Part shown: positions 1 through 64,000 of the stretch, piece after piece
How the letters are laid out: every line of letters starts with the position of its first letter
Numbering within the stretch: the stretch's first letter is position 1
NCBI GenBank assembly: GCA_903875425.1
Contig: CAIQWC010000040.1
Span: forward strand, 124,001 to 188,000
Length of the DNA: 64,000 nucleotides
From: an uncultured Actinomycetes bacterium
GTDB lineage: Bacteria; Actinomycetota; Acidimicrobiia; Acidimicrobiales; RAAP-2
Direction of reading: 5' to 3'
Program-made: the position numbers and the translations under genes
Notes under the pieces: generated by a model
The model's database searches: none
What the model was told of the DNA's origin: nothing
Seen by the model: only the letters and a program-made list of their open reading frames with translations

Positions 1-1595
1 AGTTGCGCAAACCGATACCGGTACTTGAGGGCGAAATTATTGACGCCACGGCGCTACAGGTGGCTGACCTCGACGCCTTCATCACGGAGCAGATTCAGCG
101 TGCCAAGGATCTTGGTGTGTTGCTATCAGTGCATCTCAAGGCCACGATGATGAAGGTTTCAGACCCTATTATTTTCGGCCACGTCGTACGTTGCTTTTTC
201 CCAAAGACCTTCGCTGAGTATGGCGATGCACTCAGTGCGGCAGGTTTAAGCCCCAACAACGGACTGGGCTCCATTCTTGACGGGCTCGCTGAGGTGAGCA
301 ACGGTGCTGCGATTAAGGCGTCATTTGATGCAGAACTCGCCAATGGCCCGCGTTTGGCCATGGTTGATTCAGATCGTGGTATCACCAACTTGCACGTTCC
401 TTCAGACGTGATTGTTGATGCATCGATGCCGGCCATGATTCGAAGTTCCGGTCACATGTGGGGAGCAGATGGCAAAGAAGACGACACCTTGGCAATCATC
501 CCGGATCGTAGCTACGCCGGCGTCTACCAAGCCGCAATCGATGATTGTCGCGAGCACGGCGCCCTTGACCCGGCGACCATAGGCAGCGTCCCTAATGTCG
601 GCCTGATGGCTCAAGCCGCCGAAGAATACGGTAGCCATGACAAGACCTTCGAGATGGCTCAGGCTGGCACGGTCGTGGTTCGGGGATCCGACGGGATCGT
701 GTTCGAAGTGCCCGTTGCCCCAGGCGATATCTTCCGCATGTGCCAGACCAAGGACATACCCATTCGTGACTGGGTAGCGTTGGCGGTCAAGCGAGCCCGA
801 GCTACCGGCGATCCCGCTATTTTCTGGCTGGACGACAAGCGTGCCCACGATGCACAGATCATCCAAAAAGTGACGGCCTACCTTGCAGCGCTCGACACCG
901 AAGGCTTGGACATTTCGATTAAAAATCCCGTCGAAGCCACGAAAATCTCACTGACTCGCCTCCGACAAGGTCTCAACACGATTTCGGTTACCGGTAACGT
1001 CCTTCGTGACTATCTCACTGACCTGTTCCCAATTTTGGAACTAGGGACCTCAGCCAAGATGCTTTCGGTCGTGCCCCTCATTGCCGGTGGCGGTCTCTTC
1101 GAAACCGGTGCCGGTGGTTCGGCTCCGAAGCACGTTCAAGCCTTTGTGAAGGATAACTACCTACGCTGGGATTCACTCGGCGAGTTCCTCGCCATGGCGG
1201 TGAGTTTTGAGCAATACGCGTCGTGTACCGGTAACGCCAAGGCCCAAGTCCTCGCCGATACCCTCGATCGCGCAACGGGTACCTTGCTTGAAAATGATAA
1301 GGGACCGACGCGCTCCATCGGTGGCATTGATAATCGCGGGAGTCACTTTTACGTGGCCCTGTACTGGGCTCAAGAGTTGGCGACGCAACGTGATGACGTT
1401 GACTTAGCGAAGCGCTTTGCTCCCTTGGCGGCGGCTCTCGCGGAGCACGAAGCAGTTATTGTGGCCGAGCTCAACGCGGTGCAGGGAACGTCCCTTGATA
1501 TGGGTGGCTACTACCACCCGAAGCCTTCGTTAGTAGACGGCTTTATGAGACCTTCGGCAACCTTGAACGCTGCCTTGGCGACGCTTCATTCTTAA
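1..1595 (+). CDS. icd: Monomeric NADP-dependent isocitrate dehydrogenase (5' truncated by window)
   Basis: TCA-cycle enzyme that oxidatively decarboxylates isocitrate to 2-oxoglutarate with NADP+. The visible 530 codons match the C-terminal two thirds of the roughly 740-residue monomeric IDH family: [39 protein letters not shown] and the late [12 protein letters not shown] and [13 protein letters not shown] blocks are all present. The reading frame is open to the window edge, so the TTG at base 3 is an internal codon and the true start lies upstream. Its TAA shares the tetramer TTAA (1592-1595) with the stop of the convergent acyl-CoA dehydrogenase. Identification is firm. Aconitase, the preceding step in the cycle, lies at 59.7-62.4 kb. 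Confidence 0.96.
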
Positions 1596-2644
1596 AGTTC
1601 GATACCCGATGCCGAACCGTCGGCAATGATGTGAAAGTGATGATCGGCACCAAGGGCCACGACGGCCTCTCCGAGGGTGCTGACCCACGCGGCGTCGCCG
1701 TATTCACTACGCCAAGCCCAGAGTCGTCGTGTGTATTGGTGAAGCAGGTACTCCTGCGTCATCCCCATAGCACCGTGGGCTTGGTGGGCAGCCCGCGAAG
1801 CGATACGGGCAGCATCATTCGCCAGGGTTTTGGCCACGGCAATTTCGAATGAGGCTTCGCCGCGGTCACATTCGCGCGCAGCCACTTGAACGGCAAGGTC
1901 CACTTGGGCCGCATGTTCGGCGCACCGTACGACGTGTAGTTGAACGGCTTGAAAACTACCGACGGGTTTTCCAAATTGTTTGCGTTCTTGGGTGTACTGA
2001 GCCGTGATATCTACGATGCGAAGCAGCGCTCCTGCCATGAGAGCGCTGCGGCTTAGCGCGCCGACAAGCGCTAAGCCCTGCGGATCTTGTTCGGGCAGTG
2101 CTGCGACACAGAGCACCGGGGTGATTCCGTTAAGGCTGAGATCATCGCGGGGTTCGCCGGCGACGTTCACGTCGTGATGGATGCTGGCTTGGGAGGGCGT
2201 AAAACCAACGATGTGATCGTCGACGAGCCCGAGTATCAAGTCAGCATTACGACCCCAAGGAACGCGGTGCGCCGTACCCGATAGCAGGTCTCCTTCGAGG
2301 CGAAGGGTGTCGCCAGCTCTGTTGGGAATCACCGTGACGGGTCCTTGAGGCAGCACTACGCCAGGCGCGTTCGCTAGCCACCCGGCGATCATCGTAGATT
2401 CAGCGAGGGGAAGCGCGACGGCGTGGTAGCCGGCTGCGATGAGTAGCGCTACGACATCGGCCGTCGAACCTCCGACGCCGCCGGCTTCTTCGCCGATACC
2501 GATACGGGTAAGACCCAACGCATCGGCTGCATCCCAACTCGCCTGGCTCCAGCCGGAGGCTTGCGCAGCTTGGACTTCGTCAAAGGTACTGACCTGAGCG
2601 AAGAGTCGATCAGCAGTTTCGAAGAGGAGATCTTGTTCGCTCAT
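1592..2644 (-). CDS. Acyl-CoA dehydrogenase family protein, short (beta-like) subunit
   Basis: At 350 residues it is shorter than a standard acyl-CoA dehydrogenase (about 380-400). The C-terminal helical domain is recognisable ([17 protein letters not shown] near residue 220, then [18 protein letters not shown]), while the N-terminal half is diverged. The start ATG overlaps the stop of the upstream acyl-CoA dehydrogenase by 4 nt, so the two are translationally coupled. In actinobacteria such adjacent long and short genes typically encode alpha2beta2 heterotetramers that oxidise bulky or branched acyl-CoAs. That assembly is inferred from family knowledge. The substrate cannot be read from sequence. 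ETF, the likely electron acceptor, is encoded at 50.6-52.4 kb. Confidence 0.85.
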
Positions 2645-3804
2645 CGCAGTCCCTTCGCGATGATGCCCTTAAGCACTTCGTTCGTTCCTCCTCGAATCAC
2701 CCACGAGGGAGCGACGAGTACGGCCCGAGCCAAGAGGCGGCTGAACAACGACGATGAATGGAGCGAAGGTTCGATATCGACGAGTTGCTGAAGCGTAGCG
2801 ATGACGTCTTGTTCGAATTCGGTACCCATGTCCTTCCCCATGGCGGCTTGGAGGGCCGGTGCTTTTCCTTCATCGATCATCCGGGCAACGGAGAGCGACA
2901 CTTGGCGAAGTCCCCACCACCGTGCGACGCTGTGCCCAAGGAAATCCACGGCTGCCGGAGAGAGGTCCTGCGCATGTTCGCGAAGAAAGTTCTCGACGAT
3001 GATCACGGGCGTAATCCAGCGTTCGGGACCGGCTCGCTCGAAACTCAATTCTGAGGTGACTTGCTCCCAGCCGTTACCGGGCTGGCCAAGGAGTAAGGCT
3101 TCGGGTACGAATACGTCTTCAAAGACCACTTCAGCGAAATCAGCGGTGCCGTCGAGAAGCACGATGGGGTTAATGGTGATGCCCGGGGATTTCATATCAA
3201 TCAAGAGTTGGCTCAGGCCTTGATGGGGATTATCGCTGTCGTGGGTACGGCAGAGACAAATCATCCAGTCTGCAAAGTGCGCGTTCGAGGTCCAGATTTT
3301 GGTACCGTTCAGTTTCCATCCACCCTCGACGGGCACTGCGCGTGATTGTACGGATGCCAGGTCGGATCCTGAATCAGGTTCGGACATGCCGATACAGAAG
3401 CACAGTTCGCCAGCAGCGATTTGTGGCAGGAATCGACGTTTTTGCTCCTCGGTTCCCGAGCGGTTGATGACAACGCCGCTTTGTCGATCTGCGGTCCAGT
3501 GTTGCTCTAGTGGTGCACCGCGGCGAAGCAGTTCCTCTACGACGACGAGGCGATCCACCGTTGAGCGATCAGAGCCCCCATATTGCTTTGGTAGGGCCAT
3601 GCCTAACCAGCCACGCCGGCCCAATTCGCGAGAAAGCTCCTTGCTGGGGCCCGATGACATGCCAAGGCCAGGTTCAAAGCTTCCCCGGGGCAGGTGTTCG
3701 TCGCAGAATGCCCGTACTTGCGCTTGAAGAGCGCGCTCTTGGTCGGTGAGTTCCGTTGGAATCAGTCGAATGGCCACAGGGTAACGATAGTTTGGAGTCG
3801 GCAC
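2641..3804 (-). CDS. Acyl-CoA dehydrogenase, long (alpha-like) subunit
   Basis: Full-length 387-residue acyl-CoA dehydrogenase: the FAD/substrate core reads GMSEPDSGSDLASVQSRA and LNGTKIWTSNAHFADWM, and the protein ends [16 protein letters not shown]. In MCAD-type enzymes the catalytic Glu sits in a terminal EGT motif; here the position is GGT, so the base must come from elsewhere in the protein or the partner subunit. The start is a GTG preceded by AAGGGG at a long spacing; a second GTG nine codons downstream is possible. It is first in a two-gene minus-strand operon and diverges from a crotonase-fold gene, which suggests one beta-oxidation-like unit. Confidence 0.88.
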   Translation of the reverse strand: MPTPNYRYPVAIRLIPTELTDQERALQAQVRAFCDEHLPRGSFEPGLGMSSGPSKELSRELGRRGWLGMALPKQYGGSDRSTVDRLVVVEELLRRGAPLEQHWTADRQSGVVINRSGTEEQKRRFLPQIAAGELCFCIGMSEPDSGSDLASVQSRAVPVEGGWKLNGTKIWTSNAHFADWMICLCRTHDSDNPHQGLSQLLIDMKSPGITINPIVLLDGTADFAEVVFEDVFVPEALLLGQPGNGWEQVTSELSFERAGPERWITPVIIVENFLREHAQDLSPAAVDFLGHSVARWWGLRQVSLSVARMIDEGKAPALQAAMGKDMGTEFEQDVIATLQQLVDIEPSLHSSSLFSRLLARAVLVAPSWVIRGGTNEVLKGIIAKGLR

Positions 3805-3873
3805 AATCGTTCATACCCCTTGCTCGGAAGAGATATGGCCGTGGATGCCATCGATCCACGGAAGGACGAGAAC

Positions 3874-4629
3874 ATGGCGCTCATTGAGATTGCTCGTTAT
3901 GACGGATATGCAACGATCACCCTCAACAACCCTGATAAGCGCAACATGCTTTCCCCCGAGATGGTCGATGGCCTCTATGGCGCTATGGACAAACTCGAAG
4001 CTGACGAAGATGTAAACGCCATCGTGATCACGGGTAGTGGCCGAGCTTTTTGCGCGGGGGCGGATGTTTCAAAACTGGGGGCTGCTGACCGCGAAGGTCT
4101 CCTTCATATTTACGGCGCCTTCCTCAGAGTCGCGCGATCGAGCGTGCTCACGATCGCAGCCGTTAACGGTGCAGCCGTTGGAGCGGGTATGAATTTGGCC
4201 CTTGCTGCCGATATTCGCATCGTTGGCACATCAGGTCGTTTCGATACTCGCTTCCTGTCTATCGGATTACATCCTGGTGGTGGCCACACGTGGATGTTGC
4301 AGCGTTGTGTCGGCCCGCAAGTGGCCTCCGCGATGCTGCTCGCTGCCAAGGTGGTCTCCGGCCAAGAAGCCGTATCCCTAGGGCTGGCCCTTGAGTGTGC
4401 AGCCGATGAGCAACTCCTTAATGTCGCATACCTTCTCGCGCAGGGAGCAGCACGAACGCCTCGAGGACTTTTGATGAAGGCGAAAGAATCTATGCGTAAG
4501 ACCGCAATCGATATTTCTCATGACGAAGCGGTGGCTATTGAACTCGAAGCACAACTGTGGTCAAAGGCTCAGCCAGAGTTCGCTGATCGTATTGCCGAAC
4601 TTACCCAGCGCATTTCTTCCAAGGAGTAG
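3874..4629 (+). CDS. Enoyl-CoA hydratase/isomerase (crotonase) family protein
   Basis: A 251-residue crotonase-fold protein with oxyanion-hole signatures SGRAFCAGADVSKL and AAVNGAAVGAGMNLALAADI. The two glutamates that perform hydration in rat mitochondrial enoyl-CoA hydratase (Glu144 and Glu164) align by eye to Asn (GAGMNLAL) and Phe (DTRFLSIGLHPGG), so ordinary hydratase activity is doubtful. A different crotonase reaction or ligand-binding role is possible. The start chosen is the ATG after GGAAGGACGAG, because conservation begins there; an in-frame ATG at 3835 would add 13 residues. The gene diverges from the acyl-CoA dehydrogenase pair at 1592-3804. Confidence 0.85.
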   Translation: MALIEIARYDGYATITLNNPDKRNMLSPEMVDGLYGAMDKLEADEDVNAIVITGSGRAFCAGADVSKLGAADREGLLHIYGAFLRVARSSVLTIAAVNGAAVGAGMNLALAADIRIVGTSGRFDTRFLSIGLHPGGGHTWMLQRCVGPQVASAMLLAAKVVSGQEAVSLGLALECAADEQLLNVAYLLAQGAARTPRGLLMKAKESMRKTAIDISHDEAVAIELEAQLWSKAQPEFADRIAELTQRISSKE

Positions 4630-4807
4630 GGCGTTGGGCGTTTATCGCCGATCGGAGTTCACGACGCTTCCTTGAGACCACGGCCACGCCAAGGGAGATA
4701 CCAACCATCAGACCCAACGAGAGCGATCCTGCTACGCGAGCGAAGTCCGCTCGGTCATTGGCTGGCTGCCGCAACGAGGGGAAGGGCCGCCGTATGGTGC
4801 CATGCAT
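4601..4807 (-). CDS. Possible small single-span membrane protein
   Basis: A 68-codon frame starts 12 nt after the NUDIX stop on the same strand and overlaps the end of the crotonase gene by 29 nt. Residues about 27-45 form one hydrophobic stretch (GSLSLGLMVGISLGVAVV) followed by a basic stop-transfer segment SRKRRELR, an arrangement not expected by chance. No clear ribosome binding site precedes the ATG. No family was recognised. It may be a real small protein or a chance frame filling the 189-nt gap. Confidence 0.3.
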   Translation of the reverse strand: MHGTIRRPFPSLRQPANDRADFARVAGSLSLGLMVGISLGVAVVSRKRRELRSAINAQRPTPWKKCAG

Positions 4808-4818
4808 CGTGTGGCAGG

Positions 4819-5475
4819 TTACGAATTACGTTCGTAAGCCCAGGCATCGCGATACATGCTGAGGCGATGTCGTCCGCCAACAGGACCTCCCTTGAGCTCA
4901 TCGCCATGCCAGAGCAAGGTATCAATGCCGTTGAGGACCGTGAATCTTGTTAAGAAATGCTCAGGTTCACGCTGCGTAGCCCACGCCATAAGGTCATGAA
5001 CTCGACGCCAAGTGCTGAGATGCAACAGCGTGACCCAAGTTGGAGGCGGTATCGTCATCGTGCCTTCATCGCGGGCTTGGTGTACGTCGAGGGGACGTAT
5101 CCAACGCGCGTCAACGATCTCAGTCTCATCAATCGTAACGGTTCCGTCATAGGGGGCGATGAAGACCCACGCTGAGAATCGCGTTCGATGTCGCTCTGAG
5201 GGTTCTGGCTCCCATTGGTTCAGAGCGATGAGGGCAGGAGCGTCGAGCGCAAGGTTGGCCTCTTCTTTGGCTTCACGAATGGCTGCGCTTCGAGCCCGAC
5301 TCACAACATCGTCGCCCTGATCCTCGGCTTCAACTTTACCGCCGGGGAAAACCCAGGCTCCGGAAAAGCGATCAGATTCACGTGACGAGCGCTGAAGCAT
5401 GAGTACCTCAAGACCGTGCTCGGTATCGCGAACGGTGGCGACGGTCCCCGACGCGATTGCCTTGGCATACTCCAT
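4819..5475 (-). CDS. NUDIX hydrolase
   Basis: Hydrolyses a nucleoside-diphosphate-linked compound; the substrate is unknown. The Nudix box is present: GGKVEAEDQGD, an insert, then AAIREAKEEANL, with the metal-binding REAKEE core. The insert between the Gly-rich part and the helix resembles the longer NUDT7/NUDT19-like relatives that cleave CoA derivatives, but that is only resemblance. The start is the ATG at 5475, preceded on its strand by GGGAAG 8 nt upstream; the frame could extend 20 codons to a TTG at 5535, which has no supporting signal. Length from the ATG is 218 residues. Divergent from the metallophosphatase gene. Confidence 0.85.
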   Translation of the reverse strand: MEYAKAIASGTVATVRDTEHGLEVLMLQRSSRESDRFSGAWVFPGGKVEAEDQGDDVVSRARSAAIREAKEEANLALDAPALIALNQWEPEPSERHRTRFSAWVFIAPYDGTVTIDETEIVDARWIRPLDVHQARDEGTMTIPPPTWVTLLHLSTWRRVHDLMAWATQREPEHFLTRFTVLNGIDTLLWHGDELKGGPVGGRHRLSMYRDAWAYERNS

Positions 5476-5583
5476 ACCTTGATCTTCCCATGGCCACAAG
5501 ACCTCTGTTGCGGTCGACCATAATGAATGATGCAATCAAGTGGAATGTCGCAACCACCTGTCAATATGATTGTGGGGTGAGAA

Positions 5584-6549
5584 ATGAAAAGCGGATACGA
5601 CGTAATCGGCGATGTGCATGGTCAGGCGCTCAAACTTGAAGGCCTACTTGGGCAGATGGATTATCAGCAAGACGCTGACGGAGTGTACCGCCATCGCGAT
5701 CGGGTCGCAATCTTCGTAGGGGATCTCATAGACCGGGGCGAGTATCAAGAAAAGACCCTGAAGATGGTCAAAGCGATGGTGGATTCGGGAGCCGCACTCA
5801 TCGTTATGGGCAACCATGAGTTCAACGCCCTAGCATTTGAGGCTGGCCTGAGACCCGACACCGAGCACAATCGGAAGCAACACCATGCCTTCTTAGAGCA
5901 GCTCCCCGCCGACGCGAAACGTGAATATCTCGATTGGTTCTTTACCATTCCTCTGTGGCTAGAAATCGATGGCTTACGGGTGATCCATGCGTGCTGGAAC
6001 CAAGAGCTCATCGATGCACTCGCCAGACGTCTGGTGGGTGGGCGATTGTCCCCAACACTCTTAGAGGAAGCAGCGCGGAAACCAGAACTCAAAGCCGGTG
6101 AAACGATTAATCCATACGATCTGTACTGGAGTATTGAGGTACTCCTCAAAGGGCCCGAGGTGCCGGTGACCCCTGCTTACCAGACCGGCCCTGGTGAAAA
6201 GCCCAGAAATAAGGCGCGGCTGAAATGGTGGCTCGACTATCGAGGCGGCGACAAAGCCGCCTATCTCGCGACCGATGGCTACTGTTTCGCAGACGGCCGG
6301 GAAGGCGAATATCAACCTGACGGCGGCCCCTTAGAGCAGCGGTATCGAAGCCTGTTCTACCAAGGGCTCAAGCCGGTGGTCTTTGGGCATTATTGGCGTA
6401 ACGGTACGCCGCTGCATGGCATGAGTTACCAAGACCATGCAGCGTGCGTTGATTTCAGTGCGGCCAAGGATGGTCACCTCACGGCGTATCGATTCACCAT
6501 CGGCGATACCAAGATTCGCCAAGACGGCTTCGTTCAGTTTGCTGGCTGA
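5584..6549 (+). CDS. Calcineurin-like metallophosphoesterase
   Basis: A 321-residue phosphatase of the PPP/diadenosine-tetraphosphatase superfamily. Metal-ligand motifs occur in order and with usual spacing: GDVHG (residues 9-13), GDLIDRG (about 47-53) and GNHE (about 80-83), with later histidines at VIHACWNQ and VVFGHYW. The length and central insertion resemble bacterial PrpE/ApaH-related proteins, but the substrate (phosphoprotein or dinucleotide polyphosphate) cannot be decided. The gene stands alone on the plus strand between two minus-strand genes. The ATG start has a GAGAA-type site immediately upstream. Confidence 0.85.
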   Translation: MKSGYDVIGDVHGQALKLEGLLGQMDYQQDADGVYRHRDRVAIFVGDLIDRGEYQEKTLKMVKAMVDSGAALIVMGNHEFNALAFEAGLRPDTEHNRKQHHAFLEQLPADAKREYLDWFFTIPLWLEIDGLRVIHACWNQELIDALARRLVGGRLSPTLLEEAARKPELKAGETINPYDLYWSIEVLLKGPEVPVTPAYQTGPGEKPRNKARLKWWLDYRGGDKAAYLATDGYCFADGREGEYQPDGGPLEQRYRSLFYQGLKPVVFGHYWRNGTPLHGMSYQDHAACVDFSAAKDGHLTAYRFTIGDTKIRQDGFVQFAG

Positions 6550-6618
6550 GGCCTGCGTGGCAGCGAAGCCATCCCAAGCCACGTGGCGCCGGGGCGTTAC
6601 CCAGCGGGCTTCGTGGCC

Positions 6619-7539
6619 CTAGCGCTCGGTACGACTCAACGATTCAGCAAGCAAGACAGTCTCTTCAGTCAGCGATGCAAACTCAAGGAAGGGCATTGGT
6701 ACTGCCGGACCATTGATGGTGGCCAAGTTGTCTCGAACCGCTTCAGGGGTTGGCTCAGGGAGTAAGAAGTCAGGACCTTCGCACTGGAACACGCGGGCGA
6801 TACGGGCACCAGCGACAGAGTAGACGTAGGAGCTCACGTCACATGCCTCGGATGCGAGATACGCCACGATGGGGCTTACCGATTCTGGCGTGAGTTGCTC
6901 AAAGAGATCAGGGCCCAAGATGTCTTCGGTCATGCGTGTCCCTGCGATGGGAGCGATGACGTTGGCTTTGATGTTGTGCATGGCCCCTTCGAGGGACAAG
7001 GTTCGGGTGAGACCGACAAGGCCTGCTTTAGCCGCGCCGTAATTGCTTTGTCCAAAGTTGCCAAAAAGTCCGGTACCCGACGTTGTGGAGACGATTCGAC
7101 CGTACCCCTGGTCCCGCATAATTTCAAACGCTGGTTTCGTAACGAAGAAAGCACCCTTGAGGTGAACATCAATAACCGCGTTGATCATGTCATCATCCAT
7201 CTTGTGGAACGCTTTATCGCGCAAGATGCCGGCGTTATTGATGACGATATCAACTTTGCCAAAGGCGTCAACGGCAGTCTTGACAATGGCTCTGCCACCG
7301 TCGGGCGTCGCTACGGAATCATGGTTTGCGATGGCATTCCCACCGCGAGCCTTAATTTCATCCACCACCTTCTGCGCCGCTGAGTCTGAACCACCGTTGC
7401 CATGGACGTCACCCCCAAGGTCGTTAACGACAATGCTGGCACCGCGCTCGGCGAGCAAGAGTGCGTGGGACCGACCTAAACCGCCACCGGCTCCCGTGAC
7501 TATCGCTACGCGGCCATCGAAACTAATTTCGTCGCTCAT
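6619..7539 (-). CDS. Short-chain dehydrogenase/reductase, 3-hydroxyacyl-CoA dehydrogenase type
   Basis: An NAD(P)-dependent Rossmann oxidoreductase with cofactor motif TGAGGGLGRSHA (residues 16-27) and catalytic Ser/Tyr/Lys region STTSGTGLFGNFGQSNYGAAK. The insert NDLGGDVHGNGG after the first strands and the extended C-terminus (307 residues in all) are typical of the multifunctional-enzyme-2/HSD17B4-like branch, which oxidises 3-hydroxyacyl-CoA in beta-oxidation. That assignment rests on family resemblance. The ATG at 7539 follows AAAGGAG at good spacing; the frame runs a further 55 codons upstream, but that would overlap mutM. Confidence 0.88.
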   Translation of the reverse strand: MSDEISFDGRVAIVTGAGGGLGRSHALLLAERGASIVVNDLGGDVHGNGGSDSAAQKVVDEIKARGGNAIANHDSVATPDGGRAIVKTAVDAFGKVDIVINNAGILRDKAFHKMDDDMINAVIDVHLKGAFFVTKPAFEIMRDQGYGRIVSTTSGTGLFGNFGQSNYGAAKAGLVGLTRTLSLEGAMHNIKANVIAPIAGTRMTEDILGPDLFEQLTPESVSPIVAYLASEACDVSSYVYSVAGARIARVFQCEGPDFLLPEPTPEAVRDNLATINGPAVPMPFLEFASLTEETVLLAESLSRTER

Positions 7540-7598
7540 GAAACTCCTTTGGTGAAACCGGGACTTCGAAGATGGAAACGAATTTATCTTTCCATAAT

Positions 7599-8447
7599 TT
7601 AGGTGAAGGGATTTCCGAGTGCTGATCGAGTCCGTCGTTGGCACGATGGACACCAGTAGGTACCTCGTCCGGCTACGGAGGCGTAAGCAATTGTGGCGGA
7701 ACATCGCCGACAGGTCTGGCCTTTGCGACCATGAACGCGAGCAACGGAAAGGTACGTGCCTGAGGTGCCGTCGAGATCGCGATAGTCGCGAAGGGTGGAA
7801 CCACGAAGATCGATGGCTTGGTTGAGGATCTCAGGGCACGCACTGGCCAAGCGCCGAAGCCTGGGGATCGAAAGTGCCGAGGCTTCGGTAGCAGGATTAA
7901 TCCCTGCGGTGAAGAGAATCTCATCGGCGTAGATGTTGCCGATCCCAGCGATGACATGTTGGTCTAAGAGCAGCGCCTTGATGGGGCTACGTCGACGAGG
8001 AGCGTGCCGACGCAGCGCTCTCGCAACGGCAGCTGCGTCGGTGGCTTCGGGGCCGAGTGCGACTAGGAAGGGATCACGAGCAGCTGCTTCTTGGGAGATG
8101 ACCTGAATACGGCCGAACTTGCGCTGGTCATTAAATCGCAGAACCGACGTGTCATCAAGCACAATACGAGCTCGTTCATGCTGGTCGGGTTTCTCGAGCA
8201 CGCCGAGGAGCAGTTGTCCAGTCATACGAAGGTGAATGAGTACTGATGAGTCCGAATCGGTGCTGATGATGATGAGTTTGCCTCGACGCTCGACCCTAGT
8301 AATCCTTGCTCCGATCGCATCGTCAAGATCCTGGGGAGCGGCTGTGAGCGATCGAGGCCAACGGGCGGTGATGTTGATGATGCGTTTGCCAACAACGCTG
8401 TGGACGAGTTGACGTGTAATGGTCTCGACTTCTGGCAACTCGGGCAC
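7599..8447 (-). CDS. mutM: Formamidopyrimidine-DNA glycosylase
   Basis: Base-excision repair enzyme removing 8-oxoguanine and formamidopyrimidines. It begins MPELPEVETITR, supplying the N-terminal Pro2 nucleophile and Glu3. It has the helix-two-turn-helix segment LLLDQHVIAGIGNIYADEILF and a complete C-terminal zinc finger (CRRCSATI...WCPSCQR, four cysteines). The length of 282 residues is typical. A second, divergent Fpg/Nei member is at 55.6 kb, giving the window two paralogues. Located 59 nt upstream of the SDR gene on the same strand. Confidence 0.96.
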   Translation of the reverse strand: MPELPEVETITRQLVHSVVGKRIINITARWPRSLTAAPQDLDDAIGARITRVERRGKLIIISTDSDSSVLIHLRMTGQLLLGVLEKPDQHERARIVLDDTSVLRFNDQRKFGRIQVISQEAAARDPFLVALGPEATDAAAVARALRRHAPRRRSPIKALLLDQHVIAGIGNIYADEILFTAGINPATEASALSIPRLRRLASACPEILNQAIDLRGSTLRDYRDLDGTSGTYLSVARVHGRKGQTCRRCSATIAYASVAGRGTYWCPSCQRRTRSALGNPFT

Positions 8448-8514
8448 TGCTCTATCTCAGCACGTAAAGCGAGGCTTCCTCAGTAGCGGTGGTATCGAAG
8501 ACTTGCAACAAGAC

Positions 8515-9042
8515 TCAGTGTGAGAAATCACCTGACGCCGCGCGAAGCGACGTCAGTAGGTGAAGGAGTTGCTCACCGGTTGAGGCATCCAACCCCGTAT
8601 TGGCGAATACCTCGCGGTTCAATATTTCGGTGGCCGTTTCGACAATCTCGCGACCAGCGGGGAGGATATTTACCAAGGTCATGCGTCGATCTGTCGCGTG
8701 GGCAGTCCTTTCTACGAAATGCTGAGCTTCTAAACGATCGACGGCATTCGTGACACTCGTGGGGTGTACCTGGAGAAGGTTCCCCACTCTGCTAAGCGGT
8801 AGTGAGCCTTTCCTCGTGAAAGAGAGGAGGCGGAGTAGTTCAAATCGAGCAAACGTCAGTTTTAGGGGCCGAAGATTTGACTCAATTTTTTTCATATTGA
8901 TCTGGTCGACGCGAGCGATCGAGGTGACCAAGGCCATGCCAAGATCTGCCTCAGTCCAGCCGCGCTCTCTCCAGATACGCCTCGCTTCGAGAATAGGATC
9001 GAAATTATCCACGTGATTAGGCACTTGTATCACCTGCACCAT
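8515..9042 (-). CDS. MarR-family transcriptional regulator
   Basis: A 175-residue winged-helix regulator. The recognition region reads LPLSRVGNLLQVHPTSVTNAVDRLEAQHFVER followed by the wing HATDRRMTLVNILPAG, typical of MarR proteins. The N-terminal half gives the helical dimer interface. It diverges from icmF across a 133-nt region holding a 12-bp perfect palindrome, so it is the natural candidate repressor of icmF and of itself, perhaps responding to an acyl-CoA. The ligand is inference only. Confidence 0.88.
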   Translation of the reverse strand: MVQVIQVPNHVDNFDPILEARRIWRERGWTEADLGMALVTSIARVDQINMKKIESNLRPLKLTFARFELLRLLSFTRKGSLPLSRVGNLLQVHPTSVTNAVDRLEAQHFVERTAHATDRRMTLVNILPAGREIVETATEILNREVFANTGLDASTGEQLLHLLTSLRAASGDFSH

Positions 9043-9142
9043 TCAGAGATCTTGCTTGAAGCCCGGATGTAGGGTTCAAAGCGCCTCAGGCTAGCAGACA
9101 TGATAAATTAACGCATTGCTAAAACTTTATTACGTCAAAATA

Positions 9143-9154
9143 TAGGATATCCTA
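9143..9154. promoter_or_regulatory. Palindromic operator candidate in the marR-icmF divergent region
   Basis: TAGGATATCCTA is a perfect 12-bp palindrome. It lies just upstream of a TAATAT hexamer (9156-9161) that would suit a -10 box about 14 nt before the icmF ATG, so a bound regulator would occlude RNA polymerase. A second looser CCTA...TAGG inverted pair follows (9151-9168). The -35 match (CGTCAA, 9133-9138) is poor. Assignment to the adjacent MarR protein is inference from position. Confidence 0.5.
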
Positions 9155-9175
9155 CTAATATGAATAGGCTAGGCC

Positions 9176-12100
9176 ATGACAAAAGCTGACTCTCCAACCC
9201 TCCACGCTCCGGCCAACCCGGTACGGTTTATCTCCGCGGCCAGCCTCTTTGACGGCCACGATGCTGCCATCAACATCATGCGACGCATCTTGCAAGCGCA
9301 AGGTGCCGAAGTGATTCACCTCGGCCACAACCGTTCCGTGAATGAAGTGGTTCGAGCCGCGATTCAAGAAGATGTGCAAGGGATTGCCTTGAGTTCATAC
9401 CAAGGTGGCCACGTTGAGTACTTCAAGTATCTCGTTGACCAACTTGCTGAGCATGGTCGCAGTGACATCAAGGTCTACGGCGGCGGCGGCGGCGTGATTG
9501 TCCCTGCCGAGATAGCGGAGCTTGAAGCTTACGGCGTAGCCAAGATTTTTTCGCCTCAAGATGGTCAGCGCATGGGCCTAGGTCAAATGATCAACCAGCT
9601 CATTGCACAATGTGACGTGAACTTGTCAGCGATGCCGCCATCGAATATCGATGCCGTGTTACTAGGTGACACCAATGCGCTGGCTCGTGCGATCACCTGC
9701 ATTGAGGCGGGAAGTTTGCCTGATGATCAGCGCAGCGTCCTGGAAGCCGCCGCCGCTACCTCTACCGCTCCGGTTCTAGGTATTACGGGTACGGGTGGTT
9801 CGGGCAAGTCGTCGCTAACCGATGAGTTGATCCGCCGCTTCCGACTCGATCAAGGTGACAAGGTTCGTATTTGCGTCATTGCAGTTGACCCATCGAAGCG
9901 AACCTCCGGGGGAGCCTTGCTCGGTGACCGGATTCGGATGAACGCTATTGATTCACCGCAGATCTACTTCCGTTCATTGTCGACGCGTGGATCAGAAAGT
10001 GAAGTTCCTCCTCAAGTCCCCCATGCCATCGTTGCCGCTAAGGCTGCGGGCTTTGACCTCGTGATTGTGGAGACCCCCGGCATTGGCCAGGGCAACGCCG
10101 CGATTACTGATGTCTCAGATGTTTCGCTCTACGTCATGACCCCTGAGTTCGGTGCAGCCTCACAACTCGAAAAGATCGACATGCTTGATCTGGCAGATGC
10201 CATCGCCATTAACAAGTTCGACCGTCGCGGGGCAGAAGATGCATATCGATCGGTATGTCGTCAGTGGGCTCGTGTCCATCTTGGCGTCGGTCCCGATGAT
10301 GAGAGTGTTGCGGTATACGGCACGGTCGCTTCTCGATTTAACGATGTAGGTACGACGGCGCTCTACCAAAAGCTTCGTGTTCTGCTCGAGGCGAAGGGAA
10401 TGATTTCGCAAGGAACCATGCTCGACATCGTTGAAAGCAAAATTTCGCAGAGCGCTTCGCCCATTATTCCCGCAGACCGCACCCGTTACCTCGCCGAGAT
10501 CGCGACCACGATTCGTAGTTACCATGCCAACACCGAAAACCAAGCAGAATGCCTTTCGCGCTTAAACGCTGCACTAACTACTCGTGCAGCGTTGGGAGCC
10601 ACGGAAGATGCCGAGGTACTGAGCGCCGTTGATGCCCTCATCGTCGAACTTGAGTCCAAGGTCACATCGGATTCAAAGAGCTTGCTGAGCGAACTTGCCA
10701 AAGCTCGAGCGGATTTAACCGGCAAGGAACGTCTCGAAGGCAATCGGACGACGGCGCTTGTTCGAACGTCGTTATCAGGAACCGATGTTCCTCGTGTTGC
10801 TCTACCAACGATGACCCATGAAAGTGATCTCTATCGCTGGTCACGTAAGGAAAACCTACCCGGACACTTCCCCTTTACCGCTGGGGTCTTCCCCTTTAAA
10901 CGTGAAGGCGAAGACCCCGCTCGAATGTTCGCGGGCGAAGGAGATCCAGCTCGTACGAACCGTCGATTCCACATGCTTTCTGAGGGCCAGCCGGCCACGC
11001 GCCTGTCGACGGCCTTTGATTCGGTCACGCTCTATGGGCGTAACCCGGGTTCGGCACCAGACGTCTACGGAAAAATTGGCACGTCAGGAGTTTCCATCGC
11101 GACGCTCGAAGACATGAAGACGCTGTATTCAGGATTTGATTTATGCAGTCCATCGACGTCAGTATCGATGACCATTAACGGACCGGCTCCGACCATTCTG
11201 GCCATGTTTATTAATACCGCCATTGATCAACAGATGGAAAAATTCGAAGCCGATCATGGTCGCAAGCCCTCTGAGACGGAAGCATCTGAACTTCGTGAAG
11301 CAGCCCTAAAAACGGTGCGCGGAACCGTACAAGCTGACATCTTGAAGGAAGATCAAGGTCAAAACACCTGCATCTTTTCAACAGAGTTTTCTTTAGCCGT
11401 CATGGCAGATATCCAGGAGTACTTCATCGAGCACGATATGAAGAACTTCTACTCCGTTTCGATTTCGGGCTATCACATTGCAGAAGCGGGCGCTAATCCC
11501 ATCACGCAGCTGGCGTTCACCTTGGCGAATGGGTTTACCTATGTAGAGAGCTACCTCGCGCGAGGTATGAGTATCGATGATTTCGCTGCCAACTTGTCGT
11601 TTTTCTTCTCCAATGGCATGGACCCTGAGTACACCGTTATTGGTCGCGTGGCTCGTCGAATCTGGGCTGTGGCTATGCGCGAGCGCTATAACGCCTCTGA
11701 GAAGAGCCAAAAGTTGAAGTATCACATCCAAACCTCGGGACGCAGTCTCCACGCTCAGGAGATGGCCTTCAATGACATTCGCACCACACTCCAGGCCCTC
11801 TGCGCAATCTATGACAACGCCAACAGTCTGCATACCAATGCTTACGACGAGGCTGTCACCACGCCGTCAGAGGAGTCAGTGCGCAGAGCGCTAGCAATTC
11901 AGCTCATCATCAACCGTGAGTGGGGCCTTGCGATGAACGAGAACCCCCTCCAGGGAAGTTTCATTGTCGAAGAACTCACCGACTTAGTTGAAGCCTCAGT
12001 ACTTGCTGAGATGGATCGCATCTCTGATCGTGGCGGCGTACTAGGCGCGATGGAGACGGGCTATCAGCGTGGCCGTATCCAAGATGACTCCATGCTCTAC

Positions 12101-12418
12101 GAGCATGCCAAACACGATGGCTCGCTGCCCATTATTGGTGTTAACACCTTCCGCAACCCAACAGCGGCAGAAGAGGTACACGAGGTAGAGCTTGCTCGTG
12201 CTACCGAGTCAGAAAAACAGGGACAGCTAGATCGCTTGGAGCAATTTCACAACGCTCATGCCGGTACTGCCCAAGCCTCGCTAGCTCGCTTACGCGACGT
12301 AGCACTCAATGGTGGCAATATATTTGCCGAACTCGTTGAAACGGTGCGAGTCGCTTCCCTAGGCCAGATCACTGATGTCCTCTTCGAAGTTGGCGGAACC
12401 TACCGTCGTAATGTCTAG
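9176..12418 (+). CDS. icmF: Fused isobutyryl-CoA mutase with GTPase domain (IcmF)
   Basis: Adenosylcobalamin-dependent mutase interconverting isobutyryl-CoA and n-butyryl-CoA (some members prefer isovaleryl/pivalyl-CoA), fused to its own G-protein chaperone. Domain order over 1080 residues fits IcmF: N-terminal B12-binding domain with FDGHDAA (the D-x-H ligand motif) and VYGGGGGVIVPAE; a MeaB/ArgK-like GTPase with P-loop GTGGSGKSS near residue 205 and ETPGIGQG; then the TIM-barrel substrate domain. The active-site stretch GQNTCIFSTEFSL is the isobutyryl-CoA-mutase form rather than the RNTYIYPP form of methylmalonyl-CoA mutase. The ATG start has only a weak site upstream, consistent with a very short leader. 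Divergent from marR. Confidence 0.95.
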   Translation: MTKADSPTLHAPANPVRFISAASLFDGHDAAINIMRRILQAQGAEVIHLGHNRSVNEVVRAAIQEDVQGIALSSYQGGHVEYFKYLVDQLAEHGRSDIKVYGGGGGVIVPAEIAELEAYGVAKIFSPQDGQRMGLGQMINQLIAQCDVNLSAMPPSNIDAVLLGDTNALARAITCIEAGSLPDDQRSVLEAAAATSTAPVLGITGTGGSGKSSLTDELIRRFRLDQGDKVRICVIAVDPSKRTSGGALLGDRIRMNAIDSPQIYFRSLSTRGSESEVPPQVPHAIVAAKAAGFDLVIVETPGIGQGNAAITDVSDVSLYVMTPEFGAASQLEKIDMLDLADAIAINKFDRRGAEDAYRSVCRQWARVHLGVGPDDESVAVYGTVASRFNDVGTTALYQKLRVLLEAKGMISQGTMLDIVESKISQSASPIIPADRTRYLAEIATTIRSYHANTENQAECLSRLNAALTTRAALGATEDAEVLSAVDALIVELESKVTSDSKSLLSELAKARADLTGKERLEGNRTTALVRTSLSGTDVPRVALPTMTHESDLYRWSRKENLPGHFPFTAGVFPFKREGEDPARMFAGEGDPARTNRRFHMLSEGQPATRLSTAFDSVTLYGRNPGSAPDVYGKIGTSGVSIATLEDMKTLYSGFDLCSPSTSVSMTINGPAPTILAMFINTAIDQQMEKFEADHGRKPSETEASELREAALKTVRGTVQADILKEDQGQNTCIFSTEFSLAVMADIQEYFIEHDMKNFYSVSISGYHIAEAGANPITQLAFTLANGFTYVESYLARGMSIDDFAANLSFFFSNGMDPEYTVIGRVARRIWAVAMRERYNASEKSQKLKYHIQTSGRSLHAQEMAFNDIRTTLQALCAIYDNANSLHTNAYDEAVTTPSEESVRRALAIQLIINREWGLAMNENPLQGSFIVEELTDLVEASVLAEMDRISDRGGVLGAMETGYQRGRIQDDSMLYEHAKHDGSLPIIGVNTFRNPTAAEEVHEVELARATESEKQGQLDRLEQFHNAHAGTAQASLARLRDVALNGGNIFAELVETVRVASLGQITDVLFEVGGTYRRNV

Positions 12419-12546
12419 CGGCGCATCACTTCCAAGGTGGTCGTAGACAGTTGAAACCATAGTGACGAACGAGAGGCTCTCAGCGAAGTCGAAAGCCGAG
12501 GACAGGCTGAGAACCTGATTTCCCCCTTGGTCGATTCGCTGGATCG

Positions 12547-13296
12547 TTACTTGACTGACCAACCTCCACATACGGGAAATAGTTGGCCCGTCAAAAAGTT
12601 TCCGTCTTCGGAGAAGAAATGGACCATCATGGCGGCAACTTCGCCGGGGTCACCGAGACGATTAATGGCGTGTGCAGCCGCGAATTGTTCCAGATGCTCG
12701 GGCTCGACGCCCGCAAGGATTGGGGTGTTGATGGTGCCGGGAGCGACTGCATTCACAAGGATATTGTCGGCTGCGTATTCGATTGCCGCCTGGCGCGTTA
12801 GCGCGGCAACACCACCCTTGGCTGCAGAATAGGCGGCGAGGTTGGGAAGTCCTCGAAGTGCCGCCATGGAAGCCACGTTACAGATTCGCCCACCACCGGA
12901 TTCAATCATCGTAGGAATGACTGCTCGCATACCGAGCCATACGCCCGTAAGGTCAGTGCCTACTACATGGGCCCAGCGCTCTTCCGTCAATCCGATCACG
13001 GTATCGGGGCCATCGAGTGCTACAACACCTGCGATGTTGGCGAGGAGATCGATACGGCCATAGTTCTCGAGGGCAAAGGCGACGGTCTTATCCCACTGGT
13101 CGGCCTTGGTGGTGTCCATCACGATTGAGCAGGAGCTGCCTCCCGCATCGGTGATTTCCTTGGCTGTCTCTGCGACCTTATCTTGGATGTCAGCGACGAC
13201 GACGAGCGCACCCTCCTTGGCAAATCGAAGTGCTGCAGAGCGCCCAATTCCTTGGGCCGCACCCGTGACAATAGCGATTTTATGCTGCAGTCTCAT
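12547..13296 (-). CDS. Short-chain dehydrogenase/reductase
   Basis: A classical SDR of 249 residues. Cofactor motif TGAAQGIGRSAAL, a DIQD acidic residue after strand 2 that favours NAD+, the NAG-equivalent LLANIAGV, catalytic Ser in CNVASMAALRG and YSAAKGG giving Tyr-x-x-x-Lys. The C-terminus FLTGQLFPVCGGWSVK is usual. The ATG at 13296 follows GGGGGAGGAACT, a strong ribosome binding site; the frame extends 75 codons further but that part is compositionally unlike a protein. Substrate unknown. It is convergent with icmF, separated by 128 nt that holds a weak 7-bp inverted repeat only. Confidence 0.87.
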   Translation of the reverse strand: MRLQHKIAIVTGAAQGIGRSAALRFAKEGALVVVADIQDKVAETAKEITDAGGSSCSIVMDTTKADQWDKTVAFALENYGRIDLLANIAGVVALDGPDTVIGLTEERWAHVVGTDLTGVWLGMRAVIPTMIESGGGRICNVASMAALRGLPNLAAYSAAKGGVAALTRQAAIEYAADNILVNAVAPGTINTPILAGVEPEHLEQFAAAHAINRLGDPGEVAAMMVHFFSEDGNFLTGQLFPVCGGWSVK

Positions 13297-13798
13297 AGTT
13301 CCTCCCCCGGCTCGCCGCTGCGAGCGCACTCCGGTCTTAGACCACTCAAGAAATTGGGGTCGAGTAGCGCAAGGGGCGCCCGTAGGCCGTCGTGTGACGG
13401 GGAAACAGTGGCTGTCACCTAGCGAGATGCGACACGGCCTACCGGTCAATTCCCGCTGAATCTTGGTTCCGAGATTGAGCGAGAACCTGACCATCTCGTA
13501 GATCCGGTGGTTTCGGCACAACGAATAGCTCGGGTGAAATCGAGGGGTAAGGTCCCATCTCTAAGGTGACCGCCTCGGCTAGAGAGTCCGTTACCAGCCG
13601 AGGCGGTCACCTTCGCAAGCACTAAGCCCTGAGCTGGCGGTGAGTGGTGAACCTGCTTCCAAGGTGCTCTTGCTTACTGATCCCATTGTGCTGGTCTATG
13701 AGCTTGACGAGAGGTCGGCACCTGAGGACGAGCTAAGAACCTGAGCGTCTTCTAAGGAGAAACGGCGCGCCGAACATGAATGAGTGATTCGTAGTCTG
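13297..13798. other. Gene-free stretch of about 500 bp
   Basis: No frame here resembles a protein, and no tRNA or rRNA pattern was seen. It separates two minus-strand genes, the SDR and the extradiol dioxygenase. It must carry the SDR promoter and the 3' end of the dioxygenase transcript. The only strong structure is the inverted repeat at 13563-13613. A GGAG-like site followed by ATG near 13780 opens a frame of only a few codons. Confidence 0.7.
13563..13613. repeat. Perfect 18-bp inverted repeat with 15-nt loop
   Basis: The left arm AAGGTGACCGCCTCGGCT (13563-13580) is the exact reverse complement of the right arm (13596-13613). The arms are G+C-rich and the loop is AGAGAGTCCGTTACC. No T-run follows on either strand, so it is not a textbook intrinsic terminator, although actinobacterial terminators often lack U-tails. 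It sits about 190 nt downstream of the dioxygenase gene and about 270 nt upstream of the SDR start, so it could end the former transcript. Confidence 0.75.
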
Positions 13799-14575
13799 CT
13801 AGGCAACGACGTAGGACGTCATGGAGAGAGATCCGAGATCGCAGCCGCGTACTATGGGGCGCGCTGTCGTCAACGACGCATCAGCGATGCCGGCGATGTA
13901 GGCCAAGGGTAGAAAGTGTTCAGGAGTAGGCACGGCCGCGGGCGCTTCGGGTAGGTCCAACACTGCGACGAGGTTCGCTGGCTGTGACGTCATGATCTTC
14001 GCGGTCGCGTCGTCGAAGTGTTGCGCCCACGGTTCCCCAAGGCCGGGTTTATCGAATGCAATACGGCCAAGGTTGTGGACGACGTTGCCGCTTCCAAGGA
14101 TTAAGACTCCCTCATCGCGCAAAGGATTGAGCGCTTGGCCAAGACGATGATGGTAGGCATAGGCCTCACCAGCGTGCACGGAGAGCTGCACCACCGGGAC
14201 GTCCGCGTTGGGATACATATGCGTTAAGACTGACCACGTCCCATGGTCAAGACCCCAGCTATCGGCATCAAGACCGCAATAGGTGGGGCTGATGAGATCG
14301 ACGACGCGCGCTGCCAGCTCGGGACTTCCAGGAGCGGGGTAAGAGATGTCAAAGAGTTCCTGAGGAAAGCCGTAGAAATCATGGATCGTTCGAGGTGATG
14401 TCATGGCGGTAACCGCCGAAAGGCCGATATACCAGTGGGCTGAGATCGCAAGAATGGCTTTGGGTTTCTCAAAGGAGAGGGCGAAGTCCACCCACGATTG
14501 GGTCCATTCGTTGGACTCGAGGCTATTCATCGGGTTACCATGGCCAATAAATGCGGCCGGGGTACGCTCGCTCAT
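13799..14575 (-). CDS. ygiD: 4,5-DOPA-extradiol-dioxygenase-like protein (LigB superfamily)
   Basis: A 258-residue single-domain member of the class III extradiol ring-cleavage dioxygenases, closest in layout to YgiD/DODA. Metal-ligand histidines are visible in FIGHGNPMN (residues 9-17), ISAHWYIG, SGNVVHNLGRI and PTPEHFLPLAYIAG, and the LDHGTWSVLTHMYP block is characteristic. E. coli YgiD cleaves DOPA-type catechols; the in vivo substrate of environmental homologues is generally unknown. Divergent from the HdeD-like gene, about 100 nt apart. Confidence 0.88.
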   Translation of the reverse strand: MSERTPAAFIGHGNPMNSLESNEWTQSWVDFALSFEKPKAILAISAHWYIGLSAVTAMTSPRTIHDFYGFPQELFDISYPAPGSPELAARVVDLISPTYCGLDADSWGLDHGTWSVLTHMYPNADVPVVQLSVHAGEAYAYHHRLGQALNPLRDEGVLILGSGNVVHNLGRIAFDKPGLGEPWAQHFDDATAKIMTSQPANLVAVLDLPEAPAAVPTPEHFLPLAYIAGIADASLTTARPIVRGCDLGSLSMTSYVVA

Positions 14576-14678
14576 CGGGCCTCCTCGGGCGATAGCTTCT
14601 TAGGTTATCGGGGTAAATCCACGCTGTGGCGCTTCGTAGCGGGCACAATGAGAGGTACCAACTCGAAGAGGAGCGACG

Positions 14679-15233
14679 ATGTCAACAGACAACATCCAAA
14701 TGGGTATTCCTACAAAAATTGCTTGGCAACTTCAGCTTCTCGCTGGCGTGATCACGCTGGTTCTCGGCATCGTGCTGGCATCGCACCCAACTACGTCACT
14801 CAACGTGATCGCCGTCATCCTAGGGATCGTGGTGATCATGGGTGCGATCTTCCATTTCATACGTATGTTGGACCGCGATGAACAGCACCGCGTTTGGGTC
14901 GGCATCGCTGGTCTCATCGAACTCGTGGTAGGTGTTGTGTTGATTCGCCACCTCGGTTTGACCCGAGCGTTAATAGGTCTGATGATTGGTATCTCTTGGA
15001 TTATTCAAGGTGTCGTCGCGTTACTCGCTGGAGTCCTTGGACATCCGACGCGGTCGCGTTTTTGGCCCATCGCCTTCGGCGTCATCTCGATCATTGCCGG
15101 TGGCGTCGTCGTTGCGGTGCCCGAGCACTCCGTCTCAGTATTGATGACGATCTTTGGAATCTGGTTTGTGATTATGGGAGGGCTAGAAATTACTCTTGGT
15201 CTTGTCGTGCGACACGAATCTAAAACGGCCTAA
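14679..15233 (+). CDS. HdeD-family membrane protein (DUF308)
   Basis: A 184-residue inner-membrane protein with about six hydrophobic segments arranged as repeated pairs. They begin with LLAGVITLVLGIVLAS and include VIAVILGIVVIMGAIF, LIGLMIGISWIIQGVVALL and VLMTIFGIWFVIMGGLEI. This pattern of short loops and recurring G-x-x-x-I/G motifs is the HdeD/DUF308 signature. HdeD is linked to acid resistance in E. coli, but the molecular role elsewhere is not established. Its start follows AAGAGGAGCGACG, a good ribosome binding site. The stop shares CTAA (15230-15233) with the convergent gene. Confidence 0.85.
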   Translation: MSTDNIQMGIPTKIAWQLQLLAGVITLVLGIVLASHPTTSLNVIAVILGIVVIMGAIFHFIRMLDRDEQHRVWVGIAGLIELVVGVVLIRHLGLTRALIGLMIGISWIIQGVVALLAGVLGHPTRSRFWPIAFGVISIIAGGVVVAVPEHSVSVLMTIFGIWFVIMGGLEITLGLVVRHESKTA

Positions 15234-15670
15234 GCAGCCTCGACGATTCGGGCATAGCGAACAAGGTTTCCCTTCCAAATTTTGGCCATAAGGGGCTTGG
15301 CCACGGCCTCACCGATGCGGCCTCCAAGGATCCAGGGGAAGGTCAAAGTTTCGCTCCAAACCAGCAAGCAACCTTCCTCAGAGTTGCTGAGCGTAAACAG
15401 ACCAGTGCCTGAGACGATTCCCCGATGCTCTACGCCAATACGGGTGCCCTCATCCCAGGTGACGACCTTCATCTGATCGTTGGTGGTAAACGGTCCTATA
15501 CGGGTTTTGCACGCCATCGCTACCCCGACGCCTTGGCGTTGCGATCCAGCGAATTCGATGGCGAGGGCGTCTTTCATCCACGTGGTGTGGCTGGCGAGAT
15601 CGCTCAACTGTCGCCAACAGCGGTCCATTGGTGCAGCAATGGGCTGAGACAGTTCGATCGCTGTGGTCAT
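15230..15670 (-). CDS. SRPBCC (START-like) family protein
   Basis: A 146-residue helix-grip protein of the polyketide cyclase/dehydrase type. It opens with the usual strand MTTAIELSQPIAAPMDRCWR, has a hydrophobic-ligand cavity pattern and ends in a long helix PLMAKIWKGNLVRYARIV. Such proteins bind hydrophobic small molecules. No catalytic residue can be assigned. It overlaps the end of the F420-type oxidoreductase by 4 nt on the same strand and is probably co-transcribed with it, which hints at a shared substrate. Confidence 0.78.
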   Translation of the reverse strand: MTTAIELSQPIAAPMDRCWRQLSDLASHTTWMKDALAIEFAGSQRQGVGVAMACKTRIGPFTTNDQMKVVTWDEGTRIGVEHRGIVSGTGLFTLSNSEEGCLLVWSETLTFPWILGGRIGEAVAKPLMAKIWKGNLVRYARIVEAA

Positions 15671-16575
15671 CGCCTAGCAGTCAGGTGACTGAGCTGTTCC
15701 CACTCTGATGCGTCAAAGCCACGTTCGCGGTGCGTTAAGACGCTCAAGATCACGTGGTTGGCACCCCCCTCGAAGTGAGCATTAATTGACTCAGCAATGG
15801 CGTCAACACCACGAGGAACCAGAGCATCTTGTAATTTTGTTGATCCACCACGGATGAAGTCTTCTTCATCGAAGCCTAGGGTCTTTAAGTTATTGACGTA
15901 GTTCGGTAGGCCGGTGTAATTCACGAGGTAGTCATAGCAGCGCTCGCGGAAATCTTCATCATCTTCGGCGATAGCAACGCCTTGTTCGACCACCAAGAAC
16001 GCATCGGGTCCCATGATCGTTCGAGCCCGCTGCGTGTGTTCTGGTGTCACGAGATAGGGAAGCGCGCCATCCGCCTTTTCGGCTGCGAGTTCAAGCATCT
16101 TTGGACCAAGCGCGGCGATCAGGATGGGGGGTTCACTCTGGCCTTCAGGACTCGTCATTTTCGTATTCGCCATCGCATCGAGGTATTCGCTCATGGCAGC
16201 GTAGGGCTTGGCATAGTTGTGGCCCCGCATGCGCTCTACGAGGGGCTGGTGGCTAACGCCGAGGCCCAGGATGTAGCGCTGGTTGGACCACGCGTCGAGG
16301 GTGCGTGCCGCATTCTTCGCGTTAACCGCGTCACGAGCCCAGATTGATGCAATCGCCGAACCAATAATCAAGCTTGAAGAGTTAGCAACCAAAAGTGCGC
16401 CATTGGTCATGGCTTCGCGGCCATAGGCCTCGGGGTAGAAGATACTGGTGAAGCCAAAGCGTTCAGCGGCGGCGGTCATCTCAGGAAGTTCAGTCCGCGT
16501 CGCCTTCTCCGGTTCCCAGGAAAAAAGGCCAAGAGTGCGGTCAATTCGATCGAGTGCCGGGTGGCGGTACGACAT
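15667..16575 (-). CDS. LLM-class F420-dependent oxidoreductase
   Basis: A luciferase-like monooxygenase fold flavoprotein/F420 enzyme of 302 residues. The start TLGLFSWEPEKA and the blocks FTSIFYPEAYGREAM, SASIWARDA-like SIASIWARDAVNAKNAA, and LGLGVSHQPLVERMRG match the actinobacterial F420-dependent subfamily with internal probable-oxidoreductase annotation. F420 rather than FMN use is inferred from subfamily resemblance. It is followed by the SRPBCC gene in a two-gene unit and diverges from the esterase gene. An FrhB-like protein that may also handle F420 is at 54.4 kb. The substrate is unknown. Confidence 0.85.
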   Translation of the reverse strand: MSYRHPALDRIDRTLGLFSWEPEKATRTELPEMTAAAERFGFTSIFYPEAYGREAMTNGALLVANSSSLIIGSAIASIWARDAVNAKNAARTLDAWSNQRYILGLGVSHQPLVERMRGHNYAKPYAAMSEYLDAMANTKMTSPEGQSEPPILIAALGPKMLELAAEKADGALPYLVTPEHTQRARTIMGPDAFLVVEQGVAIAEDDEDFRERCYDYLVNYTGLPNYVNNLKTLGFDEEDFIRGGSTKLQDALVPRGVDAIAESINAHFEGGANHVILSVLTHRERGFDASEWEQLSHLTARR

Positions 16576-16660
16576 GGGGCTCCTTCCGATTCCTCGCCCA
16601 TCATACGAGGTTGGAAGGGCAGGGTTTCCTTGGGGGGCATTTCTCGGCCAAAATCAAGGT

Positions 16661-17896
16661 ATGAACGTCGTCAACCTCGTGGTAGCTGTGATCTTGCTCG
16701 TAGCTGCCCTTAATACGATCGTTCCCTTGCGTCTCGACCCTCTGTCCGGTTTTTCGTTTGCTGCCGGTTTCGTCCTCACGGACCTTGCGGGCCAAACCGT
16801 CGTCGTCGGATCATTCCTGGCTTGGTTGCTGTGGTTGTTTGGCGGCACCCTGGGCACCCTTGGCCAGGTGGCCTTCTGGTTGGAACTGGCAGCTGGAGTT
16901 ATTTTCGGCATTGTTTTCTTGGTCGGACTTGACTCGCGTCGCCTCGTAACACGCGCCTTGGCTCAAACGTCAACGGGGCCAATCACGATGAGCCCAGAGC
17001 AACGACATGGTGTGTGGAATCGCTGGTGGCGCAGCCTTCGAGCGGTGCCGCTGCGCGGAAAGCGAATACAGGCAACGAAGAATATTCGGTATACCGACGC
17101 AGCCTCTGGCGTTCACCTCCTTGATCTCTACCGCACATCGGCAACCAAAGCTGGTGCACCGGTCATGGTGTTCATCCATGGCGGAGCCTGGGTACTTGGA
17201 GACAAGCGAGAGCAAGGTCGACCCATGATGTTCGAGTTGGCGTCACGAGGTTGGCTATGTGTCAGTGTGAATTACCAACTCTCACCTAAGGCCACGTGGC
17301 CCGAGCACATCGTTGACGTGAATCGTGCGTTGCTGTGGGTAAAAAAACACATCGCCGAATATGGTGGTGATCCGACGCGGGTGGCGATCTCGGGTGGATC
17401 TGCTGGGGGACAACTGTGCGCGTTGGCTGCCCTTACTGGCGACGACCCAGCATTTAAACCTGGCTTTGAAGATGCCGATCTTTCCACTATCGCCTGTGTC
17501 ACGCTCTATGGCGTTCATGACATGACGGCAGATCGCAGTTTGTCTGGCCGCCATGGCTCAGGATTAAAAATTTTACTTGAGCGCAAAGTCATGAAGGTGC
17601 CGATGGCCCAAGATAGGCAACGTTTCGTAAATGCTTCGCCGATCTATCGCGTCCGGAGCGATGCTCCGCCTTTCCTCATCTTTCAAGGTACCAATGACAC
17701 CTTGGTTGCACCCTCCGTTGGAAGGGCGTTTGCTTCGGCGCTACGGGGGGTCTCGAAGGCGCCGGTCACCTACGTTGAGTTCCCCTTGGCCCAGCACGCC
17801 TTTGATGTCTACTGCTCACCGCGCTGCACGGCTACGGTTCAGGGTATCGTTGCATTTCTTGACTCCGTTTTGGCCGGCGTAGGTCAACCCTCATGA
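16661..17896 (+). CDS. Membrane-anchored alpha/beta hydrolase (esterase/lipase)
   Basis: 411 residues. The first hundred hold two or three hydrophobic segments (NVVNLVVAVILLVAALN, SFLAWLLWLFGGTLG, LELAAGVIFGIVFLVG); the rest is an alpha/beta hydrolase of the hormone-sensitive-lipase type. Oxyanion hole HGGAWVLGDKREQG, nucleophile elbow ISGGSAGGQL, an acid in FQGTNDTLVAP and histidine in AQHAFDVYCSP complete the triad. It is probably an esterase held at the membrane; the substrate is unknown. The ATG at 16661 begins the first hydrophobic helix; the frame runs further upstream into the divergent oxidoreductase, which is unlikely to be coding. It overlaps the next gene by 4 nt. Confidence 0.85.
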   Translation: MNVVNLVVAVILLVAALNTIVPLRLDPLSGFSFAAGFVLTDLAGQTVVVGSFLAWLLWLFGGTLGTLGQVAFWLELAAGVIFGIVFLVGLDSRRLVTRALAQTSTGPITMSPEQRHGVWNRWWRSLRAVPLRGKRIQATKNIRYTDAASGVHLLDLYRTSATKAGAPVMVFIHGGAWVLGDKREQGRPMMFELASRGWLCVSVNYQLSPKATWPEHIVDVNRALLWVKKHIAEYGGDPTRVAISGGSAGGQLCALAALTGDDPAFKPGFEDADLSTIACVTLYGVHDMTADRSLSGRHGSGLKILLERKVMKVPMAQDRQRFVNASPIYRVRSDAPPFLIFQGTNDTLVAPSVGRAFASALRGVSKAPVTYVEFPLAQHAFDVYCSPRCTATVQGIVAFLDSVLAGVGQPS

Positions 17897-18288
17897 GTGG
17901 TCGTCGCGACAAACAAATATCACTCTGGAAACAGGCAATCCTCGAAACAACCTCAGGCGCTCACCCAAGAAGTTTGCTCGAAGAAGGCCTCGGTGTCCAC
18001 GTGATTACCGCATGGAACCCTGGTGGCATCGTGAGCGATCTAGAGCGCAACCGTGAAGCGGATGATGTCCTAGAGCGTGCGTTAGGTGACCTTGGCGTTC
18101 GGCATATCCGCACTACAGGCCGCAGTGCCGAAAATACCTGGCGAGAAGAGGGATGGAGCCTCGTTGGTTCTAACCGCGAGCTCGCGCTGGCCTTAGCGAA
18201 GCGCTGTGGTCAAGTAGCAATCTATGAGTTCTCACCAAGCCAATCGCGCATCATTATTTGTGACAGTGGCGAGGTTATCGACTTCTAG
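17893..18288 (+). CDS. DUF3293 family protein
   Basis: A 131-residue protein resembling DUF3293: VITAWNPGG near the middle, a conserved N-x-x-x (LERNREADDVLE) helix, and a C-terminal strand pair around QVAIYEFSPSQSRIIICDSG. Family function is not known to me. It is translationally coupled to the esterase by an ATGA overlap, and its stop shares CTAG (18285-18288) with the convergent valS gene. Confidence 0.72.
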   Translation: MSGRRDKQISLWKQAILETTSGAHPRSLLEEGLGVHVITAWNPGGIVSDLERNREADDVLERALGDLGVRHIRTTGRSAENTWREEGWSLVGSNRELALALAKRCGQVAIYEFSPSQSRIIICDSGEVIDF

Positions 18289-20885
18289 TCGCGAGCCTGT
18301 TCGTCCTCGGACTCCAAGATTACGGTGATGCCGGGGTCTCCGACGCTTAGAACTAAGTCCCGAACACCGCCAGCGTCGCAGAGATCCGACGATGCTGCCT
18401 TAATTTCGCTGATTCGCTCTTCCGTATCGCTCACGATCAATGACGTAACCACGGTGCGCATCGAGCGCTTCGTGGCAGTCTTTTCACGACGTACGACGGC
18501 GAGGACATTGCTGACGGTTTCGTAGATTCCTTCGATGGTTTCAGCAGCAGGACTTAGTTCTTGCACGGTGGGCCATGCGGTCGTATGTACGGAACCGGTC
18601 TGCCACCAACGCCAAACTTCATCGGTGGTGAAAGGCAAAAAGGGAGCAAAGAGACGCTGCAGGGTCGATAGGGTCGCCGCCAAGGATGCTCGTGCTGAGC
18701 GAGTTGCGTTATCGCTGGGATCACCATACGCACGAACTTTTACGAGTTCAACGTAGTCATCGCAAAACTTCCAAAAGAAGCTCTCGGTGCGCTCAAGTGC
18801 TCGAGCATAATCAAAGGCCTCGAATGCCTCGGTAGCTTCAGCGACAAGCTCGCGAAGTTGGCCGAGCAAGTCAAGATCGATAGGAGCGGTGACCGCGTCG
18901 ATCTCGGGGATGGCGTGTCCTTCGAGGCGGCCAATAACAAACTTAGAAGCGTTCAGGATCTTGATCGCTAAGCGGCGGCCTACCTTCATTTGCGATTCGT
19001 CGATGGCGGTGTCAGTACCAGGTCGCCCACTCGCCGCCCAGTAGCGAACAGCATCGGCGGAATGCGTTTCGATCAAGGGTAGGGGGGTAACGACGTTTCC
19101 TTTCGATTTCGACATTTTCTTGCGATCAGGATCGAGAATCCAACCCGAGATCGCCGCGTCACTCCAGGGGAGACTCCCAAATTCCAGTTCAGCCCTAACT
19201 ACCGTGGAGAACAGCCAGGTTCGAATGATGTCGTGACCCTGGGGGCGCATGTCCATCGGGAATACCCGAGCAAAGCGTTCCGGATTGTCTTCCCACTGAC
19301 CAGCAATTTGGGGGGTGAGCGAACTCGTCGCCCAGGTGTCGAGCACGTCGGGATCTGCCATGAAGCCCCCGGTCTGGCCTCGCTGTGCTTCGTCGTAACC
19401 CAGAGGGACATCGGTTGAAGGGTCGATGGGAAGCTGATCCTCTGAGGGTATTAAGGGTTGGTCGTAGGCAACGAGGCCGTCAGCGTCGATGGGGTACCAA
19501 ACGGGGAAAGGAATACCAAAGAAGCGCTGGCGCGAAATGTTCCAGTCTCCGTTGAGGCCTTCGACCCAACTCACCAATCGATGAGACATATAGGCCGGGT
19601 GAAAGCGAAGTTCCCCTGCGGCCTTGAGAAGCTGCTCGCGAAGCGACGTGGTGGCGATGAACCACTGTCGAGAGGTGACAATCTCTAAGGGTCGGTCACC
19701 CTTCTCGTAGTACTTGACGGGGTGTGTAATCGCACGGGGCTCACCGATGAGCGCGCCCGATGTCGTTAATAGGTCAACCATCACCGCTTGTGCTTGCTTG
19801 GGGTTCTTACCAACAATGCTTTGGTAGGCCTTATTAGCTGCGTCGGGATTGGTCGAGGGGAAGTCGCCTTCGCCGAAGGTGACGGCTTCGAAGCGACCGT
19901 CACGAGCAATCAGCGTTCTTGTTGGCAGGTTTAATTCTCGCCACCACACCACGTCAGTGGTATCACCGAAGGTACAGATCATTGCAATGCCCGAACCCTT
20001 TTCAGGGTCAGCAAGTTCGTGGGCGACGACGGGAACCTCCACGCCAAAGACAGGGCTGATGACGTGGCTGCCAAAGAGGCTCTGGTAACGCTCATCGTCG
20101 GGGTGGGCGACGAGTGCGACGCACGAGCACAGTAGTTCTGGTCGCGTGGTCTCGATTTCGACGCTTCCCGTGCCGTCAGCCTTGGCGAAAGCCACGCGGT
20201 GGTAGGCCCCGGGACGCTCTCGGTCTTCGAGTTCGGCCTGACTGACTGCCGTACGAAAGTCAACGTCCCACAAGGTGGGAGCTACATGACTGTAAATCTC
20301 TCCTCGACTGAGTCCTCGGAGAAACGCACGTTGTGAAACCCGTTGCGCTACTTCACCGACGGTTGCGTACTCAAGGTTCCAGTCGACGCTGAGACCAAGC
20401 GTCGTAAAGAGGTGTTTAAAAATTTTCTCGTCTTCGGTGGTGAGAGCGATACAGAGTTCGACAAAGTTGGGTCGAGAAATAGCAATACGCTCTTTGGGAG
20501 CTTCGGCCGGTGGTTTAAAATCCGGGTCGTAGGGTAGCGACGGATCGCAACGAACGCCGTAGTAGTTCTCTACGCGACGCTCCGTAGGCAAACCGTTGTC
20601 ATCCCAACCCATGGGATAGAAGACGTCCTTACCTTGCATTCGCTGGTAGCGAGCGATGGCATCAGTGTGGGTGTAGCTAAAGACGTGCCCAATGTGAAGC
20701 GACCCAGATGCTGTCGGAGGAGGCGTATCGATGGAGAAGACCTCGCTACGTGAACGATCTCCGTGAAAGCGGTACAGATTCTCTTGTGCCCAGGTGGCAG
20801 CGAATTTGGCTTCGAGTCCGTCGATGGATGGCTTGGCAGGAGTGCTGCGTGCTTCGTGGGGGAGAGGAGTGGGTCGGCTGTTCAT
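18285..20885 (-). CDS. valS: Valine--tRNA ligase
   Basis: Class Ia aminoacyl-tRNA synthetase charging tRNA-Val. It has the HIGH motif in PTASGSLHIGHVFSYTH (near residue 60), the CP1 editing domain, and KKMSKSKGNVV (the KMSKS loop). The WDVDFRTAVSQAELEDRE stretch and an anticodon-binding helical bundle rich in FWKFCDDYVELVK complete it. At 866 residues it is within family range. The C-terminal coiled arm is short. Start ATG chosen from the frame; the first 25 residues are poorly conserved, so an internal start cannot be excluded. Confidence 0.95.
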   Translation of the reverse strand: MNSRPTPLPHEARSTPAKPSIDGLEAKFAATWAQENLYRFHGDRSRSEVFSIDTPPPTASGSLHIGHVFSYTHTDAIARYQRMQGKDVFYPMGWDDNGLPTERRVENYYGVRCDPSLPYDPDFKPPAEAPKERIAISRPNFVELCIALTTEDEKIFKHLFTTLGLSVDWNLEYATVGEVAQRVSQRAFLRGLSRGEIYSHVAPTLWDVDFRTAVSQAELEDRERPGAYHRVAFAKADGTGSVEIETTRPELLCSCVALVAHPDDERYQSLFGSHVISPVFGVEVPVVAHELADPEKGSGIAMICTFGDTTDVVWWRELNLPTRTLIARDGRFEAVTFGEGDFPSTNPDAANKAYQSIVGKNPKQAQAVMVDLLTTSGALIGEPRAITHPVKYYEKGDRPLEIVTSRQWFIATTSLREQLLKAAGELRFHPAYMSHRLVSWVEGLNGDWNISRQRFFGIPFPVWYPIDADGLVAYDQPLIPSEDQLPIDPSTDVPLGYDEAQRGQTGGFMADPDVLDTWATSSLTPQIAGQWEDNPERFARVFPMDMRPQGHDIIRTWLFSTVVRAELEFGSLPWSDAAISGWILDPDRKKMSKSKGNVVTPLPLIETHSADAVRYWAASGRPGTDTAIDESQMKVGRRLAIKILNASKFVIGRLEGHAIPEIDAVTAPIDLDLLGQLRELVAEATEAFEAFDYARALERTESFFWKFCDDYVELVKVRAYGDPSDNATRSARASLAATLSTLQRLFAPFLPFTTDEVWRWWQTGSVHTTAWPTVQELSPAAETIEGIYETVSNVLAVVRREKTATKRSMRTVVTSLIVSDTEERISEIKAASSDLCDAGGVRDLVLSVGDPGITVILESEDEQARD

Positions 20886-20919
20886 GGAACGACCAGCCTA
20901 CAAAGCGTGAGCGCAACCC

Positions 20920-21762
20920 TCAGGCGAAGTGCCCAGATCCCTGCGTGGTGACTTGATCGAGGTGGTTGTAGGCCCCCACGGAGGCTTCTAAACCCTCGAC
21001 ACGGCCCTTGAAGCGCAAGGGGTTCCCATCGAAAGCGGGACGGGTGGAGCGGAACTCGAAGTGCTCTAAAACCTTGTCTGGGTAGTGGCGCCGCAGCACC
21101 TCGGCGATCGCGATGGCTTGGAGGGGTCCGTGGACGACGAGGCCAGGATAGGCCTCTTCGTTCACCGCCCAATCTCGGTCGTAGTGAATCCGATGCGCGT
21201 TATACGTCAATGCAGAAAACCGCATGAGCAGCGGCGGTGTTGGATCTAAGGAGAACTCAAAATCCCAGACTGGCTGTTGGTCCGGGTCGCCTGAGGCGGC
21301 AGGTACTCGCGCCGTAGCCGCCTCGCGGTAGACGATGTCTTGTTCTTCTCGAACTGAACCATGTGCACCTGAGGTCGTGAACGTCACGGTAACAAAGACC
21401 AGCTTGCCCGTTGAGCCTTCCTTGACCTTGATGGCCGTTACCTCGCCGTGGCGCGTGAGCATTTCGCCGATACCGAGGTGGCCGTCGAAGTGGTACCGCC
21501 CACCGACGAACATGCGTCGAGGTAACTCAACGGGGGGTAAGAAACCCCCTTTGAAGGGGTGGCCGTCGGGACCAATCTGTGCCTGTGGGGCATCGGGCAA
21601 AAACGCCAACCAGTGCCAGAGTGGCGGAAGTGGGTCACCGAGGGCTGGCGCTGGTGACGGTGTATCGAGCAGGGAATGGAGTCGTTGCGCCATGGCAGCG
21701 GTAACGATGTCGATGCGGTCTTCTGAACTCGCAACCCAGTCTCCGTAGGTTACGGCTTCCAT
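20920..21762 (-). CDS. Mesaconyl-C4-CoA hydratase-like (HTD2/MaoC type) dehydratase
   Basis: A 280-residue double-hotdog hydratase. The N-terminal half has the FAS1-like dehydratase pattern, with WHWLAFLPDAPQAQIGPDGHP near residue 50 and GGFLPPVELPRRMFVGG. The C-terminal hotdog has FSALTYNAHRIHYDRDWA (catalytic His pair) and YPGLVVHGPLQA. This arrangement matches mesaconyl-C4-CoA hydratase (Meh), which hydrates mesaconyl-C4-CoA to citramalyl-CoA in the 3-hydroxypropionate bicycle. Relatives act in other dicarboxylyl-CoA pathways. Its ATG overlaps the upstream CoA-transferase stop by 1 nt (TGATG). Confidence 0.8.
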   Translation of the reverse strand: MEAVTYGDWVASSEDRIDIVTAAMAQRLHSLLDTPSPAPALGDPLPPLWHWLAFLPDAPQAQIGPDGHPFKGGFLPPVELPRRMFVGGRYHFDGHLGIGEMLTRHGEVTAIKVKEGSTGKLVFVTVTFTTSGAHGSVREEQDIVYREAATARVPAASGDPDQQPVWDFEFSLDPTPPLLMRFSALTYNAHRIHYDRDWAVNEEAYPGLVVHGPLQAIAIAEVLRRHYPDKVLEHFEFRSTRPAFDGNPLRFKGRVEGLEASVGAYNHLDQVTTQGSGHFA

Positions 21763-22997
21763 CAGAGGCCGCCGATAACCCCTGCGGCCCGCAGGGCCGC
21801 GATGGCCTCGTCATCGAGTCCAAGGTCTTCGTGGAGAACCTCGTTCGTTTCGGTTCCGACGCCGGGAGAGTTTTTAGCTCTGGGAACGGAGACAACGTCT
21901 TCGTCGAAGCGTAAGACCGCCCGAGGTGTGGGTACCGTACCAATTTCAGGGAAGTAGACGTCTTCGAAGAGTCCGCTCTTGGCAAGCGGAGACTCCGGCG
22001 ATCGGACAAAATCTTCCACGGTTCGGTAGGGGCCCCAGAGAATCTTGGCCTCGGCGAGTGCGCGAGTAGCTTCAGCAAAACTTCGTTGTTCGAACCAAGG
22101 GCCGAACAGAGCCGATGAAACCCGACGGTATCGGTAGCGGGTTACCTCGTCATCGAAGTCGAGACCCATCGATACCGATAAGCCAGCGAACGCATCACGA
22201 GTTCCGGTTAATTCCACCATGGTGTACCAGTGTTTCGGAGTCAACAGGATCGTCATGACATGACCACCATCGGCAGTCTTAAAGTCATGGCCGTAGAGGC
22301 CGAAGGTGTAGTTACCGTCGCGCTGACGAGGCTCGTTATTGATGACTACCTCAGCGACCATTCCTAGGTTGGCAGCCGTCGTGGCCGCTACGTCAGCGAG
22401 TGACACCGTGATGTATTGGCCTTTGCCAGTGCGTTCGCGAACTTTCAGTGCCGAGAGAACCGCAATCACACCTTGCAAGCCGGCAAGGAGATCCCATGCG
22501 GGCAGAACATGGTTGACCGGTCGGGTGTCGTCGGCCGAGCCTGTAATGAGCGGAAAGCCCACCTCTGAATTGATGGTGTAGTCAACCGCGGGACGACCAT
22601 CGGCGTGACCGAGGATGTGGATCATGATGAGGTCTTCACGCCACGCTTTGAGTTCGTCGTAGCTCACACCTGAGTGACCAACGGTATTCGTGACGACAAT
22701 GCCACCTTCGGGACCTTGGCCGGCGAGTAATTTGCCAACAAGTTCTTGTCCTTGCGGGTTTCGGGTGTTGACCTCGATGGATCGCTTCCCACGGTTTAGG
22801 GTCGCCCAGTAGATAGAGCGTCCCATGGCTGAGAAGGGAAGACGCCTGGTATCACTGGCACCACCGGGCGGGTCGATTCGGGTGACCTCAGCGCCAAGTT
22901 GGCTCAGGGTCATGGCGCAACTTGGTCCCGCCACATAGGTAGAAATATCGAGAACTTTTACTCCGGCAAGAGGTGCTTCAGGTGTACTCATAGGCAA
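21762..22997 (-). CDS. Family III CoA-transferase (CaiB/BaiF), mesaconyl-CoA transferase-like
   Basis: A 411-residue class III CoA-transferase. It begins APLAGVKVLDISTYVAGP, has the catalytic aspartate region near DLLAGLQGVIAVLSAL and the RGKRSIEVNTRNPQG segment of the family. Beside a Meh-like hydratase, the best functional parallel is mesaconyl-C1/C4-CoA transferase (Mct), which moves CoA within mesaconate; succinyl-CoA:dicarboxylate transferases are the alternative. Substrate is inferred from neighbours. First in a two-gene minus-strand operon that diverges from the CoA-ester lyase. Confidence 0.82.
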   Translation of the reverse strand: MPMSTPEAPLAGVKVLDISTYVAGPSCAMTLSQLGAEVTRIDPPGGASDTRRLPFSAMGRSIYWATLNRGKRSIEVNTRNPQGQELVGKLLAGQGPEGGIVVTNTVGHSGVSYDELKAWREDLIMIHILGHADGRPAVDYTINSEVGFPLITGSADDTRPVNHVLPAWDLLAGLQGVIAVLSALKVRERTGKGQYITVSLADVAATTAANLGMVAEVVINNEPRQRDGNYTFGLYGHDFKTADGGHVMTILLTPKHWYTMVELTGTRDAFAGLSVSMGLDFDDEVTRYRYRRVSSALFGPWFEQRSFAEATRALAEAKILWGPYRTVEDFVRSPESPLAKSGLFEDVYFPEIGTVPTPRAVLRFDEDVVSVPRAKNSPGVGTETNEVLHEDLGLDDEAIAALRAAGVIGGL

Positions 22998-23103
22998 CCA
23001 CGCTAGGCGCTTGGTGCACCCCTGTGCCTGCTAGGTGCCAAGAGCCAGTACTGCGAACTGTTACCGTTCGGTAGCAAGGCTACGAATAAGTAAGGGGACG
23101 TCT

Positions 23104-23991
23104 ATGAATGAATCACCGCGGGCTCGTCGCAGTTGCCATGCCGTCCCCGCTTCGAGTGAGAAGTTTTTGCTCAAGGCCCCCGAGCTTGGCGCTGATATGT
23201 ACTTTTTGGATCTCGAAGACGCGGTGGCGATTGATGCCAAAGAGCACGCTCGATCGTTAGCTCGTAGGGCCATTAGCAATGGTGCCTGGGGCGACGCAGT
23301 ACTGTGTGTGCGCCTCAACGCGTGGGCAACTGATTTAACGAACGCTGATCTCGAAGCCATCGTCACTGCTGACACGGCTCGCCTCGATGAAGTGATGCTT
23401 CCCAAAGTCGAAAGTGTCGATGACGTACAAGATCTCGATATTGCATTGAGCGAATTAGAAACGGCCGTTGGATTACCGGTAGGCCACGTGGGTATCGCGG
23501 CTTTGATCGAGACCGCCACCGGCGTGATGAACCTAGAAGCCATTGCAGGCTCGTCGCCGCGGCTAACGACCTTGGTGCTTGGCCCTTTGGATCTTGCCGC
23601 TTCGCTTCAGATGCCGCCGTCGGCTTCGGGTGATCCCGCTGACCACTTTGACTATGTCTTCATGCGTCTCTTGATTGCAGCCCGAAGCTACGGCCTGAGC
23701 GTGATCGACGGCCCCTTCCCGGCGGTCAAGGATCTTGAGCGACTCGTTGGTGCCGCAACGCGCACACGGAGCTTGGGATTTGACGGCAAAATGACACTTC
23801 ACCCCGGGCAGATTGAAATCGTCAACCGTATTTTCTCACCCAGCGACGTCGAGGTGGAGCGGGCAACCGCCATTATCTCGGCCCTTGACGCCCAAGACGC
23901 GGCGGGGGCACTGTTCTTGAACGGCGAGATGATCGACGAAGCCTCAGCCAAGGCGGCTCGGGCGATTATCGCCCGCCAAAAGCGGGCGTAG
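23104..23991 (+). CDS. HpcH/HpaI-type CoA-ester lyase (malyl/citramalyl-CoA lyase, CitE-like)
   Basis: A 295-residue TIM-barrel lyase. It shows the N-terminal RRSCHAVPASSEKFLLKA, Mg-binding FLDLEDAVA, MLPKVESVDD, ALIETATGVMN with the metal Glu, VLGPLDLAAS, DGKMTLHPGQIEIVN and a C-terminal lid. Such enzymes cleave malyl-CoA, beta-methylmalyl-CoA or citramalyl-CoA to acetyl-CoA, pyruvate or glyoxylate products. With the divergent Mct- and Meh-like genes, (S)-citramalyl-CoA cleavage is a coherent role. Start ATG at 23104 follows AAGGGG at 7 nt; the frame can extend 23 codons further without support. Confidence 0.85.
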   Translation: MNESPRARRSCHAVPASSEKFLLKAPELGADMYFLDLEDAVAIDAKEHARSLARRAISNGAWGDAVLCVRLNAWATDLTNADLEAIVTADTARLDEVMLPKVESVDDVQDLDIALSELETAVGLPVGHVGIAALIETATGVMNLEAIAGSSPRLTTLVLGPLDLAASLQMPPSASGDPADHFDYVFMRLLIAARSYGLSVIDGPFPAVKDLERLVGAATRTRSLGFDGKMTLHPGQIEIVNRIFSPSDVEVERATAIISALDAQDAAGALFLNGEMIDEASAKAARAIIARQKRA

Positions 23992-24003
23992 CCTCTAGGG
24001 ACC

Positions 24004-25380
24004 ATGCTTTTGCTCCATGACACGCTCGCTGGTGAGGTAACCGAATTCACGCTCCGTGATCCGGGTAAGGCCTCGATGTACATCTGCGGCCCTACGGTCT
24101 ATGACCTGCCCCACTTAGGTCACGGTCGATTTACCTTGGTCTTCGATGTTCTGCGTCGATATCTCATTTTTAGCGGTCTTGACGTCACCTACGTTTCTAA
24201 CATCACGGATATTGACGACAAGATCATTGCTCGCGCCGCCGCCGAAGCGCGAAGCGAGAGCGCAGTGTGTGAAGAGTACGAGGCGCGCTGGTGGGAAGCG
24301 ATGGATCAACTCGGTGTGATGCGTCCCGACAAGACGCCGCATGCCACCGACTTTGTCGACGAAATGGTGACCATGATTAATGAGCTGATGGCACGAGGTG
24401 TCGCGTATCAGACCTCCGATGGCGTATATCTCGATGTATCTCAGGTCGAGGGCTACGGTGCCTTGGCTGGTCAGCCTCTTGAATCACTCAAAGCTGGTGC
24501 TCGGATAGAGGAACACGAAGAGAAGCGCTCTCCTCTTGACTTCGCTCTATGGAAAGCAGCGAAACCTGGTGAACCTAGGTGGCCAGCGCCCTTTGGGGAA
24601 GGTCGACCGGGGTGGCATACGGAGTGTGTGGTCATGAGCCTTGACCTTCTTGGTGAAGGTTTTGATCTCCACGGTGGCGGCTTGGACTTGAAGTTTCCCC
24701 ACCACGAAAATGAACGTGCCCAGGCGGTGGCACTTGGTCGTCCCTTCGCAGCCCACTGGGCTCACAATGGCTGGGTGATGGTTGAGGGCGAGAAGATGTC
24801 AAAGTCGCTCGGAAACTTCACGTCACTGACTGATCTACTCGAAAAATCTGATGGGCGAGCGTATCGACTCTTAGTATTGCGATCGCACTATCGCGCACCC
24901 ATCGAAGTTACGCCCGACACTATTGACGATGCGGAGCGGGGCCTCGATCGGCTCGACGGTATTGCTCGTCGACTGCCACTCAAGGCTCCGACATTTCCAG
25001 TGGTGCTGAGCACCAATGATGCCTACGACGCTGAGTCAGTAGCTCGATTTGTAGAACTCATGGACAACGACCTTCAGACCCCTCAAGCGCTTGCCCTCGT
25101 CTTTGACGTCATCACCCGTGCCCACTCAGCAGCCGATGCTAACGATGAGGGTGCGGCGACCATGCTCGGCAATACCGCACTCTTGTTGGCAGGGGCGATG
25201 GGACTTGAAGCCCGGGGGGAAGCGGCTGTTGTGGATGCGCTCACCCAATCCCTCGTTGCAGAGCGTGACGCGGCACGAGAAGCCAAGGATTTTGCTCGTG
25301 CTGATGCGCTGCGTGATGAACTCACAGCCCTTGGTTGGGTGGTCGAGGACACGGCGGCAGGTACCGCCGTGCGTCGCTGA
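24004..25380 (+). CDS. cysS: Cysteine--tRNA ligase
   Basis: A class Ia synthetase of 458 residues charging tRNA-Cys. YICGPTVYDLPHLGHGR gives the Zn cysteine and the HIGH-like motif; the later Zn ligands are in GWHTECVVM and FPHHENERAQ; KMSKSLGNF is the KMSKS loop; a short DALR/C-terminal helical domain follows. GWHTEC replaces the usual GWHIEC. The related mycothiol ligase MshC shares this fold, but the length and DALR domain favour CysS. It begins 12 nt after the lyase stop on the same strand. Confidence 0.93.
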   Translation: MLLLHDTLAGEVTEFTLRDPGKASMYICGPTVYDLPHLGHGRFTLVFDVLRRYLIFSGLDVTYVSNITDIDDKIIARAAAEARSESAVCEEYEARWWEAMDQLGVMRPDKTPHATDFVDEMVTMINELMARGVAYQTSDGVYLDVSQVEGYGALAGQPLESLKAGARIEEHEEKRSPLDFALWKAAKPGEPRWPAPFGEGRPGWHTECVVMSLDLLGEGFDLHGGGLDLKFPHHENERAQAVALGRPFAAHWAHNGWVMVEGEKMSKSLGNFTSLTDLLEKSDGRAYRLLVLRSHYRAPIEVTPDTIDDAERGLDRLDGIARRLPLKAPTFPVVLSTNDAYDAESVARFVELMDNDLQTPQALALVFDVITRAHSAADANDEGAATMLGNTALLLAGAMGLEARGEAAVVDALTQSLVAERDAAREAKDFARADALRDELTALGWVVEDTAAGTAVRR

Positions 25381-25401
25381 GTAAAGTCATCATGGCGGTT
25401 G

Positions 25402-25415
25402 TTACCTCTAGGTAA
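25402..25415. promoter_or_regulatory. Dyad upstream of the interrupted acyl-CoA dehydrogenase
   Basis: TTACCT-CT-AGGTAA is a perfect 6+6 inverted repeat 32 nt before the ATG of the acyl-CoA dehydrogenase frame. It overlaps a TAATAA hexamer (25413-25418) that could act as a -10 box. The position suits an operator for a TetR- or MarR-type regulator; no regulator is adjacent. Confidence 0.35.
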
Positions 25416-25446
25416 TAAACGACAGGACTGATAGGGGAGGTAACCC

Positions 25447-26661
25447 ATGGCTGAGTTCTCGTTGGAGCTCGACGACGAGCACATTACCGTTCGCGATTGG
25501 GTTCATGAATTCGCGGTGAATTACATTCGCCCCGTGGCCCACGAATGGGATGAGCGCGAGGAAACGCCGTGGCCCGTGATTCAAGAAGCCGCTAATGCTG
25601 GTTTGTACTCACTGGAATTCAAGACTGATGCGGTATCTGATCCTCAGGGTCTCAAATTGGTCCTGGCACTTGAAGAGCTTGCGTGGGGCGATGCCGGGAT
25701 TTGCCTCTCGCTCATGGGGACCTTGCTCGCTGTCGCGGGAATCATGGCTACGGGAACCCCCGCTCAGCAGATGGAGTGGATTCCACAGTGTTTTGGAACA
25801 GCGAAGGACGTGAAGATTGCGGCCTTCTGCGTTTCGGAAGCTGATGCGGGAAGCGACGTATGAAGTTTGAACACTCGAGCTGTGTACAACGAAGCCACCG
25901 ACGAGTGGGTACTCAACGGAACAAAAACCTGGATCACCAACGGTGGCATCGCTAACGTTCACGTCGTTGTCGCTTCGGTGGATCCTGATTTACGAGGTCG
26001 TGGACAGGCCAGTTTTGTCATTCCTGAAGGCACGAAGGGAATTAGTCAAGGCCAAAAGTATAAGAAGATGGGCATTCGTGCTTCGCATACCGCCGAAGTA
26101 GTGCTCGATGAATGTCGTATTCCAGGGGCATTCTTGCTCGGTGGTAAGGAGCGCCTCGATGAGCGCCTCGCTCTCACCCGTGAAGGTCGACGTTCTGGCG
26201 AGCACGCTGCCATGAAGACCTTTGAGTCGACGAGGCCATCGGTAGGGGCTCAGGCGCTCGGTATCGCTCGGGCGGCTTATGAGTTTTCGCTTGACTATGC
26301 CAAGGAGCGTAAGCAATTTGGCCGTTACATCATTGAGAACCAAGCCATTGCTTTCAAGCTTGCCGATATGAAGATGGCCATTGACGCATCACGCTTACTG
26401 GTGTGGCGCGCTGCGTGGATGGCCGCCACGGGTAAAGCATTCGAACATGGGGAAGGTTCCATGTCGAAACTCATGGCTGGCGAGACAGCGGTTCGGGTCA
26501 CCGAAGAGGCTATTCAAATCATGGGTGGCTATGGCTACGTCCGAGAAAACCCAGTCGAGCGTTGGCACCGAGACTCAAAGATCTACACCATCTTTGAGGG
26601 AACCTCTGAGATTCAGCGCCTCATTATCGCTCGGGCAATCTCGGGACTACGCATTCAATAG
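25447..26661 (+). pseudogene. Acyl-CoA dehydrogenase interrupted by one in-frame TGA
   Basis: Two consecutive frames in the same phase (25447-25863 and 25864-26661) together make a 404-residue acyl-CoA dehydrogenase, split only by TGA at 25861-25863. The first part ends inside the FAD-binding signature (FCVSEADAGSDV) and the second resumes SLNTRAVYN...WVLNGTKTWITNG. It contains RKQFGRYIIENQAI and the catalytic-Glu motif IFEGTSEIQRLIIAR, so all else is intact. Family members commonly have a small residue where the stop sits, and GGA to TGA is a single change. GGGGAGGTAACCC precedes the ATG. This is a recent pseudogene, or an assembly or sequencing error. Recoding is unlikely, since TGA ends many genes here. 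Confidence 0.85.
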
Positions 26662-26696
26662 CGCCTCGCGGCGGACGCAGGCGTTACTAATGGCTG

Positions 26697-29633
26697 ATGG
26701 TAAGAAATTTCTTAACGCCTGGTCGTAGGATGCACAAATTTCGGCGTTACGCTGAGAACGTGAGGCGCATGTTCAGGACCATCTCGGCAGTGGCATTGGC
26801 CAGTATTGGCCTGGCCGCGGTGACGAGTGCTGTTCCGGTCTCGGCCAGTAGTTCGAATCAGGGAACGCGCGTCACCCAATCGCTGAGTGCAGCCGCATCT
26901 CCGCACACGATGCAGGGTGCCGTAGTCGGTAGAGCGCACATGATCGTGATGAAGCACCCTGGCTTTTCTCGGGCACCCTTGCCCAGTCTCTCGTTTCGTA
27001 CCGTTCGCAGTAGTAGTTCCGCTCATGCTGTGACCGCTAATACCCAATGTCTCACTACTGATTTCAATGGGGATTGCCCCACGGCGAACCAGGCGCTTCA
27101 GTACAACGGTGGAACCTTACTGACAAGTCCTGCGGTGTACGTAGTGACCTTCTCAACGTCATCGACCACGGAGGCGTCGACTGACAACTCGGGTTTTGTG
27201 AGTGGTGCTCTCGTCAACGACGGCACGGGCACGGCTAGCCCTCAACTTCAAGGGGCAATAAACGCAAGTCTCAATAGTCCGTGGTCGAAATGGTGGCAGG
27301 CAGAGTACTCAACACCAAATGCCACCCTGAGTTCGGGTCACTATGCCGGGTCCATCATCGTCAATGACCCGACGGCTGCAAATGGTTCACCGCAATGGTA
27401 CTGCTCGTCGGTCGATGGATCTGGTACGTGTACAGCCCGGGCCTCAGGTACGGTGATCGATGATGCCGATATCGAGGCCGCATTGAGTGCTTCCCCTCAG
27501 GTTTCTCAAATCACCGCGCAAAACCCAAATGCGATCTTCGTAACCCTCTTTCGCGCTGATCAGGTAATCACCTACGGACAAACACCAACGCAAGTATCGC
27601 CGCAGAACTCTGTGACAGCGTTCTGTGGCTACCACTCGGATGTCACCCCCGTCCCCACGTCGCACCTCGCGTACGTGGTGCTACCTAATGAAGGTGGCCA
27701 AGCGGGATGCAACTTTGTCGGGGGGGCCGCCGGTACGGACTTCAATAACTTTACGGCGATCCTCAGTCACGAACTCGCTGAGACCCAAACGGACCCTCAG
27801 CAGTCATGCACAGGACCAATCAGTAACCAACAGTGTGTTTCTACGGGGTGGATTGCTCCGTCGAGTGGAACTGGCTATGAAATTGGTGACAACTGCCAAA
27901 CCAGTATCAGCAACGGCTCCATGACCTCGCAAGTTGCGGGGGTCGGTACCGACACGGCTTCTTCCTATTGGTTCCAAGACGAATGGTCTAATGATGCGCA
28001 AGGTTGTTTATCGGGACAGGTCACACCAACCATCAGTCTCTCTTGGCTAACGCCGAGCGTCCTTCAAGCCTCGGTGACTGCAGCTGACGCGTATTCGGGA
28101 GGCGCTAATAGTTTGCCTTCGGCGCCCTTGGTCTTTTCTTTGAAGCGCAGGGGGCTTACCGTTGCTACCTACGCCGCAACCACTGGCGCTTGTGCGCCCG
28201 TGTCTTCGGCGACCTTGGCGAACTATGCCTACGTCGTGGGCCCCTACGTCAATTGCGCCACCACGCCGGCGGGCATTGCCTCTTGGACGGTACCGTCCTT
28301 TATGGCGGGAGACACCGTGACCGTCTCCATGACGGGCGCCTATCCGAGGACTACCTACGGTTTGCCATCAGGATTTACAGAATCAGGTGCGGTCGCATCG
28401 GCGACGAGCTCCATTAATTCAAGTACGCAACTATTGGGCGTGACTCAGTTGGGTTCGGGCAGTGTCTCATCGAATCAGTCGGGGATCCGCATCACTGCTC
28501 CTGGCTCTGCGAGCGCATCTTTTTTGACTGGGTCTAGCGTCACGCTGACAGCGACGCCAGCGAGCGGCTCAGTCTTCGCAGGTTGGTCGGGGGGAAGCTG
28601 CTCGGGGACTCAGACCACGTGCACCGTGACGATGGGTCAGGCGCAGTCCGTCACTGCCACTTTTAAATACACGACGTCGCTGCTTGTGTCGTGGACTAAC
28701 CCGACAACACTCAGTGTCAACCTAGCGAGTGGAGGACCGCTTAGTAACGCTGATATCTCCGTTCTGGTCAACAATTCCATAATCGCTAGGGGCACCACGA
28801 ACGACCAGGGAGTGGCCACCATTACTCAATTCAGAGAGCCAGCGGGAACGCTTGAGTCAGTTACTTTTTCTGGTGACGACACCCACAGTTTGGGGACGGC
28901 TTCCATTACGGTGCCGCTCGTGGGGCCTCTCACACTCGGGTCTCATTTGAGTCGTGGCCAATGTCTTCTCCAACCGGGAGGATCTAATCAATTGTGCCTG
29001 ACTGAGGGTGGGGATCTCGTTGAGGTGGCGTCCGATGGATCAACACGATTTGACGCACAAGTGTCAGGTGGTCAGAGTGCTGTCTTGACTAGTAACGGTA
29101 ATTTCACGGTCATTGACGGTGCGGGGAACATGATTTGGAGTTCACAAACCGCTGGCCTTGGGGTGACGCAACTCACTATTTTGAGTAACGCAAAGGTGGC
29201 GCTACTCGATAGTTCGAATCGAATGTGGTGGACTTCAAGCGGCGGCTCTGCTGGATTCTTGCCGACGGCGGCTCTTCACGCCGCGCTCTCGGTTCAGGTT
29301 CGAAACCTGGCCCTGGGTCAACGACTCACTACGGGCGCGTGCCTGTTTTCCTCATCGGGTGCGTCGAAACTCTGCGTAACGGTTTCAGGCAACGTAGTGG
29401 CTACGGATTCATCGGGGCGGACTATGTGGAGTTCCCGCACATCAGGCAAGGGTGTCGCTCTTTTGTTCAGACCAAATGGCCAGCTCGTAGTCGTGAATGC
29501 CACCGGCCGGGTCCTATGGAGCTTGGGGGCGCCCTTGAGGGGTGCGCATGCCCTAACAATCTCGAATTTGGGTGCAGTGCATGTGATCACGTCAAGCTCC
29601 AAGGTGATCTGGACCTCAAATAAAGGGCGGTAG
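26697..29633 (+). CDS. Secreted metalloprotease-like protein with bulb-lectin-type repeats
   Basis: A large exported protein of up to 978 residues. An Arg-rich N-terminus leads into a signal peptide (ISAVALASIGLAAV, cleavage probably near PVSASS). Residues about 115-440 form a putative zinc-peptidase-like domain: LSHELAETQTDP near 356 has an H-E-x-x-E core, and YEIGDNCQ follows as in uncharacterised secreted HELAE/TDP proteins. Cysteines are frequent. Then come Ig-like segments, a divergent InlB-type repeat (LTATPASGSVFAGWSGG), and two C-terminal repeats of the bulb-type lectin pattern (SNGNFTVIDGAGNMIWSSQ; FRPNGQLVVVNATGRVLWS). The start is uncertain: ATGs at 26697, 26730 and 26769 all precede the signal peptide. 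Peptidase activity is not proven. Confidence 0.78.
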   Translation: MVRNFLTPGRRMHKFRRYAENVRRMFRTISAVALASIGLAAVTSAVPVSASSSNQGTRVTQSLSAAASPHTMQGAVVGRAHMIVMKHPGFSRAPLPSLSFRTVRSSSSAHAVTANTQCLTTDFNGDCPTANQALQYNGGTLLTSPAVYVVTFSTSSTTEASTDNSGFVSGALVNDGTGTASPQLQGAINASLNSPWSKWWQAEYSTPNATLSSGHYAGSIIVNDPTAANGSPQWYCSSVDGSGTCTARASGTVIDDADIEAALSASPQVSQITAQNPNAIFVTLFRADQVITYGQTPTQVSPQNSVTAFCGYHSDVTPVPTSHLAYVVLPNEGGQAGCNFVGGAAGTDFNNFTAILSHELAETQTDPQQSCTGPISNQQCVSTGWIAPSSGTGYEIGDNCQTSISNGSMTSQVAGVGTDTASSYWFQDEWSNDAQGCLSGQVTPTISLSWLTPSVLQASVTAADAYSGGANSLPSAPLVFSLKRRGLTVATYAATTGACAPVSSATLANYAYVVGPYVNCATTPAGIASWTVPSFMAGDTVTVSMTGAYPRTTYGLPSGFTESGAVASATSSINSSTQLLGVTQLGSGSVSSNQSGIRITAPGSASASFLTGSSVTLTATPASGSVFAGWSGGSCSGTQTTCTVTMGQAQSVTATFKYTTSLLVSWTNPTTLSVNLASGGPLSNADISVLVNNSIIARGTTNDQGVATITQFREPAGTLESVTFSGDDTHSLGTASITVPLVGPLTLGSHLSRGQCLLQPGGSNQLCLTEGGDLVEVASDGSTRFDAQVSGGQSAVLTSNGNFTVIDGAGNMIWSSQTAGLGVTQLTILSNAKVALLDSSNRMWWTSSGGSAGFLPTAALHAALSVQVRNLALGQRLTTGACLFSSSGASKLCVTVSGNVVATDSSGRTMWSSRTSGKGVALLFRPNGQLVVVNATGRVLWSLGAPLRGAHALTISNLGAVHVITSSSKVIWTSNKGR

Positions 29634-29671
29634 AGCCGAGCGAGACGGCGGGGACTGTCTAACATCATGCA

Positions 29672-32104
29672 GTGGCTAAAGACACGGCAGGCAAGCATCG
29701 ATGGGAACACCGGACAGGAGCGTCGCTGCTTCTCAGCGTGACCGACGCCTCTGTTCGTCGTCGCAGCGGTCTTGATGCACTTCGCCTTATCTGCTCTGTC
29801 GCTGCCCTAGTCTTTCTTCGCCTTGTCGTAATGGCTAGCGGCCCAACAGAGCGAAGTATTCTGAATTTCTTTCGACCAGTTCCCTTGGGCCTCAGTTGGT
29901 TAGTAACAAGCTTGTGGATGGTGACCACCGTTGGTGTGTTGGCGCTGCTAGTTGTGAGCGCACTCGTAGCTGCTGAGCGTCATGTGGTTATCGACGTGGT
30001 TACCGCCGCTGGAATTGCTCTTGTTTCAGCGCTATTACTTAATAAATTCCTCGGTGTGATTTCGATATCAGGGATCACCGATGTTTCTCATAGTTACCCG
30101 ACAGTGATCTTGTCGTGCTCATCAGCCGCCACTTTGGTTGCGCTTGCGTACCTGAGCCGTGGCATGCAACGCCTGTTGGAGATCATGGTGGTGATCGCAA
30201 CGGTCACTGCGTTGCTCCATGGCTCCGGTCTTCCCCTAGCGCTCCTCGCATCAATCGTGCTGGGTTGGGGATCGGCATCCTTGACCCGCTTGGCGTGGGG
30301 CTCACCTGTTGGACTCGAGCCAAACGCTGCCGTGGTAGCCGGGCTTGGCGATCTTGGGATTATGGGAGCCAGGGTGGAAGCGGATCCTATCCAACGTTGG
30401 GGCGTGTCTCGCTATCTCGCCCAAGCGGGAGACCGTAGGTTGCGCGTATCCCTCTACGGCCGAGATGCTCGAGAAAGTCAACTGTTGGCGAAGCTGTATC
30501 GCACGGTCATGATGCGCGACCAAGCAGGGAGTTTTGCGTTTACTCGAGCTCAACAACTCGAACACGAGTGCTACCTCACCTTGCTGTTCTCCTCAGTGCT
30601 GGGGGACCGTTCGGCCAGTTTGGTCACCTCAGGTTTCAGTGGCGCATCACGTGATGCCTACTGCGTTACCGAGTCTCCTCAGGGGAAAACGCTTCGAGAA
30701 ATGTTTGAGTCGCAAAGTCCCGTCGATACCAGCGCCTTGACTGCTATTGCTACCATGCTCGCGGATCTCCATGCCGCTGGCTTGGCTCACGGAGAATTTG
30801 GTCTCGATGCGGTGGTGGTGGAGGGAAGTCACGTCGGGGTGCAAGATCTGGACAAAGCCGTGGTGCACGCGTCTGAGTCGGATAAGCAGCGAGATATTGC
30901 GAGTCTCCTCGTCACCCTTGCCCTGATATCGAACGCGCAGGCCGCGATGGACGCTGCTCGTAGCGCGCTTGGCGATGGGGTCATTAAAGAAGCCCTGAGC
31001 TACCTACAAGATGCTGCGCTACCAGTACGCCTCAGTAGCGATTTACGCCACGCCAAGGAAAAGAATCTACTGAAGCAGCTCAGAGAACAAGGGGCGACGG
31101 CCGTTGGCGTGGAAATCCCCGAGCTCGCCAAACTCCGCCGTATCGGAGGCATGCAACTCGTCCTCGCCATCGGTACCTTTATCGGGGGCTGGGCGCTTAT
31201 CGGCGTCTTCTTGAAAGTTGTGGGTGCCTGGTCCACCCTGACGCACGCTGAGTGGGCCTGGGTCGTGGTCACGGCGCTGATAGCGCAACTGGCGTATCTC
31301 TCATCTGCATTTGCGACGCTTGGTTCCATTACTAAAACGGTGCCGCTCAAGCCGCTTATTGTCCTGGAGCTATCGAATACCTTTAGCGGCCTAGCGCTCG
31401 GTACGCCCGCGGTCTTAGCAGCCAGAGTTCGGTTCTTCCAAAAACGAGGAATTGGTACGACTGAAGCGGTGAGTTCAGGCGTTCTTGAATCCACGGTTTC
31501 TTGGATTGTCAAGGGCGTACTCGCATTAGTGAGCATCCCCTTTGCGATAAGCACCTTTCACATTAAGGACGTCATTAATCCCCACGCAAGTAAGGGGACC
31601 TCAGCGCATCTTTTGAACGTTATGGTCTTTGGCCTTGAGGTCGTCGTCGGCGCTGGCATTTTGATCGCCATTGCCATGTTCATTCCGCGCGCGCGGCGGC
31701 TTGCTAAGTCAAAGCTCGCACCAAAATTTGGAGAAGTCCGAGATCACCTCAAAACCTTGGCCAAGACACCGAGCAAGATGCTTTCGATATTTGGCGGAAC
31801 CATGGGAGCACAATTGGTTACCGCCTTTGCGCTTTCAACTGCCTTAATGAGTTTCCATCAGCACTTGTCGTTGCCCGTTATTTTGGTGGTGCTCACCTTT
31901 GGCTCTATTCTTGGCGGCGTTTCGCCGGTTCCAGGAGGCATGGGCGTAGTGGAAGCGGGGATGATCCTTGGCCTAAGGGCCTGCGGCGTTGATTCGGAAT
32001 CGGCCGTTGCGGCAGTCTTTATACAGCGACTTTTCACGGCGTATCTGCCGCCCATGGCCGGCTGGGTCTGCCTGATGTGGTTGAGGAAAAAGAGTTACCT
32101 CTAA
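29672..32104 (+). CDS. Polytopic flippase-like (LPG-synthase TM domain) protein with kinase-like domain
   Basis: 810 residues in three parts. About five hydrophobic segments (residues 30-210) come first. A soluble domain (about 215-470) has an ABC1/RIO-like kinase pattern: LADLHAAGLAHGEFGLDAVVV and VQDLDKAVVH, where the catalytic-loop HGD is HGE and the DFG-like motif is DLD. The C-terminal UPF0104/lysylphosphatidylglycerol-synthase transmembrane domain has about seven spans and GGVSPVPGGMGVVEAGMILGL. No MprF synthase domain is present. A lipid-translocation role with regulation by a degenerate kinase is inference. Start is GTG at 29672. It is convergent with the tetR gene, sharing CTAA (32101-32104). 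Confidence 0.8.
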   Translation: MAKDTAGKHRWEHRTGASLLLSVTDASVRRRSGLDALRLICSVAALVFLRLVVMASGPTERSILNFFRPVPLGLSWLVTSLWMVTTVGVLALLVVSALVAAERHVVIDVVTAAGIALVSALLLNKFLGVISISGITDVSHSYPTVILSCSSAATLVALAYLSRGMQRLLEIMVVIATVTALLHGSGLPLALLASIVLGWGSASLTRLAWGSPVGLEPNAAVVAGLGDLGIMGARVEADPIQRWGVSRYLAQAGDRRLRVSLYGRDARESQLLAKLYRTVMMRDQAGSFAFTRAQQLEHECYLTLLFSSVLGDRSASLVTSGFSGASRDAYCVTESPQGKTLREMFESQSPVDTSALTAIATMLADLHAAGLAHGEFGLDAVVVEGSHVGVQDLDKAVVHASESDKQRDIASLLVTLALISNAQAAMDAARSALGDGVIKEALSYLQDAALPVRLSSDLRHAKEKNLLKQLREQGATAVGVEIPELAKLRRIGGMQLVLAIGTFIGGWALIGVFLKVVGAWSTLTHAEWAWVVVTALIAQLAYLSSAFATLGSITKTVPLKPLIVLELSNTFSGLALGTPAVLAARVRFFQKRGIGTTEAVSSGVLESTVSWIVKGVLALVSIPFAISTFHIKDVINPHASKGTSAHLLNVMVFGLEVVVGAGILIAIAMFIPRARRLAKSKLAPKFGEVRDHLKTLAKTPSKMLSIFGGTMGAQLVTAFALSTALMSFHQHLSLPVILVVLTFGSILGGVSPVPGGMGVVEAGMILGLRACGVDSESAVAAVFIQRLFTAYLPPMAGWVCLMWLRKKSYL

Positions 32105-32751
32105 GGCAGGTCGTCGGTGTGGATGGCGCGTAGACCCGCCCACATCAATCCGCCAACGCGGGACGCCAATCGCTGTGCTTCGGCGAGTCGCTCTTGTGGA
32201 TCCTCAAGGTTTTTTGCGTACTCTGAATCCATCCACGAAATAGAAGCGCCCTCGGTCATACCCACCATCGCCGCGGCAATCAAGTGACGGTGGCGCTGAT
32301 CGAGGCCCGCATCAACGAGGGGGTCGACACCTTCCACTAAGGCGTGTTCTACGCGTCGTACCGCGCGACCTAAGTCGTCATCGCCACCGTGGTTACGGTC
32401 ATAGAGAAGACGGAAAGCGTCCGTGTCCTCAACGAGAATTTCGAAATAGGCCCGGAGACCGAACTCGACTTGCTGACGTGGCCCTTCGGCCTCCGCCGTC
32501 GCGATAGCGACCGCCTTGAGAACGCGGTGAGCAATTTCATCGACCAACTCGATATAGAGGGCCTTTTTGGAATCGAAGTGCTGGTAGAGAAGGGGTTTGG
32601 TCACGCCGGCTTGCTCGGCCACTTCATCCATCGTGGTGGAACTAAAGCCTTGGCGAGCGAAGAGGTATCCAGCGACACGAAGTAGTTGTGCGCGACGCTG
32701 CTCGCCACTCAGGCGGCGCCCAGTTGATGGTTGTTTAGCAAGACTATCCAC
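32101..32751 (-). CDS. TetR-family transcriptional regulator
   Basis: A 216-residue one-component regulator. The N-terminal helix-turn-helix reads LLRVAGYLFARQGFSSTTMD then EVAEQAGVTKPLLYQHFDSK (residues about 24-63), which is canonical TetR/AcrR. The C-terminal ligand domain is helical and diverged, with a YDRNHGGDDDLGRA insert. It could act on neighbouring membrane or envelope genes. No palindromic operator adjacent to its start is convincing. Confidence 0.9.
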   Translation of the reverse strand: MDSLAKQPSTGRRLSGEQRRAQLLRVAGYLFARQGFSSTTMDEVAEQAGVTKPLLYQHFDSKKALYIELVDEIAHRVLKAVAIATAEAEGPRQQVEFGLRAYFEILVEDTDAFRLLYDRNHGGDDDLGRAVRRVEHALVEGVDPLVDAGLDQRHRHLIAAAMVGMTEGASISWMDSEYAKNLEDPQERLAEAQRLASRVGGLMWAGLRAIHTDDLP

Positions 32752-32788
32752 AGCGATCTCAGCCTACCGGTCGCTAACTCGTAGCTCG

Positions 32789-33814
32789 TCAGAGGTCCAG
32801 GGTGCTGAGCAACTCGGCAAGACGGGTTGGGAGGTTGGTGATATCAAACAAGGGCCTGGCGAGAGCGTAGTTGGCTTCAAGAGCTTGGCTTTTGGGTTCT
32901 TTAAGCCACGCCGCGATCTGACCAGTGTCGTCAGGATCGAGAAAATGGAATCCCATTTCGCGTAGGCATTGCGCGACGGGAAAGTGTCCGAGTACCAGGG
33001 GGCGTCGCTGAGCGATGGACTCTACGATGGGATTACCAAAGCCCTCCCGCGTCGAGGGAAGCAAGACCAGATCACAAGCGGCGTAGGCCGTGGCAATGGG
33101 ATCAGGATCTATGCCTCGGCGAACGGGTACTCGCGAGTGGGCGATCAGTTCATCGAGGTGCGTTTGGTAGTTATCTTCGGCGGGCCCAGTCAGCCAGTAG
33201 GTGGCGCCGAAAGATTCAGCGATCTGGAGAGATTGATCAATATTTTTTCTCGGGATTGCTCGCGTGGGCTGTAAGAAAAGCAGATCATCTTGAGCAATGT
33301 CCAAGTACCGCCTCGCGCCTTCTCTCGTCATGTGCGGAGGTGCTAGATCGAAGTGGTTCCAAAGCACCGATGAGCTAATGCCAACGTCATGGAGTGCCGT
33401 TGCCACCGGGGGAGCGATGGCAACGTGCTGCCATGCGTCATCGTTAGGTGGAGGCCACCACCATTTCGTGTCGGCTCTATCAGTCGCTAGGTCGTGATGG
33501 CGAATAATGGCGCGACGCCCTTGTAGATGCCTCGCGACCGCTCGAGAAGCGCGAGCGTTGATGGGGAGTGAAAGCATATTCTCCACGATGACAACATCTA
33601 TTCCATCGAGGGCTTTTCCCAATGCCGTTTCGTCCACCTCGTTGTTGTCGTAGAGGTCAAGTCCATTAACGATATTGACGTTTTCGCCGCCCCGCCCCGC
33701 TATCAGCCAAACCCGGTGGCCAAGCGCTTCTAATGAATCAGCCCATTTCGCGGCTTCTATGGAGACGCCGTCTACGCCACCAAGGCGAAAGGAAATAAGG
33801 GCGCAGGTTGCCAT
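32789..33814 (-). CDS. Glycosyltransferase family 4/1-like protein
   Basis: A 341-residue GT-B glycosyltransferase. It starts CALISFRLGGVDGVSIEAAK, the usual Gly-rich acceptor loop. The C-terminal nucleotide-sugar domain has FLQPTRAIPRKNIDQSL and the E-x7-E motif TREGFGNPIVESIAQRRP. It probably transfers a hexose to a glycan or lipid. Next to gmd, which makes a GDP-mannose derivative, a role in envelope polysaccharide is plausible; acceptor and donor are unknown. Confidence 0.83.
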   Translation of the reverse strand: MATCALISFRLGGVDGVSIEAAKWADSLEALGHRVWLIAGRGGENVNIVNGLDLYDNNEVDETALGKALDGIDVVIVENMLSLPINARASRAVARHLQGRRAIIRHHDLATDRADTKWWWPPPNDDAWQHVAIAPPVATALHDVGISSSVLWNHFDLAPPHMTREGARRYLDIAQDDLLFLQPTRAIPRKNIDQSLQIAESFGATYWLTGPAEDNYQTHLDELIAHSRVPVRRGIDPDPIATAYAACDLVLLPSTREGFGNPIVESIAQRRPLVLGHFPVAQCLREMGFHFLDPDDTGQIAAWLKEPKSQALEANYALARPLFDITNLPTRLAELLSTLDL

Positions 33815-33875
33815 GGAGTGATGCTAGGAGCCACAGACTGCCCAGCATGCTGGAGTAGTCTTATTTCGTTGCTAG

Positions 33876-34883
<1,008 letters not shown>

Positions 34884-34936
34884 GCCCGCGGACTTTTCTT
34901 CGGCCTAGGCCGATACGCTGAGAGTATTGGTTTCCC

Positions 34937-35602
34937 ATGGACGCCGCTATCGCCCTCACCTCCGCTGTCGCCCTCGTGGGCCGTTTCCCCGTCCTGGCCG
35001 GGGTTGATCTTGCGATGCCCAAAGGAAGTGTCACGACGGTACTCGGGGCCAATGGGGCGGGAAAGACCAGCCTGCTGAGACTGCTCGCTGGCCTTCAACG
35101 CCTCGATAGTGGTTCGGCACGCGTGCTAGGCGTTGACCTCGCGCGACCCGAGCGCAGTTATCGCCGCCGCGTGGGCCTCTTGGCTCACGATCCTGGCCTG
35201 TATGAAGACCTTACTCCGCAAGAAAATCTGGACTTCGCCCTTCATGCAGTCCGGCTGCCGGTGACGGCGACGCTACCGTCACTCATGCGTTGTGGGATTA
35301 GTGGTCGACTTTTGAACACGCCAGTAAAGCATTTGTCTCAGGGTCAGCGACGGCGCGTGGGTTTGGCCAAATTGCTAGCTCGTCGACCCGAGCTGTGGCT
35401 CCTCGACGAACCACACGCGAGTCTTGACGCAACCACGCGAATACTCGTCGGTGAGCTTGTAGAGGAAGCTGCAAGCGGTGGTGCCATGGTGGTTACGACA
35501 AGTCATGAGCCTGAGTACTCGGTGCCCATGGCAGATCTCGTCGTCACTATGGGTGGCGGTGTCGTGATTGCGAGCGAACGAGGTGGCCGACATGCTTCGT
35601 GA
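34937..35602 (+). CDS. ccmA: Cytochrome c maturation ABC transporter ATPase CcmA
   Basis: ATPase that, with CcmB, drives release of heme-loaded CcmE from CcmC in System I cytochrome c biogenesis. 221 residues with Walker A LGANGAGKTSLL, signature LSQGQRRRVGLAKLL, Walker B LWLLDEPHASLD and the H-loop in TTSHEPEYS. The CcmA assignment rests on the downstream ccmBCDEFGH order. The first gene of a tight operon, 53 nt after gmd on the same strand, so gmd could be co-transcribed. It overlaps ccmB by 11 nt. Confidence 0.92.
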   Translation: MDAAIALTSAVALVGRFPVLAGVDLAMPKGSVTTVLGANGAGKTSLLRLLAGLQRLDSGSARVLGVDLARPERSYRRRVGLLAHDPGLYEDLTPQENLDFALHAVRLPVTATLPSLMRCGISGRLLNTPVKHLSQGQRRRVGLAKLLARRPELWLLDEPHASLDATTRILVGELVEEAASGGAMVVTTSHEPEYSVPMADLVVTMGGGVVIASERGGRHAS

Positions 35603-36254
35603 CGCACGTTTGATTGCTGCGAGAGATCTACGAATTGAAATGCGCTCCAAGGTAGCCACCTGGCAAGTCCTACCCTTTGCCTTTTTGTCTCTGATTTTGT
35701 TCGCCTTTGCTATTGGTCCTGACCCGACACTGCTTAAGCAAACATCTCCGGGATTGTTTTGGTTGAGTTTGCTTTTTGCTTCGGTACTTGGGACACAGCG
35801 TTCGCTTTCGATTGAGGGTGATGGAGCAACTCGAGAGGCAACACGACTCTTAGGGATAGATCCGGCAGGGATCTTCCTTGGTAAGACCATTGCGCTTCTC
35901 ATCGAACTTGCAGCGCTTGAAATTGTCTTACTTGGTGGCGTCTTAGTGTTTTTCCATACGCAGGTGTCGAATTGGCCCCTACTCATTTCGTCGCTCATCC
36001 TCGCCCCCATTGGGCTCGCCTCAGCCAGTGTTATCTACGGATCGGTGACGACGGGCCTTCGAAGCACTGCGACCTTGCTACCGTTACTGGTGCTCCCCGT
36101 ACTGGCGCCTCTCCTTATCGCCGGGGCGCGTTGCTTCTCTGTGGCCACGGGTTCTCGAGGAAATTCAGCTGAGTGGCTAGGTATTTTGGCAGTTTTTGCA
36201 GGGATCTACGTCTTACTCGGTATCGTTCTCTATGGACCTTTGGAGGAATCGTGA
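35592..36254 (+). CDS. ccmB: Heme exporter membrane protein CcmB
   Basis: A 220-residue membrane component of the CcmAB complex with six hydrophobic segments. The N-terminus RDARLIAARDLRIEMRSK and the PTLLKQTSPGLFWLSLLFA segment are family marks, and LPLLVLPVLAPLLIAGAR closes the core. The ATG at 35592 lies inside the end of ccmA; a frame extension of 8 codons upstream is less likely. The stop overlaps the GTG of ccmC (GTGA). Confidence 0.92.
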   Translation: MLRDARLIAARDLRIEMRSKVATWQVLPFAFLSLILFAFAIGPDPTLLKQTSPGLFWLSLLFASVLGTQRSLSIEGDGATREATRLLGIDPAGIFLGKTIALLIELAALEIVLLGGVLVFFHTQVSNWPLLISSLILAPIGLASASVIYGSVTTGLRSTATLLPLLVLPVLAPLLIAGARCFSVATGSRGNSAEWLGILAVFAGIYVLLGIVLYGPLEES

Positions 36255-36976
36255 CACGCCGGCAGCTAACGAAGTGGGTAGGAGTAGTTTCGCTGGCCGC
36301 CGCTATCGCCGATGTTTGGCTTGGTCTTTGGGTGACGCCACCTGACGTAAACCAAGGCGATTTAGTTCGCTTGGTTTACATTCACCCGGCGCTCGCCTGG
36401 GTTGCGCTCTACCTCGCTTTTGGCGTAGCGGCTATCTGTTCCATCCTCTACCTGTGGCCACGAACGCGCTCGTTCACCATGGATCGCATCGCTGCGGCTT
36501 CGGTGGAAGTCGGTGTTGTCTTTACTGTGCTCACGCTCATTACGGGTTCGATTTGGGGACGCCCAACGTGGGGAGTCTGGTGGACCTGGGACGCCCGACT
36601 AACTTCAACCGCGTTGCTGGCGGTGATGTTCATTGGGTATCTCGCGCTTCGACGCGTGCCATCGGATCCGCACGTACGCGCGCGCCGCTGTGCCATTGCC
36701 GCAATCATCGCCGCGATTGACGTTCCCATCGTTCACTTCTCGGTTGTCTGGTGGCAGACCCTTCACCAGGGTGCCACGGTGTTGAACCCTAATCTCACCC
36801 CTACGATTCACGGCATCATGGCGTGGACCTTGCTCCTTAGTTTTTTGGCCTTCACGGGGATTTTCGTGTGGATGTTGCTTGTTCGTTTCGATATGGCGGT
36901 GCTTGAAGACGCTGGTGTTGATGACGGTCTTGAATCGGCGCTTATCGATCGTCGCGCAGAAGGGTCATCATCATGA
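36251..36976 (+). CDS. ccmC: Heme handling protein CcmC
   Basis: Transfers heme to CcmE at the outer face of the membrane. The WWD/tryptophan-rich motif occurs as WGRPTWGVWWTWDARLTS (about residues 100-117), with flanking heme-ligand histidines in VYIHPALAWVALY and VHFSVVWWQTLHQG. Six transmembrane segments. The GTG start at 36251 follows TGGAGGAATC, an excellent ribosome binding site, and overlaps the ccmB stop; the frame extends upstream inside ccmB but is not coding there. Length 241. Confidence 0.94.
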   Translation: MTRRQLTKWVGVVSLAAAIADVWLGLWVTPPDVNQGDLVRLVYIHPALAWVALYLAFGVAAICSILYLWPRTRSFTMDRIAAASVEVGVVFTVLTLITGSIWGRPTWGVWWTWDARLTSTALLAVMFIGYLALRRVPSDPHVRARRCAIAAIIAAIDVPIVHFSVVWWQTLHQGATVLNPNLTPTIHGIMAWTLLLSFLAFTGIFVWMLLVRFDMAVLEDAGVDDGLESALIDRRAEGSSS

Positions 36977-37083
36977 GTTACGTCTATGCGGGCTACATCA
37001 TTAGTGTTGCTGGACTTGGTCTCTATGGAGCTTCACTCCTAATCCGCCAGAGACGCTTACGCTCAAAGCGAGGGGTCAAGTGA
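36973..37083 (+). CDS. ccmD: Small membrane protein CcmD
   Basis: A 36-codon gene fitted exactly between ccmC and ccmE: its ATG overlaps the ccmC stop (ATGA) and its TGA overlaps the GTG of ccmE (GTGA). The product has one transmembrane segment (GYIISVAGLGLYGASLLI) followed by a strongly basic tail RQRRLRSKRG, the standard CcmD topology. CcmD helps release holo-CcmE from CcmABC. Assignment rests on position and topology, because CcmD sequences diverge quickly. Confidence 0.85.
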   Translation: MSYVYAGYIISVAGLGLYGASLLIRQRRLRSKRGVK

Positions 37084-37580
37084 GCCAGCAGCGTAATGAC
37101 GTTCCCACGCCCGACACCACGCCCGCCATTCCACAGGTTGCGCGGGGTTCTAAGGTTCGACCCCGCTTACGACTGGCAATGGTGGGTATTGTCATTCTGG
37201 GAGCCGTCGGATTCTTACTGGTTAAAGGTTTGGGTAGTTCTCTCGACTACTTCAAGACGGTTGATCAAGCTAAGGCGTCTGAGACGCAGCTTGGTACCAC
37301 CGTGTTTCGCCTTGAAGGCATTGTGAAACCAGGCAGCATCTCGCAGAGCACGCTGGGAGCCACCTTTACCTTGACGCAAGGTTCTGGTTCGATCCACGTT
37401 GTCAATCGGGGCTCTCCGCCTCAACTTTTTAAGGCGACAATGCCGGTCATCGCTGTGGGGCATTTTGCGGCTGACGGATCAGGCATTTTTCTATCGAATC
37501 AAATCATGATTAAACATTCAGCGTCATATATTGCGCAACATCCCAAACGGGTCACCGCGGGGGATGGGTCGAAACACTAA
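37080..37580 (+). CDS. ccmE: Heme chaperone CcmE
   Basis: Periplasm-facing heme chaperone that carries heme covalently from CcmC to CcmF/H. One N-terminal anchor (LAMVGIVILGAVGFLLVKGL, about 33-52), then the OB-fold beta barrel (FRLEGIVKPGSI, HVVNRGSPPQLFK). The heme-binding motif reads IKHSASY near residue 145, i.e. the H-x-x-x-Y form in which His is the covalent attachment site. Start GTG overlaps the ccmD stop. 166 residues is normal. Confidence 0.93.
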   Translation: MSQQRNDVPTPDTTPAIPQVARGSKVRPRLRLAMVGIVILGAVGFLLVKGLGSSLDYFKTVDQAKASETQLGTTVFRLEGIVKPGSISQSTLGATFTLTQGSGSIHVVNRGSPPQLFKATMPVIAVGHFAADGSGIFLSNQIMIKHSASYIAQHPKRVTAGDGSKH

Positions 37581-39608
37581 ATGAAGGCACACCTCGGAGA
37601 ATTCGGAATTTGGATCTGCCTCCTCTTCTCTAGCGCGGCCATGGTGTTGCTCATCATTGAGCAAGTCCGCCGAACGCGATCGAGATCCGTTGCTCGTCTC
37701 TTAGACGGCCGATGGCTTATTCCCCTAGCGGCGGTTGGAGCAGCGCTCGCCGTTGTGGCCATGCAATGGGCATTGATTACCCACGACTTCACCATCGCTT
37801 ACGTAGCCGCAAACAATGCGTCAGTGACGCCTTTGATCTACTCAATTACGGGCATGTGGTCAGCATTGGCAGGGTCTATTTTGCTCTGGGGGACCATCTT
37901 GATGGTGCTGATCCTCACCGTCATCTGGCGCTATCGCCGCGATCGTGATGATGCCGTGGTCGGCTGGGCTAGCGCAATCTTGTTGGGTATTGCAGTCTTT
38001 TTCTTTGCGCTCATGGCTGGTCCCGCTAACCCTTTCACGGCTACGCAGGGGGCAATTCCTTCGCAAGGTGCAGGACCCAATGCACTACTTCAGAACAATC
38101 CGCTGGTAGCCATTCACCCACCCTTGCTGTACCTCGGCATGGTTGGCTTTAGCGTTCCCTTCGCCTTTGCGATTGCGATGTTGATTACCGGCCGAGTTGA
38201 CGAGCGTTGGTACGTCGAGACGCGACGGTGGGCCTTGTTGAGTTGGACATCGCTCAGTGTAGGCATTGTGCTTGGGGCATGGTGGAGCTATCAGGTACTT
38301 GGCTGGGGTGGGTTCTGGGGTTGGGATCCGGTTGAGAATGCCGCGTTGATGCCGTGGCTACTTGCAACGGCGTATGTCCACTCCATCGTGGTTGAAGAAC
38401 GTCGAGGACTGTTACGAGTTTGGAACTTGAGCCTCGCGATTGCGATTTTTGCGACTACCGTTTTGGGAACTTTTTTCACACGCTCGGGCGTCGTCCAGTC
38501 AGTACATGCGTTTAGCTCATCGACTGTTGGACCCGTCTTACTTGCCTTCTTCGCCTTCATTGTGTTGGGTAGCTTGGGCTTAATTGCGTGGAGGGCTGAC
38601 GCACTTCGGTCACAAGTGGGACTCGATGCAGCGTTCTCGCGAGAAGGTGCTTTCGTTCTTAACAACATGCTGCTCGTGGCATTTTGCTTAGTGGTTCTTG
38701 CGGGAACGGTATTTCCTCTGCTCTATGAAGCCATCAAAGGTGGAGTCGTCACGGTAGGTCCGCCTTACTTCAACTCCATTGGTGCGCCAATTGGTATCGC
38801 CCTACTGGTCTTAATGGCGATCGCCCCTTTGCTGAGTTGGCGTGTTGCTGCAGGGTCGGTAGTGATTCGACGGCTTGAAATTCCTGCCTGGATAGCGACG
38901 ATGCTCACCGTCGTGCTCGTGGCGTTCGGTGTGCGAGGGATCATGCCCTTGTGCGCATACTTTCTAGGAACTTTGGCAGCATCGACGGCAGTTCGATCCC
39001 TCGTTCTTGAATGCATTGCTCGACGTCGGCGCGGAGAGACTGGTCTGAGGAGTTTCTTGGGTCGAAGTGGCGGCGGGATGATCGTGCACCTTGGTGTCGT
39101 GATCGTGGCCATTGGTCTCGTGACCTCGACGTCGTACCTTGCCCGATCAGAGCTGGTACTCTCCCGAGGCGAGACAGTGGTCTTTCAAGGCCACAGCCTG
39201 AAGTACCTCGGTATGTCTACGACGACAAGTAGTTACAAGACAACAACCTCGGTGGATCTCCTCATTGACGGCGGCGGTATCTTCAAGCCGGGCGTGTCAG
39301 AGTTTTCAGGCCGAAATGCTGACCCGGTGGGAACCCCAGCCATCGACTCGAGTTGGAAGGGAGACCTCTACCTCACCTTTGATGCCGTCGGCGCTCATGG
39401 AGGAAGCTCGGGAGCATCGGTCGCCAATAATCTCAAGCCGGGTTCGGTAGCGATTGGCGTTATCGTCGAACCACTCTTGCCATGGCTGTGGATCGGCGGA
39501 CTGGTAATTGGTATCGGGGGGCTCTTGGCGCTGATGCCGACCAAGCGTGGTCGCCGAAGGATGGAACCGGGTGAGTCAGCATTGACCAGGCAAGAAGTGT
39601 CGATATGA
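37581..39608 (+). CDS. ccmF: Cytochrome c heme lyase subunit CcmF
   Basis: Large polytopic heme lyase that attaches heme to the CXXCH motif of apocytochrome c with CcmH. 675 residues with some 13-15 hydrophobic segments. The WWD motif region is WGGFWGWDPVENAALMPW near residue 245, with histidine-containing loops NPLVAIHPPLLYLG and TAYVHSIVVEE, and TRSGVVQSVHAFSSS. Its ATG directly follows the ccmE stop and its own stop overlaps ccmG. Confidence 0.95.
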   Translation: MKAHLGEFGIWICLLFSSAAMVLLIIEQVRRTRSRSVARLLDGRWLIPLAAVGAALAVVAMQWALITHDFTIAYVAANNASVTPLIYSITGMWSALAGSILLWGTILMVLILTVIWRYRRDRDDAVVGWASAILLGIAVFFFALMAGPANPFTATQGAIPSQGAGPNALLQNNPLVAIHPPLLYLGMVGFSVPFAFAIAMLITGRVDERWYVETRRWALLSWTSLSVGIVLGAWWSYQVLGWGGFWGWDPVENAALMPWLLATAYVHSIVVEERRGLLRVWNLSLAIAIFATTVLGTFFTRSGVVQSVHAFSSSTVGPVLLAFFAFIVLGSLGLIAWRADALRSQVGLDAAFSREGAFVLNNMLLVAFCLVVLAGTVFPLLYEAIKGGVVTVGPPYFNSIGAPIGIALLVLMAIAPLLSWRVAAGSVVIRRLEIPAWIATMLTVVLVAFGVRGIMPLCAYFLGTLAASTAVRSLVLECIARRRRGETGLRSFLGRSGGGMIVHLGVVIVAIGLVTSTSYLARSELVLSRGETVVFQGHSLKYLGMSTTTSSYKTTTSVDLLIDGGGIFKPGVSEFSGRNADPVGTPAIDSSWKGDLYLTFDAVGAHGGSSGASVANNLKPGSVAIGVIVEPLLPWLWIGGLVIGIGGLLALMPTKRGRRRMEPGESALTRQEVSI

Positions 39609-40180
39609 GTCGCCCTCGCCGACTCCGCCGCATAACCATTGGCATAACCGCGACCATTGCCTTCGTGAGTATCGCGCTGATCGCACTCCTCGCCTCACGG
39701 GGGCCGGCCTCAGCGATTCCATTTCAGAGCCCCATGATTGGCCAAGAAGCGCCAAAACTAAGGGCCACAAACCTTTCTGGTGGAGCGCTGTCAACGAAGG
39801 ACGAGGTACCACTCACGCCGATCGGCGGCCGACCGCTCGTTGTTAACTTCTTTGCTTCATGGTGTGCCCCATGCAAGGCTGAAGCTCCTGAACTAAACGC
39901 GTTCTCCTATGACCAATCTCTCAAAACAAATGGAGCGCGACTCGTTGGGGTGGTGTTTAACGACGCCGATAGCGCCGCGCGCGCGTTCGCACGGAGTGAA
40001 GGAATCCTGTACGAATTCGCTGCTGATAGTGGCGGAACAATTGCGTCAGCCTATGGGGTGACGTCGCCGCCAACAACCTTCTTAATCAATACTTCAGGCA
40101 AAGTCGTTGAGGCCTGGATCGGACCTATCACTGCTTCACAGCTCGATAAAGCGGTAGTTTCCAAAGGATATAGCTCATGA
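39605..40180 (+). CDS. ccmG: Thiol-disulfide reductase CcmG/DsbE (TlpA/ResA-like)
   Basis: Membrane-anchored thioredoxin-fold reductant for the apocytochrome CXXCH or CcmH. An N-terminal transmembrane anchor (ITATIAFVSIALIALLAS) precedes a thioredoxin domain with VNFFASWCAPCKAEAPEL (active-site CAPC near residue 85) and cis-Pro region TSPPTTFLINTSG. 191 residues. Start overlaps the ccmF stop by 4 nt and its stop overlaps ccmH by 4 nt. Confidence 0.92.
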   Translation: MSRPRRLRRITIGITATIAFVSIALIALLASRGPASAIPFQSPMIGQEAPKLRATNLSGGALSTKDEVPLTPIGGRPLVVNFFASWCAPCKAEAPELNAFSYDQSLKTNGARLVGVVFNDADSAARAFARSEGILYEFAADSGGTIASAYGVTSPPTTFLINTSGKVVEAWIGPITASQLDKAVVSKGYSS

Positions 40181-40599
40181 CCAAGGTCCCAGTCTGGGTT
40201 CGGTGGACGACCCTGGTGGTGTGCTTAGCAGTGTCGCTCATTGTTGGATCGCGCGTCTTTGATTCGATACCTCCCACGCTGTCTCAGCGTGCTGCCTCGC
40301 TGGAGGCAACCCTGAAGTGTCCGAGTTGTCAAGATCTCTCTGTTGCGCAATCAACCTCGGCGTCATCGTTGGCAGTGCGAGGCTACGTGCTTCGTCACCT
40401 CAACCAGGGTTGGAGTGATAGTCAGATCGTGAGCGGACTTGAGGCACGCTATGGAAATGCAATCTTGCTCGTACCTCCCGCTGGAGGTTTGAGCACACTG
40501 CTTTGGATTCTGCCCATTGTGCTGATTGTGCTTATCGTTGGTAGTGTCGGCGCCTTCATCATCCGCCAACGACGCCGTGCTTCAGGTGTGTCATCGTGA
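40177..40599 (+). CDS. ccmH: Cytochrome c maturation protein CcmH
   Basis: Delivers reduced apocytochrome to CcmF. 140 residues: an N-terminal hydrophobic segment, the domain with the redox motif LKCPSCQDLSVAQS (C-x-x-C near residues 47-50), the helix WSDSQIVSGLEARYGN and LLVPPAGGLSTLLW, then a C-terminal transmembrane helix LPIVLIVLIVGSVGAFII. This matches the small three-helix CcmH of System I. The NrfF/CycL relatives are excluded by the complete ccm context. Confidence 0.93.
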   Translation: MTKVPVWVRWTTLVVCLAVSLIVGSRVFDSIPPTLSQRAASLEATLKCPSCQDLSVAQSTSASSLAVRGYVLRHLNQGWSDSQIVSGLEARYGNAILLVPPAGGLSTLLWILPIVLIVLIVGSVGAFIIRQRRRASGVSS

Positions 40600-41327
40600 G
40601 TGACTACCCCCATCACCTTGAGGATGAGATCTCACTTCTTGAGCGCTCACTCTTGGACGCACAGCAAGAGTTCGACCGCGGTGAACTCGATGCCCAACGC
40701 TATATAAAACTCCGTGATCGCGATCAGGCGATGATTGAGCGCTTACGAGCTCAGATTGCTGAATCCTCGGTATCGCCTCGCGAGGAATCTGATGCTGTCG
40801 GGCAAGACGGACGAGTGGGGCGGTCCCTATCGAAGAAACTTGCCATCGTATTACTCCTGCTCGTGGTTGCGATTAGTGGTGTGGTGTTGTGGTTCGTCCT
40901 AGGAACCAATACGTCTCCCAACGCTCAGCGTGATGCAATCGTGACCATGCTGAACCAGGCCGACAACCAAGTCCAGCACGGTAAGCCAGCAGAAGCACTT
41001 GTTCTCTACAACGCAGTGCTCAAACTAGATCCGACCCAGAGTCAGGCATTGGCCCAATCGGGATGGCTGACCTTTGAAGCGGGGATGGTGGCAAATTCAA
41101 AACCCCTCGTCGCTCATGGCGATGCTTTGGTAAGCGAGGCAACGATTGTGGACCCCAAGCTCTACGCGGCCCACCTCTATCGCGGCGTAATCGATCTCGT
41201 GGCCAAGCATGACGCCAAGGGGGCTCTCGTTCAGTTTGCGGCCTTTCGTGCGTTGCATCCGCCAGCTAAGTGGCAGAGCTTGGCGCAGAAGTATATTGCC
41301 CAAGCCGAACAAGAACTTCGTAGCTAG
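40596..41327 (+). CDS. CcmI-like TPR membrane protein
   Basis: 243 residues, last in the ccm operon, with a 4-nt overlap. It has a charged N-terminal helix (DEISLLERSLLDAQQEFDRG), a transmembrane segment (KKLAIVLLLLVVAISGVVLW, about 88-107) and a tetratricopeptide-like periplasmic part (VQHGKPAEALVLYNAVLKLD, PKLYAAHLYRG). This is the arrangement of CcmI, which holds apocytochrome c for the CcmFH lyase. Sequence similarity to proteobacterial CcmI cannot be judged by eye; the role is inferred from position and domains. The stop shares CTAG (41324-41327) with the convergent gene. Confidence 0.75.
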   Translation: MSDYPHHLEDEISLLERSLLDAQQEFDRGELDAQRYIKLRDRDQAMIERLRAQIAESSVSPREESDAVGQDGRVGRSLSKKLAIVLLLLVVAISGVVLWFVLGTNTSPNAQRDAIVTMLNQADNQVQHGKPAEALVLYNAVLKLDPTQSQALAQSGWLTFEAGMVANSKPLVAHGDALVSEATIVDPKLYAAHLYRGVIDLVAKHDAKGALVQFAAFRALHPPAKWQSLAQKYIAQAEQELRS

Positions 41328-42475
41328 TTTGCTGTCTTGCGCAGGGCTGTGAGTTCTCTTGTCACCTCTGGGAGCGCGGCTGCCAAGCGGGTGAGGTCTT
41401 CGTCGGAACTTGACCAACCAACGCTGATACGAAGAGACCGTAGACCATCGAAACCTAAGGCTTGATGCGTCGACGAAGGCAGCGGATCCTCGCCACTGCA
41501 GGCGGATCCTGCATGGACCGCGATGCCCCTTCGGTTGAGAGACATAGCGACTGCGCTTGCTTCAAATCCTGGAGATACATAACTGACTAAGTAGTCGAGC
41601 GTTGAACCGTTCACAGGGGTAACGCGATGGAGGAGGCCGCTTGCCTCGACCGTAGCGTCTATGTGTTCGATGAAACGTCGCTGCCGCCTGGCTTCTGCGC
41701 GCAAGCTAGCTGTGTCAAGCAGCGGTTGGCAGGCAAGACCAAACCCGACGATGCCCATCAGATTTTCAAGACCGGCTCGGCGACCTCGCTCTTGGGCACC
41801 GCCAACAAGCTGTGAAACGATTCTTGGTTCGCCTAGGTCAATGAGGGCAACCGTACCGAGAGGTCCACCAAGTAATTCAGCGGCAACGATGCGGAAGTGC
41901 GCTCCCTCGGGGCGGGGAAGGTCTCGCCCAAAGGTCAAGGTTTCGTCGCAGATGAGGGTACAGCCATGGGCGTGCGCGATTACTGAGATGGTCTGGAGGT
42001 CATTGACGACTCCAATTTCGTGATTGGCGTGCTGGGCCACGATTACGGAACCCGGATAAGCCGCAGCACTATCGGCGAGGGCGTCGAGATCAATACGACC
42101 GTGGTCGTCGAGGCTCAGTGTTTGGAGTGGCGCACATCGTGCGGCATGTTCAAGGAGCGATAGGCGTTCCGCGGCCGATATCAAGATGATGCCACCAGCC
42201 TTCACGCTCGAAGCGAAGGCTGTGAGCGCCGCTTCGGCGATAGAGCCCATAAAGGTTACGCGACGCGTTTCGACGCCACCAAGTAGCGCAACGGAGCTTC
42301 GGGCATCCTCTATGAGGTCGCGGAGCTGAAGTGCATCATCGAATTGGCGCGCCGGGTCGGCTTGGGGTATGGCGAGCAGTTCGCTAAGGCCCTCGACAAC
42401 GCCAGGGCGAAGTGGCGAGGTGGTGGCGTGGTCGAAGTAGGTGGCCACGTTAGGCGCTGGTGCGGCACGAGGCAT
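41324..42475 (-). CDS. Cysteine desulfurase-like aminotransferase lacking the PLP lysine
   Basis: A class V aminotransferase-fold protein of the NifS/IscS branch (383 residues). Family marks: TYFDHATTSPLRPGV, VAQHANHEIGVV, the PLP-contact Asp in LICDETLTFGR, GGAQERGRRAGLENLMGIVG, and a mobile-loop cysteine in HAGSACSGEDPLPSS that corresponds to the persulfide Cys. The segment that should read S-x-H-K-x-x-G-P-x-G is AAELLGGPLG: the Schiff-base Lys and the stacking His are both replaced. Re-translating the reverse strand at 41850-41890 confirms this. It is therefore probably not a normal desulfurase. Start ATG at 42475 overlaps the sufR-like gene; an in-frame upstream start exists. Confidence 0.82.
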   Translation of the reverse strand: MPRAAPAPNVATYFDHATTSPLRPGVVEGLSELLAIPQADPARQFDDALQLRDLIEDARSSVALLGGVETRRVTFMGSIAEAALTAFASSVKAGGIILISAAERLSLLEHAARCAPLQTLSLDDHGRIDLDALADSAAAYPGSVIVAQHANHEIGVVNDLQTISVIAHAHGCTLICDETLTFGRDLPRPEGAHFRIVAAELLGGPLGTVALIDLGEPRIVSQLVGGAQERGRRAGLENLMGIVGFGLACQPLLDTASLRAEARRQRRFIEHIDATVEASGLLHRVTPVNGSTLDYLVSYVSPGFEASAVAMSLNRRGIAVHAGSACSGEDPLPSSTHQALGFDGLRSLRISVGWSSSDEDLTRLAAALPEVTRELTALRKTAN

Positions 42476-43169
42476 CGCCTCGAGCTCGTGAGGTGAGTTC
42501 CACGTGCGTGGTCCCGATCTCGGCTCCCATACCAACTAGGAGGCCTTGGACCATCCCGCGATCAACGGCGCAGAGCACAGGGTGGTGAGCGGCTGCTTGA
42601 CCGAAGGGGCAGCTCGTTGAGATAACGGACGTTGATGCATCGCCGACTTCGGCATGCGCAGCAAAACCGTGAGCGGTTAAGACCTCGGCGATGGCGACCA
42701 TGGCGGTACGCACTGACCTGCCCGATTCTTGGCTACCCATTGACGTCGCAAGCTCTTCTCCATAGGCGATACCAACTTCCGTGGCCATGGCTTCAGCTTG
42801 ATTAGGGCCCAACATCTCGAGAGAGCGCTCGAGGAGTCGCACTAACAGTACGTCACGCTGTGAGCCAAAATTAATGGTTGCGGTATCGCCCTTGCATCGA
42901 TAGCGCTTCGCGGGGCGGCCCGCGCCGGCGGTTTTCTCTGGGGCTTCGGCGACAATGTGGCCAGCTGACACGAGGCGATCGAGGTGGTGGCGGACCACAT
43001 TGGGGTGCAAGGAGAATTCTTCCGCTAACGCAGCCACGGTCTGAAGCGGGGTAGCCCTCAGGCTCAGGTAGATAGCCCGGCGTGTAGGGTCACCAAACGA
43101 ACTCGAAAGCGCCGCCATCGTGGCGGTGAAATCTGCATCGCGGGATGATACGTCTGCGGTGTTCGCCAC
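42450..43169 (-). CDS. SufR-like iron-sulfur HTH transcriptional regulator
   Basis: A winged-helix regulator of 239 residues from the chosen GTG. The N-terminal HTH has SFGDPTRRAIYLSLRATPLQ and EEFSLHPNVVRHHLDRLVSAG. The C-terminus carries cysteines at CPFGQAAAHHPVLC (C-x12-C) and DASC, the spacing seen in SufR proteins that hold an Fe-S cluster and control suf genes. GRPAKRYR is the wing. It lies head-to-tail with the desulfurase-like gene and diverges from mrp, which strengthens an Fe-S-sensing role. The frame extends to a TTG at 43211; GTG 43169 is preferred because a TACACT box lies 7 nt upstream. Confidence 0.82.
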   Translation of the reverse strand: MANTADVSSRDADFTATMAALSSSFGDPTRRAIYLSLRATPLQTVAALAEEFSLHPNVVRHHLDRLVSAGHIVAEAPEKTAGAGRPAKRYRCKGDTATINFGSQRDVLLVRLLERSLEMLGPNQAEAMATEVGIAYGEELATSMGSQESGRSVRTAMVAIAEVLTAHGFAAHAEVGDASTSVISTSCPFGQAAAHHPVLCAVDRGMVQGLLVGMGAEIGTTHVELTSRARGDASCRTSA

Positions 43170-43176
43170 GGTCGAT

Positions 43177-43182
43177 AGTGTA
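43177..43182 (-). promoter_or_regulatory. Candidate -10 box for a leaderless sufR-like transcript
   Basis: On the minus strand TACACT is followed after 7 nt by GTG (43169), the spacing expected when transcription begins at the start codon itself. No ribosome binding site precedes that GTG, consistent with leaderless translation, common in actinobacteria. A TTGACC (43206-43211) lies too far upstream for an ideal -35. Confidence 0.4.
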
Positions 43183-43222
43183 CCAGTGGCCCTCTTTTCC
43201 GAGTCGGTCAAAGGAGGATACG

Positions 43223-44356
43223 GTGAGCGTCAGCGAGCAGGTGCGCAGCGCCGTGGAGGCAGTGCTTGACCCCGAGTTGGAACTTTCCCTCGGAAGCGTC
43301 GGCATGGTCGGCACGGTTGAGGAGCGCAAGGGCGTCCTCGAGGTCGAACTTAAGGTGCCGATCGTGGCGTGGCCCTCGGTGCCGGCCCTGATGTCGGCTA
43401 TTGAAGCTGCTGCCCAGGCAGCCGGCGCCGGAGCAGTGGCGGTATCTCGCGTGACCATGACGGAGGCTGAACGAATGACGTTGCGGGCAGCGCTTCGTAG
43501 CTCAATGGTGATCGCGCAGGACCATCCGGGCCATCACCAGAGCCCTTCAGACCAACCCCGATTCTTGGCTAAAGAATCCAAGACTCGCGTGCTCGGGATT
43601 TCTTCGGGCAAGGGCGGGGTAGGAAAGTCTTCGGTAACGGTGAATCTGGCCATCGCTTTGGCTCGCCAGGGCGTGCGTGTCGGCATTCTCGATGCTGATG
43701 TCTATGGCTTCTCGGTGCCCAAGATGCTTGGCACCTCCCATGATCCCATCATCCTCGGTGACACGGTGATCCCCACAGCCATGCACGGTGTTCGATGCCT
43801 GTCGATGGGTTTCTTTGTGCCCGATGACAAGCCAGTGATTTGGCGTGGACCCATGTTGCACAAGACCATAGAACAGTTTGTGACCGAAGCTCAGTGGGGC
43901 GAACCCGATTACCTCTTGATTGACATGCCGCCAGGAACTGGAGATGTGGCCCTAACGCTCTCCGAGGTATTGCCCAAGGTCGAGATTTATGTCGTAACAA
44001 CACCCCAACCGGCAGCGCAGCGCGTTGCGCAGCGCTCGGCGTGGGCGGCCCGGAAGATGAAGCTTGCGGTGCGCGGCGTCATTGAAAATATGAGCTGGTT
44101 TACCGGGGACGACAATAAGCGTTATGAACTCTTTGGCGCAGGTGGGGGAGACAACTTAGCGAGTGACCTTGGTGTCCCCATGCTGGGCCAGATTCCCTTC
44201 GCCGCTGCCCTGCGCGAAGGCGGCGATGACGGTAACCCGATTACCGTGGTCGCTCCCGAGTCAGAAGCTGCGCAAGCTTTCTTCTCGTTGGCAGAAAAAA
44301 TCGCTGCCCAAGGTCCGGCCCGTGTTTACCGCCAAGAACTCTCGCTTCTCCCGTGA
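43223..44356 (+). CDS. mrp: Mrp/ApbC-type iron-sulfur cluster carrier ATPase
   Basis: P-loop ATPase thought to carry and insert Fe-S clusters. An N-terminal MIP18/DUF59 domain (VRSAVEAVLDPELELSLGS) is joined to a ParA/MinD-like domain with deviant Walker A SSGKGGVGKSSVTVN near residue 117. Then GILDADVYGFSVPKMLG, LIDMPPGTGDVALTLSE and GVIENMSWFTGD follow. The paired C-terminal CXXC of many Mrp proteins is not seen here; the segment after NMSWF has no cysteines. GTG start at 43223 follows AAAGGAGGATACG. 377 residues. Divergent from the SufR-like regulator. Confidence 0.9.
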   Translation: MSVSEQVRSAVEAVLDPELELSLGSVGMVGTVEERKGVLEVELKVPIVAWPSVPALMSAIEAAAQAAGAGAVAVSRVTMTEAERMTLRAALRSSMVIAQDHPGHHQSPSDQPRFLAKESKTRVLGISSGKGGVGKSSVTVNLAIALARQGVRVGILDADVYGFSVPKMLGTSHDPIILGDTVIPTAMHGVRCLSMGFFVPDDKPVIWRGPMLHKTIEQFVTEAQWGEPDYLLIDMPPGTGDVALTLSEVLPKVEIYVVTTPQPAAQRVAQRSAWAARKMKLAVRGVIENMSWFTGDDNKRYELFGAGGGDNLASDLGVPMLGQIPFAAALREGGDDGNPITVVAPESEAAQAFFSLAEKIAAQGPARVYRQELSLLP

Positions 44357-44423
44357 ATGTGATCTCCTTCGACGAAGGCACCATCACGAGTCGATTATTT
44401 GAGCATGGCGACGTGAGCGTCTA

Positions 44424-44582
44424 GTGCGCTGGGCGCTTGCATCAACCGTTGGAATCGCGACCTTCGCTATGGCCATTGGGGCAATCACGGGCCGGATCAA
44501 GGTTCGTTCGTGCTGTTCGCCGCCGTCGCTCAAGCGTGGTGCTCAGCGGTCGATGCCGACGGGAAGTCGATCGGGATCGTAA
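44424..44582 (+). CDS. Possible 52-residue membrane protein with a Cys-Cys tail
   Basis: A GTG frame begins 67 nt after mrp, encoding one hydrophobic segment (WALASTVGIATFAMAIGAI) then TGRIKVRSCCSPPSLKRGA. The layout FAMAIGAITGR...SCC recalls the NqrM/DUF539 family (AMAVG...GR...GSC), small membrane proteins with conserved cysteines that assist iron loading in Na+-NQR. Resemblance is by eye only. It overlaps the 3' end of convergent dgt by 40 nt and has no strong ribosome binding site. Confidence 0.35.
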   Translation: MRWALASTVGIATFAMAIGAITGRIKVRSCCSPPSLKRGAQRSMPTGSRSGS

Positions 44583-45700
44583 TCACAGAGCGCGACAGCT
44601 GAGCGGAACGCAAAGCGATCGGTCATCCCCGCTACGTAGGCGACGGCTGCGTGTACCGCGGCGGCTTCGCCGCTGAGCAAGCCACCGAGTTCCAAGACAC
44701 CAGGAATAGTGTTGGGCGAGTCGATGAAGTGATCGGTAAGGGTACGCAATACGTCGACGACGGCGTCAGCCTGCGCGCGCGACGCGTCGCGCAAGTAAAT
44801 GTGTTCATAGTTGAAGGCTCTGAAGGCCGACAGGGCTTCAGCATGATCTTCGTCCATGCCAATGCGACCAGTACTCAGTCCTGTTGCCACCATCGCGTCG
44901 ATAAAGGCACCGAGCTGCGTTCCGCGGCGAGGTCCACATCGCTCTAGAACAATGTCAGGTAGTCGATCGTGGCTAGCGATACCCGTCGAGACAGCATCTT
45001 CAAAGTCATGGCAGACATAGGCGATACGGTCAGCCCAACTCACGACTTCGCCCTCTGGTGTGATGGGTGCCGGCCGGGACCACGAGTGATTTCGAATACC
45101 GTCGAGCGTTTCGACGCAGAGGTTGAGCGATGCCAGAGAAACATCGGCTCCCCACGGTGCATGATCGAAACCCCCTTCGACGTAGGGGTCCAAGGCTTCC
45201 TCGCTGGCGTGACCTCCGGGGCCATGGCCACAGTCGTGTCCGAGAGCAATGGCTTCGGTAAGGGCTACGTTGAGACCAAGGGCTCGGGCTATGCCCGTCG
45301 CCACCTGAGCCACCTCCAGAGCGTGGGTTAGGCGAGTGCGTTGGTGATCATCGGGGAAAACAAAAACCTGCGTCTTGCCGGCGAGGCGACGAAAGCTTGA
45401 GGCGTGGAGAATGCGGTCACGGTCGCGCTCGAAGCAGGTTCGCCAAAGATCGGGCTCTTCTTCGACACCCCGGTTCCCTCCGCCGTGAGCTTTCGTGGCC
45501 AAGGGGGCTAAGAGGTCGAGTTCTCGAGTCTCCCTTAGCTCCCTGGTGATGCCAGACAGATCCCCGCCGCTTGCCGACAGCCCGGCGCTTGAGTCAGCGT
45601 GGGCGCTCACAAAGGCGTGACCTTGGGCCTCTTGGAGGTAGCCGCCCATCGTGGAGGCCCAGCGACGATTGCGCTCTGTTGCATTAGGTATGGAGTTCAC
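44543..45700 (-). CDS. dgt: Deoxyguanosinetriphosphate triphosphohydrolase-like HD protein
   Basis: HD-domain dNTP triphosphohydrolase of the Dgt family. RDRILHASSFRRLAGKTQVF, DDHQRTRLTHALEVAQVA (first His), LGHDCGHGPGGHASEEAL (the HD pair), WADRIAYVCHDFEDA (last Asp) and FNYEHIYLR match. About 385 residues from the GTG at 45700; an ATG at 45649 is the alternative, and the much longer frame would overlap the DUF3107 gene and is rejected. Such enzymes regulate dNTP pools by releasing PPPi. Confidence 0.9.
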   Translation of the reverse strand: MNSIPNATERNRRWASTMGGYLQEAQGHAFVSAHADSSAGLSASGGDLSGITRELRETRELDLLAPLATKAHGGGNRGVEEEPDLWRTCFERDRDRILHASSFRRLAGKTQVFVFPDDHQRTRLTHALEVAQVATGIARALGLNVALTEAIALGHDCGHGPGGHASEEALDPYVEGGFDHAPWGADVSLASLNLCVETLDGIRNHSWSRPAPITPEGEVVSWADRIAYVCHDFEDAVSTGIASHDRLPDIVLERCGPRRGTQLGAFIDAMVATGLSTGRIGMDEDHAEALSAFRAFNYEHIYLRDASRAQADAVVDVLRTLTDHFIDSPNTIPGVLELGGLLSGEAAAVHAAVAYVAGMTDRFAFRSAVALCDYDPDRLPVGIDR

Positions 45701-45779
45701 GTGCTCTATTCTGCCCTGCGCCTGTAACGTTAGGGTAAAGAAGAACTCCGGAGAGCCCTCCGGCAGACAGGAGAGTGTT

Positions 45780-46013
45780 GTGGACGTCCGAATCGGCATC
45801 GTGCAGACCGTCAAGGAGCTTGAGGTAGACCTCGCTGAAGACGCTGATCGCGACGAGGTGCTCGCCGACATTGATACGGCCCTAAGTGGGGACAGCGTCT
45901 TGTGGCTGACCGATAAGAAGGGTCGGCGCGTCGGGGTCCCCGCGGCCAAGATTGCTTGGGTTGAGGTAGGCGCTCCAGAGAAGGATCGTCGCGTCGGCTT
46001 CGGGGCTCCGTAA
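45780..46013 (+). CDS. DUF3107 family protein
   Basis: A 77-residue actinobacterial protein: DVRIGIVQTVKELEVDLAED, VLADIDTALSG and KKGRRVGVPAAKIAWVEVGA. The all-beta/alpha pattern is DUF3107; its function is not known to me. Start is the GTG at 45780 following CAGGAGAG; the frame extends upstream antisense to dgt without support. It lies 16 nt ahead of the Get3-like ATPase pair. Confidence 0.85.
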   Translation: MDVRIGIVQTVKELEVDLAEDADRDEVLADIDTALSGDSVLWLTDKKGRRVGVPAAKIAWVEVGAPEKDRRVGFGAP

Positions 46014-46029
46014 TCATCGGAGAGGGATC

Positions 46030-46980
46030 ATGATCGGACCGGTACTCACCGGCCGGCGGCTCTTGTTCGTGACCGGCAAAGGTGGCGTCGGTAAAACTAC
46101 GGTTGCTGCTGGCTTAGCCCTCATGCTCGCCGAGCAAGGCAAAACCGTTCTTGCCTGTGAGATCGATGCCAAAGGCGATCTCTCCGCCGCCTATGAAATA
46201 CCACCAGTTGGATTTGATCCAGTCAAGGTCACGTCGTCACTATCGGTGATGGCGATGGATACCGAAGCGTCGCTTCGCGAATATCTTCGCCTGAATTTAA
46301 AGATCCCGATTATGGGACGGATAGGGCCCTTGGCAGCGGCGTTCGATTTTGTTGCTACCGCTGCGCCTGGGGTAAGAGAAATCCTTACCGTCGGCAAGAT
46401 CTGTTGGGAAGTTCGCGAGCGCCACTACGACGTCGTCGTCGTCGATGCCCCTGCTTCAGGTCACATCATCTCTCAACTTGCGGCCCCTGATGCCATCGCG
46501 GAATTAGTTCGTATCGGTCCCATCCGGAATCAATCTCAGTGGATGGCCGAGATACTGAATAATCCGCAGGCCACCGGCGTTGTTGTGGCGACGACCGCTG
46601 AAGAGATGCCCATCGCAGAAACGATAGAACTTACGCAACGGCTTGAACAGGAAACATCAGTTGAGGTTGCTGGGATTGTCGTCAATCGGGTACTACCAGA
46701 GCGCTTTGGCCCCCGCGAAGCTGCTGCCTTCGCTGCCCTCAATAGCGATACCCATAGAGCCTGGATAGATGAGCACCTACCCGAAGGAGCCCCTGCCGTT
46801 CTCGAGGCGACACGGTTAGCTACGCAACTTCGGCGCCATCGATCTCGCCACCTCGACGTATTACGCCGCGAGATGGATCCTTCGGTTCCGCTCTATTACC
46901 TGCCCGAACTCTTCACGCGCGCAGAGGGCCTGCGAATGACACGACAGGTGGCAACGCACTTGGCTGAGGAGTTGGGGTGA
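46030..46980 (+). CDS. Get3/ArsA-like ATPase, first of a pair
   Basis: A 316-residue SIMIBI-class ATPase. FVTGKGGVGKTTVAAGLAL is the deviant Walker A with the signature lysine, CEIDAKGDLSAAY replaces the usual DPA switch, and VVVDAPASGH is the switch-II region. MGRIGPLAAAFDFVATAAPG and VVNRVLPERFGP are typical of the shorter partner of the actinobacterial pair (Rv3679-like). Mycobacterial pair mates form a Get3-like complex. Arsenite transport is unlikely because no arsenic-binding cysteines are present. The next gene overlaps by 4 nt. Confidence 0.88.
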   Translation: MIGPVLTGRRLLFVTGKGGVGKTTVAAGLALMLAEQGKTVLACEIDAKGDLSAAYEIPPVGFDPVKVTSSLSVMAMDTEASLREYLRLNLKIPIMGRIGPLAAAFDFVATAAPGVREILTVGKICWEVRERHYDVVVVDAPASGHIISQLAAPDAIAELVRIGPIRNQSQWMAEILNNPQATGVVVATTAEEMPIAETIELTQRLEQETSVEVAGIVVNRVLPERFGPREAAAFAALNSDTHRAWIDEHLPEGAPAVLEATRLATQLRRHRSRHLDVLRREMDPSVPLYYLPELFTRAEGLRMTRQVATHLAEELG

Positions 46981-48140
46981 TGGCGTCACGAGATCTGCTG
47001 TCGTTGCTCGAGACCAAGGAAATTATCATTACCTGTGGTCCTGGGGGAGTCGGTAAAACCACGACGGCAGCAGCTGCCGCAGCGATTACTGCTGCGCGCG
47101 AAGGCGGCCGCGTCCTCGTACTGACGGTTGACCCCGCTCGCCGCTTAGCCGATGCGCTCGGCGTGGCAGGTATTGGCAACGACGTTGTCGCGGTGGATCC
47201 GGCACTCTTTGCTGAAGCTGGAATGGAAGCTCGGGGATCGCTTAGTGCGGCGATGCTCGATACGAAGAAGAGCTGGGACGAACTCATCGCTCGCCATGCC
47301 CCGAGCGAAGAGACGAGAGATCGAATCCTGAGCAACCCGCTCTACACATCACTGACGACCCGCTTTGTGCAAAGCCATGACTACATCGCGATGGAACGAC
47401 TCTATGAGTTGCACGCCACCGGGGAGTGGGATCTGATTGTGGTCGATACTCCGCCCACGCGAAACGCCCTTGACTTCCTTGATGCACCGGCGAGAATGGC
47501 AGATTTCTTTTCTTCGCGGCTCTTGCGTTGGCTTATCATGCCCTCCCGCTCAGGTTTTCTCGGCATTGCATCGAAAGGATTCGCACAGGTGGCTGATCGG
47601 ATTTTGGGTCGGCAGTTTCTCGCCGATATCACTGAATTCTTTGGAAGCCTTGAATCAATGTATGAAGGTTTTGTTGAACGAAGCCAAGCGGTACGTCGAC
47701 TACTCAGCGATGAGCGAACCGCGTTTGTGGTCGTCTCTAGTTCTGAATTGGTTCCTCTTCGAGAGGCAACCTTCTTCGTGGAACAACTTGCCACACGAAA
47801 TTTTTTACTCGCTTGCGTAGTACTAAACCGAGTGTTGCCAAGGTCACTCGCTGATTCTTCGGCCACCGAAGCGTCATTGAAGATATCGCAAGACTCGGAT
47901 CATCTTGCTGAGCAACTTGGTGCCGAACTCAAGGTGGATGTGAATGTAGCTAAGCGCGTGCTGGCCACGATGGGTGAGAGCTTTACTGATCTTTCGGTGA
48001 TTGCGCATCGAGAAGCAGCGGCGAGAGCAAACTTCTCCTTGGGTTCGGCTTCTATGGTCGAGGTACCCCTATTTGACGAGGACATCCATGATCTCCGTGG
48101 TCTTCTTCGCCTTGGCGAGTTCCTCATCGCGAAGGACTGA
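46977..48140 (+). CDS. Get3/ArsA-like ATPase, second of a pair
   Basis: 387 residues, the longer partner (Rv3680-like). Walker A CGPGGVGKTTTAAAAA, LTVDPARRLADALG with the DPA switch I, and IVVDTPPTRNALDFLDAP switch II are all intact. A hydrophobic central region (FFSSRLLRWLIMPSRSGF) could form the client groove of Get3-type proteins. The first codon is GTG at 46977, immediately followed by ATG at 46980; either may be used. Its coupling with the first ATPase implies heterodimer or hetero-oligomer formation, an inference from mycobacterial homologues. Confidence 0.88.
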   Translation: MMASRDLLSLLETKEIIITCGPGGVGKTTTAAAAAAITAAREGGRVLVLTVDPARRLADALGVAGIGNDVVAVDPALFAEAGMEARGSLSAAMLDTKKSWDELIARHAPSEETRDRILSNPLYTSLTTRFVQSHDYIAMERLYELHATGEWDLIVVDTPPTRNALDFLDAPARMADFFSSRLLRWLIMPSRSGFLGIASKGFAQVADRILGRQFLADITEFFGSLESMYEGFVERSQAVRRLLSDERTAFVVVSSSELVPLREATFFVEQLATRNFLLACVVLNRVLPRSLADSSATEASLKISQDSDHLAEQLGAELKVDVNVAKRVLATMGESFTDLSVIAHREAAARANFSLGSASMVEVPLFDEDIHDLRGLLRLGEFLIAKD

Positions 48141-48200
48141 ACCCCTTGACCCCGGAAGCCTTCTACGATTTGGTTATGACCAGGACGCGGCGATAGAGCA

Positions 48201-49100
48201 ATGCAGGACTACCACCTCCATCTCTGGACACATGAGGATCCCTCGACGTGGCTCGTGATTGACCAGCTTGCCGCTTACTGTGAGGCCGCCAAAGAACAAG
48301 GGGTTGTAGAAATTGCCATTACCGAGCACCTGTCTCGTTTCACCAGAACTATTGACCTCGTAGGTCCTATCTGGGAAGAGAACGACGACAGTCCGGCGCT
48401 GAAACAATCCATGGCGGACTACTTCGACTTCCACGCACGAGGAGATCTTGACGCCTACGTGGATATCGTGCTCGAAGCGAAGCGCCAGGGCTTACCGATC
48501 AAGTTAGGTATGGAAGTTGATTACATGCGGGGCAAGATGGATGCCGTTGCTGAGATGCTTAAGGAGTATCCCTTTGACGTGCTCCTCGGCTCTGTGCACT
48601 GGATGGGTTCTTGGATGTTTGATGTGATCGAAGATCCTGTTCACCTCGATGAATGGGATCGTCGCACTACTGAGCAGGCCTGGGACGCTTACGTCGAGTG
48701 CATGGAAGAGTTAGCAGCTACCGCCACGTGCGATGTCCTGGCCCACCCTGACGTCATCAAAATTGCTGGTCGTATCCCCGATGCTCCAGAGGAGTGGTGG
48801 GACCGTATCGCCGAAGCCGCGGCGTCTTCGGGTATGGCTGCTGAAGTGAACTCATCGGGCTGGCGCAAACCCATCGCTGAGCAATACCCCACCAAGGATC
48901 TCCTCACTCGATTCTTGGAGCGAGGCGTATCGCTCACGACGGCGTCCGACGCGCATCGCTTAAGCCATGTTGGATTTCGTATGGGAGATGTAGCGAGCTT
49001 GCTCGATGCTCATGGTGTCGAAGAACTTGCCAGCTTTAGCGAGCGCGAGTGCTCGATGCTCAGCAGAACAGAGAGGGGAAGCCATGGCCACCCCGGGTGA
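48201..49100 (+). CDS. PHP-domain histidinol-phosphatase-like phosphoesterase
   Basis: A 299-residue metal-dependent TIM-like phosphoesterase. It shows the N-terminal DYHLHLWTHE (H-x-H), AITEHLSRFT, LGMEVDYMRGKMD, LLGSVHWMG, VLAHPDVIKI, EVNSSGWRKPIAEQYP and TTASDAHRLSHVG: the full set of PHP metal ligands. The closest function is polymerase/histidinol-phosphatase-type HisK, the last phosphatase step of histidine synthesis. No other his gene is nearby, so the substrate may differ. It overlaps pdtaS by 17 nt. Confidence 0.85.
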   Translation: MQDYHLHLWTHEDPSTWLVIDQLAAYCEAAKEQGVVEIAITEHLSRFTRTIDLVGPIWEENDDSPALKQSMADYFDFHARGDLDAYVDIVLEAKRQGLPIKLGMEVDYMRGKMDAVAEMLKEYPFDVLLGSVHWMGSWMFDVIEDPVHLDEWDRRTTEQAWDAYVECMEELAATATCDVLAHPDVIKIAGRIPDAPEEWWDRIAEAAASSGMAAEVNSSGWRKPIAEQYPTKDLLTRFLERGVSLTTASDAHRLSHVGFRMGDVASLLDAHGVEELASFSERECSMLSRTERGSHGHPG

Positions 49101-50547
49101 ACTCGCACGCCTTCGTACTGAGTTGAGCGCCGATGAAGTCGAACACCTCCAGCGCCTCCTTGGGTTGTGGTCACTGCTGTCTGACCTTTCTTTCTCGGAC
49201 CTGCTCTTGGTGGCTCCGGTGGCCGCCCCAGTACCTGGCTCGGGCCCCCAACTGGTCGTGCTTGGTCAAATCCGGCCGAATAATCGCGCCACGGTGGTCA
49301 CTCAAGACTTTGTGGGACAAACCGTCGCCGAGAGCCGTTGGGAATCGACCGCGGAAGCGCTTCATGCCGGCCACATTGTCAAGGGAACAATCTTTAGTTC
49401 AGAATTGAATACGGACCTTCGGGTTTGGAATGTACCGGTCCGATTCGGTTCCAAGGTCATTGGTGTACTCATGCGTGTACGTGGTCCACTCGAAGGTGAA
49501 CCAAGCCCCTATGAGCGGGTCTACCTCGGTGTGTTTGAACGCATCTGCGTTATGGTGGCCGACTCAGCCTTTCCGTATCCGGATATTGATTTTGGCATTC
49601 AAGAGACGCCTCGAGTTGGAGATGGCTCCATTGTCGTAGACGGCCAAGGCCGTATCGAGTTCGCTACTCCTAACGCGGTTAATGCTCTGCACCGAATGGG
49701 TGCGTACTCACCTCCCGAGGGAAGTCGCTTCGAAGAAGTGGGCCTTGATGGAACAGTAGTTTCTAATGCGCTCAAGAGCGGCTCGCCGGTACTTGAAGAA
49801 ATCGAACGACGCCCTGATGTTTCTGTTCTGGTTCAGGTACTGCCCCTTCTCACTAGCGGTAGTGTCACGGGCGCACTGATTTTGCTGAGAGACGTCACGG
49901 ACCTTCGTCGACTTGGACGACTCGTGCTCTCCAAAGATGCTGCGATCCGTGAAGTTCACCATCGAGTAAAAAATAATCTTCAAACCATCTCGGCGCTGCT
50001 TCGCCTACAAGCTCGACGTACCGACGCCGGCGAGGGGCGCCTCGCGCTGCTCGAAGCTGAGCGTCGGGTTCGCTCGATCGCAATCGTGCACGAGATTCTT
50101 TCGCGTGAGCCTGGTGACCAGATTCCCTTTGCCGAGATGGTCAGCGCGCTCGTTGCTATGGCTGAAGATTCGGTAGTTGGTGGGTCAGTGGAAATCGTCG
50201 TTGATGGGGACCTAGGCGAAGGTACCGTCGATGTAGCCACACCCTTCGCGGTAGCCTTAGCCGAACTCCTCCAAAATGCGGTAGAGCACGCATTCCGAGC
50301 ATCGGGCCAAGGTATTGGTCAAATTTTGGTTCGGTTACGACGCAGTAGTGATCTGTTGTTGGCCGAGGTTCGAGACTCTGGACCAGGGTTGCCCGAAGGC
50401 TTTGATATCGACGCCTCGCCATCGCTGGGATTAAGCATTGTGCGCGACTTGGTGACCGTACAGCTTGGGGGAAGGCTGATTTTGGAGAACGTGCATCCTA
50501 CCGAAGGCCATGGAGCCATCGCTCGCATTGAAGTTCCCTACACCTAA
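49084..50547 (+). CDS. pdtaS: PdtaS-like sensor histidine kinase
   Basis: A soluble two-component kinase of 487 residues. An N-terminal GAF-like sensor domain, a PAS domain (VDGQGRIEFATPNAVNALHR), a HisKA_2 dimerisation domain with phospho-His in VHHRVKNNLQTISALLRLQA (the H-R-x-K-N-N-L signature), and a HATPase_c domain with LLQNAVEHAFR and RDSGPGLPEGF. In mycobacteria PdtaS phosphorylates PdtaR, an ANTAR RNA-binding antiterminator; no pdtaR is in the window. Start ATG at 49084 follows GAGAGGGGAAG. Confidence 0.9.
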   Translation: MATPGELARLRTELSADEVEHLQRLLGLWSLLSDLSFSDLLLVAPVAAPVPGSGPQLVVLGQIRPNNRATVVTQDFVGQTVAESRWESTAEALHAGHIVKGTIFSSELNTDLRVWNVPVRFGSKVIGVLMRVRGPLEGEPSPYERVYLGVFERICVMVADSAFPYPDIDFGIQETPRVGDGSIVVDGQGRIEFATPNAVNALHRMGAYSPPEGSRFEEVGLDGTVVSNALKSGSPVLEEIERRPDVSVLVQVLPLLTSGSVTGALILLRDVTDLRRLGRLVLSKDAAIREVHHRVKNNLQTISALLRLQARRTDAGEGRLALLEAERRVRSIAIVHEILSREPGDQIPFAEMVSALVAMAEDSVVGGSVEIVVDGDLGEGTVDVATPFAVALAELLQNAVEHAFRASGQGIGQILVRLRRSSDLLLAEVRDSGPGLPEGFDIDASPSLGLSIVRDLVTVQLGGRLILENVHPTEGHGAIARIEVPYT

Positions 50548-50606
50548 AGGTTCTTGGGCCTTTGCCCTTGAGGGGAAGGTGCCTGCGGTCGCATAGACTC
50601 GGAGGC

Positions 50607-51386
50607 ATGAACATTGTCGTGTGCGTAAAGCAAATCCCCGATCCCGCTGCGCCGCAATCGCTCGAAGCGGGTACTAACACCTTGGACCGTTCGGGGAAAC
50701 TTATCCTCGATGATTCTGACGCCTACGGTGTCGAAATGGCCCTCCAACTCGCCGAACAGGCCGGTGGCGGAGAGGTGACGCTGGTATCCATGGCGCCCAA
50801 CGGTGAAACGGCCGGCCTTCGTACCGCACTGGCCATGGGCGCAGCAAAAGCAATCTTGGTAAGCGATGATGCCTTAAAGGGCAGTGACGCGTTGAGCACC
50901 GCGAAGGTGCTGGCTGCCGCGATCAAGCGAGCAAACGCTGATCTCGTGATTGCTGCTACTGAGTCGTCAGATGGCTATACCGGCACGACGCCGGTGCAAA
51001 TCGCCGAGATTCTTGGCCTGCCATCGATAACCTTCGCTAAGTCGGTGGCGATCGAAGGCACAAGCGTCAAAGTTGATCGCCAGACTGAAGCTGGCTATGA
51101 CGAAGTGACGGCACCCTTACCAGCGCTGGTGACGGTAACCGCTGGCGTTGTAGAACCTCGCTACCCCTCATTCAAAGGCATCATGGCGGCGAAGTCCAAG
51201 CCCGTCGAAACGCTCAGCGTCGCTGACCTTGGCCTTGATGCCAGCCAAGTTGGTGCGCTAGGTGGCCGTCAAAGCATTACCTCGGTTGACGAGGCGGAAG
51301 CACGCAACGCCGGTGAGGTTGTTGTCGACGAGGGAGACGGTGCACAGCGCATTGTGACCTTCCTCGAGAATCTCAAGGTTATTTAG
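50607..51386 (+). CDS. etfB: Electron transfer flavoprotein beta subunit
   Basis: Carries electrons from acyl-CoA dehydrogenases to ETF:quinone oxidoreductase with EtfA. 259 residues: VVCVKQIPDP, the AMP/FAD site region VTLVSMAPNG, ALAMGAAKAILVSDDAL, ATESSDGYTGTTPVQIAEILG and YPSFKGIMAAKSKPVE. The ATG at 50607 is chosen because conservation begins there; GGAGG ends only 1 nt before it, so initiation may be unusual, or a short upstream extension may be used. It runs directly into etfA. Confidence 0.95.
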   Translation: MNIVVCVKQIPDPAAPQSLEAGTNTLDRSGKLILDDSDAYGVEMALQLAEQAGGGEVTLVSMAPNGETAGLRTALAMGAAKAILVSDDALKGSDALSTAKVLAAAIKRANADLVIAATESSDGYTGTTPVQIAEILGLPSITFAKSVAIEGTSVKVDRQTEAGYDEVTAPLPALVTVTAGVVEPRYPSFKGIMAAKSKPVETLSVADLGLDASQVGALGGRQSITSVDEAEARNAGEVVVDEGDGAQRIVTFLENLKVI

Positions 51387-51415
51387 TTCAGCCAACGATC
51401 AGAGAAGGAACGCTC

Positions 51416-52381
51416 ATGGCGATTAGCAAGATTTGGGTGATAGCAGAGCCCAGCGATACAGGCATTACGACCACCTCGCTAGAACTGCTTACGAAAGCGC
51501 GAGAGCTTGCTGGCACGGTCGAAGCCGTCACCTGGGGTTTGAACACCGCCGCCAATGCCGCGGTACTCGGCGAGTACGGCGCCACCACCGTCCATGACGT
51601 TGGGGACCTTGGCTCGGCACTCCCGGGCGCTCCGGTAGCCGGCGCCATTGCGGGAGCAATTGCTGCGGGGAGTGGTCCAGATGCCATTCTCATCCCGACG
51701 AGTTACGACGGTCGCGATATTGCTGGTCGCCTATCGGCTCGTTGTGACCTACCCGTCCTAACCAACATCACCGACTTGGTTGGTGGCGATACCCTCGTGA
51801 CGCGTCACCCGCTCTTTGGTGGTACGCAGATCGCAAATGCGGAGTTCACTGGCCAAGGTCCTGGGATTTTCGTGGTGCGCGCTAAGAGCTTTGCTGCTGA
51901 GCCCTCGGGTGGTGCGGCCCCGGCAGTTTCACCCTTAAGCGGCGGTGATCTTGGAGCCACGAATGCGTCGATGATTAAGAATCGTCACGTTGAAGAACGC
52001 AGTGGGCCCAAACTCGATGAGGCCGAGGTTGTGGTTTCGGGTGGACGTGGACTCGGTGACAAGGAAAACTACGCACTCATTGAGCAACTCTCTAAGTTGC
52101 TTCATGGTGCTTCAGGAGCAAGCCGTGCCATCGTTGACGCTGGGTGGGTTCCCTACAGTCACCAAGTTGGCCAGACTGGCAAGACGGTGAAGCCCACGGT
52201 CTACCTTGCTTGCGGTATCTCTGGGGCTACGCAGCACATGGTGGGCATGAAGGGTGCGAAGAACATCATTGCTGTCAACAAAGACCAAGATGCTCCCATC
52301 TTCTCGGTCTGTGATCTAGGCATTGTTGGTGACGTTCACAAGGTGTTGCCGGCGCTCATTGAGGAACTCTCGAAGCGTTAG
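51416..52381 (+). CDS. etfA: Electron transfer flavoprotein alpha subunit
   Basis: FAD-binding partner of EtfB, 321 residues. The C-terminal FAD domain has VVSGGRGLGDKENYALIEQL, GASRAIVDAGWVPYSHQVGQ, TGKTVKPTVYLACGISGATQ and IIAVNKDQDAPIFSVCDLG, all family signatures. Start follows AGAAGGAACGCTC. The etfBA operon is the electron sink for the acyl-CoA dehydrogenases at 1.6-3.8 kb and 25.4 kb. A hairpin follows the stop. Confidence 0.95.
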   Translation: MAISKIWVIAEPSDTGITTTSLELLTKARELAGTVEAVTWGLNTAANAAVLGEYGATTVHDVGDLGSALPGAPVAGAIAGAIAAGSGPDAILIPTSYDGRDIAGRLSARCDLPVLTNITDLVGGDTLVTRHPLFGGTQIANAEFTGQGPGIFVVRAKSFAAEPSGGAAPAVSPLSGGDLGATNASMIKNRHVEERSGPKLDEAEVVVSGGRGLGDKENYALIEQLSKLLHGASGASRAIVDAGWVPYSHQVGQTGKTVKPTVYLACGISGATQHMVGMKGAKNIIAVNKDQDAPIFSVCDLGIVGDVHKVLPALIEELSKR

Positions 52382-52404
52382 TAATAACTCCAAGGGGCGT
52401 TACG

Positions 52405-52440
52405 AGGGGAGTCTCACTTTGGTGAGGCTCCCTTGCTTTG
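52405..52440 (+). terminator. Intrinsic-type terminator after etfBA
   Basis: GGGAGTCTCAC (52407-52417) pairs with GTGAGGCTCCC (52422-52432) in an 11-bp stem with one G-T wobble and a TTTG loop. A T-rich tail TTGCTTTG follows. It lies about 25 nt after the etfA stop, and the next gene is convergent, so it ends the etf transcript. Confidence 0.75.
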
Positions 52441-52518
52441 CATAGAGCTCGCATGTGCCCACGTTGCTCAAGAGCACGAAACGGTTCTCAGAAACTATGT
52501 GCTGACGAACCCTGCGCC

Positions 52519-53223
52519 CTAGATTAAAGGCCACGGATAAGGCGGATATGGCCCATCCTCATTGGGATAGGGGAGCTCACCGGCTTCGACTAAGTCGGTA
52601 ATGCGACTCACCAAGCATCCGATTTCTGCCGGACTGAGAAGTTGCTCAAGTTCACGGGGAAGGTTACGAGAAATGTTTTCGAGGGTCGTGAGAAACTCGG
52701 GATCGAAGCTATCGCCGGCATAGTCCCAGATGACGGTTCGTAACTTATCTTCTTGGTGAAAACAAAGTCCGTGGTCAATGGCAGCGATTCCGTCAGGGGT
52801 GAGAAGGACGTGACCAGATTTTCGATCTGAGTTATTAGCGATGACATCAAAGGCGGCTAGTCGTTTGAGTGTCTCGGTGTAGCGAAGTTCCTCTCGCAGC
52901 GTGAAGTAGTGCGCTTGCTCATCCTCATCAACGAAGAGTTGTAAGGACCCAGGCCCAAGGGGTAAGTCTTGGCGACCGATCGTGGGAGGTATCAGCCCGA
53001 GACCAAGGGCGTCATCGAGAAGGTAGGCAGCTACTTCTCTGCGCCACAGGCCTTCGGGAAAGTCCCAGAGTGGGCGCTCACCAGATTCGGGCTTGTAGAC
53101 CGCCTGCGCTGAGAGGGTTCCATAGGCAACATCTACTAACAAGGTGGTGTTAGAGCTATTTGTAAAACGAGCAAGGATCTCGATCTCTCCGTTAAGGAGG
53201 AGATCGAGCGCGTTATCAATCAC
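52519..53223 (-). CDS. SCO1664/TIGR03843 family protein (PI3/4-kinase-like)
   Basis: A 234-residue actinobacterial protein with distant PI3/4-kinase likeness: AVYKPESGERPLWDFPEG (ATP-lysine region), RREVAAYLLDDALGL, the catalytic-like FDVIANNSDRKSGHVLLTP and IAAIDHGLCFHQEDKLR. Third of the trio with DUF3090 and the phosphatase. The GTG at 53223 overlaps the upstream stop (GTGA), preferable to the TTG at 53259. Its function is unknown. In many actinobacteria the trio neighbours mycothiol ligase mshC, absent here. Confidence 0.82.
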   Translation of the reverse strand: MIDNALDLLLNGEIEILARFTNSSNTTLLVDVAYGTLSAQAVYKPESGERPLWDFPEGLWRREVAAYLLDDALGLGLIPPTIGRQDLPLGPGSLQLFVDEDEQAHYFTLREELRYTETLKRLAAFDVIANNSDRKSGHVLLTPDGIAAIDHGLCFHQEDKLRTVIWDYAGDSFDPEFLTTLENISRNLPRELEQLLSPAEIGCLVSRITDLVEAGELPYPNEDGPYPPYPWPLI

Positions 53224-53714
53224 GTCAGTGGTGCGCGGTGGCCGTTGGTGCGAGGACAATCATGACCACGAGGATCGAGGGGCAGGCCACACAGCGGGCA
53301 GGGTGGCCTGCCAGATTCGACCAGTCGAATCGACGCGATTGCAAACGCGGCTGCTTGTTCCTTCGTCACTGAGATCAAAACATCGTCGTCAACTTTAAGG
53401 TCCAGGTCTTCGATGACGATCTCTACGTGACCCCGTTCGGGGTCAATGGATACGGAAATTTCTCCAGCTCTAATATCGATGACATCATCGGGGCTCATCA
53501 CAAGGCCTTCTGGATCATCAAGGTGACCGGGTCGACCTAAACCCTTGATGGCCTCGCTGAGATACTCTGCCAGGGCCCGAAGTTGCTGCTTCTCCACCTT
53601 GATGGTGACTACGCGATTTCCGTCGCGAGCTTGGACCAAAAAGGTACGGCTGCCCACGTCGCCGATAGTTCCGGCGGTGAAGACATCGGGGTATTCAAAG
53701 TCGAAGGAACTCAT
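53220..53714 (-). CDS. DUF3090 (TIGR03847) family protein
   Basis: A 164-residue protein: SSFDFEYPDVFTAGTIGDVG at the start, VEKQQLRALAEYLSEAIKG, and a C-terminal zinc-ribbon-like CPLCGLPLDPRGHDCPRTNGH. The family is conserved next to the SCO1664-like protein and MSMEG_4193-like phosphatase. Function not established. The ATG at 53714 overlaps the phosphatase stop by 4 nt, so the three genes are translationally coupled. Confidence 0.85.
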   Translation of the reverse strand: MSSFDFEYPDVFTAGTIGDVGSRTFLVQARDGNRVVTIKVEKQQLRALAEYLSEAIKGLGRPGHLDDPEGLVMSPDDVIDIRAGEISVSIDPERGHVEIVIEDLDLKVDDDVLISVTKEQAAAFAIASIRLVESGRPPCPLCGLPLDPRGHDCPRTNGHRAPLT

Positions 53715-54349
53715 TGGATCACCAGTTCTGCCAGCGATGTGGTGGCGTTGACACTTAGGACATGGGGAGCGCCGTGGCCGAGGACGACCACGCTTTGAGA
53801 ACACGGCGATACGGTGATGCGTTGAAACAGGTCAAGGGGCGTACCAAGGAAACTTGCTAGTACGGCTTTAATGGGGTCGGCGTGGCTGACACAAATGACC
53901 GTTTTGCCGGGATGCTTAGCGGCGATCGCCGTCACAGCATCGTGCATGCGAATCTGCATCTCGAAGAATGATTCACCTTCTGGGAACCGAAAGGTCGAGG
54001 GACTGTTTTGTACGCGTGTCCACTCAGGTAATTTGCGAAGGCGATCGAGTTTGGCGCCCGTCCATGTCCCAAAGTCGCATTCGAGTAGGCCCCGAGCGAT
54101 CTGGGTTTTGAGCCCTAAGGCCTTCGCGATAGGGGCTGCGGTTTCTCGCGTGCGCTCCAAGGGCGAGGCATAGATGGCTACTGGTTTCGTTTTGAGTTCT
54201 GCGATCCGCATGGCTGCGGCCTCCGCCTGGCTTTGGCCAAACTCGGAGAGGTGAAGACCCCTAGCGCGTCCAGGCAAGATTGCGCCCGTAGAGGGCGTAG
54301 TTCCATGCCGAACCAAGATGACGGTGGTGGACTTCGGGGCTTGTGCCAT
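53711..54349 (-). CDS. Histidine phosphatase family protein (MSMEG_4193-like)
   Basis: A 212-residue phosphoglycerate-mutase-fold phosphatase: VILVRHGTTPSTG holds the phospho-acceptor His (RHG), YASPLERTRETAAPI the second Arg, CDFGTWTG the family loop and ICVSHADPIKAVL the second catalytic His. First gene of the conserved actinobacterial trio. Substrate unknown. Confidence 0.88.
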   Translation of the reverse strand: MAQAPKSTTVILVRHGTTPSTGAILPGRARGLHLSEFGQSQAEAAAMRIAELKTKPVAIYASPLERTRETAAPIAKALGLKTQIARGLLECDFGTWTGAKLDRLRKLPEWTRVQNSPSTFRFPEGESFFEMQIRMHDAVTAIAAKHPGKTVICVSHADPIKAVLASFLGTPLDLFQRITVSPCSQSVVVLGHGAPHVLSVNATTSLAELVIQ

Positions 54350-54396
54350 AGAGGCAAATCCTAAACGGCCGGCGTGCTCGCTAGAACGCTAGGGAA

Positions 54397-55518
54397 TTAC
54401 GCGGACGTGACGGGAATTCTGCGGGGGCCAGGGTCCGCGGTTTCTGGCCAGCGCTTACGGCTCAGCTTCGCCAATTTACGAAGCAACTCGATACCGGCAG
54501 GGTCCTCATCACCAGGTTTGATTTCTACGAGACCTGCATCCTTCATCGCGTTGAGGAGGTTCGCCCCTTGCTCGGTTCGAACGATGGTCATGGTCCAATC
54601 GGAGAAGGTTCCAATACCACCACAAGAGATATCAGCGTGCTCAGCCGCGAAGTCAGGACAGGCTTTACAACCTTCACGGGTCCATGCGTGGCATTCCTTG
54701 AGCGGCACCTCAACGTAGGAGCCATCGCGAAGCCACAGTTGGAAAACACCCTTGATATTCATTTTGACGATGTCTTCGCGCTTGACCTGATACTTCGCTT
54801 CGAAGAGTTCTTCAAAGATTGCGTCATCGAAGGTCTTCGAGCACAGCAAACCGATGGTGAGACCTAAGCGACGTGCGACTTTTCCTGCTTTGCGCGCTTG
54901 CATGGCTCCAGGTGCCGATGCTTGGCAGCCCATACCGACGAGAGCGATGCGCTCAGCACCGCCCTCGATGGCCTCGGCATAGGCCAAGGTGTTCGCACAG
55001 TAGGTGTACCGGGATCCAGCAGTAGCTTCCACCTCAGCACGGTTACGGACGACCATAGGTTTGGTTTGCCATCCCGAACCGTCGCCTTCGAACCCCGAGA
55101 CTAACGCGGCGTCGATGATGTCGTTCTCTAAGGCGTAGGTAAGGAGCGCTGAGACGAATCCACCGTCTTGGCCAACTTCGGCAAGTTGCGTATCGGTAGT
55201 TCGGGCTAGGACCACCTCGATACTGTGACCAAAGACTTGATCGTCGCTGCGCTCTGCGCCAAAGCGATGGGTATCGATCTCGGTTTCCCACGATTGGAAG
55301 CGCGGACAGGCCCTCGTGCACATGGTGCAACTCGTGTGCGTACAATCGGCGGCGCCGCCATCGATATCAAGGTGGAAGGGCTTGTAGCGGCCTTCGCTTG
55401 CGTCATAGTCAAGGACATCATGGGGGCAGACAATCACGCATGCTGCGCATCCGGTACACAGGCCGCTGGTAACGACTTGTTTGTAGAGTTCTTTCCAGTG
55501 CAACTTTTCTGGGGCCAT
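54397..55518 (-). CDS. F420 hydrogenase/dehydrogenase beta-subunit-like Fe-S flavoprotein
   Basis: A 373-residue FrhB-type protein. The N-terminal two-cluster ferredoxin domain has CTGCAACVIVCPHDV and CTHTSCTMCTRACPRF. The FrhB core has VGQDGGFVSALLTYAL, TAGSRYTYCANTLAYAEA and ALVGMGCQASAPGAMQ, plus Cys-rich TREGCKACPDFAAEHADISCGG. It probably transfers electrons between Fe-S clusters, flavin and F420 or another acceptor. The partner is unknown. ATG at 55518 is used; the frame extends 18 codons upstream. Divergent from the Fpg-like gene. Confidence 0.82.
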   Translation of the reverse strand: MAPEKLHWKELYKQVVTSGLCTGCAACVIVCPHDVLDYDASEGRYKPFHLDIDGGAADCTHTSCTMCTRACPRFQSWETEIDTHRFGAERSDDQVFGHSIEVVLARTTDTQLAEVGQDGGFVSALLTYALENDIIDAALVSGFEGDGSGWQTKPMVVRNRAEVEATAGSRYTYCANTLAYAEAIEGGAERIALVGMGCQASAPGAMQARKAGKVARRLGLTIGLLCSKTFDDAIFEELFEAKYQVKREDIVKMNIKGVFQLWLRDGSYVEVPLKECHAWTREGCKACPDFAAEHADISCGGIGTFSDWTMTIVRTEQGANLLNAMKDAGLVEIKPGDEDPAGIELLRKLAKLSRKRWPETADPGPRRIPVTSA

Positions 55519-55570
55519 TTTCCCATGGTAGCGAGAAAGAGACGCACAATGCCGATACCGTGGAGGAACC

Positions 55571-56353
55571 ATGCCTGAGATTCTCGAGATCGAGTATTAC
55601 CGCCTCCTCGCAGAAACAGCCCTCGGCCGAGAAATCCTCAGTATCGAAGCGGATCAATTGGCGTCTAAGCGGCTCGAGACGGGTATCGCCTTAACCGATA
55701 TTTTTTCTGGTCTGCGCTTCGTTGCTGCACGACGCATTGGCAAGCTTTTGGTATTCGATACCGAAGGTCCCTGTTTCGGCTTGCGCTTTGGCATGACGGG
55801 TGGATTAGTCGTTGATGGGGTAGCGGCCATCAAAGGTTTGACCTACGGATCCGAATCAATTGAAGAAAAGTGGGTTCGCGCTCGGGTGACCTTCCAAGAT
55901 GGCGGAACTTTGGCGCTGCACGACCCACGCCGGCTGGCTCGTGTTCTCGTAGATCCTGATGAGGAAGCCTTGGGTCCCGACGCGCTGAGTTTGACGCTAA
56001 CGCAGTTAAAAACGGCGCTGAAAAGCAGGGGAGAGGGCCCTGCACTCAAGGCCCGTCTTCTTGATCAAAGTGCCATTGCAGGGATTGGGAATCTGCTCGC
56101 CGATGAGATGCTCTGGAGGGCCGCCCTATCTCCTCTGAGAGGTGCTGCCACACTCAGTGAACCTGAGCTTCGACGACTCCACCGGCACCTCCGGGTGACG
56201 CTCGATGAGTTGTTTAAGCGTGGTGGGTCTCATACAGGTGACCACATGGAGGCACGGCATCCGGGAGGAATGTGCCCGAAGGATGGCCAAGCTTTCTTTC
56301 GCCAAGCCGTTGGAGGTAGGACTACGTATTGGTGCCCTAAACACCAGAGCTAA
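55571..56353 (+). CDS. Divergent Fpg/Nei-family DNA glycosylase
   Basis: A 260-residue member of the Fpg/Nei fold, second in the window. It begins MPEILEIEYYRLLAE, retaining Pro2 and Glu3, with the helix-two-turn-helix LLDQSAIAGIGNLLADEML and a histidine/arginine-rich linker RGGSHTGDHMEARHPGG. The zinc finger is MCPKDGQ...WCPKHQS: instead of four cysteines it shows Cys, Asp, Cys, His at the expected positions, an unusual ligand set. It probably acts as AP lyase or glycosylase on an oxidised base; specificity unknown. Confidence 0.82.
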   Translation: MPEILEIEYYRLLAETALGREILSIEADQLASKRLETGIALTDIFSGLRFVAARRIGKLLVFDTEGPCFGLRFGMTGGLVVDGVAAIKGLTYGSESIEEKWVRARVTFQDGGTLALHDPRRLARVLVDPDEEALGPDALSLTLTQLKTALKSRGEGPALKARLLDQSAIAGIGNLLADEMLWRAALSPLRGAATLSEPELRRLHRHLRVTLDELFKRGGSHTGDHMEARHPGGMCPKDGQAFFRQAVGGRTTYWCPKHQS

Positions 56354-56396
56354 GCGTCCAACATTCCAATCTGGCTATCGATGATAATAGGGACCT

Positions 56397-57035
56397 ATGC
56401 AGCACTTCATCGCCCATTACGGATACATTGCCGTGTTTATTTTTACGGTTCTCGAGTCAGCGTGTATTCCGCTCCCGTCTGAAGTCACTCTGTCGCTGGG
56501 GGGCGCGCTGTGCTCCACGGCGTTTGCAACGTCTAATAACTACCGCCCCCTTAATCTTGTTCTCGTTATTGTCATAGGCATTATTGGCTCCATCGCGGGT
56601 AGCTACCTCGCCTACTTCGTTGGCCGTACCGGGGGTCGAAGTTTCGTCGATCGCTATGGAAAATATGTGCTTCTGAGCCACGCCGACCTAGATAAGTCTG
56701 AGGCGTGGTTCAAGCGACGCGGGCCAGTTGCCGTGTTGATCGGACGAGTCATCCCCTTGGTTCGTACCTTCATCTCATTTCCGGCGGGGATGGCGGAGAT
56801 GCAGCCTGGAATATTTGGTATCTACACGGCAATAGGCGTAGCGATCTGGGTGAGTTTATTTTCTTGGCTTGGATACCACTTTGGTGGTCAGTATCACAAG
56901 TACACCAAGGGTGTTAGCTACGCCGGCTACCTCGTTGCGGCCGCGGTAGTTGCGTTCGTTGCCTTTGGTATCTGGCATCGATACCGCTCGTTGAAGCACG
57001 GCGGCTCGCCGCGCAATCGGCATGTCAAGCGCTAA
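56397..57035 (+). CDS. DedA-family membrane protein
   Basis: A 212-residue polytopic protein of the DedA/VTT superfamily, implicated in lipid flipping and membrane homeostasis. FTVLESACIPLPSEVTLSLGG holds the E-x-x-x-P-x-P-x-E entry motif, IGSIAGSYLAYFVGRTGGRS and RRGPVAVLIGRVIPLVRTFISFPAG the core, and WVSLFSWLGYHFG the reentrant helix. Basic C-terminus. It overlaps the 3' end of bcp. Confidence 0.92.
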   Translation: MQHFIAHYGYIAVFIFTVLESACIPLPSEVTLSLGGALCSTAFATSNNYRPLNLVLVIVIGIIGSIAGSYLAYFVGRTGGRSFVDRYGKYVLLSHADLDKSEAWFKRRGPVAVLIGRVIPLVRTFISFPAGMAEMQPGIFGIYTAIGVAIWVSLFSWLGYHFGGQYHKYTKGVSYAGYLVAAAVVAFVAFGIWHRYRSLKHGGSPRNRHVKR

Positions 57036-57489
57036 TTGCTTCAAGCACCTTGGCGGCGTGACCGTCTGATTTAACGGAATACCAGGTGCGAAGGATCTTC
57101 CCCTTCTCATCAATGATGAAGGTTGAGCGAATCACGCCGGTGACCTTCTTGCCATACATCATCTTTTCTCCGAAGGCGCCATAGGCCTCCATGGTTGTAC
57201 GCTCGGGATCACTGAGCAAGCTCAACGTCAGGCCATACTTTGCTCGGAAGGCTTGGTGCTTCTCGATGGAGTCTGCGGAGATGCCGAGTACGGTGACGCC
57301 CGCTTTACTAAAGGCCTTTAAGTTCTCACTGAACTGGCACGCTTCCTTGGTGCATCCCGGGGTGTCGTCTTTTGGATAGAAGTACACAACAAGCTTCGAG
57401 CCCTTAAAGTCGCTCAACTTCACGCTTTTGCCGCTGTGATCCTTGAGTGTGAATGCCGGCGCTTTGTCGCCTACTTCAAGCCGAGCCAT
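57025..57489 (-). CDS. bcp: Thioredoxin-dependent peroxiredoxin (Bcp/PrxQ)
   Basis: Reduces hydrogen and alkyl peroxides. 154 residues with VVYFYPKDDTPGCTKEACQF, which holds the peroxidatic Cys (TPGCT) and a second Cys five residues on, as in PrxQ. GISADSIEKHQAFRAKYGL and VIRSTFIIDEKGKI complete the fold. Start ATG at 57489 follows AAGGAGATCGT. Convergent with dedA, with an 11-nt overlap. Confidence 0.93.
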   Translation of the reverse strand: MARLEVGDKAPAFTLKDHSGKSVKLSDFKGSKLVVYFYPKDDTPGCTKEACQFSENLKAFSKAGVTVLGISADSIEKHQAFRAKYGLTLSLLSDPERTTMEAYGAFGEKMMYGKKVTGVIRSTFIIDEKGKILRTWYSVKSDGHAAKVLEAISA

Positions 57490-57580
57490 ACGATCTCCTT
57501 CGATGCTTATTGATCCCAGCCGACAATATCGGAGGAACAGCCGTTCGGGCACCGGTGACCGGTAGCATGGGGGCATAGGG

Positions 57581-57650
57581 CACTACCCCGGGGGGTGGTG
57601 ATATCCCTGGGCCTTCCCCCTTCGACGCTGGTTTTGGGCCCGACCAAGGA
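57581..57650 (+). other. Possible structured leader upstream of DEAD-box helicase
   Basis: The 179-nt gap before the helicase contains CACTACCCC/GGGGTGGTG (57581-57600), an 8-bp near-perfect stem, and TGGGCC/GGGCCC about 30 nt later. Together they could fold the 5' leader. RNA helicase genes often carry structured leaders, but no known riboswitch consensus was recognised. Confidence 0.25.
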
Positions 57651-57668
57651 CCTAAGAAAGCAGACCAG

Positions 57669-58931
57669 ATGAGTGATACTCCCTCAGTAATTGAGGATGC
57701 CCAGAGCGATACCTACGAAACCGAGCACACCTTTGCTGGCCTTGGCGTTCACGCCGCGCTTGTTGCGTGCCTCTTAGAACAAGGGATCACGACCGCCTTC
57801 CCGATTCAAGCCATGACCATCACCGATGCCTTGGCTGGCCGCGATGTGTGCGGCAAAGCTAAAACGGGATCGGGCAAGACCCTAGGGTTCGGCCTCCCCA
57901 TGTTGCAGCGAATCGCCGAGCAATTGACGGATGCCGCTGGCAAGCGCGTTCTCCTTCCTGGCAGCCCAGCTCGACCTCGTGGCTTAGTACTTCTCCCAAC
58001 ACGCGAGTTAGCCATCCAGGTCTACGACGTACTCAGTAAGCTCGGTAAAGCCTTAGATCTTCGTGTCGTAGCTGTCTATGGCGGAGCCGATATCGAAAAG
58101 CAGATTAAGCAACTTCAAAAGGGTTGTGAGTTAATTATTGCTACCCCAGGTCGCTTGATTGACTTAGGAGATCGCGGAGAACTCGTCGTCGACCAGCTTG
58201 ATGTCTTGGTGCTCGACGAAGCAGACCGCATGGCCGACATGGGTTTCATGCCCCAGGTTGAGTGGGTGTTGCGTCGCCTCACTAATCCTCACCAAACCTT
58301 GCTCTTTTCGGCAACACTTGATGGTGCGGTCGATCGGCTCGTGTCGCGTTACCTGACCAACCCGGTCTTCCACGAAGTTAAGTCTGATAGCCAGACCGTA
58401 CTGCGCATGGTGCACCACTTCTTGAACATCCACCAAATGGATAAGGACAAAGTGGCGGCGACCATCGTTCGTAACTATGACAAGGGCATCATGTTCTGTC
58501 GCACGAAGCGCGGAGCTGACAAACTCGTTGAAAACTTAAACAAGATGAACATCAGCGCAGCCGCCATCCATGGCGATCTTCGCCAGCAGCAACGAGAGCG
58601 AGCGCTGAAAGACTTCACGTCGGGTGAGCTCCACGTACTCGTGGCTACCGATGTAGCAGCTCGAGGGCTCCATATTGATGGGGTCGATGTTGTTGTCCAC
58701 TTCGATCCACCCGAAGATGAAAAGGCCTACCTCCATCGCTCCGGCCGCACCGCGCGAGCCGGTCGCGAAGGTGTTGTCGTCTCCCTTTTGCTCTGGAATC
58801 AAGTGGTGGAGGCGGAAGTGTTTCAGCGCCGCCTCGGGATGAAATTACCCATCGTGGAAGTGTTCTCGAACAACCCCCACCTCAACGACCTGGCTAACTG
58901 GGAGCCTGACATGAGTGAATCGGTACTATGA
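57669..58931 (+). CDS. DEAD-box ATP-dependent RNA helicase
   Basis: A 420-residue two-RecA-domain helicase. Q motif GITTAFPIQAMT, motif I AKTGSGKT, Ia PTRELAI, motif II LVLDEADRMADMGF, III FSATLDGAV, IV GIMFCRTKRG, and VI HRSGRTARAGREG are all present and ordered. Short C-terminus, closest in size to RhlB/CshA-like cores. It is likely involved in RNA unwinding and degradation. Start has a weak AAGAAAGCAGACC upstream. It overlaps the deacetylase gene by 4 nt. Confidence 0.92.
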   Translation: MSDTPSVIEDAQSDTYETEHTFAGLGVHAALVACLLEQGITTAFPIQAMTITDALAGRDVCGKAKTGSGKTLGFGLPMLQRIAEQLTDAAGKRVLLPGSPARPRGLVLLPTRELAIQVYDVLSKLGKALDLRVVAVYGGADIEKQIKQLQKGCELIIATPGRLIDLGDRGELVVDQLDVLVLDEADRMADMGFMPQVEWVLRRLTNPHQTLLFSATLDGAVDRLVSRYLTNPVFHEVKSDSQTVLRMVHHFLNIHQMDKDKVAATIVRNYDKGIMFCRTKRGADKLVENLNKMNISAAAIHGDLRQQQRERALKDFTSGELHVLVATDVAARGLHIDGVDVVVHFDPPEDEKAYLHRSGRTARAGREGVVVSLLLWNQVVEAEVFQRRLGMKLPIVEVFSNNPHLNDLANWEPDMSESVL

Positions 58932-59674
58932 GCAAAAAGAAACCTTCCATAGAAATCGTTAACCCGGCCGAAGGGATTTCCTCGGCACTGGTGATCTGTG
59001 CTCACCCCGACGACGTGGATTTTGGCGCTGTCGGGACCGTGGCCGAAATGACGAGACGAGGTATTACCGTCACGTACTGCTTCGTCACCAGCGGAGACGC
59101 CGGAGGTTCGGATCGCACAACCTCGAACGTGCAGCGCGCCGCAGTTCGCGAAGCCGAGCAGACGGCGGCAGCATCGAAGGTAGGTGTCGAGCACTTGATC
59201 TTTTTGCGCCACGCCGACGGCACAGTCCAAGCCACCCTGGGCCTTCGTCGCGAACTGAGCCGGGTGATTCGCCGAATTCGGCCCGACCGCGTGATTGCGC
59301 CGAGCCCGGTTCGTAATCTCGACAGTATCTATGCCTCGCATCCCGACCACTTAGCAACCGGTGAAGCAACGATCGCAGCGGTATACCCCGATGCTCGGAA
59401 TCCCTTTGCCTTCACCGAACTTCTCGATGAAGGGCTCGAGCCCTACACGGTGCCTGAAATGTGGCTTATGGCTTCCTCGGAGATCACGGTGGCAGTAGAC
59501 ATCACCCTGAGTATCGACGCCAAGATCGCGGCGCTGCTTAGCCACGAGAGCCAAATTACTGATCCTGGCGACACCTCAGCGATGGTACGTCAATGGAATC
59601 GAAGTATTGCTAAAACTGCCGGTCTTAAAAAGCCTCGGCTCGCCGAAGGTTTTCGTCGAGTTAATACTCGCTAG
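58928..59674 (+). CDS. PIG-L/LmbE-family deacetylase
   Basis: A 248-residue zinc deacetylase: VICAHPDDVDFGAVGT (the A-H-P-D-D metal motif near residue 24), FVTSGDAGGSD, REAEQTAAAS and YASHPDHLATGEA with the third metal His. Relatives deacetylate GlcNAc-inositol (mycothiol MshB) or bacillithiol precursors, or glycan substrates. No other mycothiol gene is adjacent, so the substrate is open. Translationally coupled to the helicase. Confidence 0.88.
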   Translation: MSKKKPSIEIVNPAEGISSALVICAHPDDVDFGAVGTVAEMTRRGITVTYCFVTSGDAGGSDRTTSNVQRAAVREAEQTAAASKVGVEHLIFLRHADGTVQATLGLRRELSRVIRRIRPDRVIAPSPVRNLDSIYASHPDHLATGEATIAAVYPDARNPFAFTELLDEGLEPYTVPEMWLMASSEITVAVDITLSIDAKIAALLSHESQITDPGDTSAMVRQWNRSIAKTAGLKKPRLAEGFRRVNTR

Positions 59675-59680
59675 GACGAT

Positions 59681-62356
59681 TTAGTCCTTCGCGAGTTGGC
59701 GGAGCACGAAGGGGATAACACCGCCGTGGCGGTAGTAATCAGCTTCGGTAGGGGTATCGATGCGCACTCGCGCGTCGAATGCAATGACGCTTGCATCGTG
59801 CCGCTGCGCCAACACCTTGACCGTCTTAGGGGTTTCTCCCGCGTTAAGAACCTCAAGACCCTCAATGGTGATGACTTCGGTACCGTCAAGGCCAAGGCTG
59901 TCTGCGCTTTGACCTGGTAAAAACTGTAAGGGCAACACACCCATGCCTACGAGGTTGGATCGGTGAATACGTTCAAAACTCTCGACGATGACGGCTTTCG
60001 CACCGAGCAACTTGGTGCCCTTAGCAGCCCAGTCGCGGCTTGATCCGGTTCCATATTCTGTTCCGGCAATGATAACGAGGGGAGTGTTCTCTTTTTCGTA
60101 TTCAAGACTGGCTTCGAAGATGGACATTTCGGTACCCTCCGGTAGGTGACGAGTGATGCCACCTTCGGTCCCCGGAGCCAACTGGTTTCGAAGACGTACG
60201 TTGGCGAAGGTACCTCGAACCATGACTTCATGGTTGCCTCGACGAGTGCCGTAAGAGTTGAAGTCTTGGTTGGAGACACCGTGTCCCGTCAGGTACGTCC
60301 CTGCCGGAACCGATGCCTTAATGGAACCAGCCGGTGAGATGTGGTCGGTGGTAACTGAGTTTCCTAACTTGGCTAAGACGCGAGCTCCAATGATGTCGTG
60401 TACCTCGGAAGGTTCTGCCGGGACATTCTCTAAGAAGGTAGGACGACGGACGTAGGTGGATTCGGGCGCCCACGCGAAGGTTTCGCCCTCGGCAATGTCG
60501 ATGCCTTGCCAGTGCTCGTCTCCGGAGAAGGCAGAGGAATATCGGTCAATAAACATTTCAGGAGTGAGTGATGCATTAATTGCCGCCGCAACTTCAGCAT
60601 CGGTCGGCCATAGATCGCTCAACATGACGGGCTTACCGTCGCGATCGGTACCAAGCGGCTCGGTGGTCAGGTCGATATCGACCGTTCCGGCGAGCGCAAA
60701 GGCGACAACTAAGGGAGGTGACGCCAAGTAGTTCTGCTTAATGTCGGGGTGAATACGGCCCTCGAAGTTACGATTGCCAGAGAGTACCGCAGACGCCGCG
60801 ATGTCGCTTCCTGCTATTTGATCCGAGATGCCCTCAAGCAGCGGTCCGGAGTTACCAATACATGTTGTGCAGCCGTAGCCCACGAGGTAGAAACCCAGCT
60901 TGTCGAGGGGTTCAACGAGGCCAGCGCGCTCTAAGTAGTCCATAACGACTCGAGATCCTGGAGCCAACGAGGTCTTTACCCAGGGCTTGGACCGTAAGCC
61001 ACGTTCAACGGCCCGCTTGGCCACGAGGCCGGCGGCTACGAGGACCGATGGATTAGACGTGTTGGTGCATGACGTGATGGCGGCCACTGCGATAGCGCCG
61101 TCGCGGAGTGTGCCGTTGGTCGAGGTCTTGGGCTCATGACCCAAGGCTCCACGGAAGGCGTCGCGCATACCGGGTAAGGTAACGCGATCTTGAGGACGCG
61201 ATGGGCCAGCGAGGCTTGGTACCACGGTAGACAAGTCGAGTTCCGCGTACTCTGAGAACACCGGCTCGTGACTTGGGTCGTGCCAGAGCCCTTGTGCTTT
61301 GGCGTAGGTCTCAACCAGGCTGAGTTGTGCGTCTGAGCGACCGGTAAAGGCAAGGTAGTCGAGGGTGACTTGGTCGATGGGGAAGATGGTGCAGGTCGCT
61401 CCAAACTCCGGAGTCATGTTCGCGATCGTTGCTCGAGTCTCGAGGCTTAAGGCGGCCACACCGGGGCCATAGGCCTCGACAAACTTAGAAACCACACCTT
61501 TCTTGCGAAGTAGTTCGGTAATGGTGAGTACCACGTCAGTAGCGGTTACGCCTTCCCTGGCTGCGCCCGTGAGCTTTAAACCTACGACGGGCGGTATCAG
61601 CATGGAGGTGGGCTGGCCGAGCATGGCGGCTTCAGCTTCGATGCCTCCGACTCCCCAACCAAGAACGCCGAGGCCGTTAATCATGGTCGTATGCGAGTCG
61701 GTACCGACCACGGTGTCAGGGAAGGCCACACCATCTCGTTCGAATACCACGCGAGCGAGATGCTCAACGTTTACTTGGTGACAGATACCCATGCCCGGAG
61801 GAACGACGCGGAAACCTTCAAAGCTGGTCTGGGCCCAACGAAGGAGTTGGTAACGCTCGAGGTTGCGCTGGTATTCGATGGCCACGTTTTGGTCATAGCT
61901 AGAGGCATCACCCGAGCGCTCCACAATCACGGAGTGGTCCACAACGAGTTCGCAGGGCACGAGAGGGTTGATCTTGGAGGGGTCGCCACCGAGTTCAGCC
62001 ATAACGTCGCGCATAGCCGCGAGGTCAACGACTGCGGGTACACCAGTTAGGTCTTGCATCAGGACGCGCTCGGGGGAAAAAGCAATTTCCTGAGCATCCT
62101 CACCTGCGGCTTCGCCGTGGGCTTGCGGGTTCTTGGCCCATGAAGCGAGTGCCGAGATCTCCTTGGCTGAAACCTTTACGCCGTCTTCATGGCGAAGCAG
62201 GTTCTCGAGTAAGACCTTGATCGAAAACGGCAACGCCTTAACGTCATAGTCAGCCAGTCCAGGGGCCGAAAGAGAGAAGATCTCCAGATCCTTGCTTCCG
62301 ACACTGATCGTGGTCTTGGCATCGAAACTATTGGGGTGCTGTGGGGGTGTAGCCAT
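59681..62356 (-). CDS. acnA: Aconitate hydratase
   Basis: Converts citrate to isocitrate through cis-aconitate in the TCA cycle. 891 residues, AcnA/IRP type. Fe-S ligand cysteines are in [12 protein letters not shown] and [12 protein letters not shown], and active-site blocks in [33 protein letters not shown] and [19 protein letters not shown] at 62356 is the first frame start. Seven bases separate its stop from the convergent LmbE gene. Isocitrate dehydrogenase is at the left window end. Confidence 0.96.
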
Positions 62357-62431
62357 GCCTTGTAGCCTACTAAGTCAGAAGCATGCCTCTTTTTTGCTGG
62401 CATCGAAACTAGATAACGCTCAGGAGGAGCC

Positions 62432-62638
62432 ATGGCTCGCTACGACTTTCGCTGCACAAGCTGTGAGCAGACCTTTGAATTAACAAGGCCCATGGACAGC
62501 GCGGATGATCCGGCTACGTGCCCGAATGGTCACGAAGGCGCGAAGCGCCTGTTTCCGGTCTTTAGCGCTACAGGAATTGCCTCGATACCTCAACCCTCGG
62601 GCGGTGGCGGCTGCTGTGGTGGTGGCTGCTGCGCGTGA
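62432..62638 (+). CDS. FmdB-family zinc-ribbon protein
   Basis: A 68-residue protein with YDFRCTSCEQTFEL and a second pair position CPNGHEG in place of C-x-x-C, then a flexible SGGGGCCGGGCCA tail rich in Gly and Cys. This is the FmdB/CxxC_CxxC_SSSS pattern with a shortened second half. Function is unknown; probably a metal- or nucleic-acid-binding regulator. Strong site CAGGAGGAGCC before ATG. Its stop overlaps the argS GTG. Confidence 0.85.
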   Translation: MARYDFRCTSCEQTFELTRPMDSADDPATCPNGHEGAKRLFPVFSATGIASIPQPSGGGGCCGGGCCA

Positions 62639-64000
62639 GTTCACTCTACGAGCAGGTATTCGCGGCTACCGCGGCGGCATTCGGATCCGTTCAAGAGGGC
62701 GCCGATCCTGTTGTTCGTGTATCCGATAGAGCTGACTATCAAGCCAATGGAGCGATGGCGATTGCTAAAACGCTAGGACGCAATCCCCGAGACCTTGCCG
62801 AAGAAGTAGCAGGCATGCTTCGGGGGAATCCCCTCTTTGCCAAGGTGGAGGTTGCGGGTCCCGGTTTTATCAACCTCGATCTCTCGGCATCCGCGGTGAT
62901 TGCCGGCTTAGAAGCCATGGCGCAATCCCATACGCTGGGCATTGACCGAGCGCCCAAATCGAAGACGGTCGTCATCGACTACTCGTCACCCAATGTTGCT
63001 AAAGAAATGCACGTTGGCCATCTCCGCTCAACCGTGATTGGCGATTCGCTCTGTAGGCTCTTCGAGTTAACAGGCAACCATGTGGTGCGTCGTAATCACA
63101 TCGGAGACTGGGGTACGCCCTTTGGCATGCTGATCGAACACCTTCTCGATTTAGGTGAAGAGTCTGCGGTGAGTGAACTCGGCATGGGAGACCTCGATGG
63201 TTTTTATCGCCAAGCGCGGACCAAATTCGATGCTGATGGTCACTTTAGGGAACGCAGTCGCCAACGAGTGGTCGCGCTGCAAGGTGGCGATGAAGAAACG
63301 CTTCGTCTCTGGCGAGTGCTCGTGGCTGAGTCCATTCGCTACTTCGACACGGTGTACCAAGCCTTGAATGTTGGTTTACAAGAAGGAGACGTCCGAGGGG
63401 AGTCGTTCTACAACGACCAACTCGATGCCGTCGTGCGCGACCTTGATGCCAAGGGACTTATCGTCGTCTCTGACGGCGCGTCTTGCGTGTTTCCACCAGG
63501 ATTTACGAATCGCGATGGCGAACCGCTCCCCTTGATAGTTAGAAAATCAGATGAGGGATATGGCTATGCCGCAACCGACCTTGCGGCAATTCGCGATCGT
63601 ATCGATGACGTCGGAGCAGATCTCATGCTCTACGTTGTGGGTGCACCCCAAGAACAGCACTTTGCCATGATCTTTGCTGTCGCCACCATGGCTGGTTGGT
63701 TGACCGAATCGGTCGAGGCAGTCCACGTCTCCTTCGGCAATGTTCTAGGCCCTGATCGAAAGATGTTTAAGACACGTTCTGGAGAGACAGTCAAACTCAA
63801 GGCCTTGCTCGATGAAGGTATCGAACGATCACGAGCGGCGCTCATTGAACGTGGTGAGCGCCTTGATATTGATCTCATTGCCAGCCAAGTTGCGATGGGC
63901 GCAATTAAGTACGCCGATCTCTCGACTGACCGGCAGCGTGACTACATCTTTGATTGGGATCGCATGCTTGCCTTTGAGGGGAACACCGGCCCTTATTTGC
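62635..64000 (+). CDS. argS: Arginine--tRNA ligase (3' truncated by window)
   Basis: Class Ia synthetase charging tRNA-Arg; 455 codons are visible with no stop before the edge. The N-terminal additional domain is followed by DYSSPNVAKEMHVGHLRST (HIGH-type motif near 117-135), RRNHIGDWGTPFGMLI, YAATDLAAIRDRID, GAPQEQHF and the KMSKS-equivalent DRKMFKTRSGETVKL. The start is the GTG overlapping the fmdB stop (GTGA). About 100 C-terminal residues including the anticodon domain are missing. Confidence 0.95.
   Translation, partial: MSSLYEQVFAATAAAFGSVQEGADPVVRVSDRADYQANGAMAIAKTLGRNPRDLAEEVAGMLRGNPLFAKVEVAGPGFINLDLSASAVIAGLEAMAQSHTLGIDRAPKSKTVVIDYSSPNVAKEMHVGHLRSTVIGDSLCRLFELTGNHVVRRNHIGDWGTPFGMLIEHLLDLGEESAVSELGMGDLDGFYRQARTKFDADGHFRERSRQRVVALQGGDEETLRLWRVLVAESIRYFDTVYQALNVGLQEGDVRGESFYNDQLDAVVRDLDAKGLIVVSDGASCVFPPGFTNRDGEPLPLIVRKSDEGYGYAATDLAAIRDRIDDVGADLMLYVVGAPQEQHFAMIFAVATMAGWLTESVEAVHVSFGNVLGPDRKMFKTRSGETVKLKALLDEGIERSRAALIERGERLDIDLIASQVAMGAIKYADLSTDRQRDYIFDWDRMLAFEGNTGPYL

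Follow-up and report, generated by a model that had tools for sequence, protein, structure and literature searches.

Among IscS proteins that lack the PLP-binding lysine, that of Archaeoglobus fulgidus carries aspartate in its place and hence has no desulfurase activity; one ligand of the IscU-bound [2Fe-2S] cluster is a cysteine that it supplies (both as given in a passage of PMC7585200 that cites the original papers), and it has been solved in complex with IscU. IscS1 of Methanosarcina acetivorans likewise has no catalytic lysine, and its genome also encodes an active IscS2 (PMC7585200). We found no account of lysine-less desulfurases from Acidimicrobiia in the open-licence PMC literature. 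A preliminary description of the DNA analysed here knew of no function for such a form; A. fulgidus IscS, as that passage of PMC7585200 presents it, is a described precedent.

The protein reported here, referred to as CD, is encoded in the window, a stretch of 64,000 nucleotides from an uncultured bacterium of the Acidimicrobiales. Like A. fulgidus IscS (PDB 4eb5, 4eb7, 4hvk; D199K mutant 4r5f), it combines the IscS fold and a retained loop cysteine with a replaced lysine. The archaeal protein, however, keeps the PLP-stacking histidine (VEHMSV) and a GATE phosphate loop, both of which were lost in the clade to which CD belongs. With M. acetivorans IscS1, whose genome has the active IscS2, it shares the status of an IscS homologue without the catalytic lysine, whereas IscS1 is archaeal, clustered with iscU1, insoluble on expression and without a clade-wide study. 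The locus has the following features:

34937..41327, plus strand: cytochrome c maturation genes (ccm cluster), running convergently to the CD gene; a neighbour conserved across the order
41324..42475, minus strand: CD, a lysine-less IscS/NifS-fold protein of 383 residues from the likely ATG at 42475; the frame is open to 42535
42450..43169, minus strand: SufR-like ArsR-type HTH regulator with a GTG start and three invariant cysteines (CPFG-x8-LC ... C)
43176..43184, plus strand: near-palindrome TAGTSTACC(G) in the sufR–mrp divergent promoter region
43223..44356, plus strand: mrp/ApbC-like P-loop NTPase, divergent from sufR, with a GTG start at 43223

The minus-strand open reading frame 41324–42535 is uninterrupted in the window. 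Its product matches Aminotran_5 (Pfam PF00266, E = 1.4e-27), which assigns it to aminotransferase class V of fold type I, and its nearest NCBIfam models are those of NifS/IscS, reached at 114.5 bits against an equivalog cut-off of 530.75. An AlphaFold model based on a 27-sequence alignment had a mean pLDDT of 86.7, with values below 50 in the cysteine loop (residues 325–330), as expected for a mobile loop. The top Foldseek matches of this model were the IscS proteins of Mycobacterium tuberculosis and A. fulgidus (TM 0.85 to IscS), and by E-value A. fulgidus IscS was also the closest sequence in the PDB (7.1e-29 with the single sequence, 5.7e-77 with a profile). We are confident in the IscS fold predicted by the model. 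Pfam, NCBIfam and the alignment (HAGSACSGED, Cys326) agree with the preliminary description that the IscS/NifS scaffold and the persulfide-loop cysteine, the catalytic cysteine of the mobile loop, are kept.

The S-x-H-K region of the protein reads AAELLGGPLG. The lysine and the adjacent histidine had both been described as gone, and the alignment places Leu201 and Glu200 at their positions. It also extends the loss in the cofactor site from two positions to four, adding Arg104 for the PLP-stacking histidine and Ala80 for the phosphate-loop threonine. The codons concerned, assigned from the alignment, and that of the retained cysteine are:

41873..41878, minus strand: Glu200-Leu201, where the S-x-H-K PLP motif has His-Lys (K206 in E. 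coli IscS)
42164..42166, minus strand: Arg104, replacing the PLP-stacking, catalytic histidine (E. coli IscS H104)
42236..42238, minus strand: Ala80, replacing the invariant threonine of the PLP-phosphate loop (SG[GA]TE to GSIAE)
41498..41500, minus strand: Cys326, the persulfide cysteine in the mobile loop (C328 in E. coli IscS), present in 122/122 orthologues

Compared with a canonical IscS/NifS cysteine desulfurase, CD thus keeps the fold, the cysteine loop and the equivalents of Asp180, Asn155 and Arg354, but has lost those of Lys206, His104 and the phosphate threonine. In E. coli IscS, H104 is required for activity (PMC9978102).

We aligned orthologues belonging to this family and order, 15 without the lysine against 40 with it. 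The lysine-less proteins come from 15 species in five genera (g1, g7, g11, g18 and g19) and form a single clade, with support of 100/99 in a tree calculated after removal of the motif columns. Arginine at the H104 position is found in 15/15 clade members and 0/40 lysine-bearing orthologues, and Glu200, which turns SxHK into SxE-x, in 14/15 and 0/40, respectively; the phosphate-loop threonine is absent from 13/15 members. The Schiff-base lysine is present in none of the 15, and its position is occupied variably by Leu, Gly, Met or Thr. Conservation across homologues, which the preliminary description had raised for the leucine and the cysteine, therefore holds for Cys326, as well as for Glu200 and Arg104, but not for the leucine. 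Of 106 columns that are at least 95% conserved in the lysine-bearing proteins, 34 remain in all 15 clade members, including Cys326, Asp177, Asn151, His321 and the GG-QER-RR segment. The pocket residues N151, D177, Q228, E229 and R230 are invariant.

The CD frame is open in all 15 species. A change confined to this one copy, which the preliminary description had put forward as the mark of decay, is at odds with a state found in 15 species of one clade under purifying selection, and we rejected single-copy decay and assembly error because the state is common to all 15. We also rejected a shifted active-site lysine: no column carries lysine in more than 5 of the 15 members, one of which has no lysine in the domain at all, so that no aligned lysine elsewhere replaces the lost one, as had been considered. 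The near absence of lysines described for CD is real (two in the aligned domain) but not peculiar to it, the median for other family members being 1.5, and lysine poverty was dismissed as a special sign because it is a family-wide trait. At the position of Gln183 of E. coli IscS (window residue 180), a residue that hydrogen-bonds the PLP phenolate, orthologues of the f1 family outside the main clade carry alanine (30), methionine (2) or serine (1). The PLP site may thus have weakened before the lysine was lost.

Order-wide sampling yielded 122 distinct orthologues, 24 of which have another residue in place of the lysine (Leu 6, Gly 6, Thr 5, Arg 4, Met 2, Ser 1); this proportion is not an estimate of frequency, as loci were chosen from the best matches together with selected low-scoring or small genomes. 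The tree of the 122 requires five independent losses: in the main clade, in g20 (HT; L102, L103), in two g8 species (HT and HS; L031, L065), in four species of g73 in f53 (HR; L178, L179, L192, L203) and in one f45 species (HT; L163 of G536). In the four losses outside the main clade the lysine became Thr, Ser or Arg, and H104 and the cysteine loop were retained. Across all 122 orthologues Cys326 and Asp177, the pyridine aspartate, show zero changes, and H104 shows one. At least five separate losses of the lysine, with the cysteine kept each time, suggest that the cell needs the cysteine rather than the chemistry.

The locus itself is shared across the order. On sampled contigs of sufficient length, CD is flanked by the convergent ccm cluster and by sufR, from which mrp diverges; dGTPase-like and ArsA-like genes often follow beyond mrp in the sampled loci. 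The CD gene had been placed opposite mrp, but its convergent neighbour is a ccmI-like gene and it is sufR from which mrp diverges. The same locus holds lysine-bearing and lysine-less CD genes, other genera keeping HK, which indicates that the window gene is a vertically inherited orthologue and not a transferred or duplicate copy. The loss of the lysine was probably independent of that in A. fulgidus, given that the clade is nested among lysine-bearing Acidimicrobiia at one syntenic locus in trees that were built without the archaeal protein. A tree computed from the neighbouring proteins (Mrp, CcmF, dGTPase and SufR) recovers the lysine-less clade and places g10, a large genus, inside it as the sister of g18. 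No CD gene was found between sufR and the ccm cluster in the g10 genomes (L131–L137), where mrp and a sufR with all three cysteines are still in position. The nested position of g10 implies an order of events in which the lysine and the pocket were lost and the gene was then lost in one lineage. In the orthologues compared across the order, the Mrp/ApbC homologue (43223–44356) is without the C-x-x-C Fe-S motif (GVIENMSWFTGDDNKRYELFG), which makes the name 'iron-sulfur carrier' doubtful where it rests on annotation alone.

The sufR and CD genes overlap by 26 bp, counted from the CD ATG. This bears out the overlap with a SufR-like gene of C-x12-C type in the preliminary description and adds a third cysteine, all three being invariant in the sampled orthologues wherever the region is present. 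The regulator has a winged HTH (HTH_20, 3.4e-10) and conserved cysteines that are putative Fe-S ligands. It resembles SufR (TIGR02702) in its ArsR-type HTH and spaced cysteines, but differs in its score (28.1 bits, far under the equivalog cut-off of 178.8), in its three invariant cysteines and in its distance from the suf operon. No other SufR-like regulator was found in the genome, and this one adjoins the CD gene and not the suf operon (contig C38). The proposed coupling of CD to this regulator, if taken as obligate, is unsupported: the nested g10 has no CD and keeps sufR and mrp, and we regard an obligate SufR partner as weakened by this.

Upstream of sufR, TAGTSTACC occurs in 31/36 loci outside g10, with near-matches in four of the other five, and there are only 32 such sites in 458 kb of compared loci; a longer form has one match in the whole window genome. 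In g10, which lacks CD, the first T is altered. The element holds TAnnnT on each strand and is 7 nt from the sufR GTG at 43169, on its upstream side. It could represent a -10 element that serves both directions, sufR then being leaderless, or an operator for SufR.

Selection on the CD gene was evaluated from dN/dS, as the preliminary description had suggested. NG86 gave 0.09–0.23 in lysine-less pairs and 0.17–0.22 in lysine-bearing pairs, and purifying selection on the former thus equals that on the latter; YN00 gave no usable values in many pairs. NG86 reaches saturation within the window's genus, for which we turned to 4-fold sites and a simple simulation of neutral change. In this genus 64% of 4-fold sites differ, yet the frame stays open and residue identity is 61%, while the neutral simulation at the same divergence gave 12% identity and about 15 stops. 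Relative to its neighbours, CD evolves at a rate of 1.7–4.7 in the clade versus 1.0–2.8 for lysine-bearing f1 genes, about twice as fast, and fastest in the window's genus. This suggests that constraint is partly relaxed, most of all in that genus.

A search of the same genome for canonical desulfurases, also proposed earlier, was positive. The genome encodes SufS, together with SufU in a suf operon, and, adjoining mnmA, a canonical IscS that has HK. A scan of genome contigs gave three loci only. A lack of canonical desulfurases was thereby rejected, and any desulfurase activity of CD would be dispensable given the other two. The genome holds no dedicated IscU, its only NifU_N protein being the SufU of the suf operon.

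From the sequence comparisons, the status of CD as a pseudoenzyme is well supported. The fuller account has, in our view, an even chance of being right: CD is an orthologue, inherited vertically, of a NifS/IscS-type protein found across the order in Acidimicrobiia; it lost PLP binding in the ancestor of the clade and was kept for a job of its mobile-loop cysteine. Since selection retains the fold and the loop cysteine in the genome's third desulfurase-type protein, the likeliest biochemical role would be one that needs no PLP and acts through Cys326, which would ligate Fe-S or carry a persulfide; SufR and Mrp suggest an Fe-S setting. CD would fold into a dimer of the IscS kind that holds no PLP, its vacated pocket refilled by Arg104 and Glu200. 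Cys326 could serve as an Fe-S ligand, by analogy with the cysteine that A. fulgidus IscS offers to the nascent [2Fe-2S] cluster on IscU, or as a persulfide acceptor fed by SufS or the mnmA-linked IscS; expression together with the SufR-like gene, from which mrp diverges, would point to Fe-S supply. What speaks for this account is the joint change of the pocket in 15 species with newly conserved R104 and E200, five lysine losses against invariant Cys326 and Asp177, purifying selection, the predicted fold, the A. fulgidus match and the canonical SufS and IscS. Against it count the missing IscU, the A. fulgidus partner and the main difference from the archaeal precedent, the roughly twofold relative rate and the deletion in one nested genus; moreover, the conservation of Cys326 could come in part from loop structure. 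A non-catalytic sulfur or persulfide protein, one of the options in the preliminary description, hence remains the best-supported class of explanation, shorn of an obligate tie to SufR.

The raised rate, the repeated loss of the lysine and the disappearance of CD from g10 beside an intact sufR and mrp would all be accommodated by slow decay, with a redundant desulfurase activity, an eroded PLP site, a gene heading for deletion and residual constraint from folding alone. Such decay is harder to reconcile with selection as strong as on lysine-bearing orthologues, open frames and an invariant Cys326 in 15 species, the fixation of two residues peculiar to the clade at positions that once served PLP, and persistence through five genera, and we consider it unlikely. 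The invariant mobile-loop cysteine also suggests chemistry over mere docking and, together with the survival of the regulator and promoter region in g10 without CD, makes it rather unlikely that CD is a pseudoenzyme that gates the flow of sulfur, or the regulator, by binding SufS, IscS, SufU or SufR, without sulfur chemistry of its own, even though it shares an operon with the SufR-like gene in the sampled loci and a genome with canonical desulfurases. Finally, the emptied pocket (Arg104, Glu200 and the retained Asn151, Asp177 and Arg349) might bind another small molecule, possibly non-covalent PLP in the single-residue variants of g8, g20 and g73. The invariant N151, D177, Q228, E229 and R230, the H104 kept in those three genera, and the PLP that E. 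coli IscS K206A still binds to some extent without desulfurase activity (PMC9978102) are compatible with this, but the main clade has also lost the phosphate-loop threonine (13/15) and H104 (15/15), and the ligand is putative, so that we hold a new ligand or reaction to be quite improbable.

Taking the cysteine-based account further, we raise, as a tentative proposal that we would not yet favour, that the conserved job of the order-wide NifS-like protein was never mainly PLP chemistry. The cysteine loop would be the working part even in lysine-bearing members, the lysine having been free to go five times and the cysteine not, and these proteins would form a class of bacterial IscS that works independently of PLP, as Fe-S ligands or persulfide carriers. 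Many such genes are labelled 'cysteine desulfurase' by homology and very probably cannot encode one. In the papers found, lysine-less IscS proteins are described from few archaea only; here they make up a bacterial family. With five losses of the lysine, none of the cysteine, and a series at one syntenic locus that runs from the intact site through single-residue loss and a fully rebuilt pocket to deletion of the gene, the family is a natural experiment on the non-desulfurating roles of a desulfurase.
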